From NCBI GenBank assembly GCA_945877575.1, contig CAMDUE010000012.1, forward strand, positions 1-64,000: a DNA stretch of 64,000 bases, written 5' to 3'. Under the pieces are notes generated by a model that made no database searches, was not told where the DNA came from, and worked only from the letters and a program-made list of their open reading frames with translations. The translations under genes were made by a program, and so were the position numbers. Source of the DNA: Chitinophaga pinensis. GTDB taxonomy: Bacteria > Bacteroidota > Bacteroidia > NS11-12g > UBA955. Positions 1 through 64,000 of the stretch are shown here, piece after piece; positions within the stretch are counted from its first letter, which is position 1; every line of letters begins with the position of its first letter.

Positions 1-21
1 CACTTAATTTGACTAAACGAT

Positions 22-345
22 ATGACCAAACAAACCCGACGCAAATTCACGCCTGAATTCAAGGCAAAAGTTGCATTAGAAGCAGCCAAAGACCAACTCA
101 CTTTGGCACAGTTGTCACAGAAATTTGAAGTAAACGCTGTAACCATTTCGAAGTGGAAATCAGAGTTTTTGGCGAACCTGTCCGCTACTTTTTCCAATGT
201 AAAAGAAACGGAAAATAGCGAACCAGAGGTGCCTGTGGAGAAGCTTTATGCGCAAATTGGCAAGCTCAAAGTTGAGCTAGACTTTTTAAAAAAAAGTGCA
301 AAGAAATTGGGGATACCCGAGAGCGAATGGAAGCCGTCAAACTGA
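22..345 (+). CDS. IS3-family transposase OrfA
   Basis: A 107-residue protein opening MTKQTRRKFTPEFKAKVALE, the classic start of IS3 OrfA. It contains an HTH_Tnp_1 helix-turn-helix (about residues 10-55, LTLAQLSQKFEVNAVTISKW) that binds the terminal repeats, then a leucine-zipper-like tail for multimerisation. Its 3' end overlaps orfB, which lies in the -1 frame, and an A-rich slippery tract precedes the stop. Programmed frameshifting would give the OrfAB transposase. Family assignment is secure. Confidence 0.92.
   Translation: MTKQTRRKFTPEFKAKVALEAAKDQLTLAQLSQKFEVNAVTISKWKSEFLANLSATFSNVKETENSEPEVPVEKLYAQIGKLKVELDFLKKSAKKLGIPESEWKPSN
288..296 (+). promoter_or_regulatory. Probable -1 programmed frameshift site (A8G) in the IS
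   Basis: Eight A residues followed by G sit in the orfA reading frame as AAA AAA AGT. Slipping back one base continues through KCKEIGDTRERMEAVK into the orfB frame with no stop. Such A-rich heptamers are the standard frameshift signal of IS3 elements. No downstream stimulatory structure was checked. Confidence 0.7.
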
Positions 346-1094
346 AACGAAGTACGCTATCGCTGCGCAGACAATGCGAATTGCTATGCATTCCACGCAG
401 TTCGTTGTACTATGCACCAATACCTGAAAAGCCAGAGAATCTGAAGATGATGTCATTGATGGATACACACTTAACAAGCCATCCCACAGAAGGGGTTCTA
501 TCGATGGTGGATTGGCTACAAGAACGGGGATATCCGGTAGGACCAAAGCGCGTAAGAAGGATGTTCAGGTTGATGGGGCACGAGACCATTTATCGCAGAA
601 AAAATCTGACGAAAGGCGCTCTCAAAGCATACATCAAACCCTATCTATTGAGGGGCTTAAAAATCGAGCGTGCAAATCAAGTGTGGTGCACGGATATTAC
701 GTATATCCCTATGGCGAGAGGCTTTATGTACATGACTGCCTACATTGATGTTTACAGCAGGAAAATCATGGGCTGGGGCATCAGTAACGCTATGAGTAAA
801 CAGTGGTGCATGGATGTGCTTGAAACAGCTATGGCAGAAAACGGAGTGCCCGAAATCATCAATTCAGACCAAGGATCACAGTATACCAGTCCAAGTTGGA
901 CGAACTACTTGGAGGGAAAAGGAATTAAAATATCGATGGATGGAAAAGGACGTGCAACAGACAATATTTGGATCGAGCGCTTCTGGAAAACCATCAAGTA
1001 CAATCACATTTACCTCAATCCTTGCGATACAGGTCTTGAACTATATGAAGGAGTTCAGACCTATATCGAGTATTGTAGTATCCCCCAAAATTAG
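327..1094 (+). pseudogene. IS3-family transposase OrfB (DDE integrase), C-terminally truncated
   Basis: This 255-residue rve-type integrase carries the HTH_21 region near residues 40-90 (YPVGPKRVRRMFRLMG) and a full DDE triad: D in WCTDITY, D in INSDQGSQYTS and E in DNIWIERFWK. Family members normally end with a segment like YNNERPHQALGYKTP. Here the protein stops at YIEYCSIPQN because the frame runs into the presumed right terminal repeat. The catalytic residues are present but the C-terminal end is lost, so transposition activity is doubtful. It is expected to be made only as an OrfAB fusion. Confidence 0.85.
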
Positions 1095-1212
1095 GAACGG
1101 TTAAAAAGAGAATAACCACTAATCTGGATACAGATGAAACAAAACAGATTCAATGAAAATCAATTTCATTAGAGAATTAATCTAATGGTAAAACAAATGG
1201 TAAAATCACCAC

Positions 1213-1255
1213 TTGGCAAATGGCAAGGGTATATATATACCTTGCCATTTGCCAA
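1213..1255. repeat. Perfect 16-bp inverted repeat with AT loop
   Basis: The arms 1213-1228 (TTGGCAAATGGCAAGG) and 1240-1255 are exact reverse complements around an 11-nt loop of alternating TA. Each arm is itself a near-tandem of TGGCAAA and TGGCAAG. It stands alone between the IS end and the hipBA operators, in a stretch (1103-1500) with no convincing gene. It could be a terminator for the IS, a MITE or IS remnant, or a binding site. There is no T tract. Confidence 0.8.
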
Positions 1256-1422
1256 CCTAGATATGATTTTAGAAAACTGCCTATTTGCAGGGGTTTGCGG
1301 CGTTTTTGAGGAGATTGATGATTTTTGTCAATTACCTATCGAAATTTCAAGAAATTCGGATCTTCCGAATTTGTGCATTAGCTAAAAATGAAATAATCTG
1401 AAACCGACGAAATTGTTTCATG

Positions 1423-1471
1423 GTGACAAATAGCAATATGAATTTGTCACAATATTTTAAAAAATTGTGAC
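1423..1471. repeat. Cluster of GTGACAA / TTGTCAC inverted motifs
   Basis: GTGACAAA at 1423-1430, TTGTCAC at 1444-1450 and ATTGTGAC at 1464-1471 form inverted pairs. The best is GTCACAAT (1446-1453) against ATTGTGAC (1464-1471), a perfect 8-bp pair with a 10-nt spacer. The motif differs from the downstream hipBA operator. It may be a site for another regulator or a leftover from an excised element. Confidence 0.5.
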
Positions 1472-1506
1472 CAAATATGAGCAAACCGAAGAAGAGCACC
1501 CTAATT

Positions 1507-1636
1507 AATGTTGCTTGCGCTCAATTTTCTTATTTTTACAAGATTAAAATGTTGCTTTTTGCCAACATTGAATAATATTATGCATATTTGTGGTGGAATA
1601 TACCAACATTTTATTTGAACTATAATGTTGGCAAAA
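1507..1636. promoter_or_regulatory. Multi-copy operator of the hipBA pair (AATGTTGsC)
   Basis: The word AATGTTG(G/C)C or its complement GCCAACATT recurs at 1507-1515, 1547-1555, 1561-1569, 1602-1610 and 1624-1632. TTTTGCCAACATT (1557-1569) and AATGTTGGCAAAA (1624-1636) are a perfect 13-bp inverted repeat, with a further half-site between. HipB-type antitoxins autorepress through several spaced palindromes, so this array is the expected operator for the gene starting at 1666. The sequence differs from the E. coli HipB box. Confidence 0.75.
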
Positions 1637-1665
1637 ATTAACATTATATAGTAATAACAGGCTGA

Positions 1666-2019
1666 ATGATGGAAAAAAGTATCAAATACTGGCACGCAAT
1701 GAGCGACCCTGCAATGCTTGAACAATTGGGTGAATTTGTTAAACAAACGAGATTGCAGCAAAATAAAACACAACAACAAGTTGCAACTGCGGCAGGAATT
1801 AATCGTTCCACAATGGTGCAAATTGAAAAAGGTGCAGGAGGAACATTGCTTTCTTTTATACAAATTTTGAGAGCACTAGAGCAGCTTCAAATCTTTGAGC
1901 ATTTTGAAATAAAGCAACAATTTAGCCCCTTACAACTTGCCAAGTTGGAACAGAATAAACGCCAAAGAGCAAGCACTAAAAAAGACAGTCAAAATAAAAA
2001 ACCTAAAAGTGATTGGTAA
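1666..2019 (+). CDS. HipB-like XRE-family antitoxin
   Basis: This 117-residue protein has a single XRE helix-turn-helix at about residues 22-75 (TRLQQNKTQQQVATAAGINR then STMVQIEKG) and a lysine-rich C-terminal tail. Its stop overlaps the start of a HipA-type kinase in the arrangement TAATG, so it is the DNA-binding antitoxin of the pair. It would bind the repeated motif at 1507-1636 and hold the kinase inactive. The start at 1666 (ATGATGG) gives 117 residues; the second ATG at 1669 is equally possible. Confidence 0.85.
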   Translation: MMEKSIKYWHAMSDPAMLEQLGEFVKQTRLQQNKTQQQVATAAGINRSTMVQIEKGAGGTLLSFIQILRALEQLQIFEHFEIKQQFSPLQLAKLEQNKRQRASTKKDSQNKKPKSDW

Positions 2020-3311
2020 TGATTACAACAGCATACATCAATATTTGGAATAAACGAGTTGGAGCAATTGCATGGGATGCAAATAGTGGTTTGGCGTCAT
2101 TTGAATACGAACCTTCCTTTCTTGCTAATCAATGGGACTTATCTCCGTTGAAAATGCCCATTAGTGGTGCAGAAAAAAAAGTGTTTTCCTTTCCAGAATT
2201 AAGAAATACAATTACATTCAAAGGCTTACCTGGTCTTTTAGCAGATGTGCTACCAGATAAATACGGAAGCAGCTTAATTAACGCTTGGCTGGCAAGTAAT
2301 GGTCGTCCTTCGGATAGTATGAACCCAGTTGAGTTATTATGTTTTATTGGAGAACGTGGAATGGGTGCTTTGGAATTTGAACCAGTTTTACCCAACGCCA
2401 ATAATGGAGCAACTAAAATTGAGCTGAGCAGTTTGATTCAAATTGCTCAAGAGATACTTTCAGGAAGACAACAATTTAACGCTAACTTATCTGCTGATGA
2501 ATCAAAGGCATTGAGCGACATCTTGAAAATTGGTACTTCAGCTGGTGGGGCAAGAGCAAAGGCTGTTATTGCTTTCAATGCCGACACAAAAGAAATACGT
2601 TCAGGTCAGGCAGATGCTCCGAAAGGATTTACCCATTGGCTATTGAAGTTTGACGGTGTTACGGATCAGCAGCTCGGTACTTCATCAGGTTATGGACGAG
2701 TAGAGATGGCTTACTATTTAATGGCTAAAGAAGCCGCAATTGAAATGACTGAATGCCGCTTACTTGAGGAAAGTGACAGAGCACATTTTATGACTAAACG
2801 TTTTGACAGAGAGCATGGGAAAGGTAAAATTCATGTTCAAAGTTTTTGTGCTATCGCTCACTATAATTTTAATGACATTAATTCTTTCAGTTACGAACAG
2901 TTATTCGAAACCATGCGAAGCATGTTATTACCCTATACCGATGCAGAACAACTTTACCGCAGGATGGTATTCAATGTTATGGCACGAAATTGTGATGACC
3001 ATACAAAGAACTTTTCTTTTATCATGGACAAAACGGGCCAATGGAAATTAGCCCCTGCATTTGATGTGTGCCACTCCTATCGGCCTGATAGTACATGGGT
3101 AAGTCAACATTCAATGAGTATCAACGGCAAAAGACAAAATATTACGCGAAAAGATTTATTGCAAGTAGCAAAAAAAATGAACATCAAAAAAGCGGATGCA
3201 ATCATAAATCAGGTGCACGAAGCTGTTAGTAAATGGGATGAATTTGCAATACAAACAAATGTGAAGAAGGATTTAAAAGAAGCAATTGCAAAAACCTTAT
3301 TACTCTTGTAA
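2019..3311 (+). CDS. HipA-family serine/threonine kinase toxin
   Basis: The protein has about 430 residues, close to full-length HipA. HipA kinases phosphorylate targets such as glutamyl-tRNA synthetase and induce growth arrest. Visible are the glycine-rich loop (IGTSAGGARAKAVIAF), the nucleotide-binding lysine segment (HWLLKFDGV), the catalytic segment MARNCDDHTKNFSF and the metal-binding LAPAFDVCHS, all with expected residues, so it looks active. I chose ATG at 2019, which overlaps the antitoxin stop by one base, over an in-frame TTG at 2013. An AT hairpin follows the stop. Confidence 0.92.
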   Translation: MITTAYINIWNKRVGAIAWDANSGLASFEYEPSFLANQWDLSPLKMPISGAEKKVFSFPELRNTITFKGLPGLLADVLPDKYGSSLINAWLASNGRPSDSMNPVELLCFIGERGMGALEFEPVLPNANNGATKIELSSLIQIAQEILSGRQQFNANLSADESKALSDILKIGTSAGGARAKAVIAFNADTKEIRSGQADAPKGFTHWLLKFDGVTDQQLGTSSGYGRVEMAYYLMAKEAAIEMTECRLLEESDRAHFMTKRFDREHGKGKIHVQSFCAIAHYNFNDINSFSYEQLFETMRSMLLPYTDAEQLYRRMVFNVMARNCDDHTKNFSFIMDKTGQWKLAPAFDVCHSYRPDSTWVSQHSMSINGKRQNITRKDLLQVAKKMNIKKADAIINQVHEAVSKWDEFAIQTNVKKDLKEAIAKTLLLL

Positions 3312-3328
3312 AATAGACAAGGCATTGT

Positions 3329-3361
3329 AACGCTAATTAAATTGTAAATTTAATTAGCGTT
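3329..3361. terminator. AT-rich hairpin after hipA
   Basis: AACGCTAATTAAATT (3329-3343) and its exact reverse complement (3347-3361) form a 15-bp stem with a 3-nt loop 18 bases after the hipA stop, followed by a T-rich run. It probably terminates transcription. The remaining space to 3581 shows no gene. Confidence 0.65.
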
Positions 3362-3581
3362 CATATTCTTTTTAATACCTAATGAAATCAACACGGACAA
3401 TCAATTCCCCTTTGGGCTGTTGAATGTTGCTAGACCCATATCCCCAGAAAATAAAATAGGAATTTAAAATGACCCTAAATTTGATATAGCTTATTACCTT
3501 TATGGCATAGACGGTAGATTGGTTTATCATACATAAAATACTGATTTACCAAGTACAATGTAAACGATACGCGAAAACTAC

Positions 3582-5420
3582 ATGAGCAAGAACAAACACA
3601 CGAATATCATAAATAAAATAGGCCTAGTTATGTTACTGAGCCTGTTTTTGTTCATTGATAGACCTGTTTTGGGCCAACAATTTATCAATGGAAAATTAAA
3701 GTATAAACCCATTGCTGGGGGTTACTTTAATCATCCGTATAAAGACCGTTTATTCATTACAAAAATGGGGAAAGATTACAAAAGATATTACGCTTTACAG
3801 ACAAGTACAACTTTGCAAAATTGTTGGCTTTCCTGGTCCTCTGATCAAGTAAATTACCTATACAATGAAGTCCCTGGCTTAGATACGCTCAATGTGCACG
3901 GGGGTAATTTTGCGTATACAACAGAAATAGCGAGAATGTTAAAAGTACCCTATTTTATTCCAGTAAACGGAGGTTTTTATTACAATTACCGTGCTGATTC
4001 CATTTGCGAAATATCTTTAGGATATAATTCAGATACCATGAGCAGACAAGGATGGAGTTTAGAACTCAATTCCCCATTGATCAAAGACAGTTTATACACC
4101 TTGCAATTTTCAATCAAAAGTGCTCACACGTCTGTATCATTCCCTGAGAAATTTCATATTCGAAATTTATATCCAAGATCCAAATTTCAGATTGTGGTTA
4201 CACAGTCAAACGATAGAAATGAGACCGGTGAGGAATTGTGTAGGCTTGATAGGTTTGATATAGTGGGAAAGGATACTTTTCCTTTTGGGTATTTAGCTCG
4301 AGACAGTTTTGATCTTTACTACAAAATAAGAAAAAATATTAGAGGTAAAAATAATGGGAAGTTTATCACCTTTAAAATTGAGCATAATATTAGAGAAGAT
4401 ACATTGTTCCGATCTACAATTAATTATGTGAATTTTTTGGAGCCAAATTGCCGTAATTATGACATGAATCAAACCAGATTTTTAACCACATGCTTTTTAT
4501 TAGAAAGCCCGGTAAAAATATTGGGCGACACCGTATTGTGTAATTCATCAACGGGTAATTTACTGATAGCTAGCTCAAATCACAGTACTGACAAATATCT
4601 ATGGTCAACGGGAGAAACCACCTCAAGTATAAGGGTAACCATGCCCGGTGTGTATTGGCTCAAAAAAGATAGAAACGGAAGCATAGGCTATGATACCATA
4701 GAAATTAAATCTGCCCCACCCTACCAGACAAAAAATATAGATACCAGTTTTTGTAGTAGAAATGTGGTGACTTTGGGCGATTCGGTAGCTGGGGTAAGTA
4801 ATTATAGTTGGAATACGGGCCAAACAACCTATGCTATTCAGCCTACAACATCAGGCAGATATCTACGTACATTAACATTGGAAGGTTGTTCATTCACAGA
4901 TACATTCAACATAGATGTCAAACCCTCTCATACGGCCATTGCCGCAACCGCATATAATATTTGCAGGGATAGCTCATTTAAATTGAAAAGTTTAATCGTT
5001 CCTGCGAGTTGGTATTTTAATGGCATATTGCAAAGTAGCAGCACAGAATATGATATAATCGCCAGCGAAGCACAAGATATTGTATTGTTTACCATAAAAG
5101 ATTGTAAGCAATATGATACGATTCGCATCATTCCCATTTACTGCGGCCGTCCTTCGACAATATATATTCCGAATGCTTTTACCCCTAATAGCAAGGGATT
5201 AAATGATACTTTTTATTATGTGGGTAAGGGTTGGGAACTTCAAAGCATGAAAATATACAATCGATGGGGACAAAAGCTATTTGATGCCCCCATGGCATGG
5301 AACGGTGAGTATATGCAAGAAGAATCCCCGGAAGGCATGTATTTATACGTCATGCAATTTAAACACATTGAATCAAATGAAGTACGTTTCATCAACGGTG
5401 TGTTTCATTTGTTGCGGTAA
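3582..5420 (+). CDS. Secreted protein with T9SS type B sorting domain
   Basis: This 612-residue protein begins with a signal peptide (hydrophobic core IGLVMLLSLFLFI, cleavage near VLGQQF). The long middle has repeated WSTGETTSSIRVTMPGVYWL and SWNTGQTTYAIQPTTSGRYL segments, Ig-like beta units typical of Bacteroidota adhesin-like proteins. The C-terminus (PNAFTPNSKGLNDTF ... IYNRWGQKLFDA ... EGMYLYVMQF ... GVFHLLR) is the type B gliding-motility-associated sorting domain. It is predicted to be exported by Sec, then moved across the outer membrane by T9SS and held at the surface. Function of the passenger is unknown. It converges with another T9SS type B gene. Confidence 0.88.
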   Translation: MSKNKHTNIINKIGLVMLLSLFLFIDRPVLGQQFINGKLKYKPIAGGYFNHPYKDRLFITKMGKDYKRYYALQTSTTLQNCWLSWSSDQVNYLYNEVPGLDTLNVHGGNFAYTTEIARMLKVPYFIPVNGGFYYNYRADSICEISLGYNSDTMSRQGWSLELNSPLIKDSLYTLQFSIKSAHTSVSFPEKFHIRNLYPRSKFQIVVTQSNDRNETGEELCRLDRFDIVGKDTFPFGYLARDSFDLYYKIRKNIRGKNNGKFITFKIEHNIREDTLFRSTINYVNFLEPNCRNYDMNQTRFLTTCFLLESPVKILGDTVLCNSSTGNLLIASSNHSTDKYLWSTGETTSSIRVTMPGVYWLKKDRNGSIGYDTIEIKSAPPYQTKNIDTSFCSRNVVTLGDSVAGVSNYSWNTGQTTYAIQPTTSGRYLRTLTLEGCSFTDTFNIDVKPSHTAIAATAYNICRDSSFKLKSLIVPASWYFNGILQSSSTEYDIIASEAQDIVLFTIKDCKQYDTIRIIPIYCGRPSTIYIPNAFTPNSKGLNDTFYYVGKGWELQSMKIYNRWGQKLFDAPMAWNGEYMQEESPEGMYLYVMQFKHIESNEVRFINGVFHLLR

Positions 5421-5614
5421 TAACTTAAATTCTCTAAAAAGTGGTGTGCTGATTGCTCATCGTTGAAATTCATAATACTCCCTATTTGCCGGACCAAAAA
5501 ATCAGTGGTAATCAGTTACTTTTGGGTTCATTCTAATTGTTTGGTGTTTCTTGATTTGATAATACTGGATGGATCTGAGTTATCCAAATAGTTCAAGGAA
5601 CACCCGTTCTGTAA

Positions 5615-7561
5615 TTACCTTAATAATGTAACCGTACCAGAGTAAGTATACAATTTGTATGATTTGGAGGTTACTTCCAATACGTAAACATACACCCCAT
5701 CTTGAGCGGGTTCACCTAGGTAATTACCGGTCCAACCTTGAGTATAATCTGATGTTTCGTAAAGCTTTTCGCCCCATCGGTTAAATATCTTTAACAGAAA
5801 AGATGCATAATTATCCATAAAAGGCATAAAAATATTGTTTTCCGAGGATCCATCTTGATTGGGTGTAAATGCTGATGGAATGAACACTGTGAGACCACAA
5901 TCATTATCGATTAAATTGAATTTATAAATTATTGAATCACAACCTCTAAATCCCCTTATCGTATCTAAGTAAATTCCGGGCAAGGAATAGGTTCTTTTAA
6001 GAAAACTAAAATCATCCCCAATACATTTAACCTGAGTAAATTCTTCCCATTCCTTATTAGTAAATCGTGCAAAACCATACAAAATAGAATCGCAACCTCT
6101 AACTGTTTTAAAACTATCAACAAAAAAGGTATCTCGACTCACCCATCTATTCTTGAAATTTATAGGATCACCATAGCACCCGTAAATTGTATCTGAAAGA
6201 TGATAACTAGGCAGATTTTCAGTAATTGTATAAATGGTTTTACATACTTTTTGCTCTGAAAAATCCATACCGGTATCGATCTTTATGAAATATTGACTGT
6301 CAGAATTACAGTATCTGAAATATTCGTATCGGGAAAGGGTATCTTTAAGACCCAAGTAAATTGATCTCAATGTGTCTTTGTAAAAAACATCGTGATACCC
6401 TTCTGTATACAAGGTATTACTATAAATCGACAAAGAGTCTCCTTTACAGATAATATAATTCTCGGTAGGTCGATCAAAAACACAGGGCATTGCAATATTA
6501 AAATCCACACCGATACGCACGCTCCCTTTGTTAGAGGTAAGTTCATGATCATCTACCGAATAGAATTGAAAAACACTGTCTTTAGAATAGGTGTAGAAAA
6601 AGTCCTCTCCTGCAATGATATCAATTACATTACTATCTACAAAAATCGGATTAGAGTTTTTCTGAAGATCTATTTTGTAACAATCGCCTTTCGCTGTTAA
6701 AGCCAAGGCCATCCATCCGTCGCATTGCCCTGAAATGGCAACCACATCACTTAAGAACAATTTTTTTGGTCGTTTAAGTATATCATTCCATTGATATACC
6801 GCTCCAAATTTATCTAAAGCAATAGACCCATGAGTAGTGGCTTTAATATCAATTATATTTTTTAGGTTAGGAATGAGGGTGGGCTTATTCACTGTTATGG
6901 TATCGCCCAAGCCGATATACGTTTTTTCTTGATTTGAGAGAACATAAACCTGACCATTATCTGATAGGATAAAAACACTATTTACCCCCACGGCACATCG
7001 AACGGCATTGGTAATACCTTTAACATCTTGTAAATAGAATGAATTATTAAAGGTTCCGATTTGTTTCTGCCAATTTTTTTCAAAATTAGAAATTATGTTA
7101 TTGGCAGCAGCAGCTAATAATACAGTGCCATTTTTTTTAACGAATGCTCCAATACTCCAACCGCCATCACAAAATTTAATATTATCGGTAACTGCAATAG
7201 GGTTTCTACTATTAATTGGTTCCCAAACATAACCGCTGTCATTATCTCTAATTACAGTCATCACATAACCGGCAGAGTGATACTTTACTTTACCAATATT
7301 CCGTACTTTTCTTGGTTGAAAATAATTTGAATAATTACCGATTAATGAATACGTATAGGATTTAATTCCCCATCCAAACATTTCTCCATTACAGGTCGTA
7401 AATGCTCCATAAGGCGCGCAGCTCATGTTGGTGGGCTTATACCAAAGTCGGCCGCCAAATCCGTCACCAACAATACTGTTTTGACCTTGTATTTGTGCAC
7501 AAAATAACACGCTAATCCATAGAAGCTTACCCCTTATAAAAGTATGTAGGTATTTAATCAT
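5615..7561 (-). CDS. Secreted RCC1-like repeat protein with T9SS type B sorting domain
   Basis: This 648-residue protein has a signal peptide (LLWISVLFCAQIQG). An N-terminal half with recurring segments such as VFILSDNGQVYVLSN, SIALDKFGAVYQWND and MALALTAKGDCYKID resembles RCC1-type beta-propeller repeats. A cysteine-containing region with repeated GCDSI motifs follows. The end carries a type B T9SS domain (PSAFTPNQDGSSENN, IFNRWGEKLYE, DGVYVYVLEV, GTVTLLR). It is probably surface-exposed; the binding role is unknown. It is transcribed towards the other T9SS gene, with about 190 bp of featureless spacer between. Confidence 0.87.
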   Translation of the reverse strand: MIKYLHTFIRGKLLWISVLFCAQIQGQNSIVGDGFGGRLWYKPTNMSCAPYGAFTTCNGEMFGWGIKSYTYSLIGNYSNYFQPRKVRNIGKVKYHSAGYVMTVIRDNDSGYVWEPINSRNPIAVTDNIKFCDGGWSIGAFVKKNGTVLLAAAANNIISNFEKNWQKQIGTFNNSFYLQDVKGITNAVRCAVGVNSVFILSDNGQVYVLSNQEKTYIGLGDTITVNKPTLIPNLKNIIDIKATTHGSIALDKFGAVYQWNDILKRPKKLFLSDVVAISGQCDGWMALALTAKGDCYKIDLQKNSNPIFVDSNVIDIIAGEDFFYTYSKDSVFQFYSVDDHELTSNKGSVRIGVDFNIAMPCVFDRPTENYIICKGDSLSIYSNTLYTEGYHDVFYKDTLRSIYLGLKDTLSRYEYFRYCNSDSQYFIKIDTGMDFSEQKVCKTIYTITENLPSYHLSDTIYGCYGDPINFKNRWVSRDTFFVDSFKTVRGCDSILYGFARFTNKEWEEFTQVKCIGDDFSFLKRTYSLPGIYLDTIRGFRGCDSIIYKFNLIDNDCGLTVFIPSAFTPNQDGSSENNIFMPFMDNYASFLLKIFNRWGEKLYETSDYTQGWTGNYLGEPAQDGVYVYVLEVTSKSYKLYTYSGTVTLLR

Positions 7562-7826
7562 AACAATTACGCGTTTTGAGCTAAATTAAATTTGCAATCA
7601 ATTCAGCTAAACCTGATTCAATTTAAATATAAATTACAACACTATCAATTTTGAACAAGACGTATATATTCCCATGAGGTTGTCTTTGCTCAAATAATTT
7701 TCAATCGCAAATGAATAACGAGCGTATTTATTTGGCATTTTAACAGAGACGCTACTTCAACCCCCTTTGAAAATAAATTTGACTTATTCAAATATTGTTG
7801 TATTCTTGCAGCCGTTTTAGAAACGC

Positions 7827-7929
7827 CTTATCCAGAAAGACAGAGGGAATTGACCCAATGAAGTCTTGGCAACCCTTACGAAAGTAAGAAGGTGCCAAAT
7901 TCAACTCCGAGAAATCGGGGAAAGATAAG
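7827..7929 (+). ncRNA. SAM-I (S-box) riboswitch
   Basis: The S-box core is visible: P1 strands CTTATC (7827-7832) and GATAAG (7924-7929); the kink-turn region with AGAGGGAATTGACCCAATGA; the conserved TTGGCAACC; a small P3 hairpin (CTTACGAAAGTAAG); and GGTGCCAAATTC before a P4 hairpin (CTCCGAGAAATCGGGG). Binding of S-adenosylmethionine normally stabilises the aptamer and lets the downstream terminator form. It precedes methionine-pathway genes, as expected, but all of those are damaged. The stretch 7562-7826 upstream holds nothing else I can name apart from presumed promoters. Confidence 0.93.
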
Positions 7930-7976
7930 TTAGAAAAAAGCACTTAATATCCTTGTATGAGGGTAAAATATTATAG

Positions 7977-8007
7977 GCTCTTCTGACTTGTCGGAAGAGC
8001 TTTTTTT
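7977..8007 (+). terminator. Riboswitch-controlled intrinsic terminator
   Basis: GCTCTTCTGAC (7977-7987) pairs with GTCGGAAGAGC (7990-8000) with one G-T pair, followed by seven T. This is the expression platform of the SAM-I riboswitch about 50 nt upstream and it looks intact. Confidence 0.9.
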
Positions 8008-8101
8008 CATTTAAAGCCCTTTCGCAAGTCGGTTTCTTTCTGAGAATTTGGACAAGTTGATTTTTAAAACCTCAAATTTTAAACAACTTAACTCAAATAA
8101 A

Positions 8102-9273
8102 ATGAAAGAAACAACAAAGATCCTACACAGCATTCCAGTAGATGAATTGACTGGCGCAATCAGCACTCCCATCTATCAAACTTCCACCTTTGTTCAGGAA
8201 GCGCCCGGTGTGAACAAAGGTTTCGACTATGCTCGAAGCAACAATCCAACACGAAAAGTATTGGAAGACCTGATTTCAACATTAGAATCTGGAAAAAACG
8301 GTTTCGCCTTTGCAAGTGGACTTGCAGCAATCGATTCAGTGTTAAAGTTGCTGAAATCAGGCGACGAAATCATTGCCGTAGATGATATTTATGGCGGTGC
8401 TTTTCGCTTGTTTACGCACATTTATCAAAAATTCGGAATCCATGTGAAGTACATCGATACAACGGAAGCGGAAAATGTTGCCGAGGCAATAACACCAAAT
8501 ACCAAACTGATCTGGCTCGAAAGTCCACTAAATCCAACCCTAAAAATCTCTGACATAGAGACCATTGCGAAAATCGCTAAAGCGAATAACGTTTTACTCT
8601 GTGTTGACAATACGTTTGCTTCACCAGCAGCACAGAAACCTATTGAACTGGGTGCTGATATCGTGATTCATTCTGCCACAAAATATTTGGCCGGGCACAG
8701 CGATTTAATAGCAGGCTTGGTGGTAACCAACAGCATTGAATTGGGTGAAAAAATAAAATTCATTCAAAATGCATCCGAAGCCATTCTATCTCCTTTTGAT
8801 AGTTGGTTGGTCATTCGAGGGATAGAAACGCTGTCTTTAAGAGTCAAGCAACACTCCGAAAATGCCCAGATCATTGCGAGTTTCTGTTGTCACAAGACAT
8901 TGTCAAAAATGTGTATTACCCAGGATTGACGGGACATAAAAACCACTACATTGCCCAAAAACAGCAAAAACATTTTGGTGGTGTAATCTCTTTTGATTTG
9001 AAGATTGATGACAAAGAATTAACCACAAAAATTGTAAGTAACACCAAGTATTTCAAATTGGCAGAAAGCCTCGGAGGGGTCAAAAGTTTAATTTGCTTGC
9101 CCTGTGAAATGACCCATAAATCCATCCCCAATGAAAAAAGATTTCAATCAGGGATAACCAATAGTTTGATTCGACTTTCAGTAGGTTTGGAGGATGTCGA
9201 TGACCTTATTGAGGATTTGAAATCGACCATTTCAACGTGTGTGAATCAATTAACAACCGCATTAAAAAACTAA
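8102..9273 (+). pseudogene. Cystathionine gamma-synthase/lyase-type PLP enzyme, frameshifted
   Basis: This is a Cys/Met-metabolism PLP-dependent enzyme (MetB/MetC/MetY fold). The first part reads KETTKILHSIPVDELTGAIS through the PLP-lysine motif HSATKYLAGHSD. The remainder (EFLLSQDIVKNVYYPGLTG ... SLGGVKSLICLPCEMTH ... RLSVGLEDVDDLIEDL) continues in another frame. The break is at about 8878-8880, where one base, most simply a G in GCG-GAG, is missing. All catalytic elements survive, so one insertion would restore a protein of about 390 residues. A sequencing error cannot be excluded, though both downstream genes are damaged too. Start: ATG at 8102, not an upstream TTG. Which substrate it used (O-acetyl or O-succinylhomoserine, or cystathionine) is not clear. 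Confidence 0.88.
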
Positions 9274-9277
9274 AAAA

Positions 9278-10281
9278 ATGAGCAAAAATAAATTAAACAT
9301 CGGACTTTTCGGATTTGGCTGTGTGGGCTTCGGACTTTATGAAGTACTTCAAAAGACTCCCGGATTCCAAGCCAACATAAAGAGAATTTGCGTTAAAAAT
9401 AAAGACAAGGAACGTCAAATTCATTCAAACCATTTCACTTTTGATAAAAATGAAATCCTAAATGACCCCGAAATCAACACGGTGGTAGAATTAATTGATG
9501 ATGCGGATGAAGCATTTGCAATTGCGCAAGCATTCCCATCATTCGAAATTTAGAAGAGTATTACGACAACGACTTATTGGAATCAATAGAAGGTATAGTC
9601 AACGGAAGTACGAATTACATTTTAACTAAAACCGCCAATGAAAACATCTCCTATGAAAATGTATTAATTGTGGCCCAACAAAAAGGATATGCAGAATCAA
9701 ATCCTATTCTGGACACGGGTGGTTTTGATGCCAAATACAAATTATTGATATTGATTGCCCATGCAGAAAAAACCAATGACGGTACAATTAAAGCCTTCGT
9801 CATCCCGAAATTTATCCATTCCTCAGATAATCTATACAATGTAGATGATGTTTTCAACGGAATAAAAACCAAATCCTTTTTTAGCGATGTACAATTCTTT
9901 TCTGGCAAAGGAGCTGGCGCCTACCCCACAGCATCAGCCGTACTATCTGACATTTCAGCTTTGAGTTACCGTTACCAATACGAATACAAAAAACTAAATC
10001 AAACTGAAACATTGAAAGCAGAAGATAACATTATCCTGAAGGTATTCTTGCGCTTTGAAATATCCTTTGCTGATGAATTCAAACAACATTTCGAATCCAT
10101 TCAAGAATCCTATTCGAATCAGGATTATGGATATATCATCGGAAACATTTCTTTGAGTAACATTCGAAATATTTCAGACAGAAAAAACACGAAAACCTCT
10201 TTCGTCTTATTTGAAATTGCTCAGAGTATATTGAAAAACAATCTAACCCCTGAAATACAAGAATATGAATTTAGTAACTAA
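9278..10281 (+). pseudogene. hom: Homoserine dehydrogenase with two internal deletions
   Basis: The N-terminus (NIGLFGFGCVGFGLYEVL) is the NAD-binding GxGxVG fold. The later SIEGIVNGSTNYILTK, ILDTGGFDAKYKLLILIAHA and QFFSGKGAGAYPTASAVLSD are homoserine dehydrogenase catalytic-domain blocks. After EAFAIAQ (about 9530) the frame is lost, and the text resumes as IPIIRNLEEYYDNDLLE in another frame. Compared from memory with family members, roughly 45 residues including the conserved lysine loop are gone. A second, in-frame loss of about 40 residues lies between LIAHA and KTNDGTIKAF (about 9765). The enzyme cannot be functional. It lies five bases after the damaged PLP enzyme under the same SAM riboswitch. 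Confidence 0.85.
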
Positions 10282-10651
10282 AAAAATTGTAATGTCAAAG
10301 GATATCGGCATCCACGGTAATTTGTTTGGTGGAATAATGATGGCGTGGTTAGATGAAGCTGCGGCATCATTTGCTTCAGAATATTGTTCAACTCCAAACC
10401 TAGTCACAATAAGGGTAGGCGAATTGATATTTAAAAAACCTGTAAAAGTTGGTCAGCATTTGCGCATTTATGCCGAGGTAATTGACTTGGGTAATACATC
10501 AATCACCTTACAATTATAAACGAGAAAGTACAGTCTTTACAGCGGGGAAGAAACTACAGTTTGTAGCACGAATACAACTTTTGTTCAGATTGATGACGAT
10601 GGTTCACCAACCCCGATTAGTGAGTCCGTTAAAACCAAACGAAACAGTTAA
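10265..10651 (+). pseudogene. Hotdog-fold acyl-CoA thioesterase with in-frame TAA
   Basis: The start MNLVTKKIVMSKDIGIHGNL followed by FGGIMMAWLDEAA and VTIRVGELIFKKPVKVGQ is the YciA/BFIT-type acyl-CoA thioesterase hotdog domain. The frame is broken by TAA at 10517-10519 just after NTSITLQL. The same frame continues TRKYSLYSGEETTVCSTN to a second stop at 10649-10651, giving a normal length of about 128 residues. One substitution would explain it. It overlaps the 3' end of hom by 17 bases and was probably the last gene of the riboswitch operon. Confidence 0.8.
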
Positions 10652-10659
10652 AAAATGTC

Positions 10660-11865
10660 CTATAATGCTAACAACCAGTCAATAATATTGATTTTTTGGA
10701 TACCCCTAATGCTCATATTGTCATAGTCCATCGTCAAAAGAAATTTAGGATAATTATCATTAATCCTATCAAATGCCGAAATTTCACGATTAAATGTTTT
10801 TTCGTCAGTAACAGTATATGATATCTGATAATATTCCCTTTCATTGTTTGCCCTTTGAACAACAAAGTCAATTTCCCTGTCATCATGTTTTCCAACATAA
10901 ACCTTTCCACCTCTCCTAACCAACTCAAAAAAGACAATGTTCTCAAGTTTTCGTCCTAAATCTGACTCATATTTATTTGTTGCCGAAATATTTTTTAAGC
11001 CTAAATCTACTACATAATATTTGCCATTGGTAGAAAGCAATTCCTTTCCTCTAATGTCATATCTAGGCGCAGAATACAATATATATGACTGAGTAAGAAA
11101 TTCTAGATACTTAATAATCGTATTATGCGAAATCTTCTTTTGAGAATTATGATTTAATTGAGCGGCAATATTTGTAGGTGAAACATAAGACCCAATTGAA
11201 TCAAACAGAAAACTCACAACACGATGCAAATTATCTACATTCCGCAAGCTATGACGCTGTGAGATATCTTTGATTATAACAGTATCGTATATGGACTGTA
11301 GGTATGCATTTACCAAATTTCCGTCAATTTTTGAGAGCGTAACTGCTTCAGGAAAACAACTCTCATTGATATATTTCCTAAAAAGTCTATCCGTGTTTTT
11401 TTCTTCAGAATATGCAGAAGCATATTCTTTAAAAGAATATGGTTGTAAGTTTATAGAAATATACCTTCCTGTCAAAAGCGTTGCTAATTCACTCGACAAT
11501 AAATACGCATTTGAACCAGTTATGTATAAGTCAACATTCTTTTTCGTAAATATGCTATTTATTAACCTTTCGAAGTTATTGATTAACTGTACTTCATCTA
11601 AGAAAACATAGTACTTTTTATTCGAAATGACTTTTTCTATTATTTCATCATACAGTATTGTCCAATTAGTGAGGTGTAGATTTTCTCTTTCTTCAAAATT
11701 TAAAAAAATGATATTTTCAGGTGCAATTCCCTCATTGAGGAGTTCCTTCATAAACGCCTCTAATAGAGTAGATTTACCACAACGTCTTATTCCTGTAATT
11801 ACTTTTATTATATTCTGGTCTTTCAGTTGTTTTAAAAGCTTTAGATATGATCCTCTTTCTATCAT
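10660..11865 (-). CDS. AAA-family ATPase with DUF4143 domain
   Basis: This protein of about 400 residues has Walker A GIRRCGKSTLL near residue 25, Walker B YYVFLDEVQL and sensor-like LYITGSNAYLLS. The C-terminal DUF4143 nuclease-like domain carries ENIVFFELVRRGGKVYVG and EIDFVVQ. Such AAA_14/DUF4143 proteins are common accessory genes of unknown physiological role. I chose ATG at 11865 (MIERGSYLK), four bases past the G of a perfect -7 box, over an upstream start. A long inverted repeat overlaps the promoter. Confidence 0.85.
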   Translation of the reverse strand: MIERGSYLKLLKQLKDQNIIKVITGIRRCGKSTLLEAFMKELLNEGIAPENIIFLNFEERENLHLTNWTILYDEIIEKVISNKKYYVFLDEVQLINNFERLINSIFTKKNVDLYITGSNAYLLSSELATLLTGRYISINLQPYSFKEYASAYSEEKNTDRLFRKYINESCFPEAVTLSKIDGNLVNAYLQSIYDTVIIKDISQRHSLRNVDNLHRVVSFLFDSIGSYVSPTNIAAQLNHNSQKKISHNTIIKYLEFLTQSYILYSAPRYDIRGKELLSTNGKYYVVDLGLKNISATNKYESDLGRKLENIVFFELVRRGGKVYVGKHDDREIDFVVQRANNEREYYQISYTVTDEKTFNREISAFDRINDNYPKFLLTMDYDNMSIRGIQKINIIDWLLAL

Positions 11866-11874
11866 TTTTATAAT

Positions 11875-11925
11875 CAAAGATAACTCACTATTGACGAAAA
11901 TACAATATTCCACTATGTTTCGTCA
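11875..11925 (-). promoter_or_regulatory. Promoter and operator of the DUF4143 ATPase
   Basis: On the minus strand TATCTTTG (11882-11875) matches TAnnTTTG. TTG at 11905-11903 lies exactly 20 bases upstream as the -33 element. TGACGAAA (11892-11899) and TTTCGTCA (11918-11925) form a perfect 8-bp inverted repeat flanking the -33 box, a likely autoregulatory operator. The predicted start leaves almost no 5' leader. Confidence 0.72.
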
Positions 11926-11961
11926 TTAATGTAAGCGCCAATAGCCCCTCTTTGAAAATAT

Positions 11962-12019
11962 TGTAAAATATTTTTTACATATTGCAATTAAACCGTACAT
12001 TTGTAAAATATACTTTACA
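11962..12019. promoter_or_regulatory. Twin operator TGTAAA-N6-TTTACA
   Basis: Two 18-bp palindromes with the same arms occur at 11962-11979 and 12002-12019, spaced 40 bp centre to centre. The second ends two bases before the start codon of the membrane protein gene. TACATTTG at 11996-12003 matches the -7 consensus and overlaps the second copy. The Cro-type repressor encoded downstream (12488) is the natural binder. Confidence 0.8.
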
Positions 12020-12021
12020 TT

Positions 12022-12498
12022 ATGAAACTATTAAATCACAAATTCAAATGGCCAGCAACCGCAGTGTTCTACGGCTCGCTGCTTATCGGGATCTATTCCC
12101 TATCCTTTGAAAATCAATTAGATGAAATCTGGAAGCTCCCGGTCTACTCTCTCTTCGGCAATGAAAACGGATTCTTAGGAACGGGACTCGGTAAAAAAGG
12201 ATGGACTGAAACCGCATTATTCAATGAAATACTGACGGTTGTAATTGTCCTGTCCGGATTTATTGCGAGCTTTTCGCGGGAGAAAGTCGAAGATGAGTTA
12301 ACCACGAAAATCAGACTAGAAAGCCTATCCTTCGCAATCCTAATGAACTACGCCCTTGTTTTGGTAGCCAATTTCTTCTTCTTCGATTTTGCTTACCTTT
12401 ACGTACTAATCGCATTCTTATTTGCTCCGTTGATCATGTTCAACCTCATTTTCCAAGTGAGATTATTTAATTATTACAAGCTAGACGATGAAAAATGA
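12022..12498 (+). CDS. Four-helix membrane protein co-encoded with a repressor
   Basis: This 158-residue protein has about four hydrophobic segments (near residues 13-30, 70-85, 105-122 and 126-148) and no recognised catalytic motif. It overlaps the following small HTH gene by 11 bases. The combination of a small membrane protein and a 60-70 residue Cro-like regulator is common in Bacteroidota and Firmicutes, but its role is unknown. The twin operator immediately upstream suggests tight autoregulation. Confidence 0.75.
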   Translation: MKLLNHKFKWPATAVFYGSLLIGIYSLSFENQLDEIWKLPVYSLFGNENGFLGTGLGKKGWTETALFNEILTVVIVLSGFIASFSREKVEDELTTKIRLESLSFAILMNYALVLVANFFFFDFAYLYVLIAFLFAPLIMFNLIFQVRLFNYYKLDDEK

Positions 12499-12679
12499 AA
12501 TCAGAGTTTTCAGGGCAAAGCACAGAATCAACCAAGACGAATTGGCCGATAAACTGGGTGTTTCACGTCAAACCATCAGCGCCATCGAAAACAACAAGTA
12601 CTTTCCCTCTCTTGAACTGGCATTAAAAATCGCCAAGGTATTTGGCTGCACGGTCGAGGAGCTATTTTCTTTGGATTAA
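12488..12679 (+). CDS. Small Cro/C1-type transcriptional regulator
   Basis: This 63-residue protein is almost entirely one XRE helix-turn-helix: RAKHRINQDELADKLGVSRQ followed by TISAIENNKYFPSLELALKI, then the family tail CTVEELFSLD. It belongs to the YozG/HTH_3 mini-repressor group. Translation is probably coupled to the preceding membrane protein (overlap ATGAAAAATGA). It likely binds the TGTAAA-N6-TTTACA pair upstream. Its stop codon overlaps that of an oxidoreductase remnant on the other strand. Confidence 0.88.
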   Translation: MKNEIRVFRAKHRINQDELADKLGVSRQTISAIENNKYFPSLELALKIAKVFGCTVEELFSLD

Positions 12680-12921
12680 ATCACAGATTCATTCAAAAAA
12701 GGATAATCAATGTAGCCCTGATCCTGTCCGCCATACATGGCATTTCGATCCAAATCATTTAACGGGGCGTCCAATTCAAAGCGCTTGGGCAAATCGGGAT
12801 TGGCTAAAAACAAGGTTCCGTAGGAAATGAGCTTCGCAATTCCTTTGTGAAGCTCTGCTTCTCCTGTTTCTTTGTTGTAACCGCAATTTGCTATGATTGG
12901 ATGCTTGGAAATAGCACCAAA
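12676..12921 (-). pseudogene. C-terminal remnant of an old yellow enzyme (NADH:flavin oxidoreductase)
   Basis: Reading the minus strand gives 81 codons ending at TAA 12678-12676. They include PIIANCGYNKETGEAEL, GIAKLISYGTLFLANPDLP and APLNDLDRNAMYGGQDQGY. This is the conserved C-terminus of OYE/alkene reductases (FMN-phosphate-binding GGY, FLANPDLP, YGG..GYxDYP). The frame is closed upstream by TAA at 12924-12922, and no N-terminal OYE sequence lies between there and 13000, where another gene ends. About three quarters of the gene is missing. Confidence 0.85.
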
Positions 12922-12999
12922 TTACTCCCGAGCATCGTATCACTCCACAAATGGGGGGGAAGAGTTTGCTGCTCTGGAGCAACGATCATTCCCAGCTAA

Positions 13000-15228
13000 T
13001 CAATTGCCTACCATAAATTTCAAATATGCTACGCCATGTTTGCTTGGATCAATGACGCGACAAATGTAAAAGCCGGGCGCAGCGATTTCTAGGTTGATAG
13101 AATTTTTGAATGTCCCACTTTTTATCAAACTTCCTTCAATATTGAAAATTTCATAATCCAATTCTTGAGATTCTTGAGATTCAATGGTGAATTCGCCGTT
13201 TGATGGATTGGGGAACAATTTTACGTTATACAATGTCATTGGAGCATCAACGGAAGCAACGGTATCTCTCAAATTGCTTACCCTTTTTCCAGAACCAAAA
13301 TTCGTAAAATCGACTACTCCCAGTTCCGAACCCAACCACAATCCATTGTTTTTTAATGCGATGGCATTGATATTGTTGTTCAATAAACCAGAATTACTGG
13401 TGTCGTAAACGTGCCAATTTTCCCCATCGTAACGATACAATCCGTCCCAATAAGTACCTATAAAAACACTTCCCGAAGAATCAGTAACAATCGTATTTCC
13501 GACGTAGTACGGGTACACTTTATTGGTATAATTCGGTGAATGTTTAATCATGAATTTTCCGTTATATTCATAAATATGACGATTTCCCGTGGTAATCCAC
13601 AAATGATTTTTTGAATCAAAATTCATTCGGGTTTTATAGCCTAATTCCGGCCAGCCCCATTTAGAAGTATTGACTTGAGTCCATCCACCCGTATCGTTAG
13701 TGTGATATAAAAAATTCCCTGAACCCACCCAAACTCTACCGTTTTTATCCTTGCAAAATGGTTTATCAAAATCATTGGTATTGTTATTCGAAAATTTCAA
13801 ATTCGAATAACATTGGCTTGAATTAAGATTCACTTCGCAAACCGATCTATGGTAAGCCGATACATATACATTCCCGTTCGAACCCACGATAGCGTGTTTG
13901 GTTCCGAAAAAATCCATTTCCATGAAATGCCATTCATTATCATACCAATAATGTACGCCATTATCACCCGTTACGATGGTGGTATCCTGCTTTTGAAGAA
14001 TCACATCTGGCATTAATGGAACAGAAAGTTGGCTAGTATAATACTCTTTCCAGCCGTTTTGTGTTTTTAGGGACAGATGATCGTACAAACCTGCAACCCA
14101 CAAGGTTGAATCTTTATCTACACTTAGGGCTATAATATTATTAGTATTGAATTGTCCGTTTCCAAACTTCTTAGAATCTATGATTGATCCATTTTTTAAG
14201 ATGAACGCCCCATCACCTACCCCCATATATGGGAATTCGGGATTTTTTGTTCCCAAGAAAATACGGTCGTCTGAAATTTGTTTGATGTTCGTTATGGGAG
14301 ATCTCATTACGTAATGCACTCTGAGGGAATCAGCACTAAAATTTAATAGGTAATTTGAAGTAGTCACCCATTTTTCACCGGTTGACTCTACCAGAATGTT
14401 TTTCAACTTACCGGGATCATTATTATCTAAAACGGGTGAGAAAATATCTGTCCAAACCCCGTTTTTGTATTGAACCAAATAATCAGAAGGAAAATTATAC
14501 ATCTGATTCTTCACGGCAATACCGCTCATGTAAAGGGTATTATCTTCAGTAAAATAAACAGACAATACGGCTTTCGAATGCCAAGAAGCATCTCCAAAAA
14601 CTGGCATGACAATAAGTGAGTCGCGCATGCGATAAATTCCGATATCATCAGAAATATCTCTGCTTAATTGATCTAGCCAAAGATCTTTATTGCGATCAAA
14701 AATTGCCACCTCTCTCACATTGGAGCTGTTCAGGGGATATTTAATAACAGAATCTCCATTTAAGAAATACAATTGGTCATAGAATATATCTGCGAACCAA
14801 ATTCCCGATTTGGGATCGGCTTGGAACATTTTAATAAACGTTTTGGGCTCATTGAATTTAGGATGACGAAACCAATTTCCGTCGCTGAGGTAAAACAAAC
14901 CCTTTTCACCCCCAATCCATAACTTCCCAGAAGGCTCCTTCAGAAATTTATAATATTTATAATCGTAAATGGGCGGAATTCCAGGAAGTTGAAAATTTGA
15001 AATTTCGTTTGTGAAAGTATTCATTTTTACAATTTTACTTTCTGTGGCGCACCAAATATTAGAATCTGATTCTATGAAATCATACACGTTTGAACCAGAA
15101 AAATACGTCTTAAAATATGTTTTTTGAGCTGCTGCGAAATTCGAAACACCAACAAACATCATCAATAAAATCAGGTGGTATTTATCATTCAACTGATTGA
15201 ATTTCTTTGTGTTTTTGGGGATAGACAT
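13000..15228 (-). CDS. Secreted ligand-type beta-propeller protein with T9SS type A sorting domain
   Basis: This 742-residue protein has a signal peptide (LILLMMFVGVSNFAAAQ). Many short repeats such as GKLWIGGEKGLFYLSDGNW, STLWVAGLYDHLSLKTQNGW, GRVWVGSGNFLYHTNDTGGW and NGLWLGSELGVVDF are two-component-regulator-propeller (Reg_prop) blades. The C-terminal NVKLFPNPSNGEFTIES ... YEIFNIEGSLIKSG ... APGFYICRV is a type A sorting domain. It lacks the kinase parts found in hybrid sensors that use the same propeller, so it is a surface or secreted propeller of unknown ligand. Monocistronic. Confidence 0.87.
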   Translation of the reverse strand: MSIPKNTKKFNQLNDKYHLILLMMFVGVSNFAAAQKTYFKTYFSGSNVYDFIESDSNIWCATESKIVKMNTFTNEISNFQLPGIPPIYDYKYYKFLKEPSGKLWIGGEKGLFYLSDGNWFRHPKFNEPKTFIKMFQADPKSGIWFADIFYDQLYFLNGDSVIKYPLNSSNVREVAIFDRNKDLWLDQLSRDISDDIGIYRMRDSLIVMPVFGDASWHSKAVLSVYFTEDNTLYMSGIAVKNQMYNFPSDYLVQYKNGVWTDIFSPVLDNNDPGKLKNILVESTGEKWVTTSNYLLNFSADSLRVHYVMRSPITNIKQISDDRIFLGTKNPEFPYMGVGDGAFILKNGSIIDSKKFGNGQFNTNNIIALSVDKDSTLWVAGLYDHLSLKTQNGWKEYYTSQLSVPLMPDVILQKQDTTIVTGDNGVHYWYDNEWHFMEMDFFGTKHAIVGSNGNVYVSAYHRSVCEVNLNSSQCYSNLKFSNNNTNDFDKPFCKDKNGRVWVGSGNFLYHTNDTGGWTQVNTSKWGWPELGYKTRMNFDSKNHLWITTGNRHIYEYNGKFMIKHSPNYTNKVYPYYVGNTIVTDSSGSVFIGTYWDGLYRYDGENWHVYDTSNSGLLNNNINAIALKNNGLWLGSELGVVDFTNFGSGKRVSNLRDTVASVDAPMTLYNVKLFPNPSNGEFTIESQESQELDYEIFNIEGSLIKSGTFKNSINLEIAAPGFYICRVIDPSKHGVAYLKFMVGN

Positions 15229-15289
15229 TATGCAAGTTAAACTTCTTCACCGTCAAATCCATGTCATTTTTCGGTAAGGCATCTTCAGA

Positions 15290-15817
15290 ATGCATAATTT
15301 TCCGGGTTCCAATTGTCTATGGATGTACGAATCACTTTTTATATTACCCGATTCAACATCCTTCAGAAAAGTGCGGCTTGACTTGAAAAACAACCCAATT
15401 TCACCCGTGTTGGATATAGCCTATGCCTTGGGAAATTTCAACATGCTGGCTTATGACGGATCCGGAAATCAAATCAGCCATAGTTGGTTCAGGAATATAA
15501 ATCTGTTTACGGCTGGCGCCGGACTTGATTTCGGCGGAAAGTATATCAACTGCGGATTACAATACCGTTTTGGGTATTGCGGAGGCGGCTACAATAAAGA
15601 AACATTGCCATTTGAAACTACCATATTGAACAATCAAAAATTAAATCTAGCATCGAACATCTATCACGGTCTAGATTTATCATTAGGCGCTCAATACAAG
15701 AATTTTCACTTTAAATTCCGCCGCACCTAACCCCTTACCCAACCCATTCATGTCAGCAGCGGATATTTTTGCGGCTTATTCTCTTCAAGCATCGAAATTG
15801 GTTACGGTTTTCATTGA
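15290..15817 (+). pseudogene. Outer-membrane beta-barrel remnant
   Basis: About 146 codons of alternating polar and aromatic residues (INLFTAGAGLDFGGKYINCG, LQYRFGYCGGGYN, IYHGLDLSLGAQYKNFHFKF) look like the last strands of an outer-membrane beta-barrel. There is no signal peptide or proper start. After TAA at 15728 the same frame continues HVSSGYFCGLFSSSIEIGYG to TGA at 15815, and another frame gives a similar-looking tail, so the exact lesion is unclear. It is a 5'-truncated, probably dead fragment. Confidence 0.55.
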
Positions 15818-15890
15818 CCCACATTCTTGAATACTAAACCAAATAGCCAAGCAACATTCTGAAGTGGGAGATTATGAAATAAAACGCATT

Positions 15891-15953
15891 CACCCGCCCC
15901 CCGTCACCCGAAACCCGAAACCCTGCCAAATACCATCTACCATCTACCAACTT
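15891..15953. repeat. Heptamer word array A (9 units)
   Basis: The stretch reads in steps of exactly seven bases: CACCCGC, CCCCCGT, CACCCGA, AACCCGA, AACCCTG, CCAAATA, CCATCTA, CCATCTA, CCAACTT. Adjacent words differ by a few bases. The same word vocabulary appears in arrays at 17217, 60364 and 63012. The rest of 15818-16097 shows no gene. Confidence 0.75.
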
Positions 15954-16097
15954 GCACAAATCGCAAAAATGATTGTTCATTTCTATTCAATAGGAATGCC
16001 AATTAATAACTCTTGATATGATATTTGGAATTGGTTAACTTTTAAATTTCCTAAGAATTAGAAAAATGATCACCAGAGGATTAATCGGATTGTTGGC

Positions 16098-17189
16098 ATG
16101 AGAAATGAACCTTTGAATTTTAATGCCCTAGTTTCGCTTGTAGAACAAACCCATCAGCATTTTCAGGAGCAAGCGGTAAAAGCAGTGAATATATCACTTA
16201 CTATTCGTAATTGGTTGGTAGGCTATTACATTGTGGAGTTTGAACAAAAGGGAGAAGACAGAGCTCATTACGGAAGTAAATTGTTATCAAAATTGGCTGA
16301 AAGGTCAAAACATATTAAAGGATTTGATGAACGCTCGTTCAGGAATTTTAGACTTTTTTACAAGCATTATCCTCAAATTCAAAAGCACATTTTAAAATAT
16401 TTTCCTACATTATCAATTCGGGGGTCACTGACCCCCGAATCCGAAAATACCACTGTTTTGGTTCCTGCAGAAAAAATTTTAAATAATCTTTCATATACAC
16501 ATTTAGAACTATTATTTCCAATAGAAAATTCTTTAAAACGTGCATTCTATGAAATTGAATGTATCAAAGGAACATGGAGTGTACGTGAATTGAAGCGCCA
16601 AATAAACAGCCTCTATTTTGAGCGCAGCGGAATGAGTTTGAAGCCCGATTTACTTAGCGAAATAACACAAAATAATATATCTCCCTCAAGCCCAATTGAG
16701 TTGATCAAATCTGTGTATGCTTTTGAGTTTTTAGGCTTGAAAACCAATGATGCTGTAGAAGAGAATGACCTTGAATCTGCTTTGTTAGACCAAATAAAGA
16801 ATTTCATGTTAGAAATAGGTCATGGCTTTTGTTTTGAGGCACGACAAAAGAAAATCCTTATTGGAGATGAGTACTTTTTTGTGGATTTAGTTTTCTATCA
16901 CCGCATTCTTAAATGCCATGTATTGATTGAGTTAAAAGTAGAAGACTTCAATCATCAAAACATAGGACAATTAAATGCATATGTTAATTATTACAAAGCG
17001 GAAGTTATGCAACCAGACGACAATCCCACCTTAGGTATTCTCTTAGTTACTCAGAAGAACAATACTTTAGTTGAATACGCCACAGCCGGGATGGACAATA
17101 ACCTATTCGTGTCTAAGTATTTACTAGAATTACCCCAGAAAGAAGAATTGGCAGCATTCATTCAAAAAGAAATATCAGGGTTGAGGTAA
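16098..17189 (+). CDS. DUF1016 family PD-(D/E)XK nuclease (YhcG-like)
   Basis: This 363-residue protein has the DUF1016 N-terminal region (LTIRNWLVGYYIVEFEQKG, DERSFRNFRLFYKHYPQ). The C-terminal nuclease domain carries GDEYFFVDLVFYHRILKCHV followed by IELKVEDF, which gives the D and ExK catalytic residues. YhcG-type proteins are accessory genes often found beside restriction-modification and other defence loci. The length is normal and all core residues are present, so it looks intact. It stands alone between two heptamer arrays, next to the MazG/helicase operon on the other strand. Confidence 0.9.
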   Translation: MRNEPLNFNALVSLVEQTHQHFQEQAVKAVNISLTIRNWLVGYYIVEFEQKGEDRAHYGSKLLSKLAERSKHIKGFDERSFRNFRLFYKHYPQIQKHILKYFPTLSIRGSLTPESENTTVLVPAEKILNNLSYTHLELLFPIENSLKRAFYEIECIKGTWSVRELKRQINSLYFERSGMSLKPDLLSEITQNNISPSSPIELIKSVYAFEFLGLKTNDAVEENDLESALLDQIKNFMLEIGHGFCFEARQKKILIGDEYFFVDLVFYHRILKCHVLIELKVEDFNHQNIGQLNAYVNYYKAEVMQPDDNPTLGILLVTQKNNTLVEYATAGMDNNLFVSKYLLELPQKEELAAFIQKEISGLR

Positions 17190-17216
17190 ACACTCATCAA
17201 AACCCTTAAAGTCCCG

Positions 17217-17307
17217 CTCACCGCCCCCCGACACCCGAAACCCGAATCCCGGTACCCAGTACCCGGTACCATCTACCCCCTACCATCTACCATTTACCAA
17301 CTACCAT
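17217..17307. repeat. Heptamer word array B (13 units), overlapping a gene end
   Basis: Thirteen consecutive seven-base words run from CTCACCG through CCCCCCG, ACACCCG, AAACCCG, AATCCCG, GTACCCA, GTACCCG, GTACCAT, CTACCCC, CTACCAT (twice) and TTACCAA to CTACCAT. The last three words (17287-17307) carry the stop codon and final residues of the helicase gene on the minus strand. Confidence 0.8.
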
Positions 17308-19470
17308 TACAAACACCCCAATCACCTTCAAACGCTGCGATTCTTCGTCCCTCAAAACAATGGGCGAAAAAGGCTCAGTAGATATTGGCAGCAAACGAAT
17401 TTCGGTGTGCTCCCACCCTTCGTCTGATACGGTTTTCTTGCTGGAATACTCTTTGACCGTGTAGCACGAGCCCGATTCTTCGTCTCGGAAGTCGGTGAGT
17501 TCAACCAGCACTATTTTGCCGTTTCGAGAGCCCGCGGTGTACCTTTCGAACAAACAGATCGAACCCGATGGAATGACCTTGTTCATCGACTCGCCCACCA
17601 CCCTGCATGCAAAGTATGAGTCTTTGCCTATTGGACTGTTTTCCAATTCAATGAACTTCGCATCATCAACGAGTTGAACGTCCGAAAAACTTCCTGCCGC
17701 CGCCGATAAGTTGTAAAAAGGAACAGTGCGCTCGTTCGGTGAATCCAAGAATTCAATTTCAAAAACTTCGTCTTTCTTCTGAACATTCTTATCCATGAAA
17801 TGCGACAAATATTCCCTCAAATGGGGATTGCAGGCATAAATATAACTACCTCGGATGCCCCTCAGAATGATGGTTTTATAGATGTTAAGTATGTAATCTT
17901 TTAGGATTTGAACATCCTTGATGGTGTTTTTTCCGGCCTTATCTTTGTAGCGCTCAGGATAAACAATCAACGTTTTCAATACGGGATCATAATCCAATTC
18001 CGGACCAATAATCACCCCCACATAATTCAAATCGTAGCCCTGAGTGGTGTGAATACAGCCCACTTCATTCATGGCGTTTGCCGAATTAACCCAATCGATA
18101 TTTTTGGAATTCCACTTCAATTCTACATCTCCAATCACAATGTCATTCTGGGTGGGGTTTTTCTTCGAAACCCATTCCCAAGCATACCCTGCGACCAATC
18201 TCGATAGCTGATGAACCCTTTCTTGCTCGCGAATCGCCTCTTGCATTTCCTGCAAATCTTCGAACAACTTCAACTCAAAATGAGGATGTTCAAAGCGCTT
18301 CAACTTCGCAGAATTCCCATCCAACAGATCATAAATAAAAGACACAAAATCATTGCCCCCTTTCGACCTGAATTGATCCTTGAGGACTTCCATTCGGGTG
18401 CCCTTTGAATGCTCCAACTCTTCGAATTGAGTCCGAGCTACATCCGATGGCTTGATGGTTTGAAATCGATCGTAAAACAGTAAGGATTTTTGAGATTGTT
18501 TCAAAACCCAATCCAACTCAGTGTTCACCGCCTTGTCGAAGCCCAATTTTTCAGAGGCCATATCAAACGCATTAAAATATGAACCCAAATTTACCCTACG
18601 GCGCAAGCGATGAGCCTCATCTACAATGACCAAATCGTATTTCTTGCTCGCTAACTCAGCCGGGCCAATGACCATATTGGGTGATAAACCACTGATATTT
18701 TTGAAAACTTTCGATATAGTGGTTCTGAAAGACGACATGGGAATAACCAGGGCCATTTCCATATTTTCACCGTATAAGCTTTTAACGGCATGGATCAATT
18801 CAATCAATTCTTGATGATCATCCCCAAAATCCGATAAATTAAAATTCGATAAATCCGTTTTCAGCAATTTGAAAATGAACAGTGCCAAAATGGTTTTTCC
18901 GGTGCCGGCACCTCCGTGAATCAACGTGGTTTTTGCCGTTGGATCTAACAAACACTGCAAGATGGTTTTCAATCCCAACAATTGCTCTGCAGACAGGGTT
19001 TTGTAGGGCGAATATTTGAACAAATCAGAATTATCGATGTATTCCAACGAATGCCGGGCTATGCCCATCCCCCGCAACTGATACCAAATACCTTGGAAAA
19101 TATCCCAATACAACTCCCTCTGGTGGTAGCTGTGATTGGTGAGTCCCAAATTGCCATTTTGCAATTTAAACTTTCCATCGGCATGCAAATAACGAATCAA
19201 ATTCGATTCCAAATCGAGCGTAGCTGATTTGTTAAAGTACTTACTCAAAATGAGATGCACTTCAGAATTCTTCTGTTTTTGTGCGTTTTTGGAATGCGCT
19301 TTCAACCGATTGATCACATCGGTGGTTTCGCCGATATATGCCTCTAAAACACGGTCATTTCTGAGCAAATACACCAATGGCCAAGCAAGAAATTCGCGGT
19401 GATTCTCAATGATGGCAGACTCCAAATCTGCATCGAAAGCGTACTCCGAAATTTCAAATTTAGCCTCCAT
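17287..19470 (-). CDS. GIY-YIG / DUF2075 helicase / S24 peptidase-like fusion protein
   Basis: This 727-residue protein joins three domains. Residues about 32-95 form a GIY-YIG-type fold (LVYLLRNDRVLEAYIGETTD). Residues about 160-560 are a DUF2075 superfamily-1-like NTPase with Walker A GGAGTGKT (186-193) and DEAH box (284-287, VIVDEAHRLRR). The last 110 residues resemble the S24/LexA fold: GESMNKVIPSG with serine 628, and YTVKEY with lysine 673 in dyad position. Such a combination could sense DNA damage or act as a defence effector; I know of no assigned role. It starts directly after the MazG stop (TAAATG), so the two genes are translationally coupled. Its C-terminal residues lie in a heptamer array. 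Confidence 0.85.
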   Translation of the reverse strand: MEAKFEISEYAFDADLESAIIENHREFLAWPLVYLLRNDRVLEAYIGETTDVINRLKAHSKNAQKQKNSEVHLILSKYFNKSATLDLESNLIRYLHADGKFKLQNGNLGLTNHSYHQRELYWDIFQGIWYQLRGMGIARHSLEYIDNSDLFKYSPYKTLSAEQLLGLKTILQCLLDPTAKTTLIHGGAGTGKTILALFIFKLLKTDLSNFNLSDFGDDHQELIELIHAVKSLYGENMEMALVIPMSSFRTTISKVFKNISGLSPNMVIGPAELASKKYDLVIVDEAHRLRRRVNLGSYFNAFDMASEKLGFDKAVNTELDWVLKQSQKSLLFYDRFQTIKPSDVARTQFEELEHSKGTRMEVLKDQFRSKGGNDFVSFIYDLLDGNSAKLKRFEHPHFELKLFEDLQEMQEAIREQERVHQLSRLVAGYAWEWVSKKNPTQNDIVIGDVELKWNSKNIDWVNSANAMNEVGCIHTTQGYDLNYVGVIIGPELDYDPVLKTLIVYPERYKDKAGKNTIKDVQILKDYILNIYKTIILRGIRGSYIYACNPHLREYLSHFMDKNVQKKDEVFEIEFLDSPNERTVPFYNLSAAAGSFSDVQLVDDAKFIELENSPIGKDSYFACRVVGESMNKVIPSGSICLFERYTAGSRNGKIVLVELTDFRDEESGSCYTVKEYSSKKTVSDEGWEHTEIRLLPISTEPFSPIVLRDEESQRLKVIGVFVMVVGKW

Positions 19471-19812
19471 TTACAGCTCAGTGTATTTATCTGATCTTCC
19501 CTTGGCCTTCTCCACGGGATACTTTTCGTTGTTCTTCGCAATTTTATCGAGCACCACCTCAAACGGATCTAGTCCATGTTTGTGTGCCAGCAAAAAAGCA
19601 AACGATAAAACGTCTGCCAGCTCTTCTTTTAGCTTTTCTCGGGGGACATTTTCACTTTCGGGTAGATTCTTCCAAAGGAACAACTCATTCAACTCGGCCG
19701 CCTCAATAGACAGCGCCAAGGCCAAATTTTTAGAGTCGTGAAACTGTTCCCAGTCGCGCTCATCTCTAAACCGAATCAACGCTGCAATGACTTCTTCGTA
19801 AGAATGTTTCAT
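19471..19812 (-). CDS. MazG-like nucleotide pyrophosphohydrolase
   Basis: This 113-residue all-alpha NTP pyrophosphatase resembles the RS21-C6/MazG dCTPase group. Its family motif is present: LALALSIEAAELNELFLW with the ExxE pair, and EELADVLSFAFLLAHKHG with the ExxD metal-binding pair. These enzymes hydrolyse (d)NTPs to monophosphates. Its stop codon abuts the start codon of the GIY-YIG/helicase/S24 gene with no gap, implying joint function, for example depleting nucleotides while the partner handles DNA. It starts at ATG 19812. Confidence 0.92.
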   Translation of the reverse strand: MKHSYEEVIAALIRFRDERDWEQFHDSKNLALALSIEAAELNELFLWKNLPESENVPREKLKEELADVLSFAFLLAHKHGLDPFEVVLDKIAKNNEKYPVEKAKGRSDKYTEL

Positions 19813-19851
19813 TTTGAAAGGTAAAAATAACGGATTGGGTTTATGTTGCTA

Positions 19852-20856
19852 TTATTTCTGATTTTTATTTTTTTGTATAAGTTCTTCCAATAATTTCAAA
19901 TCATCTAAATCAGCTTGTTCTGCCTCATGGAGTTTTCTTTTTTTGTCAAATTCAGAATAAATCTGCATCACTTTTTCCTCCATTTGAATTTTGGATATCG
20001 ATCCTGCATCTCTTAAAACATTTCTATCATTGAATTCGAGAATTCGATCTACATTGTTTCGCCAAAAATCAAGGTTTATATCTTTTCTTTCTTTGACTCT
20101 CAATTCAGCCGTTTCAAGAAAAATTACCGTCAAACGATTCAAGGTATCTAACTCTTCTCGATTTAAATAATTTTTAGCAATGATGATGTCTTGCTGACGC
20201 ACTTTAATGCCTTTCCAGGAGGTAAGACCCATATTGGGTTGATTGGAATCTGCACGATTTACCACTATTTCTGCAGCCGTTTGATGGGTTACTGCGTATA
20301 ATAATTTGTTTTGGGTCTCAGCAAAAAACATCTGAGTCGACTTATCTGAAGCATCGTAATCACTGCTCAACGCCAACAAGTCTTTTACCTTCTGATAAAA
20401 CCGTTTTTCAGATGCACGTATTTCACGAATACGATCTAAAAGTTCATCAAAATAATCGGGTCGCCCATCAGGATTTTTCATGCGTTCATCATCCATGATA
20501 AATCCCTTAACCATATACTCCTTCAGGTTCCGATTTGCCCAAATTCGAAACTGCGTTCCACGCTTACTTCTCACCCTGAACCCTATTGCGAGTATCATCT
20601 CTAATGAATAAAAAGTTACCTCATATTTTTTACCATCAGCAGCAGTTGTTAAGTAATTCTTAATAACTGAATTTCTATCCAACTCATTTTCATTCAATAT
20701 ATTAGATACGTGCATGCTGACATTTGGAACAGAGGTGTCAAAAAGTTCTGCAAGTTGCTGCTGGTTCATCCAAATATTGCCATCTCGCGCATGCAATATC
20801 ACAGAGGCTTTGCCATCTGCCGTATTGTATATTATCAAATTTTGATCACCATTCAT
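19852..20856 (-). CDS. RhuM-family protein
   Basis: This 334-residue protein matches the RhuM (virulence RhuM) family from its opening (LIIYNTADGKASVILHARDG, IWMNQQQLAELFDTSVPNVS) through the signature NRNLKEYMVKGFIMDDERMK and TAAEIVVNRADSNQPNMGL to the ARELRVKERK-like C-terminus. The N-terminal part is an HTH-like region. RhuM proteins occur in genomic islands, next to phage and restriction genes; biochemical function is unknown. It lies 40 bases upstream of the MazG gene on the same strand and could share its transcript. Confidence 0.9.
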   Translation of the reverse strand: MNGDQNLIIYNTADGKASVILHARDGNIWMNQQQLAELFDTSVPNVSMHVSNILNENELDRNSVIKNYLTTAADGKKYEVTFYSLEMILAIGFRVRSKRGTQFRIWANRNLKEYMVKGFIMDDERMKNPDGRPDYFDELLDRIREIRASEKRFYQKVKDLLALSSDYDASDKSTQMFFAETQNKLLYAVTHQTAAEIVVNRADSNQPNMGLTSWKGIKVRQQDIIIAKNYLNREELDTLNRLTVIFLETAELRVKERKDINLDFWRNNVDRILEFNDRNVLRDAGSISKIQMEEKVMQIYSEFDKKRKLHEAEQADLDDLKLLEELIQKNKNQK

Positions 20857-21091
20857 ATTCTATTCATTTACTCGAACCAATCACGTCCAATCTTACCTAT
20901 TGAGCGAATTTAACCAATTTGACTTTACAAATGAAACACTACGATATTCATGCAAACTAAACATTGAATGCTTTATCATTCATAATATTACTTATTAGCC
21001 GTTTATGAATTATATCTCATTCAAACTTAAAAAACTTCTTGACTTCCGCGGCTCAAAAGTTTAAATTCGGTTTGGAACATCCAAAACATAA

Positions 21092-21523
21092 ATGACAGAC
21101 AAAGAACACAAGGCAGAATTTGAGAGGCTCAAGGCCCAATTGTATCAGAACCGAGTTATTTTTCACCACCGGCGGCCCTTTTTGGCGGAACTCACCAAAT
21201 TTGACATCCAGAAAGAGCGGGTGGCGTTTTCGGTCAAGTTCGTAAAATCCATTTATGAAGAGATTCCAGCCGAAGAACAGGATTTATTCGATTGGTTCAA
21301 GCGCGAGATCATCAGTGTTTCATCGCCCTACAACTACGATGATGTTTGTCCGCCGCTGGTTAAAAACTCCATTTTATGCCGCGCCTATTGCGACTTTATG
21401 ATCTACTTTGACCACGACCTAGTGCAATTCGTATCTGAAAATCCCCCGGAAATCGCTGAAAAGGTCCTTCCCTACCTCGGCCCCGACGGAAACTGGCGAC
21501 AAGTGTTGAATGAATTGGGGTGA
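21092..21523 (+). CDS. Hypothetical protein, 143 aa
   Basis: A soluble, highly charged protein, predicted helical (AEFERLKAQLYQNRVIFHHR, EEIPAEEQDLFDWFKREI), with no signal peptide or membrane segment. I do not recognise the family. Base composition is richer in G+C than the neighbouring rhuM region, as in the following phosphoesterase, and good codon structure argues it is real. It converges with the phosphoesterase, leaving 3 bases between stops. Confidence 0.7.
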   Translation: MTDKEHKAEFERLKAQLYQNRVIFHHRRPFLAELTKFDIQKERVAFSVKFVKSIYEEIPAEEQDLFDWFKREIISVSSPYNYDDVCPPLVKNSILCRAYCDFMIYFDHDLVQFVSENPPEIAEKVLPYLGPDGNWRQVLNELG

Positions 21524-21526
21524 AAA

Positions 21527-22285
21527 TTAAATCTCCTCCAAACCCCAAACCCCGTCTTTCAACGACAAATAATTGCCCAGAAACAGGTTGTCAGCCATGA
21601 AGTATCTTCCGCCCCAGTCGTTGAGCGACCGCTGAAACTCGTCAACGACATTCTTTACCCGGGTATGTCCCACCACTTGCACAACCGTTTCTTCGAGGGT
21701 GCCGAAATTGCTTTCTCTGAGGGACTTCGGACGGATCCAAATGGGAGTTTGCTGCGGTTCATCGCCCGATGGCTCAAATCCTTGAGAGTCAAACTTTTTG
21801 GGCTCACTCAGGAAGAGTTGATTCACGGCATCCACGATGCCAGGAAGGTTGTATCTGCTCCAAGCGCCCTTATCTTCCCGTCCGATGTTTCGATCCATCC
21901 AAATCGACGAGATTCCCGCATGAGAGCACAGCACATTTTCAAACGAAAACGCCATTTGCAAATGCGACAAATTTTCGAGGAGCGCCTTTTGGAATGGCCC
22001 CTGAAACTCCTCCGTAAACCCCGAATACGGCTCACGCGTATGCCAAGGCATATAGTGATAATCGTGATTCCCAAACAGCAGAACGACCTTCTTTCTGAGC
22101 TTTTCGAGGGATATTTTCGCCTCAACAATCTCCTGAAAATTCCGCAACTGCTCTTCCCCACCAATACCCTCTTTCGAATCAAAATAATCACCAAAGAAAA
22201 CCACAATATCTGCATCTTTCTCTTTCTGGAGGATGCTTTTCCACTGACCGCGCCCGTGAATATCACCAATGAAAATGACTTTCAT
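21527..22285 (-). CDS. Calcineurin-type metallophosphoesterase
   Basis: This 252-residue protein has every motif of the superfamily in order: GDIHG (residues 7-11), GDYFDS, GNHDYH, SHAGI and the late GHTRV. These residues bind two metal ions. The family includes diadenosine tetraphosphatases and PP1-like phosphatases; substrate cannot be told. It stands alone and looks intact. Confidence 0.9.
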   Translation of the reverse strand: MKVIFIGDIHGRGQWKSILQKEKDADIVVFFGDYFDSKEGIGGEEQLRNFQEIVEAKISLEKLRKKVVLLFGNHDYHYMPWHTREPYSGFTEEFQGPFQKALLENLSHLQMAFSFENVLCSHAGISSIWMDRNIGREDKGAWSRYNLPGIVDAVNQLFLSEPKKFDSQGFEPSGDEPQQTPIWIRPKSLRESNFGTLEETVVQVVGHTRVKNVVDEFQRSLNDWGGRYFMADNLFLGNYLSLKDGVWGLEEI

Positions 22286-22374
22286 GTCGCAAAGTTAACG
22301 ACAAGCAACTGAAACGATAGATCCTAGGGAGTAGGGTCACGACAGTAAACCCCAAATTTAATACTTCCCAAGTG

Positions 22375-23205
22375 TTATCCTTTTTTCCTCAATGCTTGCA
22401 ATAATTTTCTATTTTCTACCTCCTGTAATACGTTCATCTGATGTATGGCAATTTGGTTGAGTTTTAAAAGCCGTTCTTCTTGTGATATATTTTCGCTGAT
22501 AAATAAGGCATTAATGTTTTCTAGGTTTGACAAGCAAATTAATTGGTTAATGTTGGCATAATCTCTTTGGTTGCCTTTTAGTGTAGGATTTTGGCTCCTC
22601 CATTCTTGTGCTGTAATGCCAAAAAGTGCCATATTTAATATATCTGCTTCACTAGCATATACAAATGCAATTTGCTGAACCGTTAGTTTCTGTGGAATTA
22701 GATTATGTTTAATAGAATCGGTATGTATATGATAGTTTATTTTGGCTAGTTCTCGTTTTGCCGACCAGCCCAATTGTTTTTGTTCTTCTTCTTTAAGGCG
22801 TTGAAATTCATTGATCAAATAAAGCTTAAATGTTACACTAATTGCCGAGCCAAACTCAAACGCGATATCCTTATGTGCATAAGTGCCCCCATATTTTCCT
22901 TTTTTTACAATTAAGCCAACGGCATTGGTTTTTTCAATCCATTCGGTGGCACTCAACACAAAATTGGGCAAACCTGCTTGAGTTTTAAAGTGGTCAAATT
23001 CTACCACTTTAAAATTGGGATTTTTTATTTGCTCCCAAGTTCCTAAAAACTCAAGTGTATAACGGGTTCTTATCCAATTTTTAATAATATCCGCTGCACG
23101 GCTTTCACTTTCTTTTGCATTAGCCATGTCAGTAAGCGATATAAAATCGCCTTGGTTATTTGAAATAATCGTTATTTCTTTTTGCTCGACTGTTATTTTT
23201 GCCAT
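22375..23205 (-). CDS. KilA-N domain protein
   Basis: A protein of about 276 residues beginning MAKITVEQKEITIISNNQGD. The KilA-N fold is seen in FISLTDMANAKESESRAADI, then WIRTRYTLEFLGTWEQ and ATEWIEKTNAVGLIVKKGKY followed by GGTYAHKDIAFEFGSAIS. KilA-N domains are DNA-binding modules of phages and mobile elements. The C-terminal half is helical and typical of the Bacteroidota version. I chose ATG 23205; an in-frame extension to 23364 exists but does not look like the family. It diverges from the DUF4143 ATPase at 23511. Confidence 0.87.
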   Translation of the reverse strand: MAKITVEQKEITIISNNQGDFISLTDMANAKESESRAADIIKNWIRTRYTLEFLGTWEQIKNPNFKVVEFDHFKTQAGLPNFVLSATEWIEKTNAVGLIVKKGKYGGTYAHKDIAFEFGSAISVTFKLYLINEFQRLKEEEQKQLGWSAKRELAKINYHIHTDSIKHNLIPQKLTVQQIAFVYASEADILNMALFGITAQEWRSQNPTLKGNQRDYANINQLICLSNLENINALFISENISQEERLLKLNQIAIHQMNVLQEVENRKLLQALRKKG

Positions 23206-23420
23206 AATAATGCAAGTGGGTTGAATTTGCCTTTTGCTATTTGCTAGCTTGTCAAAAGTAATTATACTTTTAATCGTTTGCCAAGTATCTTGGGAAACTT
23301 TACACTCTAAAATTCTTAAATTTTTCAAAAAACCTTTAAACCAAGACATAAAACAATGTCCCACAGGAAACCGAAATACTTTTACCGGGTAAGATATTTA
23401 AACCGTTTGGGCTCGTTGTA

Positions 23421-23505
23421 AATGAGTTGAGTTCAAATTTCACTCAATGGATTGAGTAATTTTACTCAGTGTATTGAGTAAATTCTTATTTTATTGTATA
23501 TCTTC
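23421..23505 (+). promoter_or_regulatory. Operator ACTCAAT/ATTGAGT pair and promoter of second DUF4143 ATPase
   Basis: ACTCAATGGATTGAGT (23442-23457) and TTTACTCA...TGAGTAAA (23461-23482) are adjacent palindromes sharing the half-site ACTCA, with another TGAGT at 23424. A near-consensus -7 box TATCTTCG at 23498-23505 lies 6 bases before the ATG at 23511, and the second palindrome overlaps the -33 position. The remaining stretch 23206-23420 shows no gene. Confidence 0.7.
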
Positions 23506-23510
23506 GCAAT

Positions 23511-24692
23511 ATGGAATTCAAAAGGCCTGTTTATTCGCAGATTTTTGATCGACTTTACCAAAAAAGTCCTTTCATTCAAGTAATATCCGGACCGAGGCAA
23601 GTGGGTAAAACCACCCTCATCAAACAGCTTTTTGACGAAACCCATTGGAATGGCATTTATGCGATTGCCGACGGATTGAGCCACGATGCTATCTGGATTG
23701 AAAGTCAGTTTAATGCAGCGATGATTCAGCAACAAGCCGACCCAGATACATCTGTAATTTTGGCGATCGATGAAATTCAAAAAATCCCCCGATGGAGTGA
23801 AACCGTAAAACGGCTGTACGATCAGCAAAAATTCAGCGGTAACACTTCCGTACAATTGATTTTGCTGGGCTCATCGAATTGGCTTTTGCAGCAAGGATTG
23901 TCTGAGTCGCTGGCCGGCCGATTTGAGCAATGGAACATTGACCATTGGACGTTCCAAGAGCTCCACGAAGCGTTCAACATCACCCCTGAGCAATACGTCT
24001 ATTTCGGTGCCTATCCCGGCGCGATGCCCATGATAACCGACGAAGATCGTTGGAAGAGCTACGTCAAACAGTCGTTGATTGAAACGGTAATCACAAAAGA
24101 TGTTTTGCTCATGCACCGAATTGAAAAACCCGCATTGTTGCGGCGTTTATTCGAGCTGGGGACGCAATATTCGGGGAAGATTTTATCTTTCACTAAAATC
24201 ATGGGGCAGCTGCAAGAGGCCAAGAACACCACCACGCTATCGCATTATTTGGAACTCCTGGATCACGCTGGCTTATTGACGGGGCTTCAAAAATTCGCCA
24301 TGGACCAAGCCCGAAAAAGGAACAGCAGTCCCAAGTGGCAAACCATGAACAACGCCCTCATGAGTTCCTTGCACGATTACACGTTTGAGCAGATTCAATC
24401 CGATAAAAAAACCTGGGGCCGCTGGGTGGAATCGGCCGTCGGCGCCCACCTACTCTCCCATCGGGGAAATGATTTAAACGTTTACTATTGGAACGAATCG
24501 AACGCCGAAGTTGATTTCATTCTTGATTACCGGGGACGTTACATCGCTTTAGAAGTCAAACTCACCACAGACCGCATATCAGGCCTAAACGCATTCACGA
24601 AGCACTTCAACCCGAGCAAGATCTACCAACTAGACTCATCGGGCCTCTCGTGGCAGCAACTGATAGCGATGGACCCGAGGGGGTTGTTTTAG
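23511..24692 (+). CDS. AAA-family ATPase with DUF4143 domain (second copy type)
   Basis: This 393-residue protein has Walker A SGPRQVGKTTLIKQL near residue 25, Walker B VILAIDEIQKIP, sensor LILLGSSNWLLQQ, the arginine-like AGRFEQ segment, and a C-terminal DUF4143 part with WGRWVESAVGAHLLS and AEVDFILDYRGRYIALEVK (the nuclease-like D...ExK). It is unrelated in close sequence to the ATPases at 10660 and 43374. The physiological role of this family is unknown; it is usually an accessory gene. Confidence 0.88.
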   Translation: MEFKRPVYSQIFDRLYQKSPFIQVISGPRQVGKTTLIKQLFDETHWNGIYAIADGLSHDAIWIESQFNAAMIQQQADPDTSVILAIDEIQKIPRWSETVKRLYDQQKFSGNTSVQLILLGSSNWLLQQGLSESLAGRFEQWNIDHWTFQELHEAFNITPEQYVYFGAYPGAMPMITDEDRWKSYVKQSLIETVITKDVLLMHRIEKPALLRRLFELGTQYSGKILSFTKIMGQLQEAKNTTTLSHYLELLDHAGLLTGLQKFAMDQARKRNSSPKWQTMNNALMSSLHDYTFEQIQSDKKTWGRWVESAVGAHLLSHRGNDLNVYYWNESNAEVDFILDYRGRYIALEVKLTTDRISGLNAFTKHFNPSKIYQLDSSGLSWQQLIAMDPRGLF

Positions 24693-24728
24693 AGGGGGTG
24701 GGATAATCTTAAACTAATTTACATCCAC

Positions 24729-25175
24729 TCACCCCATCAACTCCCGCAACCGTTCAGCAACGGGACTCAGAGAGATTTCAATTTGATGTTCTGCGCCATT
24801 TACGGTGAAGCTGAGGGTGGTGCCGGAAATAGAGTAATCGATGCCTGTTTTGAAATAGGCCGAATTGCCGAAGCCCGTGTCGAAGCTGTCAAAGAATATT
24901 TCATCTAAGTTTAGGTCAGGATCGCGTCTGAGCCTGGGCGTCTCTTGATGGCGTCTACATAGTGCCAAGTAATACATGTAATTATCGGAATGCTTTCTCA
25001 ACCAATCGTACATGTCGCAGTATAGATCTTCCTCTTCGCGAATTGATATTGTTCGCTTGACCAGGGTGCCGTTATCCATCAGGAATAAATCAATGGTGCC
25101 AGAGAATCCCATCGCACCGGTCGAGGCCGATTGGGCCCAGTAAAGATCGTTTTTTAATATTGTTTCTTCTATCAT
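24729..25175 (-). CDS. Hypothetical protein, 148 aa
   Basis: A soluble acidic protein (MIEETILKNDLYWAQSASTG start) with predominantly beta-type sequence and no known motif. I chose ATG at 25175 because it begins two bases after the stop of the upstream gene, whereas a longer start overlaps that gene. The pair is likely an operon of unknown function. Not recognised. Confidence 0.7.
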   Translation of the reverse strand: MIEETILKNDLYWAQSASTGAMGFSGTIDLFLMDNGTLVKRTISIREEEDLYCDMYDWLRKHSDNYMYYLALCRRHQETPRLRRDPDLNLDEIFFDSFDTGFGNSAYFKTGIDYSISGTTLSFTVNGAEHQIEISLSPVAERLRELMG

Positions 25176-25176
25176 T

Positions 25177-26355
25177 TTAAAATCTTCCTTCCAGCATTTC
25201 GGGATAACCGAATTTCTTGGCAACGTGGAGCCAGCTGAGGGCGTTTTCAGGGCGCCACCAGCGTTGCATTTGCTTGAATTTTTGCTTCCGCGGAAGCCTT
25301 GAGTATGCCAGGCTCCAAACCATGTATTTTGCCTGAACGGTGTCTATGTTTTGCTCCAAGAGTTGACGTCCCCCGAAAAAATCTGGATAAAAAATGTACG
25401 ACCACGGGTCCTTCATCGATGGAATGGGATACAGGCGCGAGTGGTGAGGCAGAAAACAGTAGGGCGACTGGAAGCCGCGAAAAGGCGAGGCGCCGCGCCG
25501 GTACTGCCGCTCTGAATAACCGGCGTAAAGTATCAAGGTCGGGTCATCAGAATCCAACTTTCGGTCATCGTCCATGCCCATCCGCGCATGCGTGTAACCC
25601 TCATTTTCATAGGGCTCGGCCTCCTCTTCGTAATTGGGAAAATTGGCGTTCAACAAGACCGTTTCCGCGTTGATCAACAGTTTTTGCTGCTCGTAATCGG
25701 AAATTTTTTCATCAATATACTGCTGATCGAGCGCATTCAGGCGGTCGCAATCAGACAAAATCACTTCCTTCGAAATCACATATTCGGGGTCATTATCCAA
25801 TAAATGAGCGCAATAATGCGTGCGCCGCTCTATGACAAAATCGCTCTGAAAATGCTCGCTGACCCACTCCCCCATCCCCGGAATTTGATGTTGAGTGTTC
25901 TCAATCACCGGCCTTACTTTGGGATTCGAGGGACATTCATTCAGGAACCATTTCCAATGGGTATCAGTCAAGGGCAATTGCTGCAAGATCTTCACGCAGT
26001 TCCAATACGGACGCTGACGCTTTCCGTCGAAAAATCGCTCCCACTGATCGGTGGTGAGTCGCTGAAACATGGCCACCAAGGAATGTGTAGATTCATCGTC
26101 GAGCGCGGTGCCGCCCTTCTTTGCAAACGAGAGAATGTCTTCGAGCAACCGCAATCGATCGAGGCGCTTCGGAAGATCTAACGTCCCCAGAAACAAAGCA
26201 CACAAATCTTTCAGCGCTTGATTTTGGAATTGGTGGTGCTGCAAGTAATCGCGGTGCTTGTAATAATCTTTCAGCTCGGCCAATTGAAAATTCACTTTGG
26301 GTTGGGCCATTTCGAAGTAGGCCTGCGCGAATTTCTTTTGCAGCGGATTTTTCAT
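25177..26355 (-). CDS. Hypothetical protein, 392 aa
   Basis: A cytoplasmic protein rich in aromatic residues, predicted helical in its first 200 residues (ALKDLCALFLGTLDLPKRLD). The C-terminal part has ERQYRRGASPFRGFQSPYCF and a Trp-rich end (QRWWRPENALSWLHVAKKFG). No family recognised. ATG 26355 (MKNPLQKKFAQAYFE) is preferred over an upstream start that adds a hydrophobic stretch. Sequence is notably G+C-richer than the AbiE operon that follows. Confidence 0.65.
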   Translation of the reverse strand: MKNPLQKKFAQAYFEMAQPKVNFQLAELKDYYKHRDYLQHHQFQNQALKDLCALFLGTLDLPKRLDRLRLLEDILSFAKKGGTALDDESTHSLVAMFQRLTTDQWERFFDGKRQRPYWNCVKILQQLPLTDTHWKWFLNECPSNPKVRPVIENTQHQIPGMGEWVSEHFQSDFVIERRTHYCAHLLDNDPEYVISKEVILSDCDRLNALDQQYIDEKISDYEQQKLLINAETVLLNANFPNYEEEAEPYENEGYTHARMGMDDDRKLDSDDPTLILYAGYSERQYRRGASPFRGFQSPYCFLPHHSRLYPIPSMKDPWSYIFYPDFFGGRQLLEQNIDTVQAKYMVWSLAYSRLPRKQKFKQMQRWWRPENALSWLHVAKKFGYPEMLEGRF

Positions 26356-26454
26356 TGTGGAGCGGAGGAATTCAAATATAGTAATGGAGCTACTTGGATG
26401 ACAACATTGTTTTAAAAATTTATAAACAGAGCATATTAGAAACATTTTATTATA

Positions 26455-26462
26455 TATATTTG
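26455..26462 (+). promoter_or_regulatory. -7 element TATATTTG of the AbiE operon
   Basis: TATATTTG is a perfect match to TAnnTTTG and lies 25 bases before the ATG at 26488. No clear -33 element is seen. An AATTTATAAATT palindrome lies between it and the start codon and could be an operator. Confidence 0.6.
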
Positions 26463-26487
26463 TTACGAGCTAATTAATTTATAAATT

Positions 26488-27093
26488 ATGCTGTTAACTG
26501 AAAAACAATTAATTGCAAGAATAAGAGCGCATGGAAGAGGTTTTGTATTTACATCAAAGCTATTTACTTCTATTACGAATGATTCTGCAAGCACGAGAAC
26601 GGCGCTTACAAGACTGGTTCAGAAGAAGTCAATTCGACGATTATCACACGGACTTTATGACCTTCCCGTGATACATCCTACTCTTGGCCCCGTGATGCCT
26701 TCGACTGATAAAATTATTTCCGCTGTAAAAGCTTCTGAGGCAATAGAAGTTCAACCAACAGGTGCATACGCTGCAAACCTACTTGGTTTGTCAAGCCAGA
26801 TCCCAATGAAAATAGAACTTTACACCAATGGATCAAAAAAGGTAATCAATATTGGAAACCAAGAAATCATTCTAAAGCCAACCACACAAAAAAACATGAT
26901 TGGTGCTGGAACGAAGGCGGGACTGATACTACATGCTTTAAGGCAAATTGGAAAAGAAAATGTGACCCATGAGATGATTGAAACCATCAAAACCCAATTG
27001 GAAGAAAAAGACTTTAAGCACATCAAAAAGCAAATTCCATATGCCCCATTTTGGATCGCAAATATCATGCGCTCTTTGATTAATGAAGATTAA
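26488..27093 (+). CDS. AbiEi/DUF6088-type antitoxin
   Basis: This 201-residue protein has an N-terminal winged-helix-like region (ASTRTALTRLVQKKSIRRLS, HGLYDLP). Its C-terminal part, with VQPTGAYAANLLGLSSQIPM and IELYTNGSKKV, matches the AbiEi_3/DUF6088 family. Such proteins are antitoxins that repress their own operon and oppose an AbiEii nucleotidyltransferase, and one follows three bases downstream. The pair would form a type IV toxin-antitoxin or abortive-infection system. Confidence 0.88.
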   Translation: MLLTEKQLIARIRAHGRGFVFTSKLFTSITNDSASTRTALTRLVQKKSIRRLSHGLYDLPVIHPTLGPVMPSTDKIISAVKASEAIEVQPTGAYAANLLGLSSQIPMKIELYTNGSKKVINIGNQEIILKPTTQKNMIGAGTKAGLILHALRQIGKENVTHEMIETIKTQLEEKDFKHIKKQIPYAPFWIANIMRSLINED

Positions 27094-27096
27094 AGT

Positions 27097-28131
27097 ATGA
27101 ATGCATTTTTAAAATTATCTCCTGAAGATCGCCGATTATATTGTATACAGGCAGCATCAGTTATGGATAACCCTTTGCCCGCGGCAGTAGTTGAGAAAGA
27201 TTTCTGGGTTTGTTGGATATTGAAACTACTCAGTGAGATTCCAGATTTAAAAGACAATTTAACCTTCAAAGGGGGAACCTCTTTGTCTAAGGCTTGGGGA
27301 ATAATTGATCGATTTTCTGAAGATATTGACATTGCAATAAACCGCAAAGTATTTGGCCAAGACCCTCCTAATGGCGCAGAAGATGCAACATCCAATACTC
27401 AAAGAAAGTTGCGCTTGGAAACTTTAGAAAAAAAATGTGCCACTTACATCATTGATTCGCTCATACCTTTACTACAGGAGAAAATTGAATCTTATTTAGA
27501 TACTCATGATTTCCAGTTATTGGCCATCCGGAAGGGTAATGAAGTAAACATAGAGTTTCGTTATCCAGGTACTTTACAAAACGAACTTGGAGGATTACTC
27601 CCAGTTGTTTTAATAGAAATTGTTCCAAGGGCAGATGTTATACCGAAAAATGAAATGCTCATTACACCAATTATATACGATGTATTTAAAGGTCTACTTG
27701 ATAACGGCTCATTTACCATCGCTACTTTAGTTCCCGAGAGAACTTTTTTAGAAAAACTACTTTTTATTCATGAAACCCTTGGCGGATATAATAAAGGCAG
27801 TGAAAGAAAAAGTCGCCATTATTACGACCTGTTTAAACTCTATGAAGCAGGAGTCTTTGATCTAATAAAACTAAACAAAGACCTTTTTCAGATGGTTGTG
27901 CATCACAGACAGACATTTTTTAGATATAACACTTTGGATTATTCAGCCATATTTAGACAAGGCATTCAATTCTTACCTCAAAAAGAAAGTTGGCCCAATT
28001 GGCGAAGTGACTATTCGAGAACTGAAGTCATGATTTATAACCAAATACCGTCTTTCGATGAACTTATGTTATTTGCTAAAAATTTCGAATTAGAATTCAA
28101 CAATTGGGTAACAACTAATTTTAATCAATGA
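27097..28131 (+). CDS. AbiEii/AbiGii-type nucleotidyltransferase toxin
   Basis: This 344-residue protein has the polymerase-beta-type nucleotidyltransferase motif KGGTSLSKAWGIIDR (residues 58-72) followed by SEDIDIAI with the DxD pair (76, 78). The C-terminal family block ERTFLEKLLFIHE and RKSRHYYDLFKLYEAG is also present. AbiEii enzymes block growth by nucleotidylation, reportedly of tRNA in some homologues. All catalytic residues are present. It overlaps the next gene by ATGA. Confidence 0.93.
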   Translation: MNAFLKLSPEDRRLYCIQAASVMDNPLPAAVVEKDFWVCWILKLLSEIPDLKDNLTFKGGTSLSKAWGIIDRFSEDIDIAINRKVFGQDPPNGAEDATSNTQRKLRLETLEKKCATYIIDSLIPLLQEKIESYLDTHDFQLLAIRKGNEVNIEFRYPGTLQNELGGLLPVVLIEIVPRADVIPKNEMLITPIIYDVFKGLLDNGSFTIATLVPERTFLEKLLFIHETLGGYNKGSERKSRHYYDLFKLYEAGVFDLIKLNKDLFQMVVHHRQTFFRYNTLDYSAIFRQGIQFLPQKESWPNWRSDYSRTEVMIYNQIPSFDELMLFAKNFELEFNNWVTTNFNQ

Positions 28132-29057
28132 TTGAAAATATAAAAGCGGCTTTATTGGGTGTGGCGGTAGGCGATGCGCTAGGTGTTCCAGTGGAGTTTA
28201 AAAGCCGTATTGCTTTGTCAAACAATTCGTTGACCGACATGATTGGATTTGGAACCCACGATCAAAAACCGGGAACGTGGTCAGACGATAGTTCACTAAC
28301 TTTTTGCCTTGCGGAAGCTTTGACGGAAGAATTCGATCTTCAAAATTTGGGCAGAAAATTCGTTCAATGGTATTATGAAAAGTACTGGACGCCCAGAGGG
28401 CGGGTCTTCGACATCGGAATTGCCACACGAGAAGCCATATTTAGATTGGAAGCGGGAGTAACTCCTGAATTTGCTGGGGGAACCGATGAAGATTCAAACG
28501 GGAACGGATCTCTGATGCGCATTTTGCCGTTGTTGTTTTACATCCATCAAAAACCCGTTGAGGAGAGATATTTTTGGACAAAACAAGCATCATCGCTCAC
28601 ACACGGGCACATTCGATCGGTTGTTTCCTGTTTCTATTACCTTGAATTTGCGCGGCATTTATTGTTGAAAAAGGAACCTATAGAGATTTACCATCAGCTG
28701 CAAGTTGATATCCCCAGATTTTTAAGAACTATATCCATTGCAGATAATGAAATGACCCATTTCGATCGCTTGTTCCATTCTAACATATACGAATTCCAAG
28801 AATCTGAAATTGAAAGCAGCGGTTATGTCCTTCACACCTTGGAAGCCAGCATTTGGAGCCTCATGACCACATCCAATTACACTGAGGCGGTTTTAAAAGC
28901 CATAAATCTCGGAAAAGACACTGATACTACCGGAGCTGTAACCGGCGGTTTGGCTGGCATTTATTATGGTTTCGAAGGAATCCCCACCCATTGGATCAAT
29001 TCATTAGCCCGCAAAGATGACATTCTAGATTTGGCACAACGTATGAGTTTGAAGTAG
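28128..29057 (+). CDS. ADP-ribosylglycohydrolase (DraG/ARH family)
   Basis: This 309-residue enzyme removes ADP-ribose from arginine, serine or other targets in the ARH family. Visible are the N-terminal LGVAVGDALGVPVEF, the metal-binding GTWSDDSSLTFCLAEAL (D53, D54) and the C-terminal GKDTDTTGAVTGGLAGIYYG with the second aspartate set. The start codon overlaps the toxin stop (ATGA), so it is translationally coupled to the AbiE pair. That raises the possibility that it controls or reverses ADP-ribosylation linked to the module. The enzyme looks intact. Confidence 0.94.
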   Translation: MIENIKAALLGVAVGDALGVPVEFKSRIALSNNSLTDMIGFGTHDQKPGTWSDDSSLTFCLAEALTEEFDLQNLGRKFVQWYYEKYWTPRGRVFDIGIATREAIFRLEAGVTPEFAGGTDEDSNGNGSLMRILPLLFYIHQKPVEERYFWTKQASSLTHGHIRSVVSCFYYLEFARHLLLKKEPIEIYHQLQVDIPRFLRTISIADNEMTHFDRLFHSNIYEFQESEIESSGYVLHTLEASIWSLMTTSNYTEAVLKAINLGKDTDTTGAVTGGLAGIYYGFEGIPTHWINSLARKDDILDLAQRMSLK

Positions 29058-29089
29058 ACGAAAATCCAATCATTTTCGTTATACCTTCC

Positions 29090-29521
29090 ATGAGAAATAA
29101 AGTCAATCGCCGCTTAATCAATTGGACTATCAGCGTTGGATCAATCATAGCTTTGGTGCTAATATTGAATTCTGATTTATTCATCCATAAAAAAAGCGAG
29201 GTGGTTGAAGGTCAAATTAATGAAATTTCTATCGGTGGAGTTGATGACATTGTCATCCTCCTAAAAAACAACCCAAAGCGATACTGTATAAACAGAGGTT
29301 TCGAAATTGGGCTATCGCCAGAACCGCTTTGGAAAGACTTGGCTAAGAAAACTATTAAAATCAAAACCGAACCCGAAGGATTTAACTTGTTTGATATCAA
29401 TGATAATCTCAAAGAGGTGAATACAATTTCAATTGATGACTCTGTTTATTATCGAAATTCAACAATCACCGAATGGCGGCTTGGATTCATCCATTTTTCG
29501 ACGGAAAAATCAGAAATTTAA
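29090..29521 (+). CDS. Small membrane-anchored hypothetical protein
   Basis: This 143-residue protein has one N-terminal transmembrane helix (WTISVGSIIALVLILN) and an extracytoplasmic domain of about 110 residues with beta character (EGQINEISIGGVDDIVILLK). No known family. Similar small proteins with an N-terminal anchor are common in this phylum. It follows the ARH gene after 32 bases and may be an unlinked cargo gene. Confidence 0.7.
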   Translation: MRNKVNRRLINWTISVGSIIALVLILNSDLFIHKKSEVVEGQINEISIGGVDDIVILLKNNPKRYCINRGFEIGLSPEPLWKDLAKKTIKIKTEPEGFNLFDINDNLKEVNTISIDDSVYYRNSTITEWRLGFIHFSTEKSEI

Positions 29522-29524
29522 TTT

Positions 29525-29932
29525 TCACTTTAACAAATATTCTCTTGCGCTCATTATTGGGAGCTTCGAGTTCTTAAAATCTTTTTTGTTCCTGGTGATA
29601 ATGATATCAACCTTATTTCCCAATGCGGTATGGTATTGAATGGCATCTTCAAAATCCTTAAAATCCGAAACCAAAGCAAGCTCCAAAACTTTGTCATCCA
29701 TGGGTGCAACACTGACCAACACTTTAAATTTAATCAATGTTTTTCTAGCCTCATCCAATGGCTGATGTTTTGATAATAAATAATGAGTGTTTGCAAACGT
29801 CAGTGCCGACACAATGAGTTCAACCTTTTTGTTGTCAGCAAGTGTAAATAATTCTTGAGCCTCACGGAAAAATTCTTCACGTTTAGCAAGCAAGTCTATC
29901 ACAATATTTGTGTCAACCAACAACCTCTCCAT
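29525..29932 (-). CDS. PIN-domain ribonuclease toxin (VapC-like)
   Basis: This 135-residue protein has a PIN fold: LLVDTNIVIDLLAKRE (first aspartate), LIVSALTFANTHYLL, VSDFKDFEDAIQYHTALG (acidic pair) and IITRNKKDFKNS. VapC-type PIN toxins cleave RNA, often initiator tRNA. Its start codon overlaps the stop of the upstream antitoxin in TAATG order. Confidence 0.92.
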   Translation of the reverse strand: MERLLVDTNIVIDLLAKREEFFREAQELFTLADNKKVELIVSALTFANTHYLLSKHQPLDEARKTLIKFKVLVSVAPMDDKVLELALVSDFKDFEDAIQYHTALGNKVDIIITRNKKDFKNSKLPIMSAREYLLK

Positions 29933-30174
29933 TAAGAATATTTTTGGTTCAAATAATCGTGATAATTCTTTTTATCATCCAAATCCGTAGAAGGAATTAC
30001 TCCGGTCAAACTTTCCACCAAAGGACTTATCTTCGATTGATTTTGTTTATTAGTCTGCAATGATTGAAGAAAGTTTTCGATGAGTTGGGAAAGACTAATT
30101 TGATGCTCTTTCGCATAAATCTTCGCTTGCTCAATCACATCCTTATCAACATTCAAGGTGAGTTTGGTATTCAT
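29932..30174 (-). CDS. DUF6364-like antitoxin
   Basis: This 80-residue protein starts MNTKLTLNVDKDVIEQAKIY and continues AKEHQISLSQLIENFLQSL, a ribbon-helix-helix-like DNA-binding head of the DUF6364 group. A disordered C-terminal tail (VIPSTDLDDKKNYHDYLNQ) would cover the PIN active site. Start at ATG 30174 fits the family; a longer reading begins at 30195. Confidence 0.85.
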   Translation of the reverse strand: MNTKLTLNVDKDVIEQAKIYAKEHQISLSQLIENFLQSLQTNKQNQSKISPLVESLTGVIPSTDLDDKKNYHDYLNQKYS

Positions 30175-30185
30175 ACTTGTCAAAG

Positions 30186-30217
30186 TTACGTACAATTATA
30201 ATATTTTATTACGTAAT
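30186..30217. promoter_or_regulatory. TTACGTA operator pair of the PIN toxin-antitoxin
   Basis: TTACGTA at 30186-30192 and ATTACGTAAT at 30208-30217 are two palindromic TACGTA words separated by about two helical turns, directly upstream of the antitoxin start. They are the likely autoregulatory site. Confidence 0.6.
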
Positions 30218-30234
30218 CTTTCGGATTGTTAAAA

Positions 30235-31359
30235 TCAAAACCAAAAATACACCCCGTAAAAAATCAGGTTGAACAAAGCCTCTTCCGAGTCAAGTTTGTA
30301 GAGTTCCTTCAAGGAATTGATCATTTCTTCATCTGTTTTGCAGTTTCTCACAAAATTTCGATAGGTTTCGCGGGGAAAGTCTTTCCTGATTTTGTCTAAC
30401 ATATAGGCTGACAATACGTATGTGCCGCGTATCGAGTTGAAGTACGTTGATGTTCTCCAGAGCGACATTGCGTCAGAAAACGTATGAATATCCTTCGATT
30501 TAATGAAAGCTAAAACACCTGGAAGGTTTTCTTTGTAAGATGTTGCACCGATTCCGCCGTACAGACTGGCGAGGCCCTCACCCACGAAATAGTTGCACTT
30601 AAACGGAATGGCAAAGTGAAGAAGTTCATGCACGTGGACCGGCTTTGGAATCCCCGATAAAACCACTTTATTGAAAGGATCGCCCATCCCACCGAATTGA
30701 GCTTTGGGATTGAAAAAATTGACGTATTCAAGTCCTCCAACATAGGCATAAGCATCTTTTAGGGTAGGTCCCGAATATAAAATCAGCGGAATTTTCATGA
30801 ATGAATCAGCGCTCAAACCCAATTCTTTTACAGCACTTAACATTTGATTGTATGACTTAGCCAATTCTTTTTTCTCGACTTTTTGGGATGAAAACACGGT
30901 GAGATTTTTATACCGATGAGGAATCAGATTGAAACTATTCAAAGACTCAAATCGCATCAATTTGCTCTGTTTACTATTGTAAAGCACCGCCATTTGCATC
31001 CACCCCATATCTAACTGATATAGGTTTACGGTATCGTTGAGGTTCTGATTGTAAATCAATCTAAAACCAAACATGTTGCTGAATGGAATGTCAAATCCGG
31101 ATATGAAATTCAACAAAGTAATTGGATTGGTTTTGGAAACGCCCGGATGGTGATCGGCAAACAATGAGGAGACATCGTTTCTGCCATAATCAGACATGCA
31201 CTTGAACCACAGCGAATCGAAGATCTGTAAATCTTTCGTAATCACCGAGGAGTCGCTCACGGAGATTATTTTCAACCCAAAACTTTGCGCGAAGGTTTCG
31301 CTTGTAACGAAGTTGATGATTAAAAAAGCGATGATTGAAAGCGATTTAAATGGGCGCAT
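30235..31359 (-). CDS. Secreted protein with HExxH-like motif
   Basis: This protein of about 374 residues has a signal peptide (LSIIAFLIINFVTSETFAQ). A metalloprotease-like core VHVHELLHFAIPFKCNYFVG then EGLASLYGG gives HELLH and a downstream glutamate, as in gluzincins. No other conserved domain could be named. It may be a membrane-associated or periplasmic peptidase. Start at ATG 31359 gives the natural signal peptide. Its stop is about 60 bases from the antitoxin promoter. Confidence 0.7.
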   Translation of the reverse strand: MRPFKSLSIIAFLIINFVTSETFAQSFGLKIISVSDSSVITKDLQIFDSLWFKCMSDYGRNDVSSLFADHHPGVSKTNPITLLNFISGFDIPFSNMFGFRLIYNQNLNDTVNLYQLDMGWMQMAVLYNSKQSKLMRFESLNSFNLIPHRYKNLTVFSSQKVEKKELAKSYNQMLSAVKELGLSADSFMKIPLILYSGPTLKDAYAYVGGLEYVNFFNPKAQFGGMGDPFNKVVLSGIPKPVHVHELLHFAIPFKCNYFVGEGLASLYGGIGATSYKENLPGVLAFIKSKDIHTFSDAMSLWRTSTYFNSIRGTYVLSAYMLDKIRKDFPRETYRNFVRNCKTDEEMINSLKELYKLDSEEALFNLIFYGVYFWF

Positions 31360-31477
31360 GATCAAAAGTAATACTAAAGAATAATCAACCAAAAAAACTC
31401 AGATTTTATGACATTAAGAAGCATAGTGTTTTAATTAATATAGCTCGAATCAAGAAACAATTGTAAACATTTTTGCT

Positions 31478-31485
31478 TATATTTG
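31478..31485 (+). promoter_or_regulatory. -7 element TATATTTG next to a GTG start
   Basis: A perfect TATATTTG ends four bases before GTG at 31490, so the transcript would begin at or within a few bases of the start codon (leaderless). No clear -33 element is seen. Confidence 0.6.
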
Positions 31486-31489
31486 AATT

Positions 31490-31960
31490 GTGGTAAGTCA
31501 ATTTGAAAAATACAAGGGTATTCATCCAGGAATTGTACTTGATCGTGAATTAAAGAAACGGTTTATCAAACAACGCCCTTTTGCGTTGACAATTGGTGAA
31601 CATCCTCAATCATTCAATGCAATTACAAAAGGAAAAAGGGGATTGAGCACGGCGCTAGCTCTCAAGATTGAGAAAGAGTTGGAATTACCAGAGGGCACAT
31701 TTGTTTTCCTTCAGGCTTACTATGAAATTCAGAAAATCAAAGACAAAGAATTAAAGAACACGCCAAATCTAAACCTATTACGAGCTGCCTTGTTTTGGGA
31801 TACTGAAATTCAAAAAATTGATTGGAATCGACAAATCAAATCTGTAATTGAGAGAGTATATGAACGCGGCAATGAATCTGAAAAAAGTGAAATCAACCGA
31901 TTTTATGGTATAAACAAAGTTCAAAAAGTGCTTAATGAGGTTGATGCGAGAAAATTATAA
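31490..31960 (+). CDS. HigA-like HTH protein, orphan
   Basis: This 156-residue protein opens with KYKGIHPGIVLDRELKKRF, the HigA/VapI-type region, followed by an HTH core (FNAITKGKRGLSTALALKIE, ELELPEGTFVFLQ). The C-terminal half (LNLLRAALFWDTEIQKIDW) recurs in HTH proteins that accompany AbiEii-like nucleotidyltransferases. No toxin adjoins it on this strand. Starts with GTG; no ATG is available. Confidence 0.75.
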   Translation: MVSQFEKYKGIHPGIVLDRELKKRFIKQRPFALTIGEHPQSFNAITKGKRGLSTALALKIEKELELPEGTFVFLQAYYEIQKIKDKELKNTPNLNLLRAALFWDTEIQKIDWNRQIKSVIERVYERGNESEKSEINRFYGINKVQKVLNEVDARKL

Positions 31961-31966
31961 ATCAAC

Positions 31967-32293
31967 CTAACGCCCTCGCCCACCAACCAAATAATCATAT
32001 CCATGCCGCGTCCACAACTGAATATTCTCGCATTCTTGAGAACTCAAATTGAGCACATTTTCAAACTCCATAGTGTGCGCATTTATTAGCATAAAACCCA
32101 GCGGATTTAAATCCCAATAAACAAAATCAGGATTGAAATGAAGGCATCCTTCGCAAGAAATGATGTCCGTTTCTCTGTAGATGTGGGCAATAATCACTCG
32201 CTTTTCTCCACCGTCATTGGGTTTATCTTCCGGCGGAAGCGGCGGAGGTGATACAGAAGTGATATTCTCAGCAACCTCTTCTAAACTAATCAT
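31967..32293 (-). CDS. Hypothetical protein, 108 aa, with cysteine pair
   Basis: A short protein with a proline-rich N-terminus (SVSPPPLPPEDKPNDGG) and a single CxxC (SCEGCLHFNP). It overlaps the end of the TonB-domain gene by 8 bases. No known family. It may be cytoplasmic. Confidence 0.55.
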   Translation of the reverse strand: MISLEEVAENITSVSPPPLPPEDKPNDGGEKRVIIAHIYRETDIISCEGCLHFNPDFVYWDLNPLGFMLINAHTMEFENVLNLSSQECENIQLWTRHGYDYLVGGRGR

Positions 32294-33188
32294 TTAATGG
32301 TATAGATATAGGTATCTCTCTCCACGAAATAACAAATTTGCCCCTATTTTGTCCAGGTATCCAGCGGGGTGATTTTTTCAATACGCGAATGGCTTCTTCG
32401 GTAAATTCTGGGCAACTCTTAGATTCTTGAATCGCTGAAACCGTTGAAACTCGACCGGATTCATCAACCAAAAATCTCAATAATACAGAGCCCTTGATAC
32501 CTTCATCTTTACATCGAACAGGATATTGGAAAGTAGAATACACGTATTCTCTGAACGCGGCTTCACCCCCCGGGAAAGATGCTTTAACTTGTACATCAGC
32601 CACTGGGGAATTATCTGAATTATCGTTGAGACTTTCATGTTGCATTACTATAGGCCCTCCTTCCCCGAAGATGTCATCGTCTGACGGAAGATTGGGTGGA
32701 TCAACGCGTTTAGTTTTCTTATTGGGCAACTTAAATACAGAAAGAAACCAATTCATGAATTTGTCTCTGTTTGAATCCGAAGTAAAATTAGGAGCAGATC
32801 TAGGAATATTGGAAAAAGCAATAACGTCTAAACTTTCATTATCAATACATAAAATATAAATGATGGCACCATCTCCTGTATTTCCTTTGTAAGCAAAATA
32901 TGTTGGACTTTTGATTTGCGGTAAATGCAATTCTAGATTCAAAATATTGGCAACATTACTTCCTGAAAAAATTCTATTCGATCTTAACATTGATGTAAAT
33001 TCAGTTTTGGTGTAACCCGTACCATCAAAATACATTTCATAGAAATCGTAAAACTTCATTACTTCATCAAAAACCACATCATTAGTGATCACACTCGATG
33101 AATACCTTTTATCGGTTGTCCATAGCAATTGCTGGGCATTTAAAACATTCATTACCAGAAATAAGCTTAAACAAATTTTTCTCATCAT
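32286..33188 (-). CDS. Periplasmic protein with TonB C-terminal domain
   Basis: This 300-residue protein has a signal peptide (ICLSLFLVMNVLNAQ) and a C-terminal TonB-box domain of the Bacteroidota type: FPGGEAAFREYVYSTFQYP, EGIKGSVLLRFLVDESGRVS and RWIPGQNRGKF. The N-terminal 180 residues are unrecognised. It lacks the inner-membrane anchor and energy-transducing linker of true TonB, so it is probably a soluble partner or a peptidoglycan-linked protein. Start at 33188 or the next ATG at 33185. Confidence 0.8.
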   Translation of the reverse strand: MMRKICLSLFLVMNVLNAQQLLWTTDKRYSSSVITNDVVFDEVMKFYDFYEMYFDGTGYTKTEFTSMLRSNRIFSGSNVANILNLELHLPQIKSPTYFAYKGNTGDGAIIYILCIDNESLDVIAFSNIPRSAPNFTSDSNRDKFMNWFLSVFKLPNKKTKRVDPPNLPSDDDIFGEGGPIVMQHESLNDNSDNSPVADVQVKASFPGGEAAFREYVYSTFQYPVRCKDEGIKGSVLLRFLVDESGRVSTVSAIQESKSCPEFTEEAIRVLKKSPRWIPGQNRGKFVISWREIPISIPLND

Positions 33189-33250
33189 TTAATATCAAAA
33201 TTAGAAAAAAATATGATATCGGAATTGTTATATTTTCACCTTACCGATAT

Positions 33251-33258
33251 TACCTTTG
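33251..33258 (+). promoter_or_regulatory. -7 element TACCTTTG just before fic
   Basis: TACCTTTG is a perfect TAnnTTTG and ends 4 bases before ATG 33263. TTG at 33225-33227 lies 23 bases upstream. A leaderless mRNA is likely. Confidence 0.6.
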
Positions 33259-33262
33259 TGGT

Positions 33263-34201
33263 ATGTACTCTTGGGCACCTTCCAACGGATTGATTGAAAA
33301 TCATCGACAAAGAATTGAAGCTAAAAAGTTTCAACTCGATGAACTGAGGCCCTTGCCTGTCAATGTTTTAGAAAAATTAGAACAGGAAATGTCGATCGAA
33401 TGGACCTATAATTCTAACGCCATCGAGGGAAATACGCTCACCTTAAATGAAACCAAGGTGGTTTTGGAACAGGGCATCACCATTGGTGGAAAGACTTTGA
33501 AAGAGCATTTTGAAATCATCAATCATCAGAATGCCATACAATGGCTGCAAGACAGAGTCAGTAAAAAATTAAAATTTCAATCTCAAGACCTTCTAACCTT
33601 GCATTCTTGGATCATGAAAGGAATCGATGATCAGCATTCAGGTCGATTTAGAACGGGTCGCGTTCAAATAACCGGTGCCAATTTTATCCCTCCCAATCCG
33701 CTCAAGGTACCTGAATTGATTGACGAACTCGTACATTGGATGAATGAAAATCCCCAGAAACTCGACCCCGTGGCATTGGCAGCGGCATTTCATCACAGAT
33801 TGGTATGGATTCACCCATTTTTTGATGGCAACGGCAGAACAGGAAGACTAGCGATTAACCTCCTTTTGATGCAATTTGGTTTTCCACCGCTAGTGATTCT
33901 GAAAGTGGATAGGCTGAAGTATTACCGCGCCCTGAATTCTGCCAATCTTGGAGAATGGGAGAAACTATTTTTACTGTTTTTCCAAGGCATGGAAAAAAGC
34001 TTGGATCGATTTATTAATGCCGTAAAACCAACATCCAATGATGACTATCTTCCGCTGTCACAGATTGCTGAAGACCCGCAAATTGGATACGGACAAGAAT
34101 ACTTAAGCCTACTCGCAAGACGCGGTAAAATTGAAGCATTTAAGGAGGGACGAGTTTGGTATAGCACCAAATCAGCCATTGTACATTATTTCAAAAATTG
34201 A
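33263..34201 (+). CDS. Fic domain protein (AMPylase-type)
   Basis: This 312-residue protein has the full Fic signature HPFFDGNGRTGR (about residues 184-195), whose histidine, metal-binding aspartate and arginine are all present. Near residue 50, TYNSNAIEGNTLTL is the N-terminal inhibitory helix motif of class II Fic proteins, so activity is auto-inhibited by the glutamate. A winged-helix-like C-terminus (YLPLSQIAEDPQIGYGQEYL) completes the usual Fic/DUF4172 layout. These transfer AMP to protein targets. Start at ATG 33263 follows a -7 box; a longer in-frame reading overlaps the TonB-domain gene. Confidence 0.95.
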   Translation: MYSWAPSNGLIENHRQRIEAKKFQLDELRPLPVNVLEKLEQEMSIEWTYNSNAIEGNTLTLNETKVVLEQGITIGGKTLKEHFEIINHQNAIQWLQDRVSKKLKFQSQDLLTLHSWIMKGIDDQHSGRFRTGRVQITGANFIPPNPLKVPELIDELVHWMNENPQKLDPVALAAAFHHRLVWIHPFFDGNGRTGRLAINLLLMQFGFPPLVILKVDRLKYYRALNSANLGEWEKLFLLFFQGMEKSLDRFINAVKPTSNDDYLPLSQIAEDPQIGYGQEYLSLLARRGKIEAFKEGRVWYSTKSAIVHYFKN

Positions 34202-34821
34202 GTGATCACCTCCGGATTTTTGGCTAACCAATTTGAAAGAACATCTATGCTGGTTGGATTTCCTTGATGCAAATATTTGTCTTCGTTGCCCTGAATCAGG
34301 CCGTTTCGGCTGCGGTATGACAATCTCACCTGATTGTACAAACCCACCGGAGTGTTGATTTTTTGGTATTCTTTAAAAATCCGCCCAAAACACTCAGGGT
34401 GAAACAAATTCTTGCGCACCGCCTTGGCGAAGGCCCGATTGGATGCTTCAATTTCCTCTTCGCTGGCTTCAACTCCCATTAATAGGGCTTCCGGCGTTTC
34501 CGAAATGAACATGTCGGTGTAAAATCCAGTCAGATGGTGGCGCTCAAAAAACGACTTCGCATAGCACCAAATTCCCACCAATTCTTTGTCGCGCAGCAAC
34601 GACACGTAACTTTCGTCAATGATGGTTTGGTAATAATTCAACAGTCCGTGGTGGAATCCGTGTCCCAATAAAATGATTCGCTCGTGCTCTTCGATGAGCT
34701 TTTTGATTTTCGGGGGATGAAAATCCGTCCTAAGTTCGGTGAATCCTCTTCCATCGTAAATGGCGGACAAAAAGTCGGTTGTGGGATCTTGTGGATGAAT
34801 GACTAAAGTTTGTTTTTTCAT
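34186..34821 (-). CDS. Hypothetical protein, 211 aa
   Basis: An alpha/beta protein with HPQDPTTDFLSAIYDGRGFT and the segment HERIILLGHGFHHGLLNYYQ, followed by IGIWCYAKSF-like beta strands. It resembles small hydrolase-like or CHAT-like folds without a clear catalytic set; I do not name it. It overlaps the fic 3' end by 16 bases on the opposite strand. Its start codon lies one base from a 57-bp inverted repeat. Confidence 0.65.
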   Translation of the reverse strand: MKKQTLVIHPQDPTTDFLSAIYDGRGFTELRTDFHPPKIKKLIEEHERIILLGHGFHHGLLNYYQTIIDESYVSLLRDKELVGIWCYAKSFFERHHLTGFYTDMFISETPEALLMGVEASEEEIEASNRAFAKAVRKNLFHPECFGRIFKEYQKINTPVGLYNQVRLSYRSRNGLIQGNEDKYLHQGNPTSIDVLSNWLAKNPEVITQFLK

Positions 34822-34822
34822 A

Positions 34823-34879
34823 TTTACCTATTTATTTACTTACCTCACCCCTATAAGGGTGAGTAAATAAATAGGTAAA
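34823..34879. repeat. 18-bp inverted repeat flanking the start of 34186-34821
   Basis: TTTACCTATTTATTTACT (34823-34840) is the perfect reverse complement of 34862-34879. An inner CACCC/GGGTG pair adds five more base pairs after a 5-nt bulge. It sits one base upstream of the minus-strand start codon and next to the operator at 34881. It could be an operator for a dimeric protein or a transcript hairpin blocking translation. Confidence 0.75.
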
Positions 34880-34880
34880 G

Positions 34881-34896
34881 TTTACAAGGTTGTAAA
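34881..34896 (+). promoter_or_regulatory. Shared operator TTTACAA-GG-TTGTAAA, first copy
   Basis: A perfect 7+2+7 palindrome, exactly 70 bases before the ATG at 34951. The copy at 36464-36479 has the same spacing to its own ATG. The downstream -35-like GAAATTTGAG and the TATAATT element also match between the two promoters. Confidence 0.85.
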
Positions 34897-34950
34897 AAGC
34901 CAAATGGGAGTCAATTTGAGTCGAAATTTGAGTATAATTTAATTGAAAAT

Positions 34951-35328
34951 ATGAAACTCAAGACACAAAAAAACACTTCAACTTTGGCTCCACAGACTCA
35001 TCAATTCGACTTTTACAAAGATTCCACCGGATGGTATATTGATTTCCCAGAATTTCTTGCCATGGGATTGGGAACAAAAGCAGACCTAGCTATGGTTTCC
35101 GGGGCCGATACCATGTTAGATTACCTGAGCAAGGGAGCTCCAAGAATCAATCTCACCTTTTCTAACTATGAACTGGAACAAGCCAAAATTGATTTGAAAA
35201 TGGTTACAAAAAACCAATGGGGTGCCACATACAAAACAAATCACCAAACCATTCCACAAGTTTGGCTTTGCAACGTGACTAAGTTATTCTTTAACGGGGC
35301 CCATCCCTACAGAATTTTCATCCGTTAA
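34951..35328 (+). CDS. DUF6717-like protein
   Basis: This 125-residue soluble protein has DFYKDSTGWYIDFPEFLAMG and LGTKADLAMVSGADTMLDYL, which agrees with the DUF6717 group (tentative). No catalytic set is visible. Its stop codon overlaps that of the following minus-strand gene (TTAA). Its promoter carries the shared operator also found before the vWA gene, so the two are probably co-regulated. Confidence 0.7.
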   Translation: MKLKTQKNTSTLAPQTHQFDFYKDSTGWYIDFPEFLAMGLGTKADLAMVSGADTMLDYLSKGAPRINLTFSNYELEQAKIDLKMVTKNQWGATYKTNHQTIPQVWLCNVTKLFFNGAHPYRIFIR

Positions 35329-36431
35329 CGGTATTCTGCGCGCAGATTGATCTTTTTGGCTTCCCCACGGGGACCTAAAATCTGATAGGGAGTGCAAATT
35401 TGCTCACCTAAAACCGAAGTTAATTTGCGATTAATCATTGAAAGCTTTTCGTTGATGCTATTCTCCCGAGGGTCACACAAATCATTTACACTGCGTTTCA
35501 ACTTTCCAATATCGGTATGGGTTGCGAAATTTCGGTAGTATCCGTAGAGTTCCTCACGGTGCTCTGCCATGCTTCGCAACTCAATTCCCGCAGGATGGTT
35601 TAAAAAGAGCTTGTATAATGATCTACACAGGGGATTTAAATCTATCTTTTGTTCACCAACGAATAAATATCCCTCGTAATTAAAATTCACCCGCTCCAAG
35701 GGTCTTAAAAGTGACTTAGGCTGATTTGATGTATCTATTGACCTCTGCACATTCTCAATGGTAAACATCAATAGTTGCTTGAGCGCATCGGTCAATCCAA
35801 ATTCATTGACTACGGCAAACAATCTTTCCATTTCCGGATTGAGGATGGCCTCGTCTTTATCATAATGTTGAAAATCAAGGCCTGCAGGAATTTCAGTAAA
35901 TTCATCTTTTTCTCCAATGATAGAGTTCAACAAGATTGCTAAACCCTTCCTTGAAAACAATCCGTCGTTTGACTCTTCACTAATCGAAGAATGACTGCGC
36001 TTGCTTTGATATTGAACGTACAAATGAGGTAAATACGGTTGCAACGCTTTCTCTTCAGGGATGTCTTCGTCTAATTTATCGTAACGAAGATGTCCGGGCT
36101 TGACAAAAAACAAATACGCACCGGGTTGAAGATTCAACCCCAACATTTGCTCAATGAAAAAATACAGCTCAAATTCTTCGTGGGCGGAATCCAACAAAAA
36201 CATGATTTGCTGTTGTTGAATGGGCAACAACGAAGAAAAACCCGGGTAATAGAGATGTAAATATTGCTTGAATCCTTGAGTAAAATTCTCTCCCAGTTGA
36301 CCTTGCAGTTCAGGAAAGAAAATGACGCTGCATTCATCACCCATTCCATCGCGAATTCGATTGATATTCTTGACAAAATACTCTCGGTATTTGCTCTCAC
36401 CTTTTTGAACATAGATGGCAATGGAAGACAT
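35325..36431 (-). CDS. Hypothetical protein with winged-helix-like C-terminus
   Basis: This protein of about 368 residues has an N-terminal half that begins SSIAIYVQKGESKYREYFVK and is unrecognised. The C-terminal part, DLNPLCRSLYKLFLNHPAGI then LKRSVNDLCDPRENSINEKL followed by SMINRKL, resembles a winged-helix DNA-binding block common in Bacteroidota proteins of unknown role. It could be the regulator of the operators at 34881 and 36464. Start at ATG 36431; a TTG three codons upstream is less likely. Confidence 0.65.
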   Translation of the reverse strand: MSSIAIYVQKGESKYREYFVKNINRIRDGMGDECSVIFFPELQGQLGENFTQGFKQYLHLYYPGFSSLLPIQQQQIMFLLDSAHEEFELYFFIEQMLGLNLQPGAYLFFVKPGHLRYDKLDEDIPEEKALQPYLPHLYVQYQSKRSHSSISEESNDGLFSRKGLAILLNSIIGEKDEFTEIPAGLDFQHYDKDEAILNPEMERLFAVVNEFGLTDALKQLLMFTIENVQRSIDTSNQPKSLLRPLERVNFNYEGYLFVGEQKIDLNPLCRSLYKLFLNHPAGIELRSMAEHREELYGYYRNFATHTDIGKLKRSVNDLCDPRENSINEKLSMINRKLTSVLGEQICTPYQILGPRGEAKKINLRAEYR

Positions 36432-36463
36432 TGGGACCAAATTTATGACTTATTCGAAAAATT

Positions 36464-36479
36464 TTTACAAGGTTGCAAA
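36464..36479 (+). promoter_or_regulatory. Shared operator TTTACAA-GG-TTGCAAA, second copy
   Basis: Identical to the copy at 34881 except for one base (TTGCAAA against TTGTAAA). The flanking A-rich tail followed by CC is also shared. It lies exactly 70 bases upstream of the vWA start at 36534. Confidence 0.85.
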
Positions 36480-36533
36480 AAACCATGAACGGATCAAAAC
36501 GGGGTGAACTTTGTGATATAATTCCATCAAATC

Positions 36534-37175
36534 ATGTCAAAAAACAACGCCGTAAACCTGTTCATCATTGACCAAAGTGGCAGTATGAACCCCTTGAAAC
36601 AAGCCACAGAAGAAAGTTACCAAGGACTCATCCAAAAAATCAAGCAAGAATGCATTGAACTCCCAGAACTTCATCAGTACCTAAACACTTGGGTATTTGG
36701 TGGAAACACAGTTAATGAAAAACAGATGCTGTGCAAAGTGAGTCACGAAACACTCAATGATGATTTCTCCCTGCAATGCAATGGATCAACTCCTCTTTTT
36801 GACGCCATTGGGAAGTCCTGTTTAGATCTTGAATCAAGACTCAAAAGTTTGGAAATGACCCCTGAAAACACCCTAATCAATGTTGCCTTGTTCACCGATG
36901 GCGAAGAAAATAGCAGTCAAAACTTTAGGCAAGCAGAAGTTAAAAGAATCATTACCCGACTAAAATCAGATGGTTGGGTATTCAATTATTACGGCACAGA
37001 CCTATCGGTGGAAGACATGCAAGAATCATTATCATTCGACAAAGGAATGATCATGCAGAAATCCGCCAAAGGGTTTCAAGAGGCATTTCAACATCATGCA
37101 AAAAATAGCTACAACGAAAAACTGGAATGGTTAAAAGCCGTTGAAGAAAAGAAACGAGGCGGGAACGGGCATTAA
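36534..37175 (+). CDS. von Willebrand factor A domain protein
   Basis: This 213-residue cytoplasmic-type vWA domain has no signal peptide. The metal-ion-dependent adhesion site is intact: DQSGS (13-17), the threonine in NGSTPLFDAIG, and the aspartate in ALFTDGEEN. Stand-alone vWA proteins often partner with AAA ATPases or signalling modules. The TAA stop is in the loop of a GC-rich hairpin that also faces the next gene's end. Confidence 0.9.
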   Translation: MSKNNAVNLFIIDQSGSMNPLKQATEESYQGLIQKIKQECIELPELHQYLNTWVFGGNTVNEKQMLCKVSHETLNDDFSLQCNGSTPLFDAIGKSCLDLESRLKSLEMTPENTLINVALFTDGEENSSQNFRQAEVKRIITRLKSDGWVFNYYGTDLSVEDMQESLSFDKGMIMQKSAKGFQEAFQHHAKNSYNEKLEWLKAVEEKKRGGNGH

Positions 37176-37185
37176 GCCCGTTCCC
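37161..37185. terminator. Bidirectional GC-rich hairpin
   Basis: GGGAACGGGC (37161-37170) and GCCCGTTCCC (37176-37185) form a perfect 10-bp stem with ATTAA loop, which contains the stop of the vWA gene. It separates two convergent genes. No long T tract, so it may act as an attenuator or transcript end in both directions. Confidence 0.7.
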
Positions 37186-37193
37186 AACTCTGA

Positions 37194-38042
37194 TTACTCT
37201 TCAAATAAACCGTTCACCACCCGTTTCATTCTCAATTTTAATACTTTCTGGTATGTTTTCTCTCCTAGAACGTATCTGTTGTAGTACCAACTCTTCTCAA
37301 CGCACTGAACTTCTACTGTACAGGTTTTTCCGGTTTTTGACCTCTCCACAATGCGAATGCTGCTGATGTATTCAAAATCATTGCGAGTGTAATAAAACCG
37401 GCGAGGACTTAAATCTACTGTGTACCCTGCACACAAACTTTCAGCTCTTATCACCCTAATTTTTTCTTTCAACTGTTTCATTTCTTCATCCATCATTTTC
37501 AACTCCAAGTTCACCGTTAAAATTTTCACATTGATGTCCATAAACAAAGTTTGGGACTCTCTGTTCCAGAAAACCAAACGAGGAATCAAACTTTCCAATT
37601 CAGCCCACAAAATTCCCAGTCTTTGAAATTCGTCGCGGTCAATATTGCTGTAATAAATGGCAAAATCATGAATATCGAGGTCTTCAAATTCATCGTTGGG
37701 ATGGTGCTTGAAGGTATACTTTTCCATCATGAATTGAAATTCAATGTGTCCGTCCCTTTTATGCATATAAAAAAAACCGCTAGCCGTATCTCGATACCAA
37801 AAATCATGTCCCGTCATCAACTCAAGTACATGCATTCCCGAATGCTCGTTGATATCGGCAAGCCAACGCTCCCTGAATTCCACCATTTGATTCTTGATTA
37901 CCTCTCCCTCGAACTCCATTTTTTGCTTCCGCTGCTTTTTGAGGGATTCAATTTCCCTTTGCAACTCCAATACTTTAAGATCGAACGAGTTTATGCTTGG
38001 CAACAAACTTTCGGTGGAATTTAATAGATTTTCAATGTTCAT
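37194..38042 (-). CDS. Hypothetical coiled-coil protein
   Basis: This protein of about 282 residues has an N-terminal coiled-coil (LKVLELQREIESLKKQRKQK), a mixed domain containing GHDFWYRDTASGFFYMHKRD, a second short coiled-coil (KMMDEEMKQLKEKIRVIRAE) and a beta-rich C-terminus. I do not recognise the family. It diverges from the WYL gene with only about 60 bases between starts, a typical layout for a gene and its regulator. Confidence 0.7.
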   Translation of the reverse strand: MNIENLLNSTESLLPSINSFDLKVLELQREIESLKKQRKQKMEFEGEVIKNQMVEFRERWLADINEHSGMHVLELMTGHDFWYRDTASGFFYMHKRDGHIEFQFMMEKYTFKHHPNDEFEDLDIHDFAIYYSNIDRDEFQRLGILWAELESLIPRLVFWNRESQTLFMDINVKILTVNLELKMMDEEMKQLKEKIRVIRAESLCAGYTVDLSPRRFYYTRNDFEYISSIRIVERSKTGKTCTVEVQCVEKSWYYNRYVLGEKTYQKVLKLRMKRVVNGLFEE

Positions 38043-38089
38043 CATGATTCAAATTTCTTGCATCCCCCGAAAACAAAATAATGCACTAA

Positions 38090-38111
38090 TGCATATATTT
38101 GGACATGCATT
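38090..38111. promoter_or_regulatory. ATGCAT operator and -7 element of the WYL gene
   Basis: ATGCAT occurs at 38090-38095 and 38106-38111 around the -7 box TATATTTG (38094-38101), with another AATGCA copy at 38080. The box ends 3 bases before ATG 38105, so the transcript is probably leaderless. The palindromes flank and include the start codon, an autorepression arrangement. Confidence 0.7.
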
Positions 38112-39088
38112 CATATCGACTAACTCGACTTGAAACCATGCTCAGTTATCTGGAGAAAGGACATCGACCCAGCTTCGAAGAATGGAAGCAATTCATTGAT
38201 CAGCAATTTGGTGAGATAAAAATTCGTCAGTTTCGCATGGACATTCAATATTTGAGAGAAACGGGGTTATCAAACGGTCCGTTGAACATCCTATTTAAGA
38301 ATGGGCAGTATCAACTGGTAAATGAAAAGAAGTTTGATTATGGCAATTTACTGCAATCGGAAAAAGTCACTCTCCCGTTGGTGTTTGCTGCATTGAAGCC
38401 GTTTGAAAGATTCCCATCGGTGAGGGCATTGTTAGACCAATTGATCAAGGTGCATAAATTGAATCGGCAAGAAATTAAAATTCTAGGAGCCAGTTTGGGC
38501 AATAATCAACCGCCCATGAACGAGCTCTTTGTTGATCGAATCATCACATTGATGCAGGCCATTCATCAAGAAACGGCCGTTGAGTTCAACTATTACAAAG
38601 TAGATCAAGGAGCTATAACTTCAGAAAATAACAACATTGTATTCCGAGCGGTTTTTCCATTACAAATTCGTGTTCACGACGGTAGGTATTATTTGATAGG
38701 ACTTAGAACCGAAAGAGAGGCACGACCAGAACTGGTAGAACACTTCCCTATTGATCGCATTCACCGAAGAGTTGACTTTTCAACCCATGAGGACACTGAA
38801 GAACCGGTAAAGTTCGCATGGCCAAATTTGGCAAACCAACTCAACCTGGAGGAACTGTTTGCACATAGAATTGGGATGTACCGCGGCAGCACCGAAGAAA
38901 AACCCGTTTGGATTTACCGTTGGTTCACCGGCTGGGCAGCGAGTTTGGTTCAGGCTGTGCCACTGCACTCATCCCAAGAAATAATCGAAACCCGGGGCGG
39001 AGACATTCGCATCCGATTGACGCTCGTCCCCACCCCAGATCTTGAAAATACCTTCCGAAAATTCGGGGAGTTTTCGTGGGAAGGTTAG
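38105..39088 (+). CDS. WYL-domain transcriptional regulator
   Basis: A 327-residue protein with an N-terminal HTH-like region (LTRLETMLSYLEKGHRPSFE, EEWKQFID) and a WYL domain near residues 150-230 (TAVEFNYYKVDQGAITSENN, FPLQIRVHDGRYYLIGLR). WYL proteins sense nucleic acids or cyclic nucleotides and often regulate defence genes. I chose ATG 38105 over the TTG two codons upstream. It likely controls itself and the divergent coiled-coil gene. Confidence 0.88.
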   Translation: MHSYRLTRLETMLSYLEKGHRPSFEEWKQFIDQQFGEIKIRQFRMDIQYLRETGLSNGPLNILFKNGQYQLVNEKKFDYGNLLQSEKVTLPLVFAALKPFERFPSVRALLDQLIKVHKLNRQEIKILGASLGNNQPPMNELFVDRIITLMQAIHQETAVEFNYYKVDQGAITSENNNIVFRAVFPLQIRVHDGRYYLIGLRTEREARPELVEHFPIDRIHRRVDFSTHEDTEEPVKFAWPNLANQLNLEELFAHRIGMYRGSTEEKPVWIYRWFTGWAASLVQAVPLHSSQEIIETRGGDIRIRLTLVPTPDLENTFRKFGEFSWEG

Positions 39089-39370
39089 TTATTCAAAGTG
39101 AGTCGCCAGCGGCCTTAAAGTAATAATCCTGCCATCTTCAATTTGGATGCCCCCGTTAGGGTCTGTGGCAAATCGCAGATTCCGTTCACGGCCCTTCTTC
39201 CACAAGGTGAATAAATAAACTCCCTGCGCGTGAACGCCCACAATTCCCGTTTTGAGTGCAGCTTCAAACCGCTCATTCAATGCCGCATCATCCAATTCTG
39301 ACAGCGTATTCCAAAAGTTTGCATAGAGCAACTCGTCGCCTTCCCTTTTGATGTACAAAAACGACCTCAT
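39089..39370 (-). CDS. Small hypothetical protein downstream of metK
   Basis: This 93-residue protein (MRSFLYIKREGDELLYANFW) has no recognised domain and no signal peptide. Its start overlaps the metK stop as ATGA, so it is translated from the metK mRNA. It converges with the WYL gene, whose stop directly abuts it. Confidence 0.65.
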   Translation of the reverse strand: MRSFLYIKREGDELLYANFWNTLSELDDAALNERFEAALKTGIVGVHAQGVYLFTLWKKGRERNLRFATDPNGGIQIEDGRIITLRPLATHFE

Positions 39371-40527
39371 TCCGCTTCCCTCCCGCTGATAAGCTGCTTT
39401 AATTTCTGGATGCGCTTTGAATCCAATTGTTCCCAGGGGAAATTTTCATTACCAAAATGCCCGTAACTCGCGGTTGGGAAATAAATGGGTCGTTTCAAGC
39501 CCAATTCTTCGATGATGCTGTTCGGTGTCACCGGAAAAACATCCTTCACGCACTGCTCAATCAGCCTCAAATCAACCTGATGGGTCCCAAAAGAATCGAT
39601 GTACACCGAAGTAGGTTCGCTCACGCCAATGGCATACGAGAGTTGCACCGTGCATTTGGTCAACAATCCCGACGCCACCAAATGCTTCGCAATGTATCTT
39701 GCGGCATAAGCTGCACTGCGATCTACTTTGCTCGGATCCTTCCCCGAAAAGGCTCCTCCTCCGTGAGGACAGCTTCCGCCATAGGTGTCCACCACAATTT
39801 TCCTTCCAGTAAGACCGGTATCGGAATGGGGTCCCCCGAGGACAAAAATCCCCGATGGATTGATCAAATATTCAGGTTTCTTTACTTGAAGCCAGGGTTC
39901 AAGAAGAGGTTCAAGTACTAATTCAATGATGGCTCTCCTGATTTCCGCCTGCGTAACAGATTCATCGTGCTGTGCAGACACCACCACCGCATCAACGCTG
40001 ATGGGCTTGTCGCCTTCATAGGATATGGTTACTTGGGATTTTGAATCAGGCCGCAACCACGGAAGTGCCCCGCTGGTGCGCAATTCGTGCAATTTTCGAA
40101 CTATCTGATGCGACAGCGATATAGCCAAGGGCATAAATTCAGGGGTCTCGCTGCAAGCATGTCCGAACATTATGCCTTGATCTCCGGCACCGCCTTGCAC
40201 CACACTTTGATAAATTTGAGGACTTTGCTGATGGATGACTTGCTCAATAGCGGCCGTTTTCCAATCGAAACCGACCTTCAAATCATTGTAACCGATCTGA
40301 TCTAGCACTTTTTCAGCTATGTTGACGGCATTGACTTTAGCGGAGGATGTTACTTCGCCGGCTATGAGCAGTTTCTGGGTAGTGATGAGGCATTCGATGG
40401 CCACCTTTGATTGGGGATCTTGAGCCAAGTAGGCATCAAGAATGGCATCTGAAATTTGATCTGCGATTTTGTCGGGGTGACCGGCCGATACCGACTCACT
40501 GGTGAATTGATGGATGTGTTTTTTCAT
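39367..40527 (-). CDS. metK: S-adenosylmethionine synthetase
   Basis: This 386-residue enzyme makes SAM from methionine and ATP. It has HQFTSESVSAGHPDKIADQI at the N-terminus, GAGDQGIMFGHACSETPEFM, the phosphate-binding GGAFSGKDPSKVDRSAAYAA loop and NPSGIFVLGGPHSDTGLTGR. Length equals the E. coli enzyme and all motifs are intact. ATG 40527 is the standard start; an upstream 12-residue extension is spurious. It is preceded by a long, structured leader and followed in-operon by a small gene. Confidence 0.97.
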   Translation of the reverse strand: MKKHIHQFTSESVSAGHPDKIADQISDAILDAYLAQDPQSKVAIECLITTQKLLIAGEVTSSAKVNAVNIAEKVLDQIGYNDLKVGFDWKTAAIEQVIHQQSPQIYQSVVQGGAGDQGIMFGHACSETPEFMPLAISLSHQIVRKLHELRTSGALPWLRPDSKSQVTISYEGDKPISVDAVVVSAQHDESVTQAEIRRAIIELVLEPLLEPWLQVKKPEYLINPSGIFVLGGPHSDTGLTGRKIVVDTYGGSCPHGGGAFSGKDPSKVDRSAAYAARYIAKHLVASGLLTKCTVQLSYAIGVSEPTSVYIDSFGTHQVDLRLIEQCVKDVFPVTPNSIIEELGLKRPIYFPTASYGHFGNENFPWEQLDSKRIQKLKQLISGREAE

Positions 40528-40553
40528 GTATTTGTTTGAAAATGTGTTTTGAG

Positions 40554-40763
40554 AAAAAAACACGAGACCCAGTCAAGGAGCGAACAAACAAACCAATACC
40601 AACCAACAAACTATTGGCAATTAAAACACGGTCGAACAAGAACTTTAATTTCATTTCCCTTTGTTTTTGACGATTTGTCCGCATCATTTTACCACCGTAG
40701 CAGGGTTAGTGCTCGGTTGGTGACCCATGTGGGTCTCGTGATACTGCTGCAAATTAAACTAAA
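40554..40763 (-). ncRNA. Structured metK leader, candidate regulatory RNA
   Basis: On the transcript (minus strand) CACGAGACCC (40740-40731) is perfectly complementary to GGGTCTCGTG (40570-40561), which is followed by seven U: a terminator-like 3' arm 160 nt away. The 5' arm also sits in a local hairpin GACCCA-TG-TGGGTC (40735-40722), and AGCAG (40748-40744) can pair with CTGCT (40703-40699), so the pairings compete. CACC/GGTG (40722-40719 with 40696-40693) encloses GAGCA/TGCT. Some words (TATC, GAG, CCAACC, GGTGG) recall the SAM-I family, but the P2 pseudoknot and P4 are absent. A 63-codon reading frame crosses the leader; I treat it as chance. Confidence 0.55.
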
Positions 40764-41351
40764 CTACATCCATGAAAAGGCACCAATATCGGCCAAGTAT
40801 ATAAATAATCCGACGAAAGTAGTAAAAATAATACCCAAGGCTATTCCCCAATTTGCTCTTCCACTGCCCTTACCTTTGAGGCCTTGAGCTTTTGCTCTGT
40901 AGCCTGTATAAATGGCTAAAGGCCCAAATAACAAAGTGAGCAAAATAGGAATCCCCGCAATTCCGAGGAGAGAAAAAATCAATGACAAATTCGCATTTCT
41001 GAGGGCTCGTTTTTCCAAGGAAAGAGGTTCTTTTTTCGCTTTTGAAATAGGGTATTTTAAACACTGAGCAACCTCAATTTCTTTGACAACTTGTTTTTTT
41101 AATCTAATCAAATTGGAAGTAGATAAAGGAATGATTGCAATTTCTGGATCTAATCTAATTTCTACAGTTTTTGCCATTATCTCCTTTGACCCTATTGAAT
41201 CTTCCCTTTGAAATTTCAAAGTTTTTACATCTATCTTTTCGTGACATTTGTAGCCACCTGACCCATAAGGCACATAAGTTTCTCTGACACCACATGCACC
41301 GACGAAAAACAACAAAGTGGAAAATACTACTACCTGAATATTTTTGAACAT
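40764..41351 (-). CDS. Predicted lipoprotein with C-terminal DUF4190-like helices
   Basis: A protein of about 195 residues with a signal peptide and lipobox (VVVFSTLLFFVGACG). A polar region follows, then two transmembrane helices near the end (LIFSLLGIAGIPILLTLLFG, IALGIIFTTFVGLFIYLADI) of DUF4190 style. It lies directly upstream of the metK leader on the same strand. Role unknown. Confidence 0.7.
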   Translation of the reverse strand: MFKNIQVVVFSTLLFFVGACGVRETYVPYGSGGYKCHEKIDVKTLKFQREDSIGSKEIMAKTVEIRLDPEIAIIPLSTSNLIRLKKQVVKEIEVAQCLKYPISKAKKEPLSLEKRALRNANLSLIFSLLGIAGIPILLTLLFGPLAIYTGYRAKAQGLKGKGSGRANWGIALGIIFTTFVGLFIYLADIGAFSWM

Positions 41352-41386
41352 CCCCAAATGTAATTAGAACTTAAGTTGTTTTGAAT

Positions 41387-41410
41387 TGTTGTGTTATATG
41401 TTACACAACA
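41387..41410. repeat. TGTTGTGT/ACACAACA inverted repeat
   Basis: A perfect 8-bp inverted repeat with an 8-bp spacer (TATATGTT) ends 4 bases before ATG 41415. It is placed like an operator for that gene. Confidence 0.6.
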
Positions 41411-41414
41411 TTTA

Positions 41415-41783
41415 ATGCGATCAGAACAATTACTAGCGCTGCGAAGCGAAATTCCCTTAGACGACGAGCGCTGCTCACTAGAATTGGAACACTTTCAAAA
41501 TGTATGTCTACGTCCCATATTGAAATTTCAAAATGATGCCCTCATCCTTTATTTCAAGTCCCAAATAAACGTATTTAAAATTCCCAAGTTGAAAAATGAT
41601 CTTGAAAGTTTCATTCGGTTGCAACTTCAAAAAGAGATTACCCTTCGCAATGCACTGATTGGAATGGTATTGGGACTTATGAGCGAGGAGGAACTAGCCT
41701 TTTACTTATTGCACAAGAACGAGCTCTCTAGGAGAATAGTGAGCATGTTGATACAACGACTATCAACTGGTATAATGCTGTAA
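41415..41783 (+). CDS. Small hypothetical helical protein
   Basis: About 122 residues (MRSEQLLALRSEIPLDDERC) with amphipathic helices and a late hydrophobic segment (LRNALIGMVLGLMSEEELAF). Not recognised. ATG 41415 lies just after an inverted repeat and is preferred over the longer reading from 41391 that runs through it. Its end overlaps the convergent CrtA-like gene by 21 bases. Confidence 0.6.
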   Translation: MRSEQLLALRSEIPLDDERCSLELEHFQNVCLRPILKFQNDALILYFKSQINVFKIPKLKNDLESFIRLQLQKEITLRNALIGMVLGLMSEEELAFYLLHKNELSRRIVSMLIQRLSTGIML

Positions 41784-42446
41784 ACAAGACTCTTTTTCGA
41801 GATAAAATCGGGCGAAAAGCTCTTCGCTGTACCAATTGTGTTTCCGGGTCAACTGAATTACATTTTTGTGGGCTTCGTGCTGATATGCGTAGCGTTTCAC
41901 GGCATCCATATTGGTCCAAATACTGATGGTGGCTTGCTGAATCAAGGGCAATTCACCCACTCCAATGGCAAATTCCAACTCATCGAATTTGTACAAATCA
42001 TCAGCTGTATTTCCTACCTTTTGCCAAAAATGCCACAGTTTAAATAATCGAATCCGCGCCCTAGTCAATACCACGATTTTTGATCCCTCGGGAAAAGAAC
42101 CCACCGACTCAAATGGATTGACTCCAGACCATTTTCCGTGCGACATCACGTTCTTCAAATGCAAAATTCGGGTACTGGAACATCTGGCCTTGTATCCCTT
42201 CAAATAGGAATTGCCGTTCAGGAAATTCTCGGCGTATGTGTTATTTTCCCAAACCATCAACCAAGCGTAATTGCTAAAGCTGGGCCAAGCGCCGAAACCG
42301 CCCCCACTCCCCGACCCCATAGACTTGAAAAAAGTGAGTCCAGGAATGCGTTTCATGAAATATCCTGCGAGCGGCACTTGTGCGAACCCCCATATTTTAT
42401 TGATGTTGCCTCTCAATTCAAAGAAGAGAACTGTGGTTACTTGCAT
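41763..42446 (-). CDS. Spheroidene monooxygenase (CrtA)-like protein
   Basis: A 227-residue protein with the CrtA-family blocks GLTFFKSMGSGSGGGFG, WPSFSNYAWLMVWENNTYAE and ARIRLFKLWHFW. CrtA hydroxylates or oxidises carotenoid ends in phototrophs; Bacteroidota homologues are common and their substrates are unproven. It follows the methyltransferase gene by 4 bases. Confidence 0.8.
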   Translation of the reverse strand: MQVTTVLFFELRGNINKIWGFAQVPLAGYFMKRIPGLTFFKSMGSGSGGGFGAWPSFSNYAWLMVWENNTYAENFLNGNSYLKGYKARCSSTRILHLKNVMSHGKWSGVNPFESVGSFPEGSKIVVLTRARIRLFKLWHFWQKVGNTADDLYKFDELEFAIGVGELPLIQQATISIWTNMDAVKRYAYQHEAHKNVIQLTRKHNWYSEELFARFYLEKESCLQHYTS

Positions 42447-42450
42447 GATG

Positions 42451-43377
42451 TTATTTTTTTTGAACTACCACCGTTTGAATCCCTAGCGGAAGAACCTTTT
42501 CTAAGGCAAACAATGGAAAAGTGAGCCCCTTTAGGAGGGCCAAATTCAAGAAGTGACCTTCAAAATTTGCGTTCCAGAGATAATTTTTCTTCTCAGCTCT
42601 TCCGAGCCACCACAAAATAAAGGGATCTAGGGTACCGTATTTATGATGATCTAAAATGGTCCAATGTGACGTTGAAAAAAGCGTGCTCCATGATTTAAAA
42701 CTGAACAAATTGATGTGTCGTGGAGTATGCCAACCTTGCCAGTGATTTTTCTGGATTCTGGCCAAAAGCCCTTGATACATGGGTACCTCAATAATGACCA
42801 GTCCGCCGGGTTTCAACAATTCTAAGCATTTTTCTACGGTTTTCTGGGGATGATAATCGTGCTCCAAATAGTGCCAAGCGGTAATGACATCATATTGCTC
42901 TGTTGGCTGGTGTTGGGTCCAATCGCCTTCGGTTAAATTCAGTTTCGAATACTTCGCATCACCCCAATGAGCCTGTTTGAAATCAACTCCAAAGCAATCA
43001 GAATCAACGCGTTGATCAAAATGATAAAGAAAATCGGGCTTCCCACAGCCTACATCGAGGATTTTTATTTTCTGGGGATGCTTTTTCGGGGACAGGAATT
43101 TAGATACCAAATCAACCCTTTTGATGTTGAGCGCGTCATCTTGTCGTTGAACGATTTTCGCGTATTTCCCCCATGCCTTTTCCCCTCTGTAAGGAAGGTA
43201 ATAATCGGGATAAAAATCGCCTAGCGCACTTTCATCTAGTGGATTTTCTAAAAAAACGGTCTCGCAATCATCACACTTCAGAAAGCAGTATTCCTTGCTT
43301 TTATCACCATCAACCATCAAAGGTCCGGTTTTAATGTAAAAGCTGTTGCTGGGCGAATTGCAGACAGAGCAGATCAA
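42451..43377 (-). CDS. SAM-dependent methyltransferase with N-terminal zinc ribbon
   Basis: This 308-residue protein starts with a CxxC pair (MICSVCNS) and a second pair (LKCDDCETVFL), a zinc ribbon. A class I methyltransferase core follows: ILDVGCGKPDFLYHF (SAM-binding glycine loop), DVITAWHYLEHDYHP and LLKPGGLVIIEVP. A C-terminal region of about 80 residues contains Trp-rich segments. It overlaps the upstream ATPase gene by 4 bases. Substrate unknown; similar proteins act on sugars and lipids. Confidence 0.88.
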   Translation of the reverse strand: MICSVCNSPSNSFYIKTGPLMVDGDKSKEYCFLKCDDCETVFLENPLDESALGDFYPDYYLPYRGEKAWGKYAKIVQRQDDALNIKRVDLVSKFLSPKKHPQKIKILDVGCGKPDFLYHFDQRVDSDCFGVDFKQAHWGDAKYSKLNLTEGDWTQHQPTEQYDVITAWHYLEHDYHPQKTVEKCLELLKPGGLVIIEVPMYQGLLARIQKNHWQGWHTPRHINLFSFKSWSTLFSTSHWTILDHHKYGTLDPFILWWLGRAEKKNYLWNANFEGHFLNLALLKGLTFPLFALEKVLPLGIQTVVVQKK

Positions 43378-44699
43378 CGTGTTATGGATTTAAAAAGTTG
43401 GCCAATGGCATACAGGGGAAGGGTTTTTATTTTCTCATACCCATCAAAATTCTCCAATGAGCAACGCACTCCAAAACTAGCTTGTTTTTCTCTTAGAAAC
43501 AGATGCAAACTTTTCATTTTTCCTAAACTTCCGGCTTTTACTTCAATTGGTACAATTTCAGCACCCATTTGCACTACATAATCTACTTCGGCTTGACTGC
43601 TTTTTTCTTCACGGTGCCAGTAATGTAAATTCATTTTCTCGTATCTCGAGGTATTTTTAATCAATTCCAAACCTACAAATAACTCGGCAATTGCTCCGTT
43701 GTTAATTACTTGATAATCATCATTGAGCAATAGTCCAGCAATATCCAATCCCAACATTCTCTGAAAAATACCTGTATCAAAGATTAGAAATTTTCGTTTC
43801 TTGGGATTAGACTCAGCACCCAGTGGTATGCCATTGCAAGAAGAATGCGTAACCGTATGCAGCAATCCAGCCAACTCTAACAAATCTAGGGCTTGTTTAA
43901 TTTGCACTGAATTCAAATCGCTCATGGCATTTGAATACTTGTACTTTGAACCCGTTTGCCTAACAACAGACTCAAAAACCGCTTGAATTCGAGATAACGG
44001 CACTCGTTTATTGTACTTTCTAAAATCAGATTGGATAGAAATCACCAAATCGTTTAAAACTCTTTGAACTTCTAGCAAATCATTCCCCTGTGCGTAGGCT
44101 CTAACCGCTTCAGGCATCCCCCCTATGATAAAATATTTTTTTAAATAATGATTGAGTTTAACATGAACAACTGAATTCAGAGGTTGGTTTTCTGAAGATG
44201 ATTTTATAAGATCTGACAATGCACCCTCATTCAATGCCATTAAAAATTCATTGAAAGCAAACGGATACATAAACAAGGACCTCACCCTTCCCACACCAAA
44301 TGAAGGAAGCTCAGCGAGAGCAAACTCCAACAAAGATCCCGCGGCAATGACATGTAGTTTGGGCTTCCTTTCATAAAAGTACCTTAAACTAGAAATTGCA
44401 GGTATAGAAACTTGAATCTCATCAAAAAAAATCAAAGTTTCACCTTCAATGATGGGTGTTTGTTTGATAACGGCAAGTTGAGTAATCAACTCCTCAACAG
44501 TAAGTGATTGTTCAAATAAGGATTTAAGACCATTCTCTTCTTCGAAGTTTACTTCCAAATAATACTTGAAATTTTGGGCAAAATTCTTAACTGCTGATGA
44601 CTTTCCAACCTGTCTCGCTCCTCTTATTAACAATGGCTTTCTACTTTCAGAATCTTTCCATTCTAACAAGTCTAAATCAACATCACGATAAAAATACAT
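43374..44699 (-). CDS. AAA-family ATPase with DUF4143 domain (third copy type)
   Basis: A 441-residue protein with Walker A IRGARQVGKSSAVKNF (residue about 25), Walker B TLIFFDEIQVSIP, sensor LHVIAAGSLLEFAL and the DUF4143 part AIAELFVGLELIKNT plus SSQAEVDYVVQMGAEIVPIE followed by VK. Family function is unknown. The start codon lies within a 10-base repeat and 20 bases after the first base of a consensus -7 box. Confidence 0.9.
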   Translation of the reverse strand: MYFYRDVDLDLLEWKDSESRKPLLIRGARQVGKSSAVKNFAQNFKYYLEVNFEEENGLKSLFEQSLTVEELITQLAVIKQTPIIEGETLIFFDEIQVSIPAISSLRYFYERKPKLHVIAAGSLLEFALAELPSFGVGRVRSLFMYPFAFNEFLMALNEGALSDLIKSSSENQPLNSVVHVKLNHYLKKYFIIGGMPEAVRAYAQGNDLLEVQRVLNDLVISIQSDFRKYNKRVPLSRIQAVFESVVRQTGSKYKYSNAMSDLNSVQIKQALDLLELAGLLHTVTHSSCNGIPLGAESNPKKRKFLIFDTGIFQRMLGLDIAGLLLNDDYQVINNGAIAELFVGLELIKNTSRYEKMNLHYWHREEKSSQAEVDYVVQMGAEIVPIEVKAGSLGKMKSLHLFLREKQASFGVRCSLENFDGYEKIKTLPLYAIGQLFKSITR

Positions 44700-44719
44700 A
44701 CAAATACTTAATATTCATA

Positions 44720-44803
44720 CAAATATAAAAATAAACAACGATTTTACAAACATATTTACAAGCTAAAATCAATAAAATACAAACCTGTTTTGGTTGTAAA
44801 ATC
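44720..44803 (-). promoter_or_regulatory. Promoter and operator of the third DUF4143 ATPase
   Basis: On the minus strand TTTG (44750-44747), a 19-base gap and TATATTTG (44727-44720) match both Bacteroidota promoter elements. GATTTTACAA (44740-44749) and TTGTAAAATC (44794-44803) form a perfect 10-bp inverted repeat overlapping the -33 element. CATACAAATA occurs twice, at 44697-44706 and 44716-44725, 19 bases apart. Confidence 0.75.
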
Positions 44804-44811
44804 AATTTTAA

Positions 44812-45606
44812 TCAAACATCCACATGTTCTGTCGCCTTAAAAGAAATGGAAGATAGTGGCTTCCCTTTGAATGCTTGAATGAGAGAAAGAAGAGCCAGTA
44901 TTCCATAAAGAACAGATACCAGCATAGTAAGTTTGGTGTTTCGTAAAACATAAAACGAAAGCAAAGGCAACAATTGTAGGGCATGCATTCCTATGAAATG
45001 AGCTACACGTAAATCGCCCACCGTTTTACTCCAACCTAAAATAAACAAATTGGAATTATCATTCAATGCTCCCACACTGTGATTGAGTCGAGAGCCCATG
45101 GCAAATCCCTGGAAAGAAAAAATCACAAAAACGAGAATACCCAATCGTATGGCCCATAGGTAATGCACAGGCAGCTCTGGGAAGGACCCCTTGAAGAAAA
45201 GGAATCCCACATAAGCGGTATAAATGGTAACCAGCGAAGCGGCAAGCGCCATGAAGCTGTACATCATTGCATAAAACGGGGTACTCATGTTGTAGTGGGA
45301 AAGCTGTCCGCGAGAAGCTTGTAGTGCAATGTATACTATTTCAAATCCGAGTAAAACAATGACCGAAGCATTGAACATTTTAATATTGAAATTGGGCAAA
45401 TAGTGGCAGTACCAAGCCATTGCCCACGCAAAAGTGACCGTAGAAGCCGCGAATTTAAAAGGTTTGAACCAAGCGTTCACGCCGTACACTTGGGTTGAAG
45501 TGGTTTTAGCAAGAACCAAAAACACCAATGCGCTAATCAAGCAGACCCAACCGAAATAAAATAGCGGTTCATTACGGTCTTTGAGCTGATTTAAGAAGTC
45601 AATCAT
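44812..45606 (-). CDS. Seven-helix membrane protein, hypothetical
   Basis: This 264-residue protein has about seven hydrophobic segments (WVCLISALVFLVLAK, ASVIVLLGFEIVYIALQA, MALAASLVTIYTAYVGFLFF, LGILVFVIFSFQGFAMG, LQLLPLLSFYVLR and others). No known family. A conserved-looking NYMSTPFYAM-type loop and histidines on the outer side are seen. Role unknown. Confidence 0.75.
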   Translation of the reverse strand: MIDFLNQLKDRNEPLFYFGWVCLISALVFLVLAKTTSTQVYGVNAWFKPFKFAASTVTFAWAMAWYCHYLPNFNIKMFNASVIVLLGFEIVYIALQASRGQLSHYNMSTPFYAMMYSFMALAASLVTIYTAYVGFLFFKGSFPELPVHYLWAIRLGILVFVIFSFQGFAMGSRLNHSVGALNDNSNLFILGWSKTVGDLRVAHFIGMHALQLLPLLSFYVLRNTKLTMLVSVLYGILALLSLIQAFKGKPLSSISFKATEHVDV

Positions 45607-45710
45607 AAAGTAATTGCGAAATTAGTGTAATCCATGCAGCAAACACCGATACATCTATTTAATGTTTAATTGCCGTATATTCACGGGGTCAATGAATTAG
45701 ACCTGCCAAT

Positions 45711-46979
45711 ATGAAACTCAACATCCATTTTTACAGTTATAAATCACTTTTTTTAGTGCTTCTTACGCTTGGGCTGTACACATCGGGCAAAGCCCAAAAA
45801 CCAGCCTTCCCCAAAATTGAAACCTATTTTCCGAAGTTGGTAAACTGGGAAGCGTCCCTCAAAAAAGCCAAAGAAGCCAATAAATTGCTGTTCGTAGATT
45901 GCTATACCGACTGGTGCTATTGGTGTATTGTGATGGATAAAAAGAACTTCCGTGACACTTCTGTTAGCAATAAAATGCAGTCGTTCATGGACTGTTATTC
46001 CCTTGAAATGGAGCAAGATTCACTCGGAAGACTTCTCAGATACCATTACGGCGTTGCGTCATTTCCTACCTTCTTAGTATTCAACGGAGATGGCAACCTG
46101 TTATTCACCTATCGTGGTTATACTGAAAAAGAATATTGGATGAAGGAAATGGATTCCGCATATAACATCATTCAAACTCAAGGATCGAAAGGAAAATATG
46201 CACGTCCGGGCTTCCTCAAAATGAGTCCTGATAATATTCCTGATTGGTTTATGCCTTTCATCAATAGCAAAGATTTCACCATGTATAAGGATACGAGTAC
46301 TAGTGGCTTTTCAGAACAATACAACAACATCACAGATGTATTTGAGTTGTTTTCCGTGGGACGCTTAAGCCAGTATTACTTCACCAAAGAACATACTCAG
46401 CAATGGATGGCCAACATAAAGCTGTTTGATTCCCTTTATGGAAATGACCTTACCCGTTTTCATACAGAGCAGTTGTGGAGCACTCAGGTATATAAAGCCA
46501 TCAACACAAACAACGAAACTGAATTCAAGGAGAACCTAGAAGAGTTGTTGAAATGGACAGAATACCCAGATTATGCAAAATATTCAAATTGGATGCATTG
46601 GTATCAAACTCAGAAAAACTGGAATGCCATGGCCAATCTTTTCGATGATAATTGCAAAACAACCAAATACCCTGTAACGGCTCGTGAATACAATCAAACC
46701 GCATGGACCTTATGCAAAGAAACAGATGACGTGGCTCTTTTGAAAAAAGCATTGAATTACTCTAAGAAAAGCATCGAACTGTCTCCAGAATGCAAACACT
46801 TTGATACTAAGGCACACTTAGAGTTTAAATTGAAAGATTATAAATCGGCCGAAGCCAGTGCTGAAAAATCCATTGAACTTGGCATTGCAGCAAAAGAAGA
46901 CGTAAAGAAAACACAGGAATTGCTTGCTGAAATCAGAGCGGCGGGAACTAAAAAAGATGCAAAGAAATCAAAGAAGTAG
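45711..46979 (+). CDS. Periplasmic thioredoxin-like protein with TPR tail
   Basis: A 422-residue protein with a signal peptide (LFLVLLTLGLYTSGKAQ), a thioredoxin-like domain with active site WCYWC (68-72) and cis-proline VASFPTFLVF. A long helical C-terminus with TPR-like units follows (LLKKALNYSKKSIELSPECK, DYKSAEASAEKSIELG). It may assist oxidative folding or cytochrome maturation, as it lies next to the ccsBA operon on the opposite strand. It ends 36 bases before that operon's end. Confidence 0.85.
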   Translation: MKLNIHFYSYKSLFLVLLTLGLYTSGKAQKPAFPKIETYFPKLVNWEASLKKAKEANKLLFVDCYTDWCYWCIVMDKKNFRDTSVSNKMQSFMDCYSLEMEQDSLGRLLRYHYGVASFPTFLVFNGDGNLLFTYRGYTEKEYWMKEMDSAYNIIQTQGSKGKYARPGFLKMSPDNIPDWFMPFINSKDFTMYKDTSTSGFSEQYNNITDVFELFSVGRLSQYYFTKEHTQQWMANIKLFDSLYGNDLTRFHTEQLWSTQVYKAINTNNETEFKENLEELLKWTEYPDYAKYSNWMHWYQTQKNWNAMANLFDDNCKTTKYPVTAREYNQTAWTLCKETDDVALLKKALNYSKKSIELSPECKHFDTKAHLEFKLKDYKSAEASAEKSIELGIAAKEDVKKTQELLAEIRAAGTKKDAKKSKK

Positions 46980-47014
46980 AGTGATATAGAATTTTTGATT
47001 TTAGCAACAGCAAA

Positions 47015-50000
47015 TTATTCTTTAACACTTTTCTTCCCGAAATAGGCCCAAACAGATAGTAAAAATACTAATACTGAAGAAACATATACCCAAGTCGGTA
47101 TAGGCACCGGATCACCCGCGGCATAAGAGTGTAGTCCGGACAAATAATAATTCACTCCAAAATAGGTCATAATTATTGTGGCGAATCCAAAAATAGACGC
47201 TACGTTAAACGCATAGTTACCTCTTAGAAACGGAATGAATCGCATATGTAAGATCAATGCATATACCATGATCGAAACTAAAGCCCAAGTTTCCTTGGCA
47301 TCCCAGCCCCAATATCTACCCCATGACTCATTTGCCCATACTCCACCCAGATAAGTTCCAATGGATAGCATGATCAATCCTCCAGTAATGGTTCTTTCGC
47401 TTAATTGAGTCAACTGATTGATTTGGTGTAGAAATACTTCTTTTTGCCTTGCATTGAATGTAAAGGTTGCGAACAAAATCAAGTTTAGTAAGCCAATGAT
47501 TCCACCTAACATCAAGAACCCATAAGAACCTGCTTCCATAGAAACATGGATGGTCAACCAATATGATTTCAATACAGGCACCAAGGGTGTGATCTCTGGA
47601 TTCAGAAAGCTTAGATGGGCAATAAAGAGCATAATGCCAGACAATATGAAGGTAGAGGCCATTCCGCCTAGTGATTTTCGATTAAAAATGAGTCCTGCCA
47701 AAATAGATGTCCAAGCTATATAGATCATTGACTCATAGCCATTACTCCAAGGAGCCCTCTCTGATACATACCAACGAATGGCTAATCCAAGGGTATGAAA
47801 AACAAATGAACTACCCGCAAAAAACAATAATCCTTTTGATAAAACAACGCCTTTTTTTACCTTGTTGAAAATAGTCAAAAACATGACTATCAAGTACATA
47901 AACCCTATAAACAAGTTCAAAAAGCCAAGTCGAATAAATACTTGAGAATTATTTAAAACAATTTCAAGATATCGTTGATTTTCGTTGGGAATATATTCAG
48001 AAGCCGCAATGATCTGAAATTGATGAAGGTCATCAACTAAATCATTTGCCAATGCATAATCACCGTGTTCGATACCATTATGAATGGCTTCTTTGTATTT
48101 ATCAAAAAACAAATCCGAAATATCATGATTTTCTTGATGGTTGTGTGCTTGGTTGCCATGATTATGAGCAGATGCCCAGGTTCTATTGGAATCGCCTTCA
48201 ATTGGAATCCATTTGAACAACGTTCCTGAAAATAGCATATTTACTATGCTTACTCGTTCATCTAACGCTACTAGTGACTTATCAAAGGTTCCTTTATCTT
48301 TATCTGCTTTTCTTGAGGAATTTTGCACCTGTTCTTCCAGTAAATAATTTCCATTTTCATCAAAGAAGTCCCTAAAAGAAAGAAATTTAATATTTTTTTT
48401 ATTGAGTATACCTGCAAGCGAATCATCCGACCCCAACTTTATAATAGGCATGTCATACCATTGATCGTTAGCACCCCAAATTCCCAGTATTATTTGATCG
48501 GCAGTTGCATCTCCCAAATTTTCAGATCCATAAACTTTTCTTAAAATTTCGCGGCTGAATGTATGCATTGGCTTCATTCTACCTTGCACGTCTTGAACTA
48601 AAATTTCACTAACTTTATTTGCGTGCTCTAAGTTTGGTATAGCCAGTTTAGGTAATAATTCATTTTGAGCGTTAACCAGCGCTGTCCATAGAAAAAACAC
48701 AACGAACATTCCAGTATGGAGCGAACTTTTTTTCAACATGGAAAATCTTGTTTTCTTACTCAACAAAACCCAAACCATTCCTAAGGTCAGTAAAAAATAC
48801 CCCAAATAACTCACCCAAGTGCCCCAGAAATCATGATTTACGCTTAAATAGGTTCCTTTTTCATCTTGATCATAGGAAGACTGAAAAAACCGATATCCTC
48901 TGTGATCCAAAATATGATTCATATAAATATGATAATCAAATGATTCCAACCCATCAATCAATGTTACGAAACTGGAAAACGACGCAGGACTGTTTGTACC
49001 CGGATAACGTTCCAACTCAAACTTATCTAACTGTATTGAAAACGGCAATTGCTTTAGCACCGATCCATATTTCAACTCTACCGCAAGATCATCTAGTACA
49101 ATTCTGGTTCCAGGGCCTATTGATCCCTTAGATCCTTTGATGTGAATTACTTCTGTTTGACCTTTGTACTTCAATTGAATTTTTAGATCATTTATACTTT
49201 CATTGGTCAATTTCTTTGATTCCGATTTAAGGACTGTTTTTACTCCAGTTTTTAACTCAGGAACAACAAACTGTATATTTCCTAGTTGATATAAAGATCT
49301 TAACATCAAAGGCACCGTACCGGTATCTGCCGGAAAATCAACTTGTCTTTTTGTTGCCATTTCTAATGCAGACATGGGTTCGTCTGTACGAACAAACAAC
49401 TGTGCATTTTTTAGAAAAAAATGAATTTTACCTGATTCAAATTCAGGTTTAAAACTAAAGGGAACACCATTAATTAGCTTTTCTTCACCCAATTGTAAAT
49501 ACTCCTCAATTCTACCCCCATTGCCTGGAACAACAATTTTGATTGCTGAGTTGCCTGAATTATCTTCAACGGGCATTTCCTTACAATTAGGAATAAATTC
49601 CATGAGATCTAATTCTAATGTTTGATTGTTAATTCTATAGGATTGTTTAAACTGATTTTCACCCAAAGATGACAGAATAATCCTATGCTTAGATTCGTAA
49701 TTTTGACTTTTATCATCGGTTAACAGCAGCGATATATAAGATTCGGAACTTACAAACTGATTTTGTGTCTGTCCCTCCCTAATATTCATCATCCCTTCGT
49801 AACCAAAAAATCTAGTTAAAGCTGCACCTATAATGATGACAACAATGGCTATGTGTATAATCAATATTGAATACTGTTTTCTTTGCAATAGTTTATACTT
49901 CCACATTGAAAATAAAACGCTTAGACCAATTAGCGCAATAAGCAATTCGAACCAAACAGCTGTGTAAACTAATTTTTGGGCTGTTTCAGTACCGAAATCA

Positions 50001-50110
50001 TTTTCTATGAAAGTAGCAACAGCTATCGCAATTGTGAACAGCAAAACATACAATAAACCAGTTTTCTCATTGATGATTCGAAAAATGAGGTTTTTTAATC
50101 TTAATTTCAT
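47015..50110 (-). CDS. ccsBA: Fused ResB/CcsB-CcsA cytochrome c maturation protein
   Basis: At 1031 residues it has the full fused CcsBA layout. N-terminal helices (IAVATFIENDFGTETAQKLV, VVIIIGAALTRFFGYEG) and a periplasmic ResB domain come first, then a transmembrane core. The CcsA heme-handling signature WANESWGRYWGWDAKETW is near residue 930. System II maturation proteins move heme across the inner membrane and attach it to CxxCH. A His-rich stretch (AHNHGNQAHNHQENHD, about residue 650) is an unusual insertion. It is last in a tightly packed operon with two multiheme cytochromes that need it. Confidence 0.94.
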   Translation of the reverse strand: MKLRLKNLIFRIINEKTGLLYVLLFTIAIAVATFIENDFGTETAQKLVYTAVWFELLIALIGLSVLFSMWKYKLLQRKQYSILIIHIAIVVIIIGAALTRFFGYEGMMNIREGQTQNQFVSSESYISLLLTDDKSQNYESKHRIILSSLGENQFKQSYRINNQTLELDLMEFIPNCKEMPVEDNSGNSAIKIVVPGNGGRIEEYLQLGEEKLINGVPFSFKPEFESGKIHFFLKNAQLFVRTDEPMSALEMATKRQVDFPADTGTVPLMLRSLYQLGNIQFVVPELKTGVKTVLKSESKKLTNESINDLKIQLKYKGQTEVIHIKGSKGSIGPGTRIVLDDLAVELKYGSVLKQLPFSIQLDKFELERYPGTNSPASFSSFVTLIDGLESFDYHIYMNHILDHRGYRFFQSSYDQDEKGTYLSVNHDFWGTWVSYLGYFLLTLGMVWVLLSKKTRFSMLKKSSLHTGMFVVFFLWTALVNAQNELLPKLAIPNLEHANKVSEILVQDVQGRMKPMHTFSREILRKVYGSENLGDATADQIILGIWGANDQWYDMPIIKLGSDDSLAGILNKKNIKFLSFRDFFDENGNYLLEEQVQNSSRKADKDKGTFDKSLVALDERVSIVNMLFSGTLFKWIPIEGDSNRTWASAHNHGNQAHNHQENHDISDLFFDKYKEAIHNGIEHGDYALANDLVDDLHQFQIIAASEYIPNENQRYLEIVLNNSQVFIRLGFLNLFIGFMYLIVMFLTIFNKVKKGVVLSKGLLFFAGSSFVFHTLGLAIRWYVSERAPWSNGYESMIYIAWTSILAGLIFNRKSLGGMASTFILSGIMLFIAHLSFLNPEITPLVPVLKSYWLTIHVSMEAGSYGFLMLGGIIGLLNLILFATFTFNARQKEVFLHQINQLTQLSERTITGGLIMLSIGTYLGGVWANESWGRYWGWDAKETWALVSIMVYALILHMRFIPFLRGNYAFNVASIFGFATIIMTYFGVNYYLSGLHSYAAGDPVPIPTWVYVSSVLVFLLSVWAYFGKKSVKE

Positions 50111-50865
50111 TTTACCGTGGCATTTTCCATGATGATATCGTAACTATATCCTGCACCAAAATCCTTATTTAATGTTATAATACCTTTTAACGTTACAGTA
50201 TGTCCAACAGGGATATCTTGATTGGAAGTACACACAAAATCAAATTCGTTTTTAGTATCGTCTTGAAGATGTATCCAATTCCTGTCCATAATTCCTGGAT
50301 TTACTTTCACTACCCTAGCAGTAACTTCAACTGATTTATTTTTAAATCTGCTAGAATTTTCTACAATTTGTTTTAAGGGTGTTGATGTTTTGGGGATATT
50401 TACTTTCTCCTTAAAAGTAGCCACATTTTGATCTGAACCGGTATTTGAATGTACATGATTTTCATGATCAGACATTGGAAAAAGCTTTGAAACTAAAATA
50501 ATGCGATCAAAAGTACGGGCAAGTTCAGTGCTTGTATAATCGAGCTTTTCAATACCTTCATTGTATGCATAAGAAACATTTACTGAAAATTCTTCGCGCA
50601 TGGTAGCAATCCAATAAGCTTTTCCATTCTCTTCAACATTCAGGTATGAATACCGTTTGCCCGGTATATGTTTCAACACCTTTACTTCATGGTTGCTTCT
50701 GATAATACCATTTGAAGAACCATCTGATTGATTTTGTTCTCCGTTGTTATCATTAAAGACGCCCGTCTTCAAAGATTTGTCATTACTATCTACTGGCTCT
50801 AATTCAACGGGATTAGAACAGCTTAAAACAAATAACGCACTGATATATATAAAGTTATTTTTCAT
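50107..50865 (-). CDS. OB-fold-like lipoprotein with His-rich segment
   Basis: This 252-residue protein has a lipobox start (YISALFVLSCSNP). The C-terminal OB-type domain carries VEVTARVVKVNPGIMDRNWI, HLQDDTKNEFDFVCTS and VTLKGIITLNKDFGAGY. A His-rich stretch DHENHVHSNTGSD lies in the middle. OB-fold lipoproteins with such metal-binding stretches accompany cytochrome loci. It overlaps ccsBA by 4 bases and has a 1-base gap from the beta-barrel gene. Confidence 0.75.
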   Translation of the reverse strand: MKNNFIYISALFVLSCSNPVELEPVDSNDKSLKTGVFNDNNGEQNQSDGSSNGIIRSNHEVKVLKHIPGKRYSYLNVEENGKAYWIATMREEFSVNVSYAYNEGIEKLDYTSTELARTFDRIILVSKLFPMSDHENHVHSNTGSDQNVATFKEKVNIPKTSTPLKQIVENSSRFKNKSVEVTARVVKVNPGIMDRNWIHLQDDTKNEFDFVCTSNQDIPVGHTVTLKGIITLNKDFGAGYSYDIIMENATVK

Positions 50866-50866
50866 T

Positions 50867-52489
50867 TTAAAATCGTTTACTAAGGGTTAAGTAACAAAAT
50901 AAGTGTTGTTGTTGCTGCTGAATATTTTGCTCAATAAATGCATCTAAATCATACTGTTTTGCAATAGGAAAAGACCACTGTGCACCCACTGATGATTGAT
51001 TAAAAATACTGGAAATTTTTGAATTTCTAGAATATATATTGCTTCGGTAATAAATAGAAATGGTTGACTCTTTGTAGTAATCAGACCATCTAACAATCTG
51101 TTGGGCATTCTGCCAAGTTAAATAATCAGTTAAATTTAGCCTGTAACTCAATGTACTACCCTTCCAAATAAAATGATTGTGTGCAACATTAAGCCCGAGT
51201 AACATCATTTCCTTTCGGAAGTTAGAAGTTCGTAACGTGGATTGAATTCCCCAATTAAGATATCTATTTTGCTTGTAATTAACCCTAAACCTAAATCCTC
51301 GCTGAGCTTCGCGTTCAATTAAATCATCAATGGTCAATTGGTCATAAGTTTGCCAAAATATCCAAGGTGTTCTTGTATCATAAGATATAAAAGCGTTCCA
51401 TTTCGTATTGAACTTGTGCTGAATGGATAAGTATGTACTTTGAACACGCGCATTTTTGAATCCTTGAGTTATATCATTCTCCAATAGAAAAAATGCATAG
51501 GTATTTTGATTGAATGCACTGGATTGGAATAGTAGCAAATTTCTGTCTAAATCCGCACCCTTATATTGATTCATCCAACCCATATTAACATCCCATTTAA
51601 TTGGCAACTCATGGTTCTGGTACTTTGCAGAAAGACCTAAAACGGGCATTTGGGTTGAGAACAAATGAGTTCTATATTCTGGAGAAAATCCGCAAACGCC
51701 TTCAATACGAATTTGATGAATATTCAATCCCAGTTTTAATGCATCTAAAGCTCCAATACTGCTCAATCCATTCTGAAAACCTCGTCCAATCTTGAGATCA
51801 AGATGAGAACTTAAATTCGTAGAAAATTCTGCTTGGTTCAAATAAATCCTGCCCCATTTAGGTGCTTCAGTAGTTTGAAATTGGGAATAAAAGTGCTGAT
51901 AATTACCACTTAAATGCAATCCTGAATTTCTAAAAGAATCTTTTTTCACTCCTTTTACATTGAACCTCCCAAATTGCTGTGTGTAGGCTCTATTAGATTC
52001 AGAGTTAAATGTTTGATTATAGCGTGTTGAAACACTGGTGTAACCATGCCAATTCCATTTATTCGCAATGGCTTTTGGAGCAACTGTGGTAGTTTTTAAT
52101 GTATCAATGAACCTGATCTTCTGAATTCTGTGATTTGCAGAACTAAGATTAATTTGACTATCCGCTTGAAGCTTTGTATTCACTACTTTAGAAACACCGT
52201 AAAACGAATCACCCAATATTATTGTCTCATCACTGATTCTTGAATTTATGGTTGATGTAGATGACTTTTTCTGTAATACAAGTAATGGTTTTTGGTTACT
52301 CGTTTTAAACAAGGTATCTCCTATGTTTAAATTTTTAGTATTTTCAAAACGCACATACACATTTTCAGCCGAAATATATGTAACTACACCCTTGTCATTA
52401 CTTTGCGCCCAAGCCGATCTAATTGCTAAAATTGCAATGAACAAAAGAATCTTTTTTGAATATTTACCGATCCGAAAATTACTAATCAT
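50867..52489 (-). CDS. Predicted outer-membrane beta-barrel of the multiheme operon
   Basis: This 540-residue protein has a signal peptide (KILLFIAILAIRSAWAQ), an N-terminal small domain of about 80 residues (VVTYISAENVYVRFENTKNL) and about 400 residues of alternating beta-strand pattern. The final phenylalanine (LTLSKRF) fits the barrel-assembly signal. Its position between two periplasmic/outer multiheme cytochromes and the maturation genes suggests a conduit barrel. The start at ATG 52489 overlaps the upstream stop (ATGA); a longer reading adds 7 residues. It has no close resemblance that I can name to MtrB. Confidence 0.75.
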   Translation of the reverse strand: MISNFRIGKYSKKILLFIAILAIRSAWAQSNDKGVVTYISAENVYVRFENTKNLNIGDTLFKTSNQKPLLVLQKKSSTSTINSRISDETIILGDSFYGVSKVVNTKLQADSQINLSSANHRIQKIRFIDTLKTTTVAPKAIANKWNWHGYTSVSTRYNQTFNSESNRAYTQQFGRFNVKGVKKDSFRNSGLHLSGNYQHFYSQFQTTEAPKWGRIYLNQAEFSTNLSSHLDLKIGRGFQNGLSSIGALDALKLGLNIHQIRIEGVCGFSPEYRTHLFSTQMPVLGLSAKYQNHELPIKWDVNMGWMNQYKGADLDRNLLLFQSSAFNQNTYAFFLLENDITQGFKNARVQSTYLSIQHKFNTKWNAFISYDTRTPWIFWQTYDQLTIDDLIEREAQRGFRFRVNYKQNRYLNWGIQSTLRTSNFRKEMMLLGLNVAHNHFIWKGSTLSYRLNLTDYLTWQNAQQIVRWSDYYKESTISIYYRSNIYSRNSKISSIFNQSSVGAQWSFPIAKQYDLDAFIEQNIQQQQQHLFCYLTLSKRF

Positions 52490-53523
52490 TCCGATCCTTT
52501 GGGATGACATTCAAAACATGCCTTACTCTGAAAAATATACCCCTTTACATCGTCGTGTTCATCTGCTAAATCAGCTTGATCATTATGTTCATGACAGTCT
52601 ACACAGCTAAACAAAGCGAAATTGCTACTATTGGTATGACAATCTGTGCATTTGTTCCAGGCCCCCTTGTGATTTCCAGAATAAATTGGAAAAAAGTCCG
52701 CGTCATGATCATCATATTTAGCTGGGGCCCATCCAGACTGCGTGGTATGGCATTTTGTACAATCAGTGGGAAAACCTAATTGTTTGTGATTGGGATTTGA
52801 TGCAGAATTGTAATCGGCTTGATGACAACTGATACACTCTGAACTGATTTGATTATACGGTTTATTTTGGTGACATTGAACACATGTCAATCCATCATGT
52901 CCTTGAGTTAACGGAAAAAAATAATGGAAGAAATCAGATTTCCATGCAGGTGATTGAGGGGCATGACACTCTATACAATTAGTACCAAATCCTGCTTGAA
53001 CATGATTGGGATTTTGGGTATTTACATACTCAGAATTATGACAGCTAATACATTGCCCAGTCAACCGATTCCAAACCAAGGTGTTGCTTGACTTGTGGCA
53101 ATCTATACAAGACACGGTAACATGTGCACCTTCCAACAAAAATCCATTTTCAGAGTGTATATCGGCAATATTTTTCACAAACCAATTTTCGGAGTTATGA
53201 CATCTTTTACAGTCATTTCCCACAGACATTTGATGCACATCTGTATGACAATCAACACATTGAGACCCTAATCCTTTAAAACTCAAATCTTGGTGACATC
53301 TTTTACACTCTAATTTCTGGTGTTGTCCCTCTAATTCAAATCCCGTTTCCTTAGAGTGATTGAACAGCTTGTTTTCCGATGTGATTTTCCAACTTCCAGA
53401 ATTATGGCATTTATTACAATCTATTTTTAGATCTTTTCCATGAGGATTGTCTTGAGCATTTAATCCCAAGAACATAAAACTAAAAACGAGGGCTATTAAT
53501 TTGCTTTGTGACAATCTATACAT
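52486..53523 (-). CDS. Multiheme cytochrome c with 13 CxxCH motifs
   Basis: This 345-residue protein has a signal peptide (LIALVFSFMFLGLNAQ) and thirteen CxxCH heme-attachment motifs, from CNKCH near the N-terminus to CFECH near the C-terminus. They fall into repeats such as GFELEGQHQKLECKRCHQD, GFLLEGAHVTVSCIDCHK and GFGTNCIECHAPQSPAW. Each motif normally binds one c-type heme covalently, giving a periplasmic heme wire. Overlaps the upstream gene by 28 bases and the downstream gene by 4. Confidence 0.92.
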   Translation of the reverse strand: MYRLSQSKLIALVFSFMFLGLNAQDNPHGKDLKIDCNKCHNSGSWKITSENKLFNHSKETGFELEGQHQKLECKRCHQDLSFKGLGSQCVDCHTDVHQMSVGNDCKRCHNSENWFVKNIADIHSENGFLLEGAHVTVSCIDCHKSSNTLVWNRLTGQCISCHNSEYVNTQNPNHVQAGFGTNCIECHAPQSPAWKSDFFHYFFPLTQGHDGLTCVQCHQNKPYNQISSECISCHQADYNSASNPNHKQLGFPTDCTKCHTTQSGWAPAKYDDHDADFFPIYSGNHKGAWNKCTDCHTNSSNFALFSCVDCHEHNDQADLADEHDDVKGYIFQSKACFECHPKGSE

Positions 53524-55103
53524 TCAAAGGGTTTAATTTTATATAAAACAATTTTATCTGGCAAATATTGTGACATGGGTTTATGGCAGGAATTACAATC
53601 TACATCTTTATGTTTGCCTTCCAATGGAAATTTGGTTTTTTGATGATTAAAGTTAGGCACAGGCCAACCTTTATTGGTTGAGTGACAGTCTAAACAATTG
53701 TTTTCTTGAAATTGCCCCATATGTATGTCTTCATGACATTGAACACAATCTAAATTGGGCAATTTGAATTTTTGGATCCAATTTTCGGAAGCATCTTTTT
53801 CTTCCGAAAAATGGCATTTTCGGCACGAGACTGATTGATGTTCGCCCTCAAGTTTGAAATTGGTCGTATTGTGATCAAACTTTATATCTGACCATTGATC
53901 GGTATTATGGCAATTGCTGCAAGAATTATCTCGATAGAAACTAGTATCTAAATAGTTTTTATGAATGTCCTTATGGCAAGAAACGCATGATTTATCCTGA
54001 AACTTAAACTGCAATTTATTATTGCTATTGGGACGGTGGCAACTAATGCAAGAAACCGCTTCATGAGAACCTGTTAAAGGATATGAAGATTTTTGATGTT
54101 CATTAAAATCATAACCACTGAAAGTGAAGTTTTGATTCAGATCATGACAGTCTTTACAGTCCCTAACCACACCGTTGGCTTGCTTAAATTCACCTTCGTG
54201 ATAATCTTTATGGCAATCATTGCACCTTGCAAAGGGTATGTTTTTTGCAAATCCTTGAGTATGGCATTTTTTACAATCTACACCTATATGCTTACCCTCC
54301 AAAGGATATCCGGTTTGATTGTGATCAAATGTTTCTTGATTCTTGAGGGATTTCCATGTCTGTTCGCTATGACATTTCTTACAATCCAAGCCAAATTTAT
54401 TTTCATGTGGATCTTTGTGACAATCAACACATTTTGAAAACGCAATACCACGAAAAATTTGAAATTTCTTGTTTTCACGTTGCGTAATTTTATGACAATC
54501 CACACATGAAACCTTTACATGCGCTCCATTCAACTTGAATTTTGATTGTTTATTGTGATTGAAATTGGGCGCAGTTTTAAAAGTACTCATGGAATGACAT
54601 TCCAAACAATTTGCACTCAACGTTTTTTGATGGTAATCATCATGACAACTTAAGCACTGAGTGGATAACCCCAAAAAAGTTTTCTTGTTTGCCTTGAGTG
54701 AAGCAATTTGTACATTTTTAGCTTTGTGGCACTCTCGGCAACTCACTTTAGCGTGCGCCTCCTCTAGATTGTATCCTGTTAATTTGTGATCAAACTTCTT
54801 TTCGTCCAAATGAATAGCATCAAATTTTCTACCATGGTGCTCCGAATGACAAGTAATACAAGATTTACCTTTCATTTGCGAACTGACGTGAAACCCTTTT
54901 TTTTGCTTAATTCTTTGATTCAATTCTTTGTGGCAAGACAGACATTTTGATTCTTGAATTTTTGAACCTACGCTATGACATTGGGTGCAATTTTTAAGGC
55001 CCTCTAGTTCTTTATGAGCTTCAGATAAGTCTCCTGGTGAAAACTGCCCTTCTACTTTTGTAAAACACAAAACTAAAATCAATATGATTAGGTATTTCCT
55101 CAA
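53496..55103 (-). CDS. Multiheme cytochrome c with 20 CxxCH motifs
   Basis: This 535-residue protein has a signal peptide (YLIILILVLCFTKVEG) and twenty CxxCH motifs, beginning NCTQCH and ending ECIDCH. A repeating unit, F.LEG.H..V.C..CH, then C..CH.D.H, recurs through the whole length (KLNGAHVKVSCVDCHK, PLEGKHIGVDCKKCHTQG, KLEGEHQSVSCRKCHFSE, PLEGKHKDVDCNSCHKPM). The repeat unit probably arose by internal duplication. It could bind about twenty hemes, more than typical decaheme conduits. Its start overlaps the flavoprotein stop (ATGA). Confidence 0.92.
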   Translation of the reverse strand: MRKYLIILILVLCFTKVEGQFSPGDLSEAHKELEGLKNCTQCHSVGSKIQESKCLSCHKELNQRIKQKKGFHVSSQMKGKSCITCHSEHHGRKFDAIHLDEKKFDHKLTGYNLEEAHAKVSCRECHKAKNVQIASLKANKKTFLGLSTQCLSCHDDYHQKTLSANCLECHSMSTFKTAPNFNHNKQSKFKLNGAHVKVSCVDCHKITQRENKKFQIFRGIAFSKCVDCHKDPHENKFGLDCKKCHSEQTWKSLKNQETFDHNQTGYPLEGKHIGVDCKKCHTQGFAKNIPFARCNDCHKDYHEGEFKQANGVVRDCKDCHDLNQNFTFSGYDFNEHQKSSYPLTGSHEAVSCISCHRPNSNNKLQFKFQDKSCVSCHKDIHKNYLDTSFYRDNSCSNCHNTDQWSDIKFDHNTTNFKLEGEHQSVSCRKCHFSEEKDASENWIQKFKLPNLDCVQCHEDIHMGQFQENNCLDCHSTNKGWPVPNFNHQKTKFPLEGKHKDVDCNSCHKPMSQYLPDKIVLYKIKPFECIDCHKAN

Positions 55104-56440
55104 TGTGATTTAATGATTTTATTCTTGGCAATTTCCATATTCACGCCCGCATTCTTCAAAAATTCAGTAGGTAACTCTCCGCCTGCAAATATGTATACTT
55201 TGTCTATGCTTTCCATGGTTTCTTGAATGCCATTGCATTCTATTTTCAAGGAATTTTTAGATATCTCTTTAAGTTCTGAATTGAAAATTACCTTTATCTG
55301 ATTGGCATTAATTGCTGCTTTAATTTTCTCTTCATTTAATGACTTGATTCTTGCAAACTCACTTTTCCTGTAAGATAAGAAAACTTCATTCTGGTCTTTC
55401 AACATTAATGCAGCCTCTATAGCTGAATCACCTCCCCCAACTACCATAATTCTCTCATTTTTAATTTCATCTGCTTCAATCAATCGATAAGCAACGTGCG
55501 TGGAAATTTCGCCAGGAATATTGAGTTTTCGGGGAGAGCCACGTCTACCAATTGCTAGTAAAACCGACTTACTGAAGATCTTTTCACCGCCTTGTAAAAT
55601 GCTAACAAAGAAATCATTCTCTTTATTGATAGAATCAACCTTAGTGTTTTCTTGGATAATCAACTCGTATTTTTCTCTGATTTCCATCCAAAAATCCAAC
55701 AATTCCTCTTTGCTAGTATATTCCATTTTCACTTCACCATAAAGGGGTAATTGCACCGGATGTGTCATAACTATTTTACCCCGAGGATAGGTAAAAACAG
55801 TACCTCCTAAACTGTCTTGTTCAAAAACGATGTAGTTCAAATTCAGTTCTTTTGCTCTCAGCGCGGCACCAATTCCAGCTGGGCCAGATCCAACAATGAC
55901 TAAATCATAGTGTTGAAAATCGAGGGATTTAGACTCGGAAGAGCTGTCAATTTTAGCTTTAATTCCATTCACCGCTGCAATTCCTTGTTCAATGGAATTC
56001 TTAATCAATCCCATTCCACCAAGTTCTCCGGCAACAAAAATACCCTCAACATTGGTCTCATAATCAGGTTTAATGTGCGGTAATTCTACGCCGCGCTTTT
56101 CTGTACCAATACGTAAGCTTATTGCATCAACCGGACAAGCCAAAAAACAAGCACCATGTCCAATACAACTCGTAGTGTTAATCAAAGTTCCACGACCACT
56201 CATTATTCCGAGTACATCTTTTTCGGGACAAGCGTTTACACAAGCGCCGCTACCTATGCATTTGTGCGGGTCAATATAAGGGTACAATGATAAAGGCTCA
56301 TATCTACCAGTTTTTTGCGCTGTTTCAACTTTCAATTGAGTTTGATGAGACAGTTGTTGAAATTTTCTCAAATAGCGAACAAAAACAACAACGATAAAAA
56401 TACCGGTTATTGCATAGGTAGCTAATTCGAAAATATCCAT
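55100..56440 (-). CDS. Ferredoxin / thioredoxin-reductase-like flavoprotein
   Basis: A 446-residue protein with an N-terminal membrane helix (YAITGIFIVVVFVRYLRKF) and two [4Fe-4S] ferredoxin motifs (CIGSGACVNACPEKDV, CIGHGACFLACPVDAI). A pyridine-nucleotide flavin oxidoreductase of the thioredoxin-reductase type follows: VIVGSGPAGIGAALRAKE, SVLLAIGRRGSP and MVVGGGDSAIEAALML. It lacks the CxxC redox pair of true TrxB. The segment GIFVAGELGGMGLIKNSIEQ lies between the halves. It would pass electrons from NAD(P)H through Fe-S clusters to the multiheme proteins encoded next. Confidence 0.88.
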   Translation of the reverse strand: MDIFELATYAITGIFIVVVFVRYLRKFQQLSHQTQLKVETAQKTGRYEPLSLYPYIDPHKCIGSGACVNACPEKDVLGIMSGRGTLINTTSCIGHGACFLACPVDAISLRIGTEKRGVELPHIKPDYETNVEGIFVAGELGGMGLIKNSIEQGIAAVNGIKAKIDSSSESKSLDFQHYDLVIVGSGPAGIGAALRAKELNLNYIVFEQDSLGGTVFTYPRGKIVMTHPVQLPLYGEVKMEYTSKEELLDFWMEIREKYELIIQENTKVDSINKENDFFVSILQGGEKIFSKSVLLAIGRRGSPRKLNIPGEISTHVAYRLIEADEIKNERIMVVGGGDSAIEAALMLKDQNEVFLSYRKSEFARIKSLNEEKIKAAINANQIKVIFNSELKEISKNSLKIECNGIQETMESIDKVYIFAGGELPTEFLKNAGVNMEIAKNKIIKSH

Positions 56441-56449
56441 ATTAAATTG

Positions 56450-57169
56450 CTAAAATATCCATGTGTAACCCATTAGCAAAGTAACTATTACATGAATGAT
56501 TACAATTACTAACATGATTAATGCAAATGGTTTGTGAAATATATGCCAGTACGAAAACCAACGTTGCATTTTATCTAACTGAGCGAGCTGTCTCTGCAAA
56601 CTTTTTAATTTTCGCAAGTTCTTCTTTACGTCTTTCTTTTGATGATTGTTTGTTTCATTGGAACCGAATTCATCGGCAATGGAATGAATTTGAGCTTCAA
56701 TCTCCCGCATGCCCAATGCCTTACCGTCTAAACTTCTCGGAATCTGAACATAAATATAGCGGCCCACGACACCACTCAAGACCACCAAAACCATACTCCA
56801 AAAACCTACAGAAACTATACCACCAAACTTAAAAGTGGTATGAAATAGGATCAAAATTGGGCCTATCGTACACAAGAAAATATGAAATTCAAGCAAATAT
56901 TTTAAGCGTACAAACTTCTCAAATCTCAACGTTTTTTTCGCGTAGATATATCCAAAAACACCAATTGAAATGATGATTGTACCAATTATTCCATATCCAT
57001 GCCCAAGCGTGCCTGATGCGTTCAATGATTTATAATCAGGGTGGTAAAATCTTAGTTCTAATGGGGTTTGGTAAAATTGATACCCGTCAATCGACAATTT
57101 AATCAAAAGCCACAATGTAAAAGCTATCATGAAAGAGCGAAAAATGAAAATTCTAACAGACAGACTCAT
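56450..57169 (-). CDS. Heme-b-like membrane protein, first gene of the multiheme operon
   Basis: This 239-residue protein has five or six helices (FIFRSFMIAFTLWLLIKL, IIGTIIISIGVFGYIYA, VGFWSMVLVVLSGVVGRYIY and others). Histidines are placed as axial ligands (LGHGYG, FHIFLCTIGPILILFHT, WHIFHKPFALIMLVIVIIHV), similar to cytochrome b561/ferric-reductase-like proteins. A cytoplasmic coiled-coil lies in the middle. It is likely the quinol-side or membrane entry of electrons. Ten bases separate it from the flavoprotein gene. Confidence 0.8.
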   Translation of the reverse strand: MSLSVRIFIFRSFMIAFTLWLLIKLSIDGYQFYQTPLELRFYHPDYKSLNASGTLGHGYGIIGTIIISIGVFGYIYAKKTLRFEKFVRLKYLLEFHIFLCTIGPILILFHTTFKFGGIVSVGFWSMVLVVLSGVVGRYIYVQIPRSLDGKALGMREIEAQIHSIADEFGSNETNNHQKKDVKKNLRKLKSLQRQLAQLDKMQRWFSYWHIFHKPFALIMLVIVIIHVIVTLLMGYTWIF

Positions 57170-57247
57170 GATTTCTTTAGTTCACAAATTTAACCAAAAC
57201 AGTCCAAATTGCAATTTTATTGTCAAAAACCACAACTCAATTTCAGT

Positions 57248-57499
57248 CTAAATTCGCGCCATCCTTACCTTCAAAATCACCGCAGACAACACGGTTAATA
57301 TTCCAATAAGGTAGAGCGCCCAATCTATGCCAAAATAGTCGGCTGTAACTCCGGAAATCATGGCTCCAAATGCATAGCCCAAATCGCGCCACAACCTAAA
57401 TATACCTATACTTTCTGCACGTTGGAGCGGATGTGCTACCTGCGCTATAGTTGATAAAAACGTGGGATAAACCAACGCCGTGCCCAGTCCAAGAACCAC
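57248..57499 (-). pseudogene. C-terminal fragment of an MFS transporter
   Basis: Eighty-three codons (LGLGTALVYPTFLSTIAQVA, AESIGIFRLWRDLGYAFGAM, GIDWALYLIGILTVLSAVIL) match the last three or four helices of a major facilitator protein. A TAG lies immediately upstream and no other part of a transporter is present. It is a remnant of a gene of about 400 codons. Confidence 0.8.
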
Positions 57500-57526
57500 C
57501 TATAACCCAGCGAATTCATAAAATCA

Positions 57527-58156
57527 TCAATCTAGAATCAAAATTTTAGTTGTTCCATCAACTCTTGAAATATATTGACCTGAGGGTAATTCTGGCAATT
57601 TTACATTTATTATTAAACCGTCAAAAAAGGAAGAAAAGACCTTACAACCCATAAAGTCAAATAGTTCTACATGATGTTTCCTGATATTGTCTTTAAATTC
57701 CAAAGTAAATTCACCGGTTGTTGGGTTGGGGAATACCTCAAACAATTGTTAGGAAGGTTTGTTATGCTTCGCCGAATTTCCGAAGATAAATTTACAAGTG
57801 TCGGTTCTATTCTCGTTTAAGTAAATAAAGGTAACGTTTAAAGGTTCGCAATAATTTGCCTTTATTAATTCTACCGGAAAATCTTGTGTGGTTTTTCCAA
57901 TCTGTCCAAAATAGAACATTTGTCCTTTTGCGATGGTATCTCCCATACAATCTGTCATCACTGAGATATAGGGATAACCAATCATTTGGGTTGTATTGGC
58001 TTGAAATTCAATTCCCATTTGCATGGTGTTCTTATTTATTGAATCCGCAATAAAATGTTTGATCTTGAAGTTATCGCAAGTAATGGTTTGAGCATTGAGA
58101 TTACCAAAGTGCAAAACAAAAGCCCTTGAAAGTTTAATAAAATTATTCAAGTTCAT
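57527..58156 (-). pseudogene. Secreted protein with T9SS type A domain, interrupted by in-frame TAA
   Basis: The first 135 codons (signal-like start, NLNAQTITCDNFKIKHFIAD, mostly beta sequence with cysteines) stop at TAA 57751-57749. The same frame continues without interruption as QLFEVFPNPTTGEFTLEF ... YISRVDGTTKILILD, a type A T9SS sorting domain, to 57527. A single substitution would restore a 209-residue protein. As read, the cargo is not targeted to T9SS. Readthrough cannot be excluded. Confidence 0.8.
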
Positions 58157-58218
58157 CTTTCTAAGATCTATCTATTCTTGAAATAAATGTTTACTCATCC
58201 CCAAAAAGGACGCAACGA

Positions 58219-59106
58219 TTACAAAATTTTATTGCGTTTAAACCAAATATAAATGCCCAAAGAAATCGCAGCCATGCAAACCAAGACCAGGTAGTATCCG
58301 TATTTTAATGATAGTTCAGGCATATAGTGAAAATTCATTCCATATACACCAACAATAAACGTTAAAGGCAAGAAAAAGGCAGAAAAAATAGTAAGCAACT
58401 TCATAACATCGTTGCTTTTCTTTGTATTTACTGATAAATAAGCATTCAATAAATTATTGGCATTTTCAAGAATCTCTTCGTAATTCAAAACTAAACTTAC
58501 CAATTGGTCTTTAAGATCGTAAATAGCTGTGGAATATTTAAATTCTACCTCCATTTGATTGATCACTGCTTGAAACATCACCAGTAATTTCTTGGTGATG
58601 CGCGTTTGCGTTTTCAATAAGTACAAATCTTCCAATGAAATTTTAGATTCATCTTTTAAAAAGACCTGTTTTTCCAAAAGTGCAATTTTTTCATCCAGTT
58701 CAGATAACGGCTTCTCATAGGTAAAAATCATTTTTGAAATTATTTGAATGAGCAGTTCTTCGGGATGTTTGAAAGACGGATTTTCAAAATGCAAGAACTT
58801 AAAATCAGTCCTGTGTACTGTGATAATCCAATTCTTTGAATAAAAGAAGGCTATTTTATTCGATAGTTGGTTGATGGTTGTTGAACCCTTTTTTATGGCT
58901 GAGGTAAACGCCCTCAAAATCAAAAATTTATGTGAATTTGACTGTTCATACTTGGGTAAATGTCCATGTTGTAGACTATCTAGAATTTGGAATTCATCCA
59001 ATTCATATTCTTTTGACAGTAATTTTAAAGTTTCTTTATCGGGATTTGTAAAATCAAGCCATTTGAAGGTTTCAAATTCTACAACAGATTTTTTTGAGGA
59101 TTGCAT
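58219..59106 (-). CDS. corA: CorA-type magnesium/cobalt transporter
   Basis: This 295-residue protein has the CorA layout: a soluble, helical N-terminal domain and two C-terminal transmembrane helices. The invariant GMN motif is at residues 256-258 (VGVYGMNFHYMPELS). CorA forms a pentameric Mg2+ channel. Length and motifs are normal and the gene is monocistronic. Confidence 0.93.
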   Translation of the reverse strand: MQSSKKSVVEFETFKWLDFTNPDKETLKLLSKEYELDEFQILDSLQHGHLPKYEQSNSHKFLILRAFTSAIKKGSTTINQLSNKIAFFYSKNWIITVHRTDFKFLHFENPSFKHPEELLIQIISKMIFTYEKPLSELDEKIALLEKQVFLKDESKISLEDLYLLKTQTRITKKLLVMFQAVINQMEVEFKYSTAIYDLKDQLVSLVLNYEEILENANNLLNAYLSVNTKKSNDVMKLLTIFSAFFLPLTFIVGVYGMNFHYMPELSLKYGYYLVLVCMAAISLGIYIWFKRNKIL

Positions 59107-59261
59107 AATACTATCTCAAAGATGTAGATAAATTAAGAATTTTACATTTAAAGTTTTTGTGATCATAGAATTGATATTTACCAATGGTTAGAGGTTCTCG
59201 ATTCCAAACAACTGTAAAGTCAAAAATTTCAAAAATATCTTTAATTTGCTAAACCAAACTC

Positions 59262-60359
59262 ATGAAAAAGTTAGCCCTATTCCTTGTGCTTTTAGTAGTG
59301 ACTTCTTCACTATTTTCTCAAAAATCAACCCATCCCGATGTTAAAAAGGGCGAATGTTACAGCTTTTCTGGTTCTATTGGGGACTACCCAATAACTATGA
59401 TCCTCGAAGTTGTTGAAAACGAAGTATCAGGCCGATATTATTATCATAAAATTGGAACAGCCATAGAATTTAAAGGTGCCTCCAACGATAGTGGATATAC
59501 ATTAGAAACTTTGTATGGTGGCGACACAGAAAACGAAAAATTCATTTTATCCATTTTCCATAATGAGTTGATGGGTCAGTGGCAAAAACAGAACAAATCA
59601 CTTTCAGTTTCTCTGTCTCGTTTCACCAATCCGATATCCATTTACGAAGTCCATAAAACGATAAAGCCAAACAATTTAAAAAACACAGAAGATATGCGAG
59701 AGGCACATATCCAATTTCGAATTCTTTGGCCAGAGGACGCATCCCCCGAATCTCAAAAAATTAGAGAGCAGCAATTTTCACTCATCAATTCCATGCAATT
59801 CGGAGCTGAAGATGCGTCTGCAATGAAATTCAATGTCCCTATAGATCCAAGAACCATTCAAGGCAACCCATCTCAACTGATTTCACAACTTCAAACCATT
59901 TGTAACTTCATCAGCGATGATTTCGCCAAGGAAATCAATGAAAATACAGAAAGTGGATTTGGCAATAGAGACCTAATGCAAATTTCTAGCATTGAATTTG
60001 ACTCTGAACGTTTTAAGGTTATTAGTAATCATGCTTATGAGTACAACGGCGGAGCGCATGGAATGTTTGGAACAAGCCACATAACTTGGGATAAATCTTT
60101 GAATAAATGGGCAGTCATAGATGATTATTTTTCAAAAAAACAACAGAAGAAAATCCCATCTATCATGACGACCCAGTACAAAATACAACATGGAATACCC
60201 ACAAAAGACAAGCTCTCCCTTCACGGATTGTGGATAGAGTCGTTCACTGAGATAGGTGGAGATGTTTATTTCACTGACCTAGGATTGACCACTTCTTTTG
60301 GACTTTATGAAATCGCACCATACAGTGAAGGAATCATATCGGTGTTTGTACCTTGGTAA
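59262..60359 (+). CDS. Secreted DUF3298-type protein
   Basis: This 365-residue protein has a signal peptide (LALFLVLLVVTSSLFSQ). Its C-terminal half carries EYNGGAHGMFGTSHITWD and the ending LYEIAPYSEGIISVFVP, characteristic of the DUF3298 (RsiV-type) region. In other bacteria such domains occur in lysozyme-binding or anti-sigma proteins; the function here is unknown. The N-terminal region (residues 25-130) is a beta-type domain. Confidence 0.82.
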   Translation: MKKLALFLVLLVVTSSLFSQKSTHPDVKKGECYSFSGSIGDYPITMILEVVENEVSGRYYYHKIGTAIEFKGASNDSGYTLETLYGGDTENEKFILSIFHNELMGQWQKQNKSLSVSLSRFTNPISIYEVHKTIKPNNLKNTEDMREAHIQFRILWPEDASPESQKIREQQFSLINSMQFGAEDASAMKFNVPIDPRTIQGNPSQLISQLQTICNFISDDFAKEINENTESGFGNRDLMQISSIEFDSERFKVISNHAYEYNGGAHGMFGTSHITWDKSLNKWAVIDDYFSKKQQKKIPSIMTTQYKIQHGIPTKDKLSLHGLWIESFTEIGGDVYFTDLGLTTSFGLYEIAPYSEGIISVFVPW

Positions 60360-60363
60360 TGGC

Positions 60364-60503
60364 ACCGGGTACTAGGTACCGGGTACCGGGTACCGGGTAC
60401 CGGGTACCGGGTTTCGGGTTTCGGACCACGGACCACGGACCATCGACTGTGGACTATGGACTATGAGACCATAGACCACAGACTCCCGTCACTCGTCACA
60501 AGA
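60364..60503. repeat. Heptamer word array C (20 units)
   Basis: Words of exactly seven bases follow one another without a break: ACCGGGT, ACTAGGT, ACCGGGT (five), TTCGGGT, TTCGGAC, CACGGAC (two), CATCGAC, TGTGGAC, TATGGAC, TATGAGA, CCATAGA, CCACAGA, CTCCCGT, CACTCGT, CACAAGA. It lies between convergent genes and may continue toward the icd stop at 60519. Confidence 0.85.
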
Positions 60504-60518
60504 CTCTAGCCCCTAAAA

Positions 60519-61964
60519 CTATTGCCCCTGCCCCAACGAAAACGCTGGTTTGCCATCGAAGGCGTAAAGGTTTTCTGTTTTGATTACGTCAATACCGGCA
60601 GATTCCGCCTTTTGGAGGAGTTCAATGATTTCGGTGTTTGACATTTTCTCGCCCTCGGTCTTTTTGAAACGACAACGCCAATGGTCTGTCAAGAAAGTTT
60701 CAGGGAACCCGTCAGGATATACTTTGATTCCGCGATTGGTTATCATACTCAGATTTATAGATTCAGACGCGATAGCTTCTAACATAGCACCCAATTTATT
60801 GGTATCGGTATGGGCCCAATGAACAAAAAGATCTACTCCCAAAAGGTCTTTCTTCTTGGCCGGTTTTCTCTGATATTTCGGAAGAACCAATGAACCCGCT
60901 TCTGCGAATTCTACCGCTTTTAATTGTCGCGGCTCTTGACCAATGCGCGCAATCAATGCATCGGCAAACTCCTTGGTTCCCACTTTTTGAGTGCTCACAC
61001 CTGACTTGTAAATGTCAGCTGTGTGAATTCCGTCTTCCAAGGTTCTTAACCAAGCATTCTGGATTTTCTCACCCACTTTGGGTTGGCCAATGTGCGCCAA
61101 CATTTGAATGGCTCCTTGAATCAGTCCTGATGGATTTGCAATGTTTTGTCCTGCAATGGTTGGTGCTGAACCGTGAATGGCTTCAAACATTGCACATTCT
61201 TCACCGATATTTGCTGAGCCAGCCAGTCCAACAGAACCGGTAATTTGAGCAGCAATATCGCTGATGATATCACCATAAAGATTCAATGTTACAATAACAT
61301 CGAAATCTTCTGGGGTGTCTGCTAATTTTGCTGATCCAATGTCAATGATCCAGTGTTCGTTTTGGATTTCTGGATATTCTGCTGCGATCTCGCGGAAAAC
61401 TTCGTGAAACAAACCATCGGTCTGCTTCATAATATTATCTTTTGATAAACACGTTACCTTTTTACGGCCTTGTTGCTTTGCATATTCAAAGGCATAGCGA
61501 ATGATTTTTTCACAACCGGGTCTACTGATTAATTTCAAGCATTGAACCACCTCATCGGTTTGTTGATGTTCAATTCCGGCATATAGATCTTCTTCGTTTT
61601 CGCGAATGATAACCAGATCCATCAATGGATGTTTGGTTTCAATGTAGGGGTGCAAGCTGAAACAGGGACGAATGTTCGCATACAGGCCTAAAAATTTGCG
61701 TGTGGTTACGTTCAAACTTTTATAACCACCACCTTGAGGTGTGGTGATGGGTGCTTTTAAGAATACTTTATTGCGACGAATAATGTCCCAAGCATCATTT
61801 GAAATACCCGATGTATTTCCAGAAAGGTACACTTTCTCACCAATTTCAATTTCATCAAATTCAATTTCGGCGCTAGCTGCTTCTAATATACGAAGTGTAG
61901 CTTCCATGATTTCGGGTCCAATACCGTCTCCCTTGGCTAAAGTAATTCTCTTTTTATCTGTCAT
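60519..61964 (-). CDS. icd: Isocitrate dehydrogenase (long form)
   Basis: This 481-residue enzyme has the isocitrate/isopropylmalate dehydrogenase fold: KGDGIGPEIMEATLRILEAA, the substrate loop GGGYKSLNVTTRKFLGLYAN then IRPC, the segment RENEEDLYAGIE, the catalytic YAFEYAKQQGRKKVT and NIANPSGLIQGAIQMLAHIG. The extra C-terminal domain of about 140 residues (DLFVHWAHTDTNKLGAMLEA) makes it a type II long-form IDH. It catalyses the oxidative decarboxylation step of the TCA cycle. ATG 61964 (MTDKKRITLAKG) is preferred over the upstream MQTNKSN start. It diverges from a LysR gene. Confidence 0.94.
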   Translation of the reverse strand: MTDKKRITLAKGDGIGPEIMEATLRILEAASAEIEFDEIEIGEKVYLSGNTSGISNDAWDIIRRNKVFLKAPITTPQGGGYKSLNVTTRKFLGLYANIRPCFSLHPYIETKHPLMDLVIIRENEEDLYAGIEHQQTDEVVQCLKLISRPGCEKIIRYAFEYAKQQGRKKVTCLSKDNIMKQTDGLFHEVFREIAAEYPEIQNEHWIIDIGSAKLADTPEDFDVIVTLNLYGDIISDIAAQITGSVGLAGSANIGEECAMFEAIHGSAPTIAGQNIANPSGLIQGAIQMLAHIGQPKVGEKIQNAWLRTLEDGIHTADIYKSGVSTQKVGTKEFADALIARIGQEPRQLKAVEFAEAGSLVLPKYQRKPAKKKDLLGVDLFVHWAHTDTNKLGAMLEAIASESINLSMITNRGIKVYPDGFPETFLTDHWRCRFKKTEGEKMSNTEIIELLQKAESAGIDVIKTENLYAFDGKPAFSLGQGQ

Positions 61965-62030
61965 GTTGGATTTATTCGTTTGCAAATTTGTTGATTCCTT
62001 TTAATTTGTTTTTATTTATGTTTGAAATAG

Positions 62031-62055
62031 CAATCATAAATATTTTTTATGATTG
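62031..62055. promoter_or_regulatory. Palindromic operator between icd and a LysR gene
   Basis: CAATCATAAA (62031-62040) and TTTATGATTG (62046-62055) form a perfect 10-bp inverted repeat with a TATTT spacer. It lies between the divergent icd and LysR-type genes, in the usual position for a LysR box (T-N11-A type). Confidence 0.75.
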
Positions 62056-62107
62056 TAGATCTCACTGCAAAATTAAATGAAACCAATCAATACCGCATTG
62101 TAAGACT

Positions 62108-63007
62108 ATGAATTACACATTAAATCAGTTGAATGTTTTTTTAAAGGTTTCCCAGACCTTGAACATCACCAAAGCCGCGGAAGAACTGCACTTGACGCAA
62201 CCTGCAGTGTCCATTCAATTAAAAAATTTCCAGCAACAATTTGACATTCCCTTGATTGAAGTGGTGCAGAAAAAACTATACCTCACTGACTTTGGAAAGG
62301 AAATTGCAGAAGCTGCCGAACGAATTATTGAAGAAGCAAAAGCCATTGAAAACAAGATGCACGAACATCAAGGAGCTCTTACGGGCAAACTAAAAATGGC
62401 ATCTGTATCTACGGGAATTTACATTGCGCCCTATTTTATTGGTGCCTTTATCAAAGAAAACCCAAATGTTGAACTCCAACTAGATGTAACAAATAAAACT
62501 CAGGTCATTGAGAGCTTGGAACTTAATAAGGTTGATTTTGCATTTGTCAGCGTGCTTCCCGAAAACCTCAACACCAATCATATAGAATTACTTCCCAATA
62601 AACTCTTCCTGATTGGAAACCAAGAATCCCCCGAAACCAATCAGGATCTCGACAAACTCCCATTGATTTTCAGGGAAAAGGGCTCTGGTACCCGGCATGT
62701 CATGGAAAATTATTTACTCACTCGCAATTTATCATTGAAACCCAAACTTGAACTCACTGGAAATGAAGCCATCAAACACGCAGTTATTGCTGGATTGGGA
62801 TATTCTGTAATGCCTTTAATTGGCATAAAACAAGAATTAGATAAAGGCTTGTTAAAAATCATTGATCGGCCAGAATTCCCCATTCAGTCGAAATGGATGT
62901 TGATTTGGATTAAAAACAAGAAACTCTCACCGGTAGCAAAAGCCTTCCTAAATCACTTAGATCATAACAAATCTGACATCATTCAATCTCAATTTAATTG
63001 GATGTAA
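62108..63007 (+). CDS. LysR-family transcriptional regulator
   Basis: A 299-residue protein with an N-terminal winged helix-turn-helix (TLNQLNVFLKVSQTLNITKA, AEELHLTQPAVSIQLKNFQQ) and a type-2 periplasmic-binding-like effector domain (VSTGIYIAPYFIGAFIKE, KVDFAFVSVLPENL). Family size and blocks are normal; the effector is unknown. Divergent to icd, it probably regulates itself and possibly icd through the palindrome at 62031. Confidence 0.9.
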   Translation: MNYTLNQLNVFLKVSQTLNITKAAEELHLTQPAVSIQLKNFQQQFDIPLIEVVQKKLYLTDFGKEIAEAAERIIEEAKAIENKMHEHQGALTGKLKMASVSTGIYIAPYFIGAFIKENPNVELQLDVTNKTQVIESLELNKVDFAFVSVLPENLNTNHIELLPNKLFLIGNQESPETNQDLDKLPLIFREKGSGTRHVMENYLLTRNLSLKPKLELTGNEAIKHAVIAGLGYSVMPLIGIKQELDKGLLKIIDRPEFPIQSKWMLIWIKNKKLSPVAKAFLNHLDHNKSDIIQSQFNWM

Positions 63008-63011
63008 AAGT

Positions 63012-63273
<262 letters not shown>

Positions 63274-63277
<4 letters not shown>

Positions 63278-64000
63278 CTTAACAACAATAATGTTCCCGT
63301 TTTTTTGACAATTCGACTTCTGTAGCGAGCGTTGATTAGATAAACATATACTCCATCGCTGACGTAATCGCCGTTGACTTGGCCGTTCCAACCTTCTAAG
63401 GCATCGCCATCAAAAATCACTTCACCCCAACGATTGAAAATCAACATTCGGGCTTGACCTGGCAATACGGCTTGATTCACTACCTTGAAAATGGGATTCA
63501 CTCCTTCGGGCGTGAATGCATCTGGAATAAAGAACGTATCAAGTAGGCTGGAATCAAATCCCCCGTCAAAAACAAGGCTGTTGGAATGGCTCCAATTCTT
63601 CCCAAGAGGCATGGTATTGCTTGTGATCGCCCTCACTCGATAAGTGCTCACACCCAGATCAGTTGGAGTGAAATTTGTGCCAGTCACAGTTGCTTTAACC
63701 GCCCAAGAACCCAATTCAAGTCGTTGAATTTCATATTGATAAGAAATTCCCAGGTTCTGAAAATGATCAGGCGCGTTCCATTGAAGTTGACTTCCATTTT
63801 TCCGGAGTAAAATATTGCTCGAAACTTTGGAAGAATCGGCCGGTTCGCCGCATCCAGAAAAACGCACCAACCTAAATTCATATTCCTTTGTTTTTGCATC
63901 TGCAGCAATAAATTCCCAGTGAATGTTTCCGGGGGATGTGGCTATGCTAGAACCTAACTGCCATACTGCTGTCGACTTTTCACGATACCTAATAACGCAG
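63274..64000 (-). CDS. T9SS type B sorting-domain protein, C-terminal part
   Basis: The frame is open from the window edge to TAG at 63276-63274, so the start lies outside. Visible are Fn3/Ig-like segments (QLQWNAPDHFQNLGISYQYE, WSHSNSLVFDGGFDSSLLDT) and the type B end: FFIPDAFTPEGVNPIF, IFNRWGEVIFDGDALEGWNG, DGVYVYLINARY, GTLLLLR. Probably surface-located. Its stop codon is part of heptamer array D. Confidence 0.88.

Follow-up and report, generated by a model that had tools for sequence, protein, structure and literature searches.

The window, a 64,000-nucleotide stretch of Bacteroidota DNA, contains seven minus-strand genes (47015–57169) that probably encode a self-contained trans-envelope electron conduit, fed by NAD(P)H and equipped with an expandable wire. 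One of its two multiheme cytochromes changes length across relatives only in blocks of three hemes, which suggests a molecular wire of evolvable length. Trans-envelope electron conduits have been found mainly in Proteobacteria, Desulfuromonadota and related groups, and Bacteroidota are known mostly as polymer degraders; to our knowledge, such conduits have been little described in this phylum. We found no published description of the operon, subscription journals and preprints lying outside the search.

An open reading frame check placed all seven genes where an earlier note on this DNA had called them (Table 1). The successive junctions are a gap of 9 bases, overlaps of 4, 28 and 25 bases, a gap of 1 base and an overlap of 4 bases. 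The overlaps of 28 and 25 bases hinge on the choice of start codon. A recount of CxxCH motifs returned exactly the 20 and 13 previously read in the two cytochromes, and no other reading frame of the window contains more than one. Promoter and terminator scans gave nothing above chance.

Table 1. Coordinates of the cassette genes and associated features in the window.
Feature	Position	Strand	Description and basis
Diheme cytochrome b-like membrane protein (cytb)	56450..57169	-	239 aa, DUF4405-like; 31-homologue alignment, hydrophobic segments
Membrane-anchored flavoprotein	55100..56440	-	446 aa; Fer4 + Pyr_redox_3, motif survey, TM segment
First cytochrome	53496..55103	-	20 CxxCH; Sec-type signal, without lipobox
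Second cytochrome	52486..53523	-	13 CxxCH: 7-heme head, one 3-heme module, 3-heme tail
Three-heme module of second cytochrome (n = 1)	52672..52905, bounds approximate	-	Spacing 31,16,25
Outer-membrane barrel protein	50867..52510	-	AlphaFold2 model; no Pfam family
Lipoprotein	50107..50865	-	252 aa; Pfam GW; lipobox LSCS
Fused ResB-CcsA (CcsB) cytochrome c maturation protein	47015..50110	-	PF01578, PF05140, TIGR03144
MFS transporter remnant	57251..57520	-	Last ~84 aa; directly upstream of cassette; intact in sister species

The second cytochrome carries between 10 and 70 hemes among relatives, and all 68 counts equal 1 modulo 3. An alignment of 15 sequences shows a 7-heme head, n modules of three hemes and ~72 aa each, and a 3-heme tail, with the module spacing of 31,16,25 lying between the head and tail patterns. 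Locus L098 obeys the rule with 38 CxxCH, one CxxxCH and one CxxxxCH motif, giving 40, and the two exceptions, L067 and L086, are genes split over several frames. Mapped on the flavoprotein tree, the second cytochrome gained or lost hemes on at least 41 occasions, compared with 5 for the first. A single clean 648-bp indel, corresponding to three modules, separates the second-cytochrome genes of two Arenibacter genomes, Arenibacter echinorum (25 hemes) and Arenibacter sp. F20364 (16 hemes), with the other operon proteins compared being 94–98% identical. The Arenibacter modules are at most 85% identical to each other in DNA, making assembly collapse an unlikely cause of this length difference; it may contribute in individual short-read genomes.

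The first cytochrome, in turn, has 20 or 23 hemes in all relatives counted. The hypervariable heme number of the second would fit a capacity trait, in which the hemes would store electrons or buffer the redox state of the periplasm, as an outer-membrane capacitor with the barrel as an ordinary porin or anchor; capacitor roles have been proposed for giant Saprospiraceae cytochromes (PMC11495043). We give this reading a low probability, as storage does not need a barrel co-inherited with the cytochromes over the phylum, and two cytochromes of which one alone varies suggest a geometric role.

Such a role, that of a wire in a conduit, also accords with the histidine supply. Across 43 first-cytochrome sequences there are 20 conserved distal histidines for 20 hemes, and every cytochrome has at least 1.0 extra histidine per heme. 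With one distal histidine per heme, no open catalytic site is apparent; as read from the sequence, this second histidine for each heme of the first cytochrome is the mark of a wire, not an enzyme. Pfam and NCBIfam place the operon cytochromes in Cytochrome_C7/CIII, and solved-structure searches returned weak c3/c7-type matches, such as GSU1996 (3ov0), HmcA (1z1n) and 6i5b. The second cytochrome has, by eye, a Sec-type signal, and its gene adjoins that of the barrel. The AlphaFold2 model of its 13-heme form, built without hemes, reached a pLDDT of 40.6, too low for use. Neither cytochrome contains a lipobox or a T9SS export domain in its sequence, and surface exposure thus hinges on the barrel. 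A point against a conduit is that the operon encodes no surface cytochrome.

For the barrel protein, AlphaFold2 (mean pLDDT 82.9) predicts an SH3-like beta domain (aa 36–108), a disordered linker and a large 22-strand barrel (aa 153–546), in agreement with its earlier description as a beta-barrel. A profile search for the MtrB/PioB family (PF11854) found no match in the window barrel, in 40 relatives or elsewhere in the whole genome, placing the barrel outside that family. Nor did it match any Pfam family; with no known non-conduit family recognized, the conduit logic survives. Foldseek returned, among the matches listed, only generic barrels at TM ~0.4, which permits no family assignment. At the top stood the PapC/FimD ushers, through which folded subunits pass. 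A solved-structure search yielded nothing usable. The barrel is not homologous to any proven conduit barrel and has fewer strands than MtrB, points that also count against a conduit.

The fold matches listed by Foldseek include the substrate porins AlgE and Occ, as would be expected if a soluble or periplasmic acceptor entered via the barrel and was reduced by the cytochromes. We regard a reductase of this kind as very improbable, since no open-coordination heme is predicted and the neighbourhood lacks a conserved catalytic subunit. The lipoprotein, the only one of the operon, has the lipobox LSCS, a GW/SH3-like segment (Pfam GW), a C-terminal domain described earlier as a putative OB fold, and no CxxCH motif. 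The maturation protein, CcsBA, has ResB and CcsA/CcsB domains above cut-off, with PF05140 at 77.5 bits, PF01578 at 134.2 bits and TIGR03144 at 187.9 bits, just over its cut-off of 187.6.

At the inner membrane, cytb contains H96/H110 and H212/H226, plus H209, all invariant in the 31 aligned homologues (31/31). The histidines of each pair are 14 residues apart, as would be expected of axial ligands in two helices of a DUF4405/b561-like diheme cytochrome b, a pattern compatible with the label "b-type-like". The DUF4405 profile matches 10 of the 31 family members, the window protein not among them, and a solved-structure search with cytb gave no usable match. The flavoprotein combines an N-terminal TM helix, two Fe-S motifs and an FAD/NAD(P) domain (Pfam Fer4 and Pyr_redox_3). 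It had been described as 2x[4Fe-4S]: two cluster motifs are indeed present, Cxx(S64)xxCxxxCP and Cxx(H95)xxCxxxCP, but each retains three of the four canonical cysteines. H95 is kept in 97 of 97 relatives, a count partly biased for the GTDB loci, where the scan pattern included that histidine; all 17 loci retrieved by profile carry it as well.

The description of the flavoprotein as TrxR-like needs correcting. In a motif survey, none of the 97 homologues has a CxxC after the Fe-S part, and the flavoprotein is therefore not a disulfide reductase. It has the FAD/NAD(P) fold in common with YpdA and thioredoxin reductase (PDB 7a76), but differs from them in lacking the redox CxxC and in having a membrane anchor and a fused Fe-S domain. 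Membership of the TrxR/YpdA group was rejected, the TIGR04018 score being 145.8 bits against a cut-off of 339.9.

The genes stay together across the phylum, and the conduit logic thereby also passes the second refuting condition named in the earlier note, which was right about Bacteroidota. Nearly all of 80 GTDB loci keep the order cytb, flavoprotein, two multiheme cytochromes and barrel, and a second order, cytb-c20-cN-barrel-flavo, has unchanged parts. Among 395 genomes, 35 have both barrel and flavoprotein, 3 and 1 have only one of the two, and 356 have neither (Fisher p 1.9e-45). The seven-gene set occurs in ~10% of the Bacteroidota genomes sampled, carriers including cultured Maribacter, Arenibacter, Yeosuana, Aequorivita, Lutibacter and Emticicia. 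Across neighbourhoods, we found no conserved terminal reductase, catalytic subunit or other partner beside the operon; a two-component system is its sole recurrent neighbour.

In the window genome, the cassette adjoins a truncated MFS transporter gene whose counterpart in a sister species is whole, a pattern that fits lateral arrival. Our searches of the host genome turned up just one further multiheme protein of the operon type, an alternative-complex-III-like subunit. The three-heme length steps, the reduced Fe-S cysteine sets and the likely lateral arrival go beyond the earlier note. The host has two heme-copper oxidases and is probably an aerobe, for which the gain from a conduit is not obvious. 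These oxidases could be the main electron sink if the conduit ran inward, with Fe(II), a reduced mineral or a partner cell outside supplying electrons that reach NAD(P)+ through the flavoprotein, helped by the membrane potential. All parts are reversible in principle, and the tight linkage of flavoprotein and cytb, found together in 79 of 79 readable loci, would suit this direction too; reduction of NAD(P)+ would, however, be uphill from most extracellular donors, and we consider inward flow unlikely.

In the outward conduit that we favour, NAD(P)H or reduced ferredoxin would donate electrons to the FAD/Fe-S flavoprotein at the cytoplasmic face, and these would cross the inner membrane via the diheme b protein to a 20-heme periplasmic wire. 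MtrA spans 80 Å with 10 hemes, or ~8 Å per heme (PMC12203936). At this spacing, the first cytochrome would measure ~160 Å with 20 hemes and 184 Å with 23, near the periplasm width of ~200 Å (PMC7096707). The second cytochrome would take electrons from the first, and its constant 10-heme part (7 head and 3 tail), of about MtrA length, would thread through the 22-strand barrel and so span the outer membrane. Extra three-heme modules would lengthen the wire, most likely outside the cell, and in-frame exchange between tandem modules would let its length evolve. The lipoprotein and the SH3-like domain of the barrel protein would form a periplasmic collar, and CcsBA would load the hemes.

For the trans-envelope conduit claimed in the earlier note, the gene content, co-conservation and 22-strand model stand as observed, as do the bis-His supply, diheme pattern, three-heme steps and module indel; the donor, outward electron flow, seating of the cytochrome in the barrel, extracellular acceptor and site of extension we infer. 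More tentatively, the cassette may represent an undescribed conduit family in Bacteroidota, fed by NAD(P)H rather than quinol, which pairs a fixed, periplasm-matched cytochrome with a barrel-threaded, expandable nanowire whose reach would vary from ~0 to 48 nm by module recombination. If true, a conduit in ~10% of sampled Bacteroidota would bring extracellular electron transfer to the phylum. The natural series, which spans 10 to 70 hemes within a single framework, makes rate and reach directly testable against wire length, and the Arenibacter pair, three modules apart in an otherwise little changed operon, provides a natural length contrast.

Among known systems, the GSU1996-type nanowires (triheme c7 repeats, TIGR04257) are likewise wires of three-heme units, occurring in multiples of three (12 and 27 hemes). 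Here, a 7-heme head of constant size precedes the module series and a 3-heme tail follows it, and the gene belongs to an operon that also encodes a barrel. Membership of TIGR04257 was rejected: the best score was 33.3 bits (L094), with 15.0 for the 20-heme protein of the window, against a cut-off of 40.

MtrCAB, PioAB and MtoAB resemble the cassette in combining a multiheme wire with a large outer-membrane barrel in one operon and in their bis-His hemes, and the heme number of MtrA equals that of the constant part of the second cytochrome. As noted earlier, no MtrA/B/C homologue is recognized at curated thresholds; TIGR03508 (MtrA/DmsE), whose cut-off is 192.2 bits, scored 22.4 and 50.8 bits in the window and no more than 63.9 in relatives. 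Here, the barrel is not PF11854 and its 22 modelled strands make it narrower than MtrB, predicted at 28 (PMC7096707). The operon also lacks the MtrC-like surface multiheme lipoprotein of MtrCAB, has its own CcsBA and a second cytochrome varying by three hemes, and replaces the CymA/CbcL/ImcH-type quinol oxidase entry of known conduits with a flavoprotein and diheme b protein.

Giant Saprospiraceae cytochromes, compared by description only, belong to the same phylum, have very many heme motifs and have been proposed to act in extracellular electron transfer; in the available part of that work, motifs are counted per protein, without an operon, barrel or three-heme rule (PMC11495043). The Burkholderiales porin-cytochrome MHCs, whose barrels are likened by description only, belong to another phylum and vary, in the portion of the paper at hand, among three genomes with no fixed step; as here, the larger MHC beside the porin gene varies by insertion and deletion of CxxCH domains (PMC7399161).

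All seven open reading frames of the proposed multiheme cytochrome operon were confirmed by an ORF check, with the coordinates, minus strand and tight packing given in the earlier note, and its counts of 20 and 13 CxxCH motifs in the two cytochromes proved exact; elsewhere in the 64 kb window, every reading frame contains one such motif at most. Pfam and NCBIfam support Fer4 and Pyr_redox_3 domains in the flavoprotein, Cytochrome_C7/CIII in the cytochromes, ResB and CcsA/CcsB in the maturation protein (CcsBA) and a GW/SH3-like domain in the lipoprotein, with no confident Pfam match for the barrel or the membrane protein (cytb).

Locations of the operon genes, flanking features and related loci
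Feature	Location	Strand	Remark
ATPase	43374-44699	-	DUF4143-like in appearance
Barrel	50867-52510	-	
Second cytochrome	52486-53523	-	
First cytochrome	53496-55103	-	
Flavoprotein	55100-56440	-	Fe-S motifs at residues 61-102
cytb	56450-57169	-	
MFS transporter remnant	about 57251-57520	-	last ~84 residues; directly upstream of operon; intact in L122
T9SS-tailed protein gene	57527-58156	-	stop-interrupted; intact in L122
Operon-free flank, sister species G011	L122		CorA, T9SS-tailed protein, intact MFS transporter, further gene, thioredoxin-like protein
Tandem second cytochromes	L012:5828-8993 (same as L021)		
Six-CxxCH protein	L110 (G000:C1, around 287000)		
Barrel fragment	G256:C56:46016-46396		
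Extra barrel copies	G375:C26:36458-37930; G493:C11:338-1933		
Response regulator/TPR loci	L018, L023, L041, L042, L046, L053, L055, L059, L066 and others		

The second cytochrome follows a three-heme length rule. Its relatives carry 10, 13, 16, 19, 22, 25, 28, 31, 34, 37, 40, 43, 46, 55, 58, 61, 64 or 70 motifs, equal to 1 mod 3 in 68 of 68 complete cases, because a seven-heme head (motif spacing 36,16,16,34,19,25) is followed by n three-heme modules (about 31,16,25; 70-80 residues each) and a three-heme tail (about 37,15,29); n = 1 in the window. The ten-heme form of a distant group differs in head spacing, so that the 7+3 description is exact for the main group only. In the first cytochrome the motif number is either 20 or 23 across relatives, and on the flavoprotein tree (67 loci) its heme number changed 5 times, that of the second at least 41 times. 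In one operon (L012) the variable wire is duplicated as a whole gene, giving two tandem second cytochromes with about 28 hemes and 13 hemes.

Arenibacter echinorum has 25 hemes in this protein versus 16 in Arenibacter sp. F20364, with 94-98% identity across the other operon proteins compared. The two genes differ by one 648-bp alignment gap, equal to three 216 bp modules, whose ends both lie at equivalent module points; DNA identity among the modules is at most 85%. The 70- and 61-heme genes contain tandemly repeated stretches, of 225 bp and 441 bp. Module-to-module exchange is the simplest cause of length change.

Both cytochromes carry a Sec-type signal by eye. The first has 20 heme histidines, and exactly 20 others reach 85% conservation or more among 43 sequences; all the cytochromes have at least one extra histidine per heme. 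This supply suggests bis-His wires that lack a catalytic heme. The six-CxxCH protein of L110, the genome's only other c7-type match, appears to resemble an alternative complex III subunit.

In cytb, H96/H110, H212/H226 and H209 are invariant (31 of 31 aligned sequences, ten of them matching DUF4405); the pairs, spaced by 14 in each of two helices, would fit the geometry typical of a stacked pair of b hemes. The flavoprotein begins with a single N-terminal helix, followed by two Fe-S motifs (97 sequences). The second cysteine of the first motif is mostly S, T or G, a loss confined to the main group and absent from the distant one; that of the second, CxxHxxCxxxCP, is histidine in 97/97 homologues. 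Three-cysteine motifs are able to hold 3Fe or 4Fe clusters. Given these replacements and the lack of a redox CxxC in all 97 sequences, the earlier labels need qualifying: for "two [4Fe-4S]" the motifs stand without full cysteine sets, and for "TrxR" the Pyr_redox_3 domain stands without the CxxC.

The genes are also conserved together in related genomes, and the operon thereby passes the second of the two tests that the earlier note had named as able to refute its reading. The flavoprotein profile matched 344 GTDB species-genome relatives; of these, the top-scoring 80 loci come almost entirely from Bacteroidota, one being titled Ignavibacteria. The cytb gene accompanies the flavoprotein in 79 of 79 loci, and most sufficiently long contigs preserve the order cytb-flavoprotein-first cytochrome-second cytochrome-barrel-lipoprotein, with CcsBA following it, preceding it or lying reversed; in a more distant group the order is cytb-c20-cN-barrel-flavoprotein. 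Among 395 Bacteroidota genomes, 38 (31 of 171 genera) have the flavoprotein, 36 the barrel and 35 both (Fisher p = 1.9e-45, kinship not corrected for). In a set of 117 relatives, the genomes with the barrel and those with the flavoprotein are the same four, including the window's.

The 130-aa barrel fragment in G256, which lacks the flavoprotein, is possibly a relic of a lost operon. G375 and G493 each have a second barrel copy, one of which has two in-frame stops. In 9-12 loci the operon has a response regulator together with a TPR protein as neighbours, at most ~10 kb from the flavoprotein; the TPR protein may be the regulator's sensor kinase, and the recurrent pair suggests redox or substrate control.

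In the sister species G011 the flanking genes recur without the operon (assembly 74% complete, contig unbroken across the operon-free site). The MFS remnant and broken T9SS-tailed gene likely mark an insertion/decay site at the operon's upstream edge, and in same-genus G009 the operon instead adjoins an RmuC-like gene, named by eye. This pattern fits lateral arrival with local decay, although loss and rearrangement in other species may instead account for it.

MtrA spans 80 Å with 10 hemes (PMC12203936), and the periplasm is about 200 Å wide (PMC7096707). At 8 Å per heme, the first cytochrome would reach 160-184 Å, nearly spanning the periplasm. For the second cytochrome the shortest form would measure about 80 Å, long enough to cross the outer membrane within the barrel. 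The 70-heme form would extend about 560 Å, which cannot stand upright in the periplasm, and the extra modules are therefore placed outside the cell. Since the operon encodes a flavoprotein, electrons would enter through it from NAD(P)H or ferredoxin; outward flow is assumed by analogy, as the commoner direction in known systems.

The barrel is modelled with 22 strands, preceded by an SH3-like domain and a disordered linker (pLDDT 82.9), and the structure matches listed for it are all generic barrels. We found no description of the operon or its three-heme rule in the open literature. Judged against curated profiles, the barrel falls outside MtrB/PioB, and the cytochromes score well under the cut-off for MtrA/DmsE and under that for triheme nanowires. 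"Grafting and pruning" of heme modules was reportedly described by Soares et al. in 2022. Among known systems, giant cytochromes of Saprospiraceae are reported from activated sludge (PMC11495043), and a variable heme-domain number from three Burkholderiales conduits (PMC7399161).
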